Part shown: in pieces, positions 1 to 23,204 of the stretch
Layout of the letters: every line of letters starts with the position of its first letter
Numbering within the stretch: position 1 is the first letter of the stretch
Origin: a virus
Virus record (IMG/VR): IMGVR_UViG_3300005613_000423
Location: 1-23,204 of that record
Direction: 5' to 3' (one strand)
Length of the DNA: 23,204 nucleotides
Made by a program: the position numbers and the translations under genes
The notes under the pieces: model-generated
The model's input: the letters and a program-made list of their open reading frames with translations, nothing else
Databases searched by the model: none
Told to the model about the DNA's origin: nothing

Positions 1-35
1 ACCAGCATCGCAGCTATGATTGCTATCCATCGCAT
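1..35 (-). CDS. 5' fragment of next late gene, signal-peptide-like start
   Basis: Only the first 11 codons lie in the window, reading MRWIAIIAAML and then running off the left edge. The ATG shares a base with the stop of the fibre gene (TAATG), and a GGGAG sequence lies about 10 bases upstream, so translational coupling to the fibre gene is likely. The visible residues have one arginine followed by a hydrophobic run, as at the start of a Sec signal peptide or membrane segment. Nothing can be said about function. An ATG two bases further on in another frame is possible but would not give the coupled start. Confidence 0.5.
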   Translation of the reverse strand, partial: MRWIAIIAAML

Positions 36-2647
36 TACTGTGCGCTCCCGATGTCGATGTTGAGCCCGCTGGAATACAGATACCCGTTCGTCCCGCCGAC
101 GGAGTCCCAGCGAGCGTCCAGCAACGCCTGTCCCGCAACCAGCGTGACGCTGCCTGTAGCCGCAACGATGCCGTTGGTATCGTAGTTGTCAATCGTGTAG
201 CTGCTCACGTCCCAGACCGCGCTGGTAATCACCGGAGAGTCATTGACGTAGCCGATCAGAACTGCGTTGGTTTGGCTCAGGGCGTTGGTCACAAACGGAG
301 GCGCGCCCGAAAACACCGGAGCATACGTCCCGGCGCTGACCAGCACCTCGATAGGGTCCAGCCGATCAACGTCGCTGTAGTCCCACTCGTAGTAACGCCG
401 GACATCACCGCTCCCGTCCTGCAGCGCCTTGATGCTGGGCCGCACGCCCTGGTTGAGGTAGTAGCTGTCAACGGGGATCACGCGGGCCGTGGAGCCACCG
501 CCGCTCGCGCTACCGTTCGCCGCCGCCGTGATTCTTCCGTCTGCATCTACCGTTATATCTGCCGCCGTGTAGCTGCCGGGGGTAACTGCGGTGCTTGCTA
601 TTTGGTCAGCGCCTACCGTGCCAGACTGGATGCCGGTGCCGGGGAGGTTGGTGATGCCCGCGCCGCTGCCAACAAACTGATCTCCTGTCTTGATCTTATC
701 GGGCGAGTAGACCCCTATGTCGCCGCTCGTCGCTTCTGCGAATAGTCCTGTAGAATTAGCCGTGAAGTACCCACCGTAAGAGCCTCCGAGCGCTTGCCCG
801 TAAACGCCGTAGTTGACCGCAATCCCGCTCACCCCATAATCGCCAGGGTTTGCAATGCCGTAGAGAGCGTAGTCGCCGGCCGACTGTGCAACGAGCGCGA
901 AGCTGCCTGCTGTGCCTGCTCTGATGACACCCGACGCGGGAACGTTCGCCGCTCCTGCCGCTAGATAGCCAGCACTAACCTGTACACTCGGCCCTTGAAA
1001 ATCCCATGCTCGATAGGTGATCCCATCATCGAAATCCACTCGGGGTATCCCCAGCGTAGAGTACAGCACGCGGTTCGCAACATCCCACACCTGATAGCCA
1101 GACGTGTCGTAGGTAGCCGCCATGTTAGTAACGGAGTTGCCGTCAAGGTTGAGGGGGCCGGTCATCGTCCCCCCCGCCAAAGGCAGGTAGCTTGCCGCCG
1201 TAATATCATCCGGCACCTGCCCATCCGTAACCGCCCCAGCCATCGCGGATAGCACAAGCTCGGACTGGTTGCTGTAGGCCGCGTCGCCTAGGTCTGCCGC
1301 CTGCAACGCGCTATCCGCCAGCGCCCCCTGCGCCGCCGTGGCAAAGTCCGTGCCGTTGCTGTAAGCCGCGCTTCCAAGAGGAACACCGCCAGGGCCGAAG
1401 AATCCACCTTCAGCAGTGATGCTCCCGTCGCCATGAGACTCCGCGCCGTCGCCTGCTACGATTGAATTATCATTCGAGACCGTTACAGCCCCGAGTCCAA
1501 TGGATGCGTTCCCCGTCATGATGTTGGTTTCGCCAGCAGTGAGGTACACGAGAGCCAGGTTTCCTATTCCGTCGAGCCCGGCAGTTCCAATCTCAACCCG
1601 TGAACTTGTAGAACCAACGGCTCCTCGAACCTGTGATCCGTTTGCGTAGTTGTTAAACACTATGGTCCCACCTGTGTTCACGCCATGGAACGAAGCCCCG
1701 CGGACGCTGGACCCAAACGTGTTTGTGGACAGATCGCCCACGTACCCCAAGACCTGAATGGCGTACGATGAGTTTCCTATCGTAATTGTGGCAGGCAAAG
1801 AGTTCCCAATCTTTCCCGCAATCAGGTGCCCTTGCCCGTTTCCTAACGTGACTGTAGACCCAGCTTCATCAGTGTGAGCCTCCACATTCCCGAGGTTCTC
1901 AACGTCGTTATCTTGGGCATCAAGAGATCCGCCAAGCTGCGGCGTCGTATCCTCGACGACGTTGGCCAGTTTAGTTGCAATTGCCGCATCCTGCACGTCG
2001 TTGCTCGCGTTCACGTCGGTCGTGAGCGTGTAATAGGTTAGGTTCGAGGATGCTACAGAAACCGCGGTTGTGCTTACGTAGGTCGAGACCCACGTATAGG
2101 TGGGCGTGACGTTGCTGTAGGTGTTCACCCAGTCGTACGCCTCGTCCCACTCTGCAGTGTTGTTCGTCCCATATGTATAGGAAAGCTGGATGCTGGCCGT
2201 GTCCCCGATGAAGTTGGTGGTGTCCCAGGCTGACCACTCTCGGGCGATTGTGCCTCGGGCGAGAGTCTTGTACTGCACGGGGTCCGTTTCCTGCACCTGG
2301 GTGATCTCAGCCTTGTAGCTGGCCCAGACGGGGATATTGGTGCTGGCCACCGTCAGCGTGGCATTCGTCCCGCCGGCGATCGCGAAGGGCCCAGCCTCTA
2401 GGGCGATGTCTCCACCCTCCTCTTTGAACACTCTGATCAGAACGTTGCCATCTGACACCGAGAAAGAAAAGTCGACGTCTATAGCCTCCGTACGGCTCGA
2501 CCAGATCCATTCGAATGCGTCCCAGTCTGCCTCCCCGTCATAGGCATCGAATGTTCCCGTTGATGTATGAGGCGTCAAAGCCACAGCCGTGCAGGAAAGC
2601 ATGACCGTGGCTATCAGTGCGACAAACAGATTGTGAGGCATTCTCAT
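35..2647 (-). CDS. Tail fibre-like protein with N-terminal signal sequence
   Basis: This 870-residue protein is the longest in the window and lies near the end of the late operon, where tail or fibre genes are expected. Residues 487-503 contain the LPLAGGTMTGPL block typical of phage fibre proteins. Residues 593-630 carry YGVYGQA-type Gly/Tyr repeats, and 660-714 hold GAGITNL and ADITVDADGRIT segments also common in fibres. It is rich in Ser, Thr, Gly and Asn with no enzymatic motif seen. Residues 1-24 look like a Sec signal (Arg, then LFVALIATVML, then Ala-rich), which is unusual for a fibre. The start is fixed by AGGAGAAG upstream and an ATGA overlap with the preceding gene. Receptor binding is inferred from family resemblance only. 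Confidence 0.75.
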   Translation of the reverse strand: MRMPHNLFVALIATVMLSCTAVALTPHTSTGTFDAYDGEADWDAFEWIWSSRTEAIDVDFSFSVSDGNVLIRVFKEEGGDIALEAGPFAIAGGTNATLTVASTNIPVWASYKAEITQVQETDPVQYKTLARGTIAREWSAWDTTNFIGDTASIQLSYTYGTNNTAEWDEAYDWVNTYSNVTPTYTWVSTYVSTTAVSVASSNLTYYTLTTDVNASNDVQDAAIATKLANVVEDTTPQLGGSLDAQDNDVENLGNVEAHTDEAGSTVTLGNGQGHLIAGKIGNSLPATITIGNSSYAIQVLGYVGDLSTNTFGSSVRGASFHGVNTGGTIVFNNYANGSQVRGAVGSTSSRVEIGTAGLDGIGNLALVYLTAGETNIMTGNASIGLGAVTVSNDNSIVAGDGAESHGDGSITAEGGFFGPGGVPLGSAAYSNGTDFATAAQGALADSALQAADLGDAAYSNQSELVLSAMAGAVTDGQVPDDITAASYLPLAGGTMTGPLNLDGNSVTNMAATYDTSGYQVWDVANRVLYSTLGIPRVDFDDGITYRAWDFQGPSVQVSAGYLAAGAANVPASGVIRAGTAGSFALVAQSAGDYALYGIANPGDYGVSGIAVNYGVYGQALGGSYGGYFTANSTGLFAEATSGDIGVYSPDKIKTGDQFVGSGAGITNLPGTGIQSGTVGADQIASTAVTPGSYTAADITVDADGRITAAANGSASGGGSTARVIPVDSYYLNQGVRPSIKALQDGSGDVRRYYEWDYSDVDRLDPIEVLVSAGTYAPVFSGAPPFVTNALSQTNAVLIGYVNDSPVITSAVWDVSSYTIDNYDTNGIVAATGSVTLVAGQALLDARWDSVGGTNGYLYSSGLNIDIGSAQ

Positions 2648-2958
2648 GGCGATTCTTCTCCTGCTGGCGGTGGTGCGGTTTGAATTGTTTTGTCCTGTTG
2701 CTGAAGATCTGCGACGACGAGCCCCACGAGCATATCGCGATAGTTGTCATGCACTCCCACTGTATCCCCGACCGCTGTGACGTCGGCAGGCAGATCTGTG
2801 GTGACGGTGCTGACGTAAAGGCTCGCTGGCCTCTCCTGCGCCAGCCGGCGGACGGATCGGTCGATCGAGAGATAGTAGTGCTCGGCGAGAAACTGATAGG
2901 GGAAAACGCTATCTCCGAGTAGTGGCCGGCAATCGTCTATGATGTCCTGGACGGTCAT
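2644..2958 (-). CDS. Small adaptor-like phage protein (DUF6682-like)
   Basis: This 104-residue protein opens with MTVQDIIDDCRPLL and has an all-alpha-looking N-terminal half with a Leu-Ala-Gln-Glu-Arg-Pro segment near residues 38-43. That resembles the small phage adaptor family DUF6682, in which an N-terminal helical bundle precedes a conserved RP. The match is by eye and loose. It overlaps the preceding adaptor-like gene by ATGA and is preceded by AGGAGGAAGCTC. Position between head genes and the fibre fits a head-tail connector part. The C-terminus is a short polar, Pro-rich tail. Confidence 0.55.
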   Translation of the reverse strand: MTVQDIIDDCRPLLGDSVFPYQFLAEHYYLSIDRSVRRLAQERPASLYVSTVTTDLPADVTAVGDTVGVHDNYRDMLVGLVVADLQQQDKTIQTAPPPAGEESP

Positions 2959-3575
2959 GAGCTTCCTCCTATGCTTCCGTCACGGTATTCCGCGGCGATG
3001 TCGGCTTTGGCCTTGGCGATCCAGTTCCGGAAGTCCAGACGTTGCGCTTCGGCTTCGGCCTTGTCCGTCCAGGTTTCCTGCGGGATCTTCAGGAGCGAAG
3101 CCAGAGCCCCCGACTGAATGGCCTCGGCGTAGTTGTTGAGCACCCAATCAGGAAGATCGGATGCTGATAGGTGGGGGACCAGTACAGCCTGCACATCGAG
3201 ACCGCTGGTGACGTCGTCGGTGGGGGCCGTGTCGAAGGTCAGTACGTTGGTGTTCGGATTGAAGCTGTAGTCGCGCCAGTTGATGACGGCGCCCTTGTCT
3301 CCGTTCGTGACGCCGGTCTCGCTGTTCCATCGAACCTCAACGATGACATCGATGCGGGCTGCGTACGTCACGGTGGATACCGTGGGGGCCAGCGTGTACT
3401 CCTTGGTGCCGTCGACCAGGTCGTAGCTATCAAGGTCTGGGCGCCAGACACGAGACTTCAGGCAGTACTTACGCGCAGCTTGAAGAATGTGCTGAGTGAA
3501 AAGGGGTTCGGGACACCCCGGCACCATCGCATGTGCGAAAGGAAATAGATCTGAAAATGCCGTGATGCGTGCCAT
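2955..3575 (-). CDS. Head-tail adaptor-like protein
   Basis: This 206-residue protein begins with a segment LFPFAHAMVPGCPEPL (residues 10-25), followed by a helical stretch ending in CLKSRVWRPDLD. This layout is typical of phage connector or adaptor proteins in which a PGCP-like motif precedes a helix ending in a tryptophan. A beta-rich middle and a helical C-terminus (residues 150-200) follow. The gene lies between an unknown head gene and a second small adaptor-like gene with which it overlaps by ATGA. The start has AAAGGGACACCCT upstream. The role is inferred from position and pattern; no adaptor homologue could be searched. Confidence 0.55.
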   Translation of the reverse strand: MARITAFSDLFPFAHAMVPGCPEPLFTQHILQAARKYCLKSRVWRPDLDSYDLVDGTKEYTLAPTVSTVTYAARIDVIVEVRWNSETGVTNGDKGAVINWRDYSFNPNTNVLTFDTAPTDDVTSGLDVQAVLVPHLSASDLPDWVLNNYAEAIQSGALASLLKIPQETWTDKAEAEAQRLDFRNWIAKAKADIAAEYRDGSIGGSS

Positions 3576-3593
3576 AGGGTGTCCCTTTCATCG

Positions 3594-4157
3594 TTACGCC
3601 TGCGCTTTGGCCTGCTTATCGAAGAACTCGTCGCGCTCTTTGTTGCCTTTGGCCAGTGATGCAAGAAACTCTTCCTCGCTCGCGGCCTTGAGTCTGGTGT
3701 ACACGTACTTCTTGACCTTGCCGACCTTCTTCCGCGGTTGCCCGGGCTTCTGCTCGTACTGGTTGTGGACAGCGTGGTCTGCGATCTCAAGGTAACTCTC
3801 GGGGAGGATAACCTCGGTCTCGCGCTTACAAATCATGACATCGCCATTCAGGGTCAACGTGACGTCCTCTTCGTCATTCGGGCTCGTCTTCGCCTGGAAG
3901 ATGACGCGATGATACTTCATCTTCGGTGGCAGGTTGCTTGCCGCACCGTTCGACTCTGCCTCGGCTGCTGCGTCAAGCTGGTCGAGCATTCCCTTGGGAA
4001 CGACCGACGTGTCGAACAGAACCCAACCGCCCTGGTTCTTGTATGCCCGCCAGATCTTGTCATCAAGCTCCTTGTCTTTGCGGTACTGCTCTGCGGTTTC
4101 TTTGTTCGGGAACGGTGTGCCCTTGTCGGACAGTTTCATTGGATTGGCTGCGCTCAT
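3594..4157 (-). CDS. Late-operon protein of unknown function
   Basis: I do not recognise this 187-residue protein. It has a charged N-terminal third, a central part with beta-like stretches (KMKYHRVIFQA, DVTLTLNGDVMICK) and a very basic segment PGQPRKKVGKVKKYVYTRL near residues 139-157, then a charged helical tail. It lies between a structural candidate and the adaptor-like genes, 18 bases upstream of the latter, so a head-completion or virion role is likely. AGGAGG lies about 11 bases before the ATG; a second ATG at codon 7 is an alternative start. Confidence 0.65.
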   Translation of the reverse strand: MSAANPMKLSDKGTPFPNKETAEQYRKDKELDDKIWRAYKNQGGWVLFDTSVVPKGMLDQLDAAAEAESNGAASNLPPKMKYHRVIFQAKTSPNDEEDVTLTLNGDVMICKRETEVILPESYLEIADHAVHNQYEQKPGQPRKKVGKVKKYVYTRLKAASEEEFLASLAKGNKERDEFFDKQAKAQA

Positions 4158-4203
4158 TGGCTTCTATGCCTCCTGCATGGGGGGTGTTGTGTTGAAAAGG
4201 GTA

Positions 4204-4228
4204 GGGGGACCACCCAGTGTGGCCCCCC
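4204..4228 (-). other. Strong GC-rich RNA hairpin between late genes
   Basis: On the minus strand GGGGGGCCAC is followed by a 5-base loop and GTGGTCCCCC, giving ten pairs with one G-U. The next bases are TACCCTTTTC, a weak U-run. This may be an inefficient terminator or an mRNA-stabilising or processing structure between the 244-residue and 187-residue genes. Confidence 0.6.
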
Positions 4229-4244
4229 GTCCCTGATTTACGGA

Positions 4245-4979
4245 CTAGTCGTCGTACTTGATCGCCTTGAACGACTGCAATTCGTCGTTCACGTTGACCA
4301 CGGTCGTGGAACTGAGCAGGAACCCTGCGAGGGTCTGCTCACCAACGGCCTGCGGCTTGTAATCATACATGCCGCCGATGAAACGGATCGTTCCGCTTCC
4401 GATGGCACGGGACAGCGTGACCTCGTCGGCCGCTTCGCCCTGTGTCGCCGTCAGTGCCTCGATCGTCGCCCAGTACTCTTTCGGACGGGCTTCGCCGCCA
4501 CGAGAGATGAGCACACGGCTGCCGGCACCAATGTAGTCGCCGGTGACGTCCTCGTTGAAGTGGCCAGTACGGTTGGCCGAGGTGTCCAGCGTCCAGGTGT
4601 CGATGTTCACAGCAACGGCATCGCCGCTCTGGTTCATCGGTGCCAGGTCTGGACCATAACGGTAGTCACGGTCGTCGCGTACGAGGTACACGCCTTCGCC
4701 ATAAGCGACGGAGGTCTGCAGTGCGGCGGTCAAGAGAACGCCACCCTCGTAGGGCTGGATGCCTGCGCCAGCGGCCAGATCGTCCTGGGTATCGCCAGCA
4801 CCGGGGATCAGAACGCCTTCGATTGCCGAGGCATCGCGCATGTTCTTATCCCAGTAGATGTGAGGAGCCACCGCGCCGGCATCGCCGGGAGCCATGACAA
4901 TCACTTCGTCGGGGACGAAGCCACAAGCGATGTAAACCGCTGCGCCAGTCCCATTGAAAGTTCCAGATACGCACTTCAT
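4245..4979 (-). CDS. Probable virion protein of unknown function, next to major capsid
   Basis: This 244-residue protein follows the major capsid gene directly and is bounded by strong hairpins on both sides. It is acidic and rich in Gly, Ala, Val and Thr with a predicted beta-rich character (MKCVSGTFNGTGAAVYIACG at the start, VAVNIDTWTLDTSANRTGHF in the middle). No transmembrane segment or enzymatic motif is visible. A gene of this kind next to an N4-gp56-type capsid gene is often a decoration or minor head protein, but that is inference from position. The start is supported by AAGGAAGG upstream. Confidence 0.65.
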   Translation of the reverse strand: MKCVSGTFNGTGAAVYIACGFVPDEVIVMAPGDAGAVAPHIYWDKNMRDASAIEGVLIPGAGDTQDDLAAGAGIQPYEGGVLLTAALQTSVAYGEGVYLVRDDRDYRYGPDLAPMNQSGDAVAVNIDTWTLDTSANRTGHFNEDVTGDYIGAGSRVLISRGGEARPKEYWATIEALTATQGEAADEVTLSRAIGSGTIRFIGGMYDYKPQAVGEQTLAGFLLSSTTVVNVNDELQSFKAIKYDD

Positions 4980-5019
4980 TGTTCGTTTCCTTCCTTATTC
5001 TGTTTCAGGTCTATGGGTT

Positions 5020-5041
5020 ACCCCCTCAACGTGAGGGGGGT
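5020..5041 (-). other. Hairpin directly after the major capsid gene
   Basis: On the minus strand CCCCCTC, a 5-base loop ACGTT and GAGGGGG form a seven-pair GC-rich stem between the capsid stop and the next ribosome binding site. No U-run follows, so it is not a classical terminator. A 3'-end stabiliser of capsid mRNA or an RNase processing site is plausible. Confidence 0.6.
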
Positions 5042-5060
5042 GTTCCCGTTACATTGCTGT

Positions 5061-6074
5061 CTAGCTCGGGTTCGCGGTGGCCGCGCACTCGATACGAGCA
5101 ATCCACTGCTCATTCAGGATAGCCGCGGCGAACCACGTCTTCCAACCAACCGAACCCTTCTGACCCAGCGGGTCGCCGCCACGAGGCGTCGGGTTCAGGA
5201 CGGCGATGTTCACGGCCTGACGTCCCTGAAGGCGGACACAAGCGTACGCATCGCGTGCAACCACCAGAAGCGGATACACGTCTGCCGAGGATGCCCCTGA
5301 CGGGATCGATCCATTCGACAGGTAAGTGGTGCCAGAAGCACCAGCGGCCGACCAGGGCTCGAACATCGGCGTCAGAATGAAGCGAACCTGCTCCACCGAA
5401 CCGATTTCGCCGGCCTGTGCCTGCCCGGGATTGCCATAAGCAACCACGTTCACGAATCCCGTGATCCCGCGAATGTCGGAATCGAGGTCCGTGTGCCCCA
5501 TTGCGAAGTAACCGCGCTCAACGCCCTGCGTCGAGATCTTCGCCGTCGGGCCGATGATCTGCGTCAGCGGGGAGGCCAGTGCGCGGGAGAACCCACGGGT
5601 GACCTTGCGGAGATCGCCACGAGTGACGGGTGAATTCACCAGCGTACGAGATGCCACGCCGGCTGCGTAGAAGACGTTCGTCCCGCCCTTCAGCACGTCG
5701 ATCGTCAGCGACTCGATGACCTTGGCGAACTGTTCGCCACTGCGGTCCATTGCCACCTGGAGGATCGGATCCTCGTGGGTGTCGGTGATGTGGTCTGTGA
5801 GTTCAGCGACATCGCCATACTGCTGCAGCGTGGCGGTGTAATCGGTGAACGTGATCGCGTGTCCCGCGGGGGCCACACCTTCCGCCAGCGGTGCGGTCGT
5901 CACAGGGAAACTGTGATACCGGCGCCACTTGCGAACCTTGCCGCTGTTCTGCTTATGGGTGTCCATCTGCCCGAACCGCTGCGTTACCATCAGAGGCTGA
6001 CCAACTCGAAGCAAACGAGCTGCTGCCTTGACGCCTACTCTGGGGGAAAGATCCCCATATGTGTTGACTGCCAT
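5061..6074 (-). CDS. Major capsid protein, N4-gp56 family
   Basis: This 337-residue protein shows the pattern of the N4-gp56 major capsid family: an N-terminal SPRVGV...LLRVGQPLMVTQRFGQ block (residues 10-36), KWRRY (49-53), PLAEGVAP (62-69), a LQQYGDVAELTD block (83-94) and HTDLDSDIR (194-202), which precede a GF(V)N stretch. The family forms an HK97-fold shell. It follows the scaffold and Com-like genes, as expected for a head operon. AAGGAGT lies upstream of the ATG. The coding region is intact and of ordinary family length. A strong hairpin follows the stop. Confidence 0.88.
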   Translation of the reverse strand: MAVNTYGDLSPRVGVKAAARLLRVGQPLMVTQRFGQMDTHKQNSGKVRKWRRYHSFPVTTAPLAEGVAPAGHAITFTDYTATLQQYGDVAELTDHITDTHEDPILQVAMDRSGEQFAKVIESLTIDVLKGGTNVFYAAGVASRTLVNSPVTRGDLRKVTRGFSRALASPLTQIIGPTAKISTQGVERGYFAMGHTDLDSDIRGITGFVNVVAYGNPGQAQAGEIGSVEQVRFILTPMFEPWSAAGASGTTYLSNGSIPSGASSADVYPLLVVARDAYACVRLQGRQAVNIAVLNPTPRGGDPLGQKGSVGWKTWFAAAILNEQWIARIECAATANPS

Positions 6075-6151
6075 TCTTCCTACTCCTTGTTTTTACCTGC
6101 TCTTTGCTCGGGGTCTCGTAGGTCCTCTGGCGTCAAAGCATTCCCTTGTTC

Positions 6152-6349
6152 TTACTTCGGCTTATGAAACTGCGGCCTTTCGCCGCAACGTCCACACTCT
6201 ACTTCGATGCCTGTCCCGCCTCCGAGCACACCCTTGAACAGGATGCGGTCGCAGTTGGGGCAGCGATGAATCTTCTCCCGTCCGATTGGGAGTCGATTCG
6301 CATGGCGATCATACTCGCCATTCCGTACCCGTCTGCGTTCGCTAGGCAT
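6152..6349 (-). CDS. Com-like zinc-ribbon protein
   Basis: This 65-residue protein has an Arg-rich N-terminus and a C-terminal zinc ribbon, CPNC at residues 30-33 and CGRC at 52-55, joined by RILFKGVLGGGTGIEVE. That spacing and the KG...IE(V/I)xCxRC pattern match phage Mu Com and its relatives. Mu Com binds an mRNA and activates its translation; that role is known for the family and not shown here. The ATG at 6349 lies inside the end of the scaffold gene, with GAGGA from the scaffold codons as ribosome binding site, so the two are translationally coupled. It separates scaffold from capsid. A role in RNA or DNA binding is likely; the target is unknown. Confidence 0.7.
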   Translation of the reverse strand: MPSERRRVRNGEYDRHANRLPIGREKIHRCPNCDRILFKGVLGGGTGIEVECGRCGERPQFHKPK

Positions 6350-7388
6350 CAGCTTCCTCATCAAATGCACTGTCAAGATCTTCGTCACTGTCAGTCTCGC
6401 CGCTCTTCTGGACGGACTTTTTCTGCCTGGTCGTGGCAGCGTTGAGCTTGTCCTTCTTGGCTTTCGCCTCGCGCTGATCCTTGGCAACACGTTCAGCTTC
6501 GGCCTTCTTCTCATCTGCGGCGGCCTTGGCTTCGTCCGTCTTGGTCTCAACACCGGTCTCAGACTTGAACCGGTTCAGAATCTGCGCAATGTCAGCCGCA
6601 TCGGTCACGGCGTCCATGTACTCCTGATACCGCTCGGACTGCTTGTTGCCCCACTCCTGGAAGTCGTCCGACGCGATAATGTCAGCCGCATCTGGGTGGC
6701 CGTGCTTCTCATCGCCGAGAGTCTCGTACAGAGCCTGCTCTGCAGCAGCCTGAGCCTGAGATGTGATCATCTCGCGCACCGGGGTGATCTCGCCCGTCAT
6801 CTTGTCGAACATGTGGCCCATCATGGCCTTCATCGCGTTGCTGATCTCGGGGAACATCTCGACGAACTCACCCATGGTCTTGGGCATCGGGGCCTCTTCG
6901 GTCCCGCCGTCACCGATCTCCATGTCCTTGAGAGAATCGAGGGCACCGTCCAGAAACTCTGAACGAGCCGTGTCCTTAGCTTCGGTTGCGGCCTTCTCGG
7001 CAGCAGCCTTCTGCTTTTCGGTGGGCTCGGTCGGCTTCTTGGCTGCGGCAGCTTCACGTTCCCGGGCAGCCTTGTCCTCTTCGGACTCTGCGGCCTTGGC
7101 AGCCTCTGCAGCTTTCGCCTCTTCGTCGGCAGCAGCCTTCTCGACAGCGGCTTTCTCTTCGGCTTCCTTCTCTTCGGGAGTCTGCTCTTCAGCGGCAGCA
7201 GCTTCTGCTTCATCAGCAGCCTTTTCCTCAGGGGTCTGCTCTTCGGCTGCGGCAGCCTCAGCGGCAGCTTCTGCGGCCGTGGTGTCGCCGTCGTCCTCGT
7301 CAAATGCAGCGTCAAGCTCGTTCGCCTCTTCGGGCGTTTCGAGTCCGCTATCGACTACTTGCTCATTGGCTTCTGTGTCGTCTGGCAT
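6342..7388 (-). CDS. Scaffold-like head assembly protein
   Basis: This 348-residue protein is extremely rich in Ala, Glu and Lys, with long helical or coiled-coil stretches and a Met-rich middle (FPEISNAMKAMMGHMFDKM, about residues 180-198). Such a composition, just upstream of the major capsid gene, is typical of phage scaffolding proteins, which line the procapsid and leave before or during packaging. An AEEQTPEEK block occurs twice (about residues 47-75). An acidic LDAAFDED motif lies at 25-32 and LDSAFDEE at 338-345, next to the C-terminus, where scaffolds often contact capsid. GGAGAAACACG precedes the ATG. Function is inferred from composition and order. Confidence 0.75.
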   Translation of the reverse strand: MPDDTEANEQVVDSGLETPEEANELDAAFDEDDGDTTAAEAAAEAAAAEEQTPEEKAADEAEAAAAEEQTPEEKEAEEKAAVEKAAADEEAKAAEAAKAAESEEDKAAREREAAAAKKPTEPTEKQKAAAEKAATEAKDTARSEFLDGALDSLKDMEIGDGGTEEAPMPKTMGEFVEMFPEISNAMKAMMGHMFDKMTGEITPVREMITSQAQAAAEQALYETLGDEKHGHPDAADIIASDDFQEWGNKQSERYQEYMDAVTDAADIAQILNRFKSETGVETKTDEAKAAADEKKAEAERVAKDQREAKAKKDKLNAATTRQKKSVQKSGETDSDEDLDSAFDEEADA

Positions 7389-7417
7389 CGTGTTTCTCCG
7401 TTACGTGTTCTCTTGAC

Positions 7418-7494
7418 TGGTAGCAGGAGTAGGATTTGAACCTACGACCTCCAGGCTATGAACCTAGCGAGCTCCCGGACTGCTCCATCCTGCA
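7418..7494 (-). tRNA. tRNA-Met (CAT), initiator type
   Basis: The 77-nt gene folds as a full cloverleaf: acceptor TGCAGGA/TCCTGCT, D stem GAGC/GCTC, anticodon stem CTAGG/CCTGG, loop TTCATAG with anticodon CAT (7458-7460), T stem GTAGG/CCTAC with loop TTCAAAT, and an encoded ACCA end. Two features mark an initiator tRNA: the 1-72 position is a mismatch (T-T here, C-A in E. coli) and the D stem has A11-T24. D loop, AGGTC variable loop and T loop also resemble bacterial tRNA-fMet. The anticodon stem has AGG/CCT in place of the usual three G-C pairs. It lies within the head operon, between the 257-residue gene and the scaffold gene. Confidence 0.93.
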
Positions 7495-7502
7495 CCTAAA
7501 AA

Positions 7503-8276
7503 CTAGTCGTCACCAAGATTCGCCCAGATGATGGTGACCGTCGCGTCCACCGTATTCGTGGTGTCCGCATCGATATCGCCGCCATCCAAAAGGATATTGC
7601 AATAGACGTCCTTCGCAGTGGCGGTCCCGTCAAAGTAGGATTCGGCCACGGTATCCAGGGCGCTGACTGCATCGGTTACGTTCGTGACCGGATCGATAGA
7701 CACTTTCGCGTCCGTCAGGTCAATCTCGGTAGTCGACAGGTCAGAGCCCGTACCGACGGTCGTGCCAAAGGAGAAGTCGCCCCCATGGTCGTTGTCGATA
7801 ACTGAGTTCGTGGCAAACGTGAAGTCCTCCACCTGGAACCCGAGGATATAGATCTGCCCCTCTGGGAAGTCGTATATCTTCGTGCCTCCGCAGCTATTGG
7901 TGGAACCGGTCAGGTCTGTCACGACAATCGGCGTGTCGTCCAGCACGATGATGGTCTTCTGAATGTATGCCAGGCTTTCGGTGGCGGTTTCCGTTGACCC
8001 CGTAGCAGAGCCTACGCCATCCACGGCGCCGTCCATCGCGTTGAGCTCGGTAACGGTGGCGGTGATGCCGTCCATCGCATTCAACTCAGCCGCCGTTGCA
8101 GTGATCTCGACTCCGTCCATCTTGAGCTTGCCGCCCTCAATGTCGATCACGCCGCCAGTGTCAACCTTCACAACGTCGTTGATGACTTTCGGCAGGGCTT
8201 CGGCAGGAGTCGCGAGGATTCCTACAAAGGCGATGAGTGCGATGATGGCCCAGATAGATGTCAGTGTGCGTTTCAT
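7503..8276 (-). CDS. Late-operon protein with Sec signal peptide and ELNAMDG repeats
   Basis: This 257-residue protein starts with a textbook Sec signal peptide: MKRTL, then SIWAIIALIAFVGILA, then TPAEA before residue 29. The mature part has two copies of (T)ELNAMDG or AELNAMDG (about residues 63-83), a pattern seen in phage fibre and head-fibre proteins, followed by a beta-rich acidic domain. It lies between two virion candidates and the scaffold gene. GGAGGACCACATC precedes the ATG. Exported phage proteins in a head operon are unusual; a surface-exposed virion or head fibre with a retained or cleaved leader is one reading, an envelope-targeted protein another. I cannot decide. Confidence 0.7.
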   Translation of the reverse strand: MKRTLTSIWAIIALIAFVGILATPAEALPKVINDVVKVDTGGVIDIEGGKLKMDGVEITATAAELNAMDGITATVTELNAMDGAVDGVGSATGSTETATESLAYIQKTIIVLDDTPIVVTDLTGSTNSCGGTKIYDFPEGQIYILGFQVEDFTFATNSVIDNDHGGDFSFGTTVGTGSDLSTTEIDLTDAKVSIDPVTNVTDAVSALDTVAESYFDGTATAKDVYCNILLDGGDIDADTTNTVDATVTIIWANLGDD

Positions 8277-8295
8277 GATGTGGTCCTCCAGTTGT

Positions 8296-8334
8296 CGGGT
8301 CAGTTATTGGGTCGTTCAGTTTCCGGGTCAGTTA
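8296..8334 (-). repeat. Short direct repeat in a 62-base intergenic gap
   Basis: The 11-mer CGGGTCAGTTA (plus strand) occurs at 8296-8306 and 8324-8334, exactly 28 bases apart, with a related GGGTCGTTCAGTT between them. The array lies between the 119-residue and 257-residue genes, just upstream of the ribosome binding site of the latter. Confidence 0.6.
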
Positions 8335-8338
8335 ACGG

Positions 8339-8698
8339 TTAAGCAGTGATGGCGTTACTTCCGCCCTGCTGGACGATCGATCCGCCTTCGATGAACACCA
8401 GGCCAAAGCCATTGGTGACGAGAATGCCGCGGTTGGCTACTCGGGCAGCCCGAAGCTCGGCGCCGGTTTCATTGCGAGAGATAAGCACGAACGGATCTTC
8501 CCCCACCGGCGTCACCTTGCTGAGATCCTTGTTGATCTCGGCAGCTTCGGCAGCATCCTTGGCGTCCTGCTTTTCTTTGGCAGCGGCTTCGGCAGCATCA
8601 GCTTCAGCGGCTACTTCTTCCGGAGTCTGCTCGGCACCTTTGGGAACTTCGACGGTCTCTTCGGGCTTCTGGTCTTCGGCTGGTTTCTTTGCGGACAT
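8339..8698 (-). CDS. Small head protein candidate with acidic coiled N-terminus
   Basis: This 119-residue protein has two parts. Residues 1-60 are Ala/Glu/Lys-rich and helical, with an AEQTPEE block that also occurs twice in the scaffold protein. Residues 62-119 form a compact segment (TPVGEDPFVLISRNETGAEL, then a glycine-rich hydrophobic end IEGGSIVQQGGSNAITA). I do not recognise the family. The shared block and the position in the head operon suggest a virion or assembly protein that may contact the same partner as the scaffold. GAGGAGACC precedes the ATG. Confidence 0.65.
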   Translation of the reverse strand: MSAKKPAEDQKPEETVEVPKGAEQTPEEVAAEADAAEAAAKEKQDAKDAAEAAEINKDLSKVTPVGEDPFVLISRNETGAELRAARVANRGILVTNGFGLVFIEGGSIVQQGGSNAITA

Positions 8699-8710
8699 GG
8701 GAGGTCTCCT

Positions 8711-8989
8711 CTACTTTTCGCGCCTGGCGCGTTGCGTTATTGCTTCGGATGCTTCGTCAGGAGCCCCTATCACGGCATTCAGGGCCGCGACTGCTCCTGC
8801 CTTATACACCCAGTCTTCTGTCAAATCTTCGGGGCAGCGTCTCGGGGATGACTCGTTCTCTTTCCGGAGTCGGTCCCGCAGCTCAGTGGCGGTTTCGAGG
8901 ACGACTTTGGTTGAGGCATAGCTCATGGATTGCGCAACGGCAGACTGCTCATGGTCTTCTCGCTTGGCGATCCCTAGTCTGTATCCCAC
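8711..8989 (-). CDS. Unknown protein after the internal terminator, GTG start
   Basis: The 92-residue protein begins VGYRLGIAKRED if translated from the GTG at 8989. This start has a GGAGG eight bases upstream. A longer reading from a TTG at 9037 would start inside the intrinsic terminator and encode its U-run as phenylalanines, so it is rejected. The protein is mixed charged and helical with no recognised domain. It is the first gene after the terminator at 9023-9057, whose last T lies only 33 bases before the GTG. Confidence 0.65.
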   Translation of the reverse strand: MGYRLGIAKREDHEQSAVAQSMSYASTKVVLETATELRDRLRKENESSPRRCPEDLTEDWVYKAGAVAALNAVIGAPDEASEAITQRARREK

Positions 8990-9022
8990 GGTCTGATCCT
9001 CCGTTGAGTGAATCGGGGCAAT

Positions 9023-9057
9023 AAAAAAAGCCAACACGTACGTTGCAACGTGTTGGC
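9023..9057 (-). terminator. Intrinsic terminator inside the head operon
   Basis: On the minus strand GCCAACACGT, an 8-base loop and ACGTGTTGGC form ten pairs followed by seven Ts. It follows the 211-residue gene by about 165 bases and precedes the GTG of the next gene by only 33 bases. There is no room for a promoter after it, so downstream head genes depend on read-through or antitermination. Confidence 0.88.
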
Positions 9058-9223
9058 CTTCTTAAACTGCAAATACAGCCCCGGGTCATGACTCCCGATA
9101 CTGCCCGTCTCACTTCATACTCAAAACCTACTTCATGCTATGAACTCTGTGCAACTCTTTTTTTAGGATTTTCCCCAAGGGGTTGTGGTCTCCCCTCGGA
9201 GAATCCTCAACAGGTTGTGTCGC

Positions 9224-9859
9224 CTACTCCTCGAAATCAGGCTTTCCCGTGAACATCGGAGCCAGAATATCAGCATACGATCCGGAGAACATGGCCGGCT
9301 TGTGGTCCCACGGCACAACGTGGAACTCCATATCGACCTCTTCATCGAGGACCGCGCTGATATCGTCGTCGAAATCGTTACGCCGCTTGATGGCGTCGGC
9401 ATACTCGCCCTTGAGATCGTTCAGCAACCCGTCGAAGTCCTCTTTCAGAGCGGGCTGGATCTTGTACGCCGACGTGCCATTGTCGTCTTGGCGCATGACC
9501 GGCTGGCCGTGTTCATCGCGCACGCAGTGAGATTCGCATGCGGCGATGCGCTGTTTGTCGTATGCTTCGAGTTCCGGATCCTCGTACTCGGACTGCATCG
9601 CCATCTGGCGATCATAGGTGCGCTGGGCTTCGGCTCGGGCGCGATTGTAGTTTTTGCCGGCAGCGTACTGGAATTTGGCGATGCGGTCCTTCGTGGCGCG
9701 AATGGCCTCGGCTTCGGTCTCGAACTCCCCGCCTGATTGAACCGTGTTGGACTTGGCGATGACGAGGTCCAGCTCGGTGATGTTGGACACTGCGGCTTTG
9801 CCCAGGGCGTCCTGCAGTTCGGTAAGGTCTTTGCGGGTGATGGTTACGGTGGTGCTCAT
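9224..9859 (-). CDS. Unknown protein after portal, charged and coiled
   Basis: This 211-residue protein starts by ATGA overlap with the portal gene and has AAGGAAAGCCA upstream, so the two are co-translated. It is acidic and largely helical (ELQDALGKAAVSNITELDLV, then a charged stretch at residues 50-100), with a C-terminal hydrophobic patch FHVVPWDHKPAMF. I do not recognise the family. Position directly after the portal suggests a head-assembly or internal virion role. The gap of 165 bases that follows contains no gene; it holds two similar segments, CATGAAGTAGG and TATGAAGTGAG, and then the terminator. Confidence 0.65.
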   Translation of the reverse strand: MSTTVTITRKDLTELQDALGKAAVSNITELDLVIAKSNTVQSGGEFETEAEAIRATKDRIAKFQYAAGKNYNRARAEAQRTYDRQMAMQSEYEDPELEAYDKQRIAACESHCVRDEHGQPVMRQDDNGTSAYKIQPALKEDFDGLLNDLKGEYADAIKRRNDFDDDISAVLDEEVDMEFHVVPWDHKPAMFSGSYADILAPMFTGKPDFEE

Positions 9860-11850
9860 TGGCTTTCCTTTTTGGGTTTGGCCTTCGCTGCGGCCGCTTG
9901 CTGTTGTTTCGCCCGGGCGTCATTTACGACCTTGGCTCGTTCGATTTTGAGTTTCTCTTCGTCCAGTGCCATGTCGTGAGCGTTCTTCTCGATGTCGCTC
10001 GCGTTCTTCTGGTTCTCGATCTGCTGGCCTTCAATGGCGAGAGCCTGCGCCTGCTGGGCGGCCTGAACCTCAGGACTGTTCGCCTGCGCTTCAGCTTCTG
10101 CCTGCTTCTGCTCGTCGGACTTGAGGAGTTGATCTGGCTCGATATCCATGGCCTTGGCGATCTCCTCAATCATCCAACGGAGGTTGACCTCTGCCAGGAT
10201 ATCCGGGCGATCGATGATGAGGCCGAAGAGTTGCAGTAGCTTCTGGAGTCGAATGTACTGGTTCTCGAAGCTGCTGAACCCGAGAGCCTTGACGCGGAAC
10301 ACGCCCTTCTCAACTGGCAGGTCCGGATCCATCATGTTGTAGCGGTAGAAGTCGGTGATGATCGTCTCGATGAACTTGTCCATCCGCTTGATGATCTCGG
10401 CCATGTACTTGCCGGAACGTTCGAGACGCTGCTGGAGCTCAAATGCTGTCTGAGGGTTGACCGACTGCTGGCCCTGCTCTGCCCGCGGGATCGAACTCGA
10501 CATGTCGGCGAACTCAAGGAACAGGGTGATCAGTTCGGACAGGGGCCCGATCATGCTGTCGATCTTCAGTTGCTCAACGGCCTCGCGCACTCCGCGCTGG
10601 CTTTCCTCGTCGATCGTGAGTGTGACGATGGCCTTGTCGCCGCCGACTTCCTTCTCGAAATTCTCGATCATCATGGCGCGTTTCAAGGCAATGATGAGCT
10701 TCGAGGCCATCTTCATGTTGTCCTCAAGCGTGCGGACTGCGCCATTCAACACTTTCATCACACTGTACAGATTGTCGGCAATCGACCGGCCACAGTTGCC
10801 GTCCAGCACCTCTTCCCAGTCGCCCATGTAGAACGGACGTTCGCGGGGATCATCGGTGCGGAGGTAGGCGATGACCTCGTCGTTGGCCATCATGGCAAAG
10901 ATCTCAATCATGTCCCCGTCAGCGATCTCCTCGTCATCCTTGTAGCGGGACTCGGGACGCTGGATATCCTCATGATCCTCCAGCATCGCCTCAAAGGATT
11001 CGACCTTCGACCGGGGAACACGTCCCCAGAACTCGATGATGTGGATGTTGCGGGATCGGTTCTTGATGTCACGAAGCTTGGTGGGGAGGGCGCTGGTGTC
11101 GTCGGTGATCTGGGTGTCGCCCTGCCGGCGGTTGGAGTTCTTGATGGCTCGGTCAATGAACACGTCGAGATAGAGCGGCTCGCCTTTCTTCTCGCGCAGG
11201 TCGAACGGGCTGATGTGATCGATCTGGATTACGGCCTCGCCTTCGGTAAGGTCGTCCTTCTCCATGTCCCAGAACATATTGAACACGCTGATGTTCTCAA
11301 CGCCCATCGTGGTCTCGTCGCCCTGGACCTCAACGAATACGTTCTCGTCGACCGGCTCGAACCCGTCGTTGATCATCTTGGTGGTGTAACGCTTGGCGAA
11401 ATACCGACCGTAGGTGGCGCCTGATAGCACGCATTTGCCGAATTCAGTAACGGCATCGCAGTTCTGCAATTGCCGACCGATATATTTCTCGTTTTGCTCG
11501 ACTATCGGATCGGCGCCACCCTCAGTCGGTTGATTGGGTTCTTCGGGATGGACCAACATGAAGTTGACCTTGGATCCCTTGAAAGCTGTGTCGGAGATGA
11601 TCGCCTTGGCCGCGGTGACCTTCTGGCGAACGGTGTCGAACATGGTGTCGGACTGCCATTCCTCAGCACGCTCGGACTTCTTCCATGTCCCGTGCTCGTC
11701 GAACTCGAGATTGACTTCTGTCGCTGCTCGGTTCCGTTGCCACCGCGTCTCAAGCTCGTTGCGGTTCTCTTTGTAGTTCTTGAAAACCACGCCCCGGATA
11801 TAGGCTCCGAGGTCGTTTGTCTCTGAGGATGTGGTGGTGGAGTCTGCCAT
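9856..11850 (-). CDS. Portal protein
   Basis: This 664-residue protein is placed and sized as a portal of the larger podovirus-like type. The N-terminus (residues 10-50) has YIRGVVFKNYKENRNELETR, followed by a DTVRQKVTAAKAIISD segment, a common portal opening in phages with N4-gp56 capsids. A long helical region (residues 360-560) and a Gln/Ala/Lys/Glu-rich coiled C-terminus (590-664) follow. The portal forms the dodecameric ring at one head vertex through which terminase packages DNA. It follows the staple-like gene by three bases and its ribosome binding site GAGGA is formed by the last codons of that gene. Family call is by overall pattern and context. Confidence 0.8.
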   Translation of the reverse strand: MADSTTTSSETNDLGAYIRGVVFKNYKENRNELETRWQRNRAATEVNLEFDEHGTWKKSERAEEWQSDTMFDTVRQKVTAAKAIISDTAFKGSKVNFMLVHPEEPNQPTEGGADPIVEQNEKYIGRQLQNCDAVTEFGKCVLSGATYGRYFAKRYTTKMINDGFEPVDENVFVEVQGDETTMGVENISVFNMFWDMEKDDLTEGEAVIQIDHISPFDLREKKGEPLYLDVFIDRAIKNSNRRQGDTQITDDTSALPTKLRDIKNRSRNIHIIEFWGRVPRSKVESFEAMLEDHEDIQRPESRYKDDEEIADGDMIEIFAMMANDEVIAYLRTDDPRERPFYMGDWEEVLDGNCGRSIADNLYSVMKVLNGAVRTLEDNMKMASKLIIALKRAMMIENFEKEVGGDKAIVTLTIDEESQRGVREAVEQLKIDSMIGPLSELITLFLEFADMSSSIPRAEQGQQSVNPQTAFELQQRLERSGKYMAEIIKRMDKFIETIITDFYRYNMMDPDLPVEKGVFRVKALGFSSFENQYIRLQKLLQLFGLIIDRPDILAEVNLRWMIEEIAKAMDIEPDQLLKSDEQKQAEAEAQANSPEVQAAQQAQALAIEGQQIENQKNASDIEKNAHDMALDEEKLKIERAKVVNDARAKQQQAAAAKAKPKKESQ

Positions 11851-11853
11851 GGG

Positions 11854-12171
11854 TTAGTCCTCGTCAAAGGCTTCGTCGAGTTGCTTGTCCTGGTCGAAGT
11901 CGGCCTTGATGATCTGAAGCTGAACGCTGGACTGCTCCCAATGGTCTTCAGATGTTTCCTTGTCGACCTTTTTGACGACCTTGACCCTGACGACGGCGTT
12001 CATTCCGAACTCCTGGCCAGATTTGGCGTCGATCATATCAGGGAACTTCTCGAGGGTCTTGCCCTCAAGCGTTATCGAAAGTTGGTGGGGGTACTGAGCC
12101 TGATCCATGGAGATAGGCTTGGGTTCGGAGTCTGTCTTCTTCGGCTTCGGGAGCTTCAGGTCTTTCAACAT
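11854..12171 (-). CDS. Capsid staple-like protein with LDEAFDED tail
   Basis: This 105-residue protein starts at the ATG at 12171, with AAAGGACCACG upstream. An upstream ATG at 12243 has no ribosome binding site and would translate a hairpin, so it is rejected. After a Lys/Pro-rich N-terminus, the body runs QYPHQLSITLEGKTLEKFPD, then VVRVKVVKKVDKE and VQLQIIKADF. This YP-L-I-L...VxVxAxxxV...VELQI layout matches small beta proteins annotated as capsid staple proteins in other phages, often beside the portal gene. The last eight residues are LDEAFDED, a motif that recurs in two other proteins. It is the first gene after the late promoter. Confidence 0.6.
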   Translation of the reverse strand: MLKDLKLPKPKKTDSEPKPISMDQAQYPHQLSITLEGKTLEKFPDMIDAKSGQEFGMNAVVRVKVVKKVDKETSEDHWEQSSVQLQIIKADFDQDKQLDEAFDED

Positions 12172-12194
12172 CGTGGTCCTTTCGATGGGTGCCC

Positions 12195-12223
12195 CCTGCT
12201 GGCAGGAGAGAGCTACCAGCAGG
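12195..12223 (-). other. Hairpin in the late-operon 5' leader
   Basis: On the minus strand CCTGCTGG, a 13-base loop and CCAGCAGG form eight perfect pairs in the leader between the promoter and the first late gene, about 14 bases ahead of its ribosome binding site. It could stabilise the leader or regulate translation. Confidence 0.55.
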
Positions 12224-12280
12224 AGGCGGGGGGCTTGGCGCATGGTCTACTTGAACATGACGAACTCCGATTACTTGGGT

Positions 12281-12331
12281 ACTACCCGTAGTCTGAGTTC
12301 TCTTATACACGCACTACGGGTGGTGGGTCAA
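12281..12331 (-). promoter_or_regulatory. Sigma70-type late promoter with paired palindromic operators
   Basis: On the minus strand TTGACC (12326-12331) and TATAAG (12302-12307) are separated by 18 bases, matching sigma70 -35 and -10 elements at five of six positions each. The start site would lie near 12295. Two near-identical 12-bp palindromes flank the -10: ACTACCCGTAGT at 12281-12292, just after the start site, and ACTACGGGTGGT at 12313-12324 in the spacer (11 of 12 matches to the palindrome). A dimeric regulator bound at both sites would block RNA polymerase. The promoter lies directly behind the terminator of the tmRNA transcript and drives the head operon. Confidence 0.78.
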
Positions 12332-12344
12332 GGGGGATGTGAAC

Positions 12345-12373
12345 AAAAAAGAACCGCCCCGAAGGACGGCTCT
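12345..12373 (-). terminator. Intrinsic terminator after tmRNA
   Basis: On the minus strand AGAGCCGTCC, a TTCG tetraloop and GGGCGGTTCT form a ten-pair stem (two G-U) followed by six Ts. It begins eight bases after the CCA of tmRNA and ends the upstream transcription unit just before the late promoter. Confidence 0.92.
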
Positions 12374-12381
12374 TATCGTGA

Positions 12382-12776
12382 TGGTGGACCTGGCGGGGGT
12401 CGAACCCGCGTCCGCAAACGGTTCCATCAATCACTCTACGTGCGTAGGTCCGTGAAGTGGACCAATCAAGGGGCGACTGGCGATCCCGGTAAGGATCTCG
12501 TGACAGTCGCGACTCCACCATCCAGACTGTTTAACCTATTGACACCGCTGGAACGTGTCGCCGCTATACCCGAGCGGTCTACGAGGATCTCCCTGCGTGG
12601 CGTTTAAGGCTTTTGGTACTCCCAAGGATAGCTTCCCTCAGCCCGATCAGCGTATCTACGCTGCGATATCAAGTGCTTCAGCATTTGAATTGTGAATCGG
12701 CTTGTTAACGAGGCCAACCGATCAACCCCGGCACGCATGACTGCTTCCACGTCTCCGTCGAAACCAAGTCAGGCCC
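12382..12776 (-). ncRNA. ssrA: tmRNA (transfer-messenger RNA)
   Basis: This 395-nt gene has the one-piece tmRNA layout. The 5' end GGGCCTG pairs with CAGGTCC before the encoded ACCA end, and the 3' tRNA-like part contains GGACGCGGGTTCGACCCCCG, the tmRNA T arm. The 5' part has TTTCGACGG and then GTTGGCCTCGTTAAC, both conserved in bacterial tmRNAs. The tag frame (12656-12691) ends in SNAEALDIAA and a TAG stop that sits in the loop of a CAGCGT/ACGCTG hairpin, as in E. coli. It ends with AA, as expected for a ClpXP degron. The resume codon is most likely AAT (Asn), but its position is inferred. tmRNA with SmpB rescues stalled ribosomes; no SmpB gene is in this window. Confidence 0.95.
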
Positions 12777-12793
12777 ATAGATTCAAAGATCAG

Positions 12794-12866
12794 AGGCTCG
12801 GGGCGTTGGACTCGAACCAACATCTAAGCCGCGCCAGCCTGCTCTGACCAATTGAGCTAACCCCGA
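12794..12866 (-). tRNA. tRNA-like gene with shortened anticodon arm
   Basis: Acceptor TCGGGGT/GCCCCGA, D arm GCTC-AATTGGTCA-GAGC and T arm GTTGG-TTCGAGT-CCAAC are perfect, and the gene lies 17 bases upstream of tmRNA. Between D and T arms, however, only 19 bases remain in place of about 23, and no normal five-pair stem with a seven-base loop can be drawn. Alternatives are a weak AGGC/GCTT stem with loop TGGCGCG, which lacks U33, or GCTG/CGGC with a three-base loop. The 3' end reads GCCT, so CCA would have to be added. It is either a decayed tRNA, a tRNA with a sequencing error, or a tRNA-like RNA with another use. No amino acid can be assigned. Confidence 0.6.
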
Positions 12867-12943
12867 GTTGCACGAGCGCCATGACTGACGTTAGGCGTGA
12901 GCCAAATTGCAGGACCCCGTGCGTGAGTCATCATTCAAGCAGA

Positions 12944-13144
12944 TCAGCCGCCGGGTGTCAACTTCGCCCTGACTGCTGCGTCCTTCGCTTCAAGAAGCTT
13001 TCGCAGCGCAACAGTGCGTTCGGGCCCAGGCTCAACCGTCTCCACCAAGGCAAACGCCAGATCCCCGAACGGGGCCGACACTTCCTGTAGGTGCGGCGGC
13101 AGGTGGCCGTACTCAAACCATTTCAACATTCTGTCCGGTTCCAT
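12944..13144 (-). CDS. Small conserved phage protein (acb2/Tad1-like family not implied)
   Basis: This 66-residue protein has the pattern WFEYGHLPPHLQEVSAPFGD, then PGPERTVALRKLLEAKDAAV. I recognise this arrangement (W+FxYxHLPxxLQxVSxxFxxLA...GPERxxALxKLLEAKDAAVR) as a widespread small phage protein. Some family members with this signature have been described as binding cyclic-nucleotide signals in anti-defence (Acb2-like), but I infer only resemblance. It has no signal peptide or membrane segment. AGGAGGAGACG precedes the ATG. It is the last protein gene before the RNA cassette and lies 18 bases after the 209-residue gene. Confidence 0.72.
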   Translation of the reverse strand: MEPDRMLKWFEYGHLPPHLQEVSAPFGDLAFALVETVEPGPERTVALRKLLEAKDAAVRAKLTPGG

Positions 13145-13162
13145 CGTCTCCTCCTCTTTGGG

Positions 13163-13792
13163 TTAATCGTACTCTTCGTTTCCTCTTCGCCACCGAAATT
13201 GATCCATCCCCGCCACGCAGGCCATCATTGCTTGCCTCGCCGGATAGAAAAGAGCGCGGTTCGTTTGGTAGGCTCGCTGCTGCGTGATGAAACCACCGTC
13301 CTTGTTGACTCGAAGTTTCCCCTCCATCGCCATCATCGATACCAGGTGCGATACGTCTGCTTCCTCATCCCAGATTGTTTCTGGCAGCACCGGCTTCGGC
13401 TTCACCATCGCGCTGCGCCTGATGTCCCGCATGTACCGCCCGTAGGTGGCCGAGGAGTCGCGCCAGTAGAACTTGCTGCAGAAGTATTGCGACCAGCACT
13501 TATTCAGCCATGGCGCCAGCCCGCGGTACTTGATCTTCCCCGTCGAGTCGATGATGTGGTCGATGCAGGTGAAGGGAGTCTCCTCGAACATCGTGGCCAC
13601 ACCGGTCCGCAGGTTGACGCCCAGGATGAGAGCGTAGCCCTCGATGCGCTCCTGGTTGCCTTCGATGATGAGTGTGGGCCAGCAGAGCCCCCCACGCATG
13701 AGGTACTCGGCCGAGTTCTGGTCCTTGAAGTGGAGCGTGGTCGTGTCGCGCTTCTGGTGGTACGTGCTTGCTTCAGGTTTCTCGATGGGCAT
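13163..13792 (-). CDS. Unknown 209-residue protein
   Basis: I do not recognise this protein. The ATG at 13792 is chosen since GGAGG lies seven bases upstream; an ATG at 13807 would place that ribosome binding site inside the gene. The sequence has a beta-rich first half (LCWPTLIIEGNQERIEGYAL, then FEETPFTCIDHIID), a Trp/Tyr-rich centre (LNKCWSQYFCSKFYWRDSS) and a helical basic C-terminus. It overlaps the preceding 54-residue gene by 20 bases. It lies between two small unknown genes and the Acb2-resembling gene. Confidence 0.65.
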   Translation of the reverse strand: MPIEKPEASTYHQKRDTTTLHFKDQNSAEYLMRGGLCWPTLIIEGNQERIEGYALILGVNLRTGVATMFEETPFTCIDHIIDSTGKIKYRGLAPWLNKCWSQYFCSKFYWRDSSATYGRYMRDIRRSAMVKPKPVLPETIWDEEADVSHLVSMMAMEGKLRVNKDGGFITQQRAYQTNRALFYPARQAMMACVAGMDQFRWRRGNEEYD

Positions 13793-13937
13793 CAGTCGCC
13801 TCCGCATGTAGGTCCATCTTGATCATATCCAGCACGCCGATGGTCTCTGCGTAGCTGAGGTCTGCCTCCTGCCGCCAGTAGTTGATGCGGCTCATGAGGT
13901 CATTGAACAGGATCTCGACGCTCGGGTTCTCTGGCAT
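13773..13937 (-). CDS. Small helical protein, 54 residues
   Basis: This short gene reads MPENPSVEILFNDLMSRINY and then a helical, charged sequence to HRET. TAGGAGATGGTG precedes its ATG and it overlaps the next gene. No domain is recognised. It forms, with the 58-residue gene before it, a pair of short helical proteins that may act together. Confidence 0.55.
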   Translation of the reverse strand: MPENPSVEILFNDLMSRINYWRQEADLSYAETIGVLDMIKMDLHAEATDAHRET

Positions 13938-13946
13938 CACCATCTC

Positions 13947-14123
13947 CTAGTTGGGGCTCACGGCCATAGCCTTGGTCTGGGTGTCGAGCGTGACGCGAAG
14001 CTGGCGGTTAGTCTCCTCAGCGTCGTGCATCAGCAGCAAGATGTTGGATAGGGTGTCGGTGCGCGTCGGCTCTGGGAGCGCGAGCACCTTGCCGGCGGTT
14101 TCGGTTGCTTCCGTCTTGGTCAT
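13947..14123 (-). CDS. Small helical protein, 58 residues
   Basis: The ATG overlaps the stop of the preceding 329-residue gene (ATGA) and AAGGAG lies 12 bases upstream. It reads MTKTEATETAGKVLALPE and then a helical stretch TLSNILLLMHDAEETNRQLR, suited to an amphipathic helix or short coiled coil. I do not recognise the family. Confidence 0.55.
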   Translation of the reverse strand: MTKTEATETAGKVLALPEPTRTDTLSNILLLMHDAEETNRQLRVTLDTQTKAMAVSPN

Positions 14124-15109
14124 GACTTCTGCGACTCCTTCACCAGACTAACGAAATCAGCAAGCTTGGGTTCTGGGGGGTACTTGGCCATCCTCCGCTT
14201 TTTCCTCTCGTTTTCTTCCTGCTTAATCTCCTCGGATCCGCGATGACCGGGGTGGATGCCGGCACCGAACGTTGGCATGAGGTGATGCTTCGGGTATTTC
14301 ATGCGGTATTCTTTCATGGCCTGCTTATACAGAATCCGAGCTGCCGCGATGACGGTTGATTCGCACTCCTCGTCGAACGCCTCGTCGAGATCCTTGTCGC
14401 CCAGAGCGAGGCACTCGCGTAGGTGCTCGATCGATGGGATATCGTAGCGGTACACTGGCCTGCCGTCCATGGTCACAAGTCGCTTCCCATCAACGTATAC
14501 CCTGCGCTTGCCAAGGGGATCGTCTAGGTTGCTCGCAATGGTGTGCAGGGTTCCGTCCGGCATCGCGAACTGGATGGGGGCTGACATGTTGGGTGGATGT
14601 TCGTCCTCATGCAGTCTAATCAAATCAGATATTCCGCCGTTTTCTAGGGTCCGTAGTTGGCGTACAGCCGGGTGGATAATCTCGTCTGAATGCAGGCATG
14701 TGTAGTGCGTAATCCAATCCGCAAGCATCTCAATATCGATATCTCCATCATGAGGAACTGATGACAACTGATCATATGTTACCCGAGGGCTGATAAGATG
14801 GCACAGCGCCCTGACAAGAAACGCCCTCTCGCGAGCAATCTTATCGTATGGTTCGCGATCCTCGAACTCCTGCTGGGGTATGGCGGGGTCGTCTGGAAGC
14901 GGAATCGGCTCGTCGGACCACTGATCGCTCGGGGTGTGCCCATAGACATAGATGGATGACCGGCGGTGTACGTGCGCGAAGTGCGCCTTGATGATCTTGT
15001 CGCCGACGTCCTCAGCCGGGTGGAACTCGACAACCATCGGTGTGCCGTCGGTGCCGTTTCTAAACCAATACAACCCGCTCTCGATTGGAACCTTGTCAGT
15101 CCATTTCAT
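14120..15109 (-). CDS. Unknown 329-residue protein with LDEAFDEE motif
   Basis: The ATG at 15109 has GAGGAGAGAGAGAAT upstream; a TTG 20 codons earlier lies in the -35 of a possible promoter and is not used here. The N-terminus MKWTDKVPIESGLYWFRNGT resembles a common small phage domain with a GxYWxR motif. The middle contains a helical region and then DGKRLVTMDGRPVYRYDIPS. At residues 241-248 is LDEAFDEE, preceded by GDKD, nearly the same as the end of the staple-like protein (DKQLDEAFDED). The C-terminus is basic and charged. No enzyme motif is seen. It follows the large terminase gene. Confidence 0.65.
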   Translation of the reverse strand: MKWTDKVPIESGLYWFRNGTDGTPMVVEFHPAEDVGDKIIKAHFAHVHRRSSIYVYGHTPSDQWSDEPIPLPDDPAIPQQEFEDREPYDKIARERAFLVRALCHLISPRVTYDQLSSVPHDGDIDIEMLADWITHYTCLHSDEIIHPAVRQLRTLENGGISDLIRLHEDEHPPNMSAPIQFAMPDGTLHTIASNLDDPLGKRRVYVDGKRLVTMDGRPVYRYDIPSIEHLRECLALGDKDLDEAFDEECESTVIAAARILYKQAMKEYRMKYPKHHLMPTFGAGIHPGHRGSEEIKQEENERKKRRMAKYPPEPKLADFVSLVKESQKS

Positions 15110-15140
15110 ATTCTCTCTCTCCTCGTTGGGATCTACGGGA

Positions 15141-15169
15141 ACGATACGCTCAGGGCGCTCGTCGGTCAA
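15141..15169 (-). promoter_or_regulatory. Possible sigma70-type promoter after terL
   Basis: On the minus strand TTGACC (15164-15169), 17 bases and TATCGT (15141-15146) resemble -35 and -10 elements (five and four of six matches). The -35 hexamer is the same as in the late promoter. It lies between the large terminase stop and the 329-residue gene, and would drive the five genes and RNA cassette downstream. No palindromic operator is present. Confidence 0.4.
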
Positions 15170-15188
15170 GAGTCTTTACACGCCGTCG

Positions 15189-16715
15189 TCAAACCAAAGC
15201 GTTGTCCCATATGTCCGCCTGCGAGGGTAACGATGCGGTGTCGGCAAGCTCACCTATGTGCTTGTCAACGAGAGACTCCTTTGCCACTGCGAAGTACCGG
15301 AAGGATGATGATGGATGCTCGGCCGCATCGTGGCGAGGCTTGTTCTTGTAACATCCCCGCTTCTCGTCCCATTCCTTCCTGTACGAACTTAGCCCATTGA
15401 TCCCGTCTGAGCACGTTGCCTCGTTGAATGTACAGTGCTTGAATACCCGTCTGACGGCATCAATTCCATCCGCGATGGGGAGCTTCGGCGCTGTCTGGAA
15501 ATGGATACCGTATTTCGTCGCGGCCGTCTCGATTCTCGACACCCCTGTAGTCCATGATCGCACAGCAATATCGTGCGGCGCCCAGTACTCGTCATACTCA
15601 TAGCCCTTTTCTTTCATGTAGTCGAAGTAGTGGCCCATGCCCTCGCCTGATGCGATATAGCAGTCGATGAACCTGAACTCCCCGGGAAGCTCCTGCCACA
15701 TCCAAAGGGCCGTGTCGTCAGCAACCCCGATATCGAAAACGCTATGGACTGGCACCCCGGGAACGTACGGGTAATCCCCGATGCGCCCATCTTTCCGAGC
15801 CTGACTGATTTGCTTCTCGTAGTAGGCACCTTCGATCACGGTCTGGAAGCACTCGTCGAGGTCTGCGGGAAACTCTTGGAACATGTACGACCCCTGGTTC
15901 TCCTTCATGGTGACGTACCATGCCTTCTGCTCAGGGGAGAGCGTTACCCCGAGCCGATCCTCAATCTTTGCGAAGTATTTCTCATCTACGTCCGTGATGA
16001 CTACGTACTTGGTGTCTCCGGGAGGGAGTCGGCAATCTGGATCTGTTGTCCACCCAGAGAAAATGATTTTGAAGTCTAGCTTCGTGAGTGGTCGCCCAGA
16101 CTCCTCCTTGGTCTTGGCTTTCATGCAAAGGTCGTAATACGCACCATACGCTCCCTCGCTGGTGGACTCTATAATCACCCTACCGTCCGAGGGTACGGCC
16201 GGGAGCGTTCCTGTGATGATCTCCCGGGCCCTCTGTGGGTATGATGCTGCTATCTTGCCCATCTCGCTGCAGTGCAGGAAATTCAGGGTCGCAGAACGGA
16301 ATGACTGAGCCACCGTGATGCTGCTTCCGTTCCTGAACGACACAAAGCCGCCGGCATCTTGGCGCCTGGTGGTGGGGTTGCCCCTGAGTAGTGACGGGGG
16401 CATGCGGTCCAGAACATACAAGATCTTGTCGATGTAGATCCGCTCGGCATCAGCCGCTGTGTGGGCGAGAAAGCCCGCCTTTTTGTCTCGATTGAAGAAT
16501 GCGTAATCAAGCCCAGCGATGGCGAAGAAGGTCGTGAATCCTTTCTGCCGGCTCTTGGGGACGATGGTCCTCCACCACAGCGACTTGAACGCGGTCTTCT
16601 GCGCGTCGTTCATCCGGAACTTGACGCAGTTACCCTTCTTGTCGATACAGTGGTAGAGATTTTGCAGCCTCCAATACACGTCCCCGAGCTGGTCGACAAC
16701 CTTAATGTTCGACAT
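15189..16715 (-). CDS. terL: Terminase large subunit
   Basis: This ATPase and nuclease drives DNA into the head through the portal and cuts the concatemer. Counting from the ATG at 16715 (508 residues), the Walker A-like loop is KSRQKGFTT (54-62), Walker B ends FLHCSE with the catalytic Glu at 151, and motif III is ESTSEG (183-188). The nuclease domain shows FDIGVADD (327-334, Asp328), HD at 381-382 and RHDAAEH (461-467), a suitable acidic triad. Alternative starts are GTG at 16721 and TTG at 16727, both nearer the GGGGGTGA sequence, so the exact start is unsure. It follows small membrane proteins and not directly the small terminase gene. Confidence 0.93.
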   Translation of the reverse strand: MSNIKVVDQLGDVYWRLQNLYHCIDKKGNCVKFRMNDAQKTAFKSLWWRTIVPKSRQKGFTTFFAIAGLDYAFFNRDKKAGFLAHTAADAERIYIDKILYVLDRMPPSLLRGNPTTRRQDAGGFVSFRNGSSITVAQSFRSATLNFLHCSEMGKIAASYPQRAREIITGTLPAVPSDGRVIIESTSEGAYGAYYDLCMKAKTKEESGRPLTKLDFKIIFSGWTTDPDCRLPPGDTKYVVITDVDEKYFAKIEDRLGVTLSPEQKAWYVTMKENQGSYMFQEFPADLDECFQTVIEGAYYEKQISQARKDGRIGDYPYVPGVPVHSVFDIGVADDTALWMWQELPGEFRFIDCYIASGEGMGHYFDYMKEKGYEYDEYWAPHDIAVRSWTTGVSRIETAATKYGIHFQTAPKLPIADGIDAVRRVFKHCTFNEATCSDGINGLSSYRKEWDEKRGCYKNKPRHDAAEHPSSSFRYFAVAKESLVDKHIGELADTASLPSQADIWDNALV

Positions 16716-16730
16716 GGACACCGGCAACGG

Positions 16731-17030
16731 TCACCCCCAGGTTCCGTCTTTGAAGGCCCAGAAGCAGGTGCATGTCCACGCGACGGCCAAGAGGGCCCAG
16801 ACGATGGCGGCGATGATGATGAGGATCTTGGAGGGGGTACAGACCTCGTGGTCGTCGGTCGCAACGGACTTGGGGTGGCGACCCTCCTGCCAGTTCGGCT
16901 CCTGGTCCATCCCACTGAGGTCGCTGAACTCGTGATGCCGGTACTCCCCACACCTGCACCGCTGCTCTGTCGCGATGCACCACGGGTTCAGGCGGGTGTC
17001 TTTCCATATGTGGCGGTGGAGTAGGGTCAT
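16731..17030 (-). CDS. Small protein with Cys/His cluster and one membrane segment
   Basis: This 99-residue protein starts by ATGA overlap with the 51-residue membrane protein. The N-terminal half carries Cys and His residues (CIATEQRCRCGEY, residues 18-30) and the C-terminus has one strong hydrophobic segment ILIIIAAIVWALLAVAWTC (about residues 69-87). I do not recognise it. It may be a lysis-associated or other membrane protein of unknown function. It ends 15 bases before the large terminase ATG. Confidence 0.6.
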   Translation of the reverse strand: MTLLHRHIWKDTRLNPWCIATEQRCRCGEYRHHEFSDLSGMDQEPNWQEGRHPKSVATDDHEVCTPSKILIIIAAIVWALLAVAWTCTCFWAFKDGTWG

Positions 17031-17182
17031 ACGCCCCCCGCACCGTTCATCATCAGATAGCCACACCCTATGGCCAGAGTAGCAATCAGTGCAGCCAAGA
17101 ACGGGAGCCAGTCCTTTGTGAACGCGCTGCCTGTCGCCGCCGAGAACCAGATTGACACGAGAACAAAGGCAAGTGGGCTCAT
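17027..17182 (-). CDS. Small two-helix membrane protein, holin-like in form
   Basis: This 51-residue protein has two hydrophobic segments (LAFVLVSIWFSAATGSA, and FLAALIATLAIGCGYLMM) separated by a short charged KDW turn. That is the form of small holins, but also of other small phage membrane proteins. It overlaps both neighbours by ATGA and has AGGAGG nine bases upstream. No endolysin gene is seen next to it, so the holin role is a guess. Confidence 0.6.
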   Translation of the reverse strand: MSPLAFVLVSIWFSAATGSAFTKDWLPFLAALIATLAIGCGYLMMNGAGGV

Positions 17183-17688
17183 GATATTTCCTCCTCCTGA
17201 ATACCGACCGACAAGCAGATCCCGCTGATCATCTTCAGATAGGCGCTGGCCCGCTCCGACGCAACAAGACGCTCCTCGGTCTCTTTGGCCGTGAGATCAT
17301 GATCTGGTTTCATCCTCATGGCGTCTATGGTCGACTGCGAATAGCGGCTGACCTTCCTGAGGTAATCGATCAACTTATCCCGGGAAATGCGCAAGTACTC
17401 GCGATTCTCGCCTCTCTGGTTGATGTCGTCTGCGTGCATCCGGAGGTGAGACGTCATGGCCTGAGCAAGGTCAGAAAGCAACTGAGGAGAAGCGTCGTCG
17501 ACTGGGAGCGGCACAACCATTTTCTCTGGCTCGTACTTCACCATCGTAAGCGTAGCACATACGCCACAACCATTGGCACTCGCTGGGCCAAGTGGCTGCC
17601 ATCCGTCCTCAATCAATCGTACCACATCAACATTGATTGAGAGCGTGTCGTCTCTGATAATTTTGCATGCGATGATCTTTCCGCTCAT
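17179..17688 (-). CDS. DUF1737-like protein
   Basis: This 169-residue protein begins with a small alpha-beta domain: CKIIRDDTLSINVDVVRLIE, then DGWQPLGPAS, ending near KYE at about residue 53. The pattern (I/V)xxxxLxxxVxxLIxxGWQPLG is typical of the DUF1737 family of short phage and bacterial proteins. The rest is helical and charged, with no known domain. GAGAGGAAAACGCCA precedes the ATG. It lies 19 bases after the small terminase gene. Function is unknown. Confidence 0.65.
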   Translation of the reverse strand: MSGKIIACKIIRDDTLSINVDVVRLIEDGWQPLGPASANGCGVCATLTMVKYEPEKMVVPLPVDDASPQLLSDLAQAMTSHLRMHADDINQRGENREYLRISRDKLIDYLRKVSRYSQSTIDAMRMKPDHDLTAKETEERLVASERASAYLKMISGICLSVGIQEEEIS

Positions 17689-17707
17689 TGGCGTTTTCCT
17701 CTCTCTG

Positions 17708-18424
17708 TTATCCTGTTTGAGGCGACCGCTGGTCTTCGGGCACGCGAGTCACGTCGTCAACGAACTGGGCGAAGATGTCCAGTTCCCGGTCCTTGTCGTC
17801 GTCGGACTTGTTGAATCCCATGATCTCTGCAAGACACTTGACGGCAGCGATCTTCGACTCAAGCTCGATCTCGTCGAACTGTCGCTTAATGATGACGTTG
17901 CCGGCCTCGTCCCGCTGGATGCGAGTCTTCATCTTCTTGAGTGCCGCCTGGTTGAGGGTCTCAGGTCCGACGTCATACATAGAAACTCCATCGTCACCCA
18001 TGGTCAGGAAGTCCGAGTGACGTGCTCTGATCATGTCGGTGAGTATTTGGCAGCACTCCTCCTTGGAGGCCACGCCTTTATCGGCCAGCTTCTCTGCCTG
18101 AACCTCTCGCAAATGATCAATTCTGGCCCGAAACTCAGCTTTTTTCAGCAGTCTTGATGCGTTAGATTCGGCAGCGTGCCCCCGCGCTTTGTAACCTGCA
18201 TTGATGTAACACTCTGCTGCAACGGGAGTTGAGACAGAAAATCCTCCTTTGGCGTTAGCGGTCAGCACTTCTCCATTGATGAGGTTCTGCGCAAACGCCT
18301 CCCGGAGTCTGTTCTTCAGGGGTTTTGACGGGTCTTGGGGCGGCTTCGGATTTTTCGTGCGCGGCCGGCACTTGGGCTTTGCTCGACCCTTCTTCGCTGG
18401 GCCTCGGCGCTTTTTGGCTGACAT
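17708..18424 (-). CDS. terS: Terminase small subunit (Terminase_2-like)
   Basis: The first 40 residues are very basic (RRGPAKKGRAKPKCRPRTKN), followed by an N-terminal helical DNA-binding domain with AAECYINAGYKARGHAAESN, then SRLLKKAEFRARIDHLRE (about residues 69-106). This A-(Y)-INAGYKA...ASRLL..A.FRARI pattern is characteristic of Terminase_2-type small subunits. The remaining part is helical, with acidic end residues. The protein recognises packaging sites and loads the large subunit. It lies upstream of the large terminase gene with three genes between. AAAGGAGCATACC precedes the ATG. Confidence 0.85.
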   Translation of the reverse strand: MSAKKRRGPAKKGRAKPKCRPRTKNPKPPQDPSKPLKNRLREAFAQNLINGEVLTANAKGGFSVSTPVAAECYINAGYKARGHAAESNASRLLKKAEFRARIDHLREVQAEKLADKGVASKEECCQILTDMIRARHSDFLTMGDDGVSMYDVGPETLNQAALKKMKTRIQRDEAGNVIIKRQFDEIELESKIAAVKCLAEIMGFNKSDDDKDRELDIFAQFVDDVTRVPEDQRSPQTG

Positions 18425-18509
18425 GGTATGCTCCTTTGCTCATTGGCTGGTGGTTTCTACCTGTGGTTTGAAGCGTACACCCCTAGATGTGGTGGTTGCA
18501 AGGGGAATC

Positions 18510-18860
18510 CTAGAGGTTTCTGGACCTCAGATATCTATTCAGCCGCGACCAGTAGAAGTCTGGCTGCTTTGTATCAAGCCACACGAAAGCCGACATTAAG
18601 GCATCCGAGATATTCTCATACCGCATGGTGTCGTCGTTCTCGATAGGAAGCTTCTGGCGCTTGCGCTCATCCAGTGCCTGCCTGTGGTAGGGACTCGGCA
18701 GTTTGGCTAGTGCCTCAGGAATGGTCATCCCCAAGGGCTCATATTCCATCCTGCACTTCATGCGTCCGCACTCGCAGATTGCCGTGGCGTTGTCGTCCTC
18801 GTCAGAGTCTGGGTGCGTTCTTCCACATACGTCGCATAGTAGCATTCTTTCCTCAGTCAT
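18510..18860 (-). CDS. Small zinc-binding-like protein
   Basis: This 116-residue protein starts with ATGA overlap at 18860 and a GGGGGAAAAGAAC upstream sequence. Residues 9-37 hold paired Cys motifs, CDVCGR, then CECGRMKC, suggesting a zinc ribbon. The C-terminal part contains SDALMSAFVWLDTKQPDFYW and ends in LNRYLRSRNL. A longer reading frame upstream overlaps two other genes and is rejected. The family is unknown. About 85 bases without a gene separate it from the small terminase gene. Confidence 0.6.
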   Translation of the reverse strand: MTEERMLLCDVCGRTHPDSDEDDNATAICECGRMKCRMEYEPLGMTIPEALAKLPSPYHRQALDERKRQKLPIENDDTMRYENISDALMSAFVWLDTKQPDFYWSRLNRYLRSRNL

Positions 18861-19168
18861 GTTCTTTTCCCCCTGTTGTGCCCGTATGGGCGCCAGTAGT
18901 CGTAGTCTCGTGCCCTGTCCAGCATACGCCATATGTCCCGAGCGTCCGTCGTGTAAGCGTAGAATCCGATCTCCTTGAGGTGAGCCACCACCTCCTTCAC
19001 GATGTCCGGAATGGCCTGCCTGACCCCCACTCGGATAAAGCGTGGCGCCGGGATGTCGTTCAGGATCGCGAAGTCCCTGAGGATTTTCATGCGGTCGGCG
19101 CTGAATCCTGGCCGGCGAGTCGCCTTCCACTTGGTGATCCGGAGGCCGCGGTACCGTGGCTCTTTCAC
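18857..19168 (-). CDS. Unknown basic protein, 103 residues
   Basis: A GTG start overlaps the preceding gene's stop (GTGA), with GGGGGAGGG upstream. The protein is basic and reads MKEPRYRGLRITKWKATRRP, then a helical region with DRMKILRDFA, AIPDIVKEVVAHLKEIGFYA and RDIWRMLDRARDYDYWRPY. It has the compact basic helical look of a nucleic-acid-binding phage protein, but no domain is recognised. Confidence 0.6.
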   Translation of the reverse strand: MKEPRYRGLRITKWKATRRPGFSADRMKILRDFAILNDIPAPRFIRVGVRQAIPDIVKEVVAHLKEIGFYAYTTDARDIWRMLDRARDYDYWRPYGHNRGKRT

Positions 19169-20079
19169 CCCTCCCCCTTTCCCTGCTCTGCTCCTTTGGC
19201 GGCGAGCGCCTTGCGCAACAACACATCGGCTGCATCGCTTTCAACCAGCGGTGAGTCATCGCAGTCATAACCCACCGACAGGTGAATTAGTGCGTCCTTC
19301 AGCGCCTCCCTCAGCCGCTCCACATTCCCCCGCTGCATGTGCAGCTTTTCTTTTAACCGCTCGCAGTCCCCAGCCAGCACCTCGCGCTCCTCCCTTGCTG
19401 CGTCGCGCTCTGCGATGAGATCAAGGTTTGCTGTGTGTTCGCTTTTGTGAAACTCAACCAGCCCGTTAAGCTTTTCGATCTCCTTCTTGTGGGTTACGCA
19501 CTTCAGACATTCACCCATACGCCTTAGCGTGTTAACGGCAGATTCAAGCTCCGCAATACGGCCCTTGTAATGGCGCGACTCGTTGGCTCTTTCCTGCTCC
19601 ATGCCCCTGAGTTGCGCCTCAAGCTCCAGATTTCTGCCCGTTGTTTCGCCGCAATTCAGTTCGGCTTCTAGTAGCTGGGCTTCGAGCTCCCTGATGCGCA
19701 ACCTCAGCACGTCTGCCTCCGCGCTGGGATCGCCCGATAGTTCCGCTGCTGCCTGCGCTGCGTCGAACTCTGCCAATGCTTGCGGGTCAGTACATTCGCC
19801 AGCGTTGGAACACTTGCGGTCGACAAACAGAGTGCATTCGGGGTTATACAGGCATCTATCTTCCGCTGCCCGCGCTGCGTCTGGGAGGGGCGTTGCCAAC
19901 TCCAGAATCGACAATGCCTCTGCCAGCAAATAGTCAACAACCTCTTGCCCTTTTACGCTCAAGGCGCCTTTGTAAACATACTCTGTCCGGCTTACTGCCT
20001 CTTGCCAGATGTCGCCACGCTGACATAACGGGCACGCCCTCACCTCAGCCCCCGCCCCGCCTGCTTGTTCTTCGCTCAT
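19165..20079 (-). CDS. Long coiled-coil protein with Cys motifs
   Basis: This 304-residue protein begins with a cysteine pair CPLC (residues 16-19), then has a region of Cys residues (CLYNPECTLFVDRKC, about residues 76-90), and from about residue 118 is a long heptad-rich coiled coil to about residue 265 (LRLRIRELEAQLLEAELNC and later stretches). The GGGGGAGAGG upstream of ATG fixes the start. It lies in the accessory region and has no recognised enzymatic domain. A possible structural or partner-binding role cannot be narrowed. Confidence 0.65.
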   Translation of the reverse strand: MSEEQAGGAGAEVRACPLCQRGDIWQEAVSRTEYVYKGALSVKGQEVVDYLLAEALSILELATPLPDAARAAEDRCLYNPECTLFVDRKCSNAGECTDPQALAEFDAAQAAAELSGDPSAEADVLRLRIRELEAQLLEAELNCGETTGRNLELEAQLRGMEQERANESRHYKGRIAELESAVNTLRRMGECLKCVTHKKEIEKLNGLVEFHKSEHTANLDLIAERDAAREEREVLAGDCERLKEKLHMQRGNVERLREALKDALIHLSVGYDCDDSPLVESDAADVLLRKALAAKGAEQGKGEG

Positions 20080-20108
20080 CCTCTCCCCCTCTATTCATCC
20101 GCGCCTGC

Positions 20109-20348
20109 TTATCGCCGGGGCGTGTTTTCGTTATTGGTTGCCACCAGAAGGGCGTGGAACAGCGATAACAATATGTCGGTGCGCTTGTCGTATTTCTTGC
20201 GCAGCCTCTTCTCGCAGATCGAAACGCCCGCCATTAAGAGCCCTCCTAAATCTGTATCATCAACGTTGCACGAACCTCCGCGAAAGTGGCAGGTTCCATC
20301 AATACACGAATACACCACCGACATTCCTCTTGCTTTTCTCTCGCTCAT
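20109..20348 (-). CDS. Small unknown protein, 79 residues
   Basis: The ATG overlaps the stop of the HTH gene (ATGA) and AAAGGAGAACAACA lies upstream. The first half has Cys residues (SCIDGTCHFRGGSCNVDDTD), and the second half is a mixed helix with a basic CEKRLRKKYDKR stretch and a hydrophobic ILLSLFHALLV segment. No family is recognised. Confidence 0.55.
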   Translation of the reverse strand: MSERKARGMSVVYSCIDGTCHFRGGSCNVDDTDLGGLLMAGVSICEKRLRKKYDKRTDILLSLFHALLVATNNENTPRR

Positions 20349-20533
20349 TGTTGTTCTCCTTTTTGTTGTTCATCCCTACCATGCACCCTCACAACCTCCT
20401 CAACCATCGCCCGCGTAAGGCTGTGCCGCCGACAAAGAGATGAAACAGAGCCACCAGCCAAGAACTCGCTACACAGCTTGCGCCTGAATCCGACGCGCAG
20501 GTGGTTGATATTGGGTTGTGGTTTGGGTGTCAT
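20345..20533 (-). CDS. Helix-turn-helix protein, 62 residues
   Basis: The protein has a helix-turn-helix shape: FRRKLCSEFLAGGSVSSLCR, then RHSLTRAMVEEVVRVHGR. The pattern of an LAGGSVSSLCRRHSLTRAMVEEVV unit fits small HTH DNA-binding domains found in phage regulators. It lacks a strong ribosome binding site, unlike most genes in the window. It could regulate the palindromic late operators, but nothing shown links them. Confidence 0.55.
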   Translation of the reverse strand: MTPKPQPNINHLRVGFRRKLCSEFLAGGSVSSLCRRHSLTRAMVEEVVRVHGRDEQQKGEQQ

Positions 20534-20565
20534 TGTTTGCCGCTTGTTATCGTTAATATCGTGGA

Positions 20566-20844
20566 TTAGTGCTTGCTAGTAACGTAGTTGGGCACACTTG
20601 CGCTGCATCCCGTTTCAGACGGGACGGGCGGGCTTGCCTTCTCACGCATATTCTCGATGCGGCCAGTTTGCATGTTCACACGCCACCAGTTGTCCGTGTT
20701 CTTGCCACCGGGGCACACGTTGATTTCTAGCGTGTCGTCCCGCATGCACACACCTATCTGGTTGCCTTCGCCAGTCTCCAACAGCACGCCGCTGAACACT
20801 TCTCGCAGTCTCAGATTGTTGTATTGGTCAATGTCGATTTTCAT
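20566..20844 (-). CDS. Small unknown protein, 92 residues
   Basis: The ATG at 20844 has AGGAGGAACC upstream; a start seven codons earlier would include this site in the gene and is rejected. The protein is mixed alpha-beta, reading MKIDIDQYNNLRLREVFSGV, then a segment GVCMRDDTLEINVC and a WWRVNMQTGRIENM turn. It has the form of a compact small domain. No family is recognised. Confidence 0.6.
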   Translation of the reverse strand: MKIDIDQYNNLRLREVFSGVLLETGEGNQIGVCMRDDTLEINVCPGGKNTDNWWRVNMQTGRIENMREKASPPVPSETGCSASVPNYVTSKH

Positions 20845-20877
20845 GGTTCCTCCTGTGCCCAACAAAAAGTTGGACGG

Positions 20878-20934
20878 CTACCTTCGTTCCGCGCTTCGCG
20901 CTCCACTCGGAGCGTCAACTTGAGTGTTCTGCAT
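20878..20934 (-). CDS. Possible 18-residue mini-gene
   Basis: MQNTQVDAPSGARSAERR starts with a TAATG overlap with the end of the 50-residue gene and has AGGAGG seven bases upstream. It is too short to predict function, and its RNA includes a CCAAC/GTTGG hairpin after the stop. It may be a real micropeptide or only a coupled leader for the next gene. Confidence 0.35.
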   Translation of the reverse strand: MQNTQVDAPSGARSAERR

Positions 20935-21086
20935 TACAACCTCCTGCCGGATTTGCATCGAGGGCACCAGTAGTCGCCACCAGTTCCGAATATCAACTTT
21001 CCACCGCATCGTGGACAAGGCCAGCGATGCCGAACAACAGGGTCCACGGTATCTGTGACCCGCGCCTGCTTGGTCGGTTTAGTCAT
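20934..21086 (-). CDS. Zinc-ribbon protein, 50 residues
   Basis: The ATG at 21086 overlaps the preceding stop (ATGA) with AAGGAGGACGT upstream, so a longer upstream start is rejected. The protein ends with CPRCGGKLIFGTGGDYWCPR, then CKSGRRL, a typical four-Cys zinc ribbon. The rest is short and basic. It may bind nucleic acid. Confidence 0.7.
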   Translation of the reverse strand: MTKPTKQARVTDTVDPVVRHRWPCPRCGGKLIFGTGGDYWCPRCKSGRRL

Positions 21087-21295
21087 ACGTCCTCCTTGCG
21101 GGTCACAGAACCGTGACCCTGAGCGTTGGGTTTGCAAATGATGTTTCGCAGTTCGTCCATTTTTGCCATTGCTTCGCTCAGTTTGCCGTTGGCGTATTCC
21201 AGTCTCTGCTTGAGCGTTTTGTTTTCAGCGGCCATCTCTGCAAACATTTGCTCACGGCAATCGCAAGCGTGATGATGTGTCACACAGGTTTTCAT
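21083..21295 (-). CDS. Small coiled-coil protein with Cys/His N-terminus
   Basis: This 70-residue protein starts MKTCVTHHHACDCREQMFAE and continues as a heptad-rich helix (LKQRLEYANGKLSEAMAKMD). AAAGGAAAC precedes the ATG. A Cys/His-rich head on a coiled coil suggests a metal-binding oligomer, but no family is known to me. It overlaps the zinc-ribbon gene. Confidence 0.65.
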   Translation of the reverse strand: MKTCVTHHHACDCREQMFAEMAAENKTLKQRLEYANGKLSEAMAKMDELRNIICKPNAQGHGSVTRKEDV

Positions 21296-21306
21296 GTTTC
21301 CTTTCC

Positions 21307-21361
21307 GTCTTGGCCGGGAAACCCAACCAAGACATTCACGGTACGCGAATACGCGCCCGTG
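21307..21361 (-). other. Two tandem RNA hairpins between small genes
   Basis: On the minus strand, the first hairpin (21337-21361) has CACGG and CCGTG around an inner CGCG-TATT-CGCG. The second (21307-21333) has GTCTTGG and CCAAGAC around GGG-TTT-CCC. Together they fill the gap between the 66-residue gene and the ribosome binding site of the 70-residue gene. There is no U-run after either. Confidence 0.7.
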
Positions 21362-21364
21362 ATG

Positions 21365-21565
21365 TCAGTCGTTATGAACCCTGAGAGTCAGGGTCTTGTT
21401 CTTGCCCTTACGTACACCGTGATACCCTTTGCCGTAACGGGCAAACGCTTCGGCGGTGGTCCGACACAGTACGGTCGGCACCGTCCCGCATGGCGGGCAG
21501 TCCGTCACTCTGACGTGTCCACGCGGTCCCCTGTAGAAGCACACCGTTTCAAATGTCGGGTTCAT
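21365..21565 (-). CDS. Small basic protein, 66 residues
   Basis: GGAG lies nine bases before the ATG. The protein reads MNPTFETVCFYRGPRGHVRV, then CPPCGTVPTVLC and a basic C-terminus RYGKGYHGVRKGKNKTLTLR. The Cys pair and basic tail suggest nucleic-acid binding, but the family is unknown. It is followed by two tandem hairpins. Confidence 0.6.
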   Translation of the reverse strand: MNPTFETVCFYRGPRGHVRVTDCPPCGTVPTVLCRTTAEAFARYGKGYHGVRKGKNKTLTLRVHND

Positions 21566-21582
21566 AACAAGGCGCTCCAGAT

Positions 21583-21762
21583 TTACGCTCGTTCCTCGCG
21601 AAACTGAGCTTGATCGTTCGATTTACAAAATGGGGCGACACGAGTATGACGGTGGCCGCCGACACCGTTGCGAGACGACCAGGCGGAGGGGCACTGCTGA
21701 CCTTGCGCCCAAGCTGCATTTGCCAGGCGGGTTGCATCTCCGTATCCCAGTCCCAGATCCAT
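21583..21762 (-). CDS. Possible 59-residue gene
   Basis: A frame from the ATG at 21762 has GAGG upstream and reads MDLGLGYGDATRLANAAWAQ and so on to REERA before TAA. A competing frame of 79 codons (21549-21788) starts at a TTG without a good ribosome binding site. Coding signal is weak in both. Preferred here for its start context only. Confidence 0.35.
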   Translation of the reverse strand: MDLGLGYGDATRLANAAWAQGQQCPSAWSSRNGVGGHRHTRVAPFCKSNDQAQFREERA

Positions 21763-21794
21763 ACTCTAATCCTCGCAAAATCGAACAAAGAAAT

Positions 21795-21992
21795 TCAGGC
21801 TATCTCGCTATCGCTCGAATCGTGATTTCGAGCGTTCGATTGCCAACGTATCCGGCTCGTGAACGGTATACTCACAAATGCAGACTGCCGTGCCCCGCAC
21901 TTCCTGCAACGCCTCTCCCACCGCCCGCGTTTTGGGAATACGCTCATATAGAGCCAGTGGTGGCGGCACAGCAATCGAACAAAACGCTTCAC
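21795..21992 (-). CDS. Small zinc-binding-like protein, 65 residues
   Basis: The GTG at 21992 has AGGAGATAGTT directly upstream, formed in part by the end of the 26-residue gene. The protein has CRHHWLYMSVFPKRGRWERR followed by CRKCGARQ, a small Cys/His zinc-binding pattern common in phages. The C-terminus is polar. It is translationally coupled to the 26-residue mini-gene. Confidence 0.65.
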   Translation of the reverse strand: MKRFVRLLCRHHWLYMSVFPKRGRWERRCRKCGARQSAFVSIPFTSRIRWQSNARNHDSSDSEIA

Positions 21993-21994
21993 AA

Positions 21995-22075
21995 CTATCT
22001 CCTTTCAGTCGAAGTGTGAGCTTCGACGTTAAATGTCTCAATGTTGTTTGCCCCACAATGTTCGCATGTTGTCAT
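21995..22075 (-). CDS. 26-residue mini-gene with CxxC
   Basis: MTTCEHCGANNIETFNVEAH is followed by TSTERR and TAG. It has AAGGAGG seven bases upstream and lies between the helicase stop and the next gene. The CEHCG pair suggests half of a zinc site. The stop codon lies in the ribosome binding site region of the next gene, so coupling is probable. Confidence 0.5.
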   Translation of the reverse strand: MTTCEHCGANNIETFNVEAHTSTERR

Positions 22076-22084
22076 TTCGCCTCC

Positions 22085-23204
22085 TTAGTGTTCATCAAAC
22101 GGGAGAAAGGTGCGGATCTCCTGCCGGAAATCCATTGGCACGCTAACTCCTGCCCTTCCGTTTCTGTTCTTGTCAACATAGAAATCAATGCACCGCACCG
22201 CCCTTCCGTTTGGGCCACTGAAGTTCCTAGACATCTCCTCGTTCTCTCTGAGAAATATCAACAGGTCGGCATCCTTTCGTATGTCTGATGACCAACTCGC
22301 GTCCTCTCTCCCGTTTGTGTCCACCCTAGAGTGGTGGTAGACAACAACAGGCAGTCCGGTTTTGTCTCGCAGTTCCTTCATCTTGGCCGATATCATAGCC
22401 ATCTTGTCTATGCGATTCATGTTGCTGTTGCCCGTGATAGACCTAGTGTTGTCAACCTGAAGCAGTTTGCTCCCCGCCTTCGCCTCTTGCTTTCCCCACG
22501 CCATCAGTTCGTGGGTTGTCCTGCCGTTCTCGATGATCCTCATATCTTTTGGTATTCTCAGTTTGGCTTCCTGAATGCGCTTGAAGTCTTCTGGTTTTGC
22601 GTGGCCCTGATCTACAGTAAACGTATTCACCTCTCCGAGTTGGGCTATCTGTATCTGGGCAATCGAAGCATGGTCGCTCTCTAGAGATGCGTAGCTGTTC
22701 GGGGTTCCGCCCTTTGCCAACATTGTGCCCCACTGCACACCAAACGAGGTCTTTCCGAGAGACGGCAGGGCACATATCCATATGAGCTGTCTTTTCACTC
22801 TGCCTATCTTGTAGTTGATAGAGGAAACGGGCCAATCAAGCATGGTTGCCGCCTCTGGATTCTGGATTTCCTGCACCCAATCGTCAACATGCTCCTCAGA
22901 TGTCTTTGTTTGCTCGAATCTCCCAACCTTTGCGTCTAGCAGCTTGTCAGACGCCCATTGGAATACATCGTCAACCATGTCTGGCGTTGCTCGCTCTGCC
23001 TTAGCCTTCATTGCACCAGCAAGCAAACCGAAGCGTGACAGGCTCTCGTGTCCGGCCAGAAGGTAGGTGTAGTGACCTACCCGTGTTGGTGTGCCCATCA
23101 GGTCAACGCATCCCTCAAGCCACACTGCGTCTACGTTTCCTGCCTGACCAAGCATGAGCACATCTATTGGCTTACCTTCAGCGTGTAGGCCAAAGATCAA
23201 ATTA
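22085..23204 (-). CDS. DnaB-type replicative helicase (5' end outside window)
   Basis: The gene runs off the right edge: the frame is open to the last base, and the first visible residues NLIFGLHAEGKPIDV match the N-terminal domain of DnaB helicases, so upstream residues are missing. Counted from the visible Leu at 23200, the Walker A loop is ALPSLGKT (144-151), in the usual AxPSxGKT form of DnaB. Walker B ends LLQVD (Asp250), followed by RIDKMAMISAKMKELRD and VVVYHHSRV and SSDIRKDADLLIFL, which match later DnaB motifs. It unwinds DNA ahead of the fork. The Walker B continues NTRS where DnaB often has YLQ, and the HHSR block replaces SQLNR. Confidence 0.85.
   Translation of the reverse strand, partial: NLIFGLHAEGKPIDVLMLGQAGNVDAVWLEGCVDLMGTPTRVGHYTYLLAGHESLSRFGLLAGAMKAKAERATPDMVDDVFQWASDKLLDAKVGRFEQTKTSEEHVDDWVQEIQNPEAATMLDWPVSSINYKIGRVKRQLIWICALPSLGKTSFGVQWGTMLAKGGTPNSYASLESDHASIAQIQIAQLGEVNTFTVDQGHAKPEDFKRIQEAKLRIPKDMRIIENGRTTHELMAWGKQEAKAGSKLLQVDNTRSITGNSNMNRIDKMAMISAKMKELRDKTGLPVVVYHHSRVDTNGREDASWSSDIRKDADLLIFLRENEEMSRNFSGPNGRAVRCIDFYVDKNRNGRAGVSVPMDFRQEIRTFLPFDEH

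Follow-up and report, generated by a model that had tools for sequence, protein, structure and literature searches.

Several unrelated internal proteins of phage T4 are directed into the head by a short shared peptide, the capsid targeting sequence, which is N-terminal and is cut by the prohead protease. A common C-terminal motif, RIIK, is found in the scaffold of phage 80alpha and in CpmB of SaPI1; both proteins bind a single coat-protein cleft, for which they compete (PMC5644958). For phage P1 it has been proposed that the internal head proteins DarA and Hdf supplement scaffolding at the inner face of the capsid (PMC12810830). As for epsilon15, whose gp10 recurs below, the staple density of its head has been given by a later re-analysis to a 130-aa protein and not to gp10 (PMC9207676).

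The locus considered here, henceforth the window, is a stretch of 23,204 nt comprising positions 1 to 23,204 of the IMG/VR record IMGVR_UViG_3300005613_000423. Three of its proteins have in common an eight-residue acidic tag, LD[ESA]AFDE[DE], in four copies, all found on the minus strand exactly where a sequence-only reading of this DNA had placed them (Table 1). That reading had assigned the proteins to different operons, but their three genes lie on the same strand in a single head-gene cluster. The predicted proteins, 6,553 residues in all, contain the pattern LD.AFDE 4 times, as against a mean of 0.0005 in 2,000 per-protein shuffles, and the equal frequency in shuffled sequences that had been put forward as grounds for abandoning the motif is thus not observed. 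For the very acidic scaffold taken alone 0.0001 occurrences are expected per shuffle, and at the nucleotide level the degenerate DNA pattern of the motif has 4 matches, compared with 0.01 in dinucleotide shuffles. In a comparison of 14 matched peptide pairs, four of them from the window, same-residue codons are identical at 44 of 90 positions, with about 35 expected under a crude GC-content model. Since the silent codons have diverged, it is the peptide that is conserved and not the DNA that is copied, in agreement with the earlier claim. Gene conversion or a DNA repeat, considered as origins of the motif, are ruled out by these diverged silent sites. A closely related contig encodes two additional motif-bearing proteins.

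Table 1. Features of the window discussed in the text
Feature	Position	Strand	Basis or location
Major capsid protein, N4-gp56 family, proposed partner	5061..6074	-	PHROG 1357, E 2.3e-56
Presumed scaffolding protein, 348 aa	6342..7388	-	Position and composition
Motif copy 1, LDSAFDEE	6354..6377	-	Presumed scaffold
Motif copy 2, LDAAFDED	7293..7316	-	Presumed scaffold, residues 25-32
Portal protein	9856..11850	-	PHROG 332, E 1.3e-30; homologues annotated as portal
gp10-like protein, 104 aa	11854..12168	-	Remote homologue of epsilon15 gp10
Motif copy 3, LDEAFDED	11857..11880	-	gp10-like protein, last residues (extreme C-terminus)
329-aa protein with motif copy 4	14120..15109	-	ATG at 15109
Motif copy 4, LDEAFDEE	14366..14389	-	Internal in the 329-aa protein, closing a conserved ~47-residue module

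The capsid protein scores 29.1 bits with Pfam PF25209, above the cut-off of 27, and its nearest isolate homologue bears the N4-gp56 family annotation. Immediately upstream of its gene lies that of a protein with 28% D+E and 22% A, which has both the position and the acidic, helical character of a phage scaffolding protein; the ORF at the equivalent position in StenR_269 is annotated as such. Searches of this protein against PHROGs and Pfam recovered only weak matches to PHROGs of unknown function and none in Pfam. Position and annotation lead us to infer that this protein, encoded ahead of the capsid gene, is the scaffold. Two annotations run against this identity, namely that of epsilon15 gp6 as a protease and that of N4 gp57 as a tape measure. 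A related peptide lies close to both ends of the presumed scaffold in the majority of some 34 relatives, the series extending to N4 gp57, and when the N-end of each of 34 such proteins is compared with its own C-end the score is 1146, whereas permuted pairs score 842 (p 5e-5). Absence of the motif from homologues had likewise been named as a ground for refutation; instead, the proteins at the scaffold position of most relatives carry lineage-specific versions of it near both ends, and on the gp10 side the C-terminal tails match the scaffold tail of the same phage.

The second motif-bearing protein had been called staple-like. A profile of four homologues retrieves epsilon15 gp10 (3j40_N) with an E-value of 1.4e-8 and the protein matches PHROG 825 with an E-value of 3.4e-6, which makes it a remote homologue of gp10; the label is put in question by the reassignment of the staple density. 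Against the Pfam Gp10-like family (PF21628) it scores 22.6 bits, under the curated cut-off of 27; its predicted fold has a pLDDT of 72, and a Foldseek search of this model against the PDB gave no match at E<=0.001. Its gene ends 3 bases ahead of the start codon of the portal gene, which lies directly downstream. Scans of IMG/VR for gp10 with single-protein or four-sequence queries returned only a sister contig and the relative L010, or the contig pair of the query itself, while an alignment led by phiV10 recovered near-identical prophages; in most N4-type relatives, N4 included, a gp10 homologue was not detected. The start of the 329-aa protein is supported by the ORF of the relative L008, which likewise opens MKWT...YWYRN. 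No Pfam or PHROG family was matched by this protein, and its internal motif copy finds support in three related genomes only.

To relate the two kinds of tail we used 17 gp10-bearing lineages (capsid identity <75%), which include the window, epsilon15, phiV10, BPP-1, metagenomic phages and prophages. The gp10 tails compared with the scaffold tails of their own phages give a score of 495, while 200,000 permutations average 308 and do not exceed 446 (p<=5e-6). The control comparisons were not significant, whether of the gp10 tail with the capsid tail (p 0.56) or the scaffold interior (p 0.65), or of the scaffold tail with the gp10 interior (p 0.08) or the gp10 N-terminus (p 0.07). For the gp10-like tail of the window its own scaffold tail ranks first among the 17; the tail pair is DAFYP/SAFYP in epsilon15 and SAAETLYG/SAAEVLYG in phiV10. 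Of the 12 lineages tested, 9 have a match better than that of composition-preserving shuffles (p<0.02), while in the remaining three, SAC, Jess A and ctQRb9, the match is not significant. In epsilon15, BPP-1, phiV10, BcepC6B, L010, L018 and L020 the best non-scaffold match of the scaffold tail is the gp10 tail. Among the C-termini of other ORFs in N4-type loci the peptide of the own scaffold is barely enriched (9 against 5.2 expected at a score >=30), and as further C-terminal carriers in these loci the gp10-like proteins alone are clearly prominent, the rest being isolated cases. Because the matching tags of scaffold and gp10-family proteins change together, the two probably plug into one place on the forming shell. 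We found no published description of this match in the part of the literature that was covered.

We consider it likely that the motif is a short docking peptide, carried at both scaffold ends and on the tails of the gp10 family, with a common site that is most probably on the capsid. As a linear motif, it would function in head assembly. The scaffold would present one copy near each end, with a long, helical, acidic body between them, and could therefore cross-link coat subunits. The gp10-family protein would bind, with its C-terminal tail, the pocket used by the scaffold peptide, a pocket that most likely belongs to the major capsid protein. It could do so next to the scaffold in the procapsid or at sites from which the scaffold has departed, and would thereby be recruited to the head. 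The 329-aa protein may be recruited through its motif in the same manner. The major capsid protein is presumably the partner, a preference suggested by precedent and anatomy, and binding would be competitive or sequential. A common docking site on a capsid, portal or host factor had already been proposed from the motif alone; the shared site is well supported by the relatives, whereas the partner is one that we infer. In an AlphaFold2 model of a single chain translated in frame from scaffold through intergenic linker to capsid (39 sequences), both motif regions have a pLDDT of about 35-42 and the peptide is undocked; as the motif is disordered in this fusion, no docking claim is drawn from it.

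The strongest competitor, to which we give a modest minority share of belief, places the site on the portal, on some other assembly factor or on a host factor, with the scaffold ends recruiting the portal and the gp10 tail binding there. Binding of scaffold to portal is established in other phages, and the gp10-like gene adjoins the portal gene in the window, L010 and L020, as BPP-1 bbp20 comes after the portal gene; however, epsilon15 gp10 is distant from the portal gene, and an abundant scaffold with two copies in each molecule better fits a many-copy partner. Divergence of the motif between related phages, in concert within any one phage, is not what a host partner would predict and makes a host factor less likely. 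Less probable again is a self-association element, by which scaffold and gp10 ends would bind scaffold and gp10 would ride on the scaffold rather than the coat. Both scaffold ends do bear the motif and the present data fit coat binding and scaffold binding alike, but the motif regions are predicted to be disordered and the C-ends of the solved 80alpha scaffold bind coat (PMC5644958). That head proteins are processed at the peptide, or degraded through it as a tag, is improbable. The protease annotation of epsilon15 gp6 would suit the former, as would LDE/A, which we take to resemble the T4 prohead protease consensus; yet the scaffold copies read LDS and LDA, and the epsilon15-type tails (LYG, FYP) are without such a consensus. 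Moreover, the capsid and cement proteins of BPP-1 are reported to be uncleaved (PMC3863775), no protease family was matched among the subset of window ORFs scanned, and a C-terminal degron is hard to reconcile with the N-terminal copies. Coincidence, for all the acidic, alanine-rich composition of the scaffold, is refuted by the shuffles and by the permutation test across the 17 lineages, given that the tail match outlasts composition-preserving shuffles in most lineages and that non-acidic tails (the epsilon15-like LYG and FYP) match too.

Beyond the docking peptide itself, we tentatively raise the possibility, which we would not yet favor, that a general, lineage-coevolving scaffold tag serves tailed phages with N4- and epsilon15-type capsids as a cargo-loading code, gp10 being an internal protein of the scaffold site and not an outer staple. 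A single short peptide, present at either end of the scaffold or at both, would then double as a head-entry tag, fused to gp10-family and further small proteins. Candidate tagged proteins are those of 329, 234 and 156 aa in the clade of the window, one of 82 aa in Rollin and a family of 81-83 aa in L033 and L038. Ever since the staple assignment was questioned, it has been uncertain what epsilon15 gp10 does and where it sits; the tail matching predicts that it uses the same binding site as the scaffold, which is directly testable in the model phages epsilon15, phiV10 and BPP-1. Such matching also offers a route, needing sequence only, to scaffolds and head-entry tags where scaffold homology is unrecognisable, and the motif might be used as a tag to load proteins into phage heads.

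Set against the known systems, the T4 capsid targeting sequence differs in being N-terminal and cleaved, the window tag being without evidence of cleavage. DarA and Hdf of P1 are alike in being accessory head proteins with a proposed scaffold role, but a short shared peptide has not been described for them and in P1 the N-terminus of the capsid protein is the proposed scaffold (PMC12810830). N4 gp57 resembles the window scaffold in being encoded upstream of the gp56 capsid gene and in repeating a peptide near both ends (MSDEEILNMP and MSDEDFMKLP); it differs in that this peptide is unlike LDxAFDE, in its tape measure annotation and in coming from a phage with no detected gp10 homologue. Epsilon15 gp10 (PF21628, PHROG 825), BPP-1 Bbp20 and the phiV10 protein share the homologous core and a C-terminal tail that matches the tail of their own scaffold, whereas the window protein ends in LDEAFDED rather than LYG or FYP, scores under the Pfam cut-off and accompanies a capsid of the N4-gp56 type (PHROG 1357), that of epsilon15 being of the gp7 type (PHROG 212). 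As with 80alpha and SaPI1 CpmB, two otherwise different proteins, here scaffold and gp10, have matching C-terminal peptides. However, RIIK is replaced by tails of the LDxAFDE, FYP or LYG types, the scaffold of the N4-type group, unlike that of 80alpha, bears the peptide near both ends, and, while CpmB is a satellite protein that alters capsid size, both proteins here are encoded within one phage.

Four short acidic peptides are encoded in the window, LDSAFDEE and LDAAFDED near the two ends of the presumed scaffold, LDEAFDED at the C-terminus of a 104-aa gp10-like protein and LDEAFDEE in a 329-aa protein, exactly as the sequence-only reading had described, and that observation is correct. The pattern LD.AFDE occurs four times against a mean of 0.0005 expected from shuffles of the 28 predicted proteins, and a much looser pattern four times against 0.1 in the same shuffling, while silent-site codon differences between the copies are at about the level of unrelated codons under a crude GC model. 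The window is an IMG/VR virus record, and its minus-strand head genes comprise the terminase, the 329-aa protein, a 214-aa protein, the gp10-like protein, the portal, several small proteins, the presumed scaffold and a capsid protein of the N4-gp56 family. A tmRNA gene sits inside this cluster, upstream of the gp10-like gene, and two tRNA genes were also found (see table).

The gp10-like protein is remotely homologous to epsilon15 gp10, as its matches indicate (PHROG 825, E 3.4e-6; 3j40_N, E 1.4e-8 with a profile built from four sequences), although it scores below the Pfam cut-off (22.6 versus 27). The F and E of its tail are invariant in its own group, whose members share 24-50% identity with it. 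Tails of gp10 match those of their own phage's scaffold; the gp10/scaffold pairs are DLDTAFNEDD/DLDRAFNEDD, DDKTAFDEYS/EDEKAFDEHA and DDMEAGF/DDLDAGF in the relatives L010, L018 and L020, ELKDAFYP/DLISAFYP in epsilon15, SAAETLYG/SAAEVLYG in phiV10, AQRLYGASSMS/ARRLYAASNMN in BPP-1, and KSAADVLYG/RSAAEVLYG and AAKRMYG/AANRMYG in Massilia and Herminiimonas prophages. Across 17 representatives with capsid identity below 75%, which are not fully independent lineages, the own-pair scores summed to 495, whereas 200,000 permutations averaged 308 and never exceeded 446 (p<=5e-6); controls in this test were not significant (p 0.56, 0.65, 0.08 and 0.07). As peptide lengths and tail windows were fixed after the first examples, these p-values apply to a pattern that was first noticed and afterwards extended; a set of 162 pairs was gathered after the pattern had been stated. 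The gp10 tail is the scaffold tail's top match outside the scaffold in epsilon15, BPP-1, phiV10, BcepC6B, L010, L018 and L020, and in the window it shares the top two places with the 329-aa protein. In Jess A, ctQRb9 and L008 the gp10 tail is absent or does not stand out among the scaffold-tail matches, and most N4-type relatives have no detectable gp10 homologue. In PQ492659.1 (Limnohabitans phage DC33) the gp10 homologue adjoins a ~570-aa protein in the portal position, as in tailed podoviruses; its taxonomy line, Inoviridae, looks wrong.

A similar pattern links the two ends of the scaffold itself, a role presumed from gene position, composition and the annotation of relatives. Among ORFs directly upstream of the capsid gene, drawn from 49 capsid relatives, a short [LFYW]-acid-x-[AG]-[FW]-[DEN]-like peptide usually lies near both ends, e.g. 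DDFSSAFAEAAA ... DDFSSAFKAAAA in L037, DDAESSFDEDD ... DDAEASFNEDD in L022 and DEQLWNEIATDD ... DQAIWDHFEAAD in L045. The isolates Rollin, StenR_269 (annotated scaffold), Y3 and N4 (gp57, MSDEEILNMP ... MSDEDFMKLP) share this arrangement. Over 34 proteins, some of which lack the likeness, own N- and C-ends scored 1146 against 842 for other phages' ends (p 5e-5). N4 gp57, with MSDE-(E/D)-x-x-x-(M/L)-P repeated near both ends, is annotated as a tail length tape measure protein, yet it occupies the position of a scaffold, upstream of the capsid gene, and is a possible N4 scaffold. Epsilon15 gp6 and BPP-1 Bbp18, annotated 'protease' (PHROG 458), have no Pfam domain above cut-off, and their position and composition suggest that they are scaffolds.

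Coordinates of features in the window and in relatives (L-numbers)
Feature	Positions	Strand	Remarks
tmRNA gene, complete	window 12382-12776	minus	Rfam RF00023, 120 bits; ARAGORN tag AEALDIAA
tRNA-Arg (anticodon gcg)	window 12795-12866	minus	adjoins tmRNA
tRNA-Met (cat)	window 7418-7494	minus	between scaffold gene and 257-aa gene
Replaced segment	window 14124-14862; L055 6864-7258		window versus sister
66-bp island	window 14363-14428		within replaced segment
Small proteins (81-83 aa)	L058 12759-13007; L033 11332-11577; L038 3899-4150		shortly downstream of capsid gene; end peptide resembles own scaffold's ends
N4 gp57	L059 18084-19301	minus	
epsilon15 gp6	L062 5224-5940		
BPP-1 Bbp18	L069 6614-7303		

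The window has a sister contig, IMGVR_UViG_3300005512_000260 (L006/L055/L060), which matches it at about 99.7-99.9% identity across most of the part that the two share; the genomes diverge by replacement around the copy in the 329-aa protein. Within the replaced segment the 66-bp island carrying the peptide is kept at 91% identity, and the sister encodes there two proteins, one of 234 aa with LDGAFEEE and one of 156 aa with LDAAFDDE. In the more distant relative L008 both of these sister proteins have homologues, one with LDKTFEAE (BLASTP E 5e-10 to the window's 329-aa protein) and one with LDDTFNCN (E 1e-7 to the 156-aa protein). The copy in the 329-aa protein may belong to a folded module. 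A systematic search for further C-terminal carriers came close to background; the single candidates were, in Rollin, an 82-aa protein from downstream of the capsid (DTAAFNEAFQSEK), in L033 and L038 a family of 81-83 aa, and in L031 one protein of 176 aa. The 81-83-aa proteins of L058, L033 and L038 are a possible second family of carriers.

Given that gp10 and the scaffold are not recognisably homologous, likeness of their tails within each lineage requires the two to change in step, for which a single partner that both have to fit is the best explanation. The proposal that the peptide binds a common docking site is supported for the scaffold and gp10, and extends well beyond the window phage, but use of the peptide by the 329-aa protein is unproven. 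When AF2 was given the scaffold, intergenic linker and capsid as one in-frame translation (39 sequences; glycine in place of stop codons), both motif regions came out disordered, which counts neither for nor against docking in an assembled capsomer. Two copies per scaffold could cross-link coat subunits, and one at the gp10 tail could recruit gp10 to those sites too. In the epsilon15 map, a re-analysis attributed the outer 'staple' density not to gp10 but to a protein of 130 aa (PMC9207676), the BPP-1 shell consists of Bbp17 and Bbp16 (PMC3863775), neither of which is the gp10 homologue Bbp20, and one later paper places gp10 on the inner surface (PMC12391199); together these make an inner, scaffold-site position of gp10 possible. 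The closest proven case of such peptide sharing is that of the 80alpha scaffold and SaPI1 CpmB, whose RIIK-containing end peptides occupy the same coat-protein cleft, with mutations in this system being lethal or abolishing size redirection (PMC5644958). By analogy with this pair, we infer that the partner of the peptide is most likely the major capsid protein.
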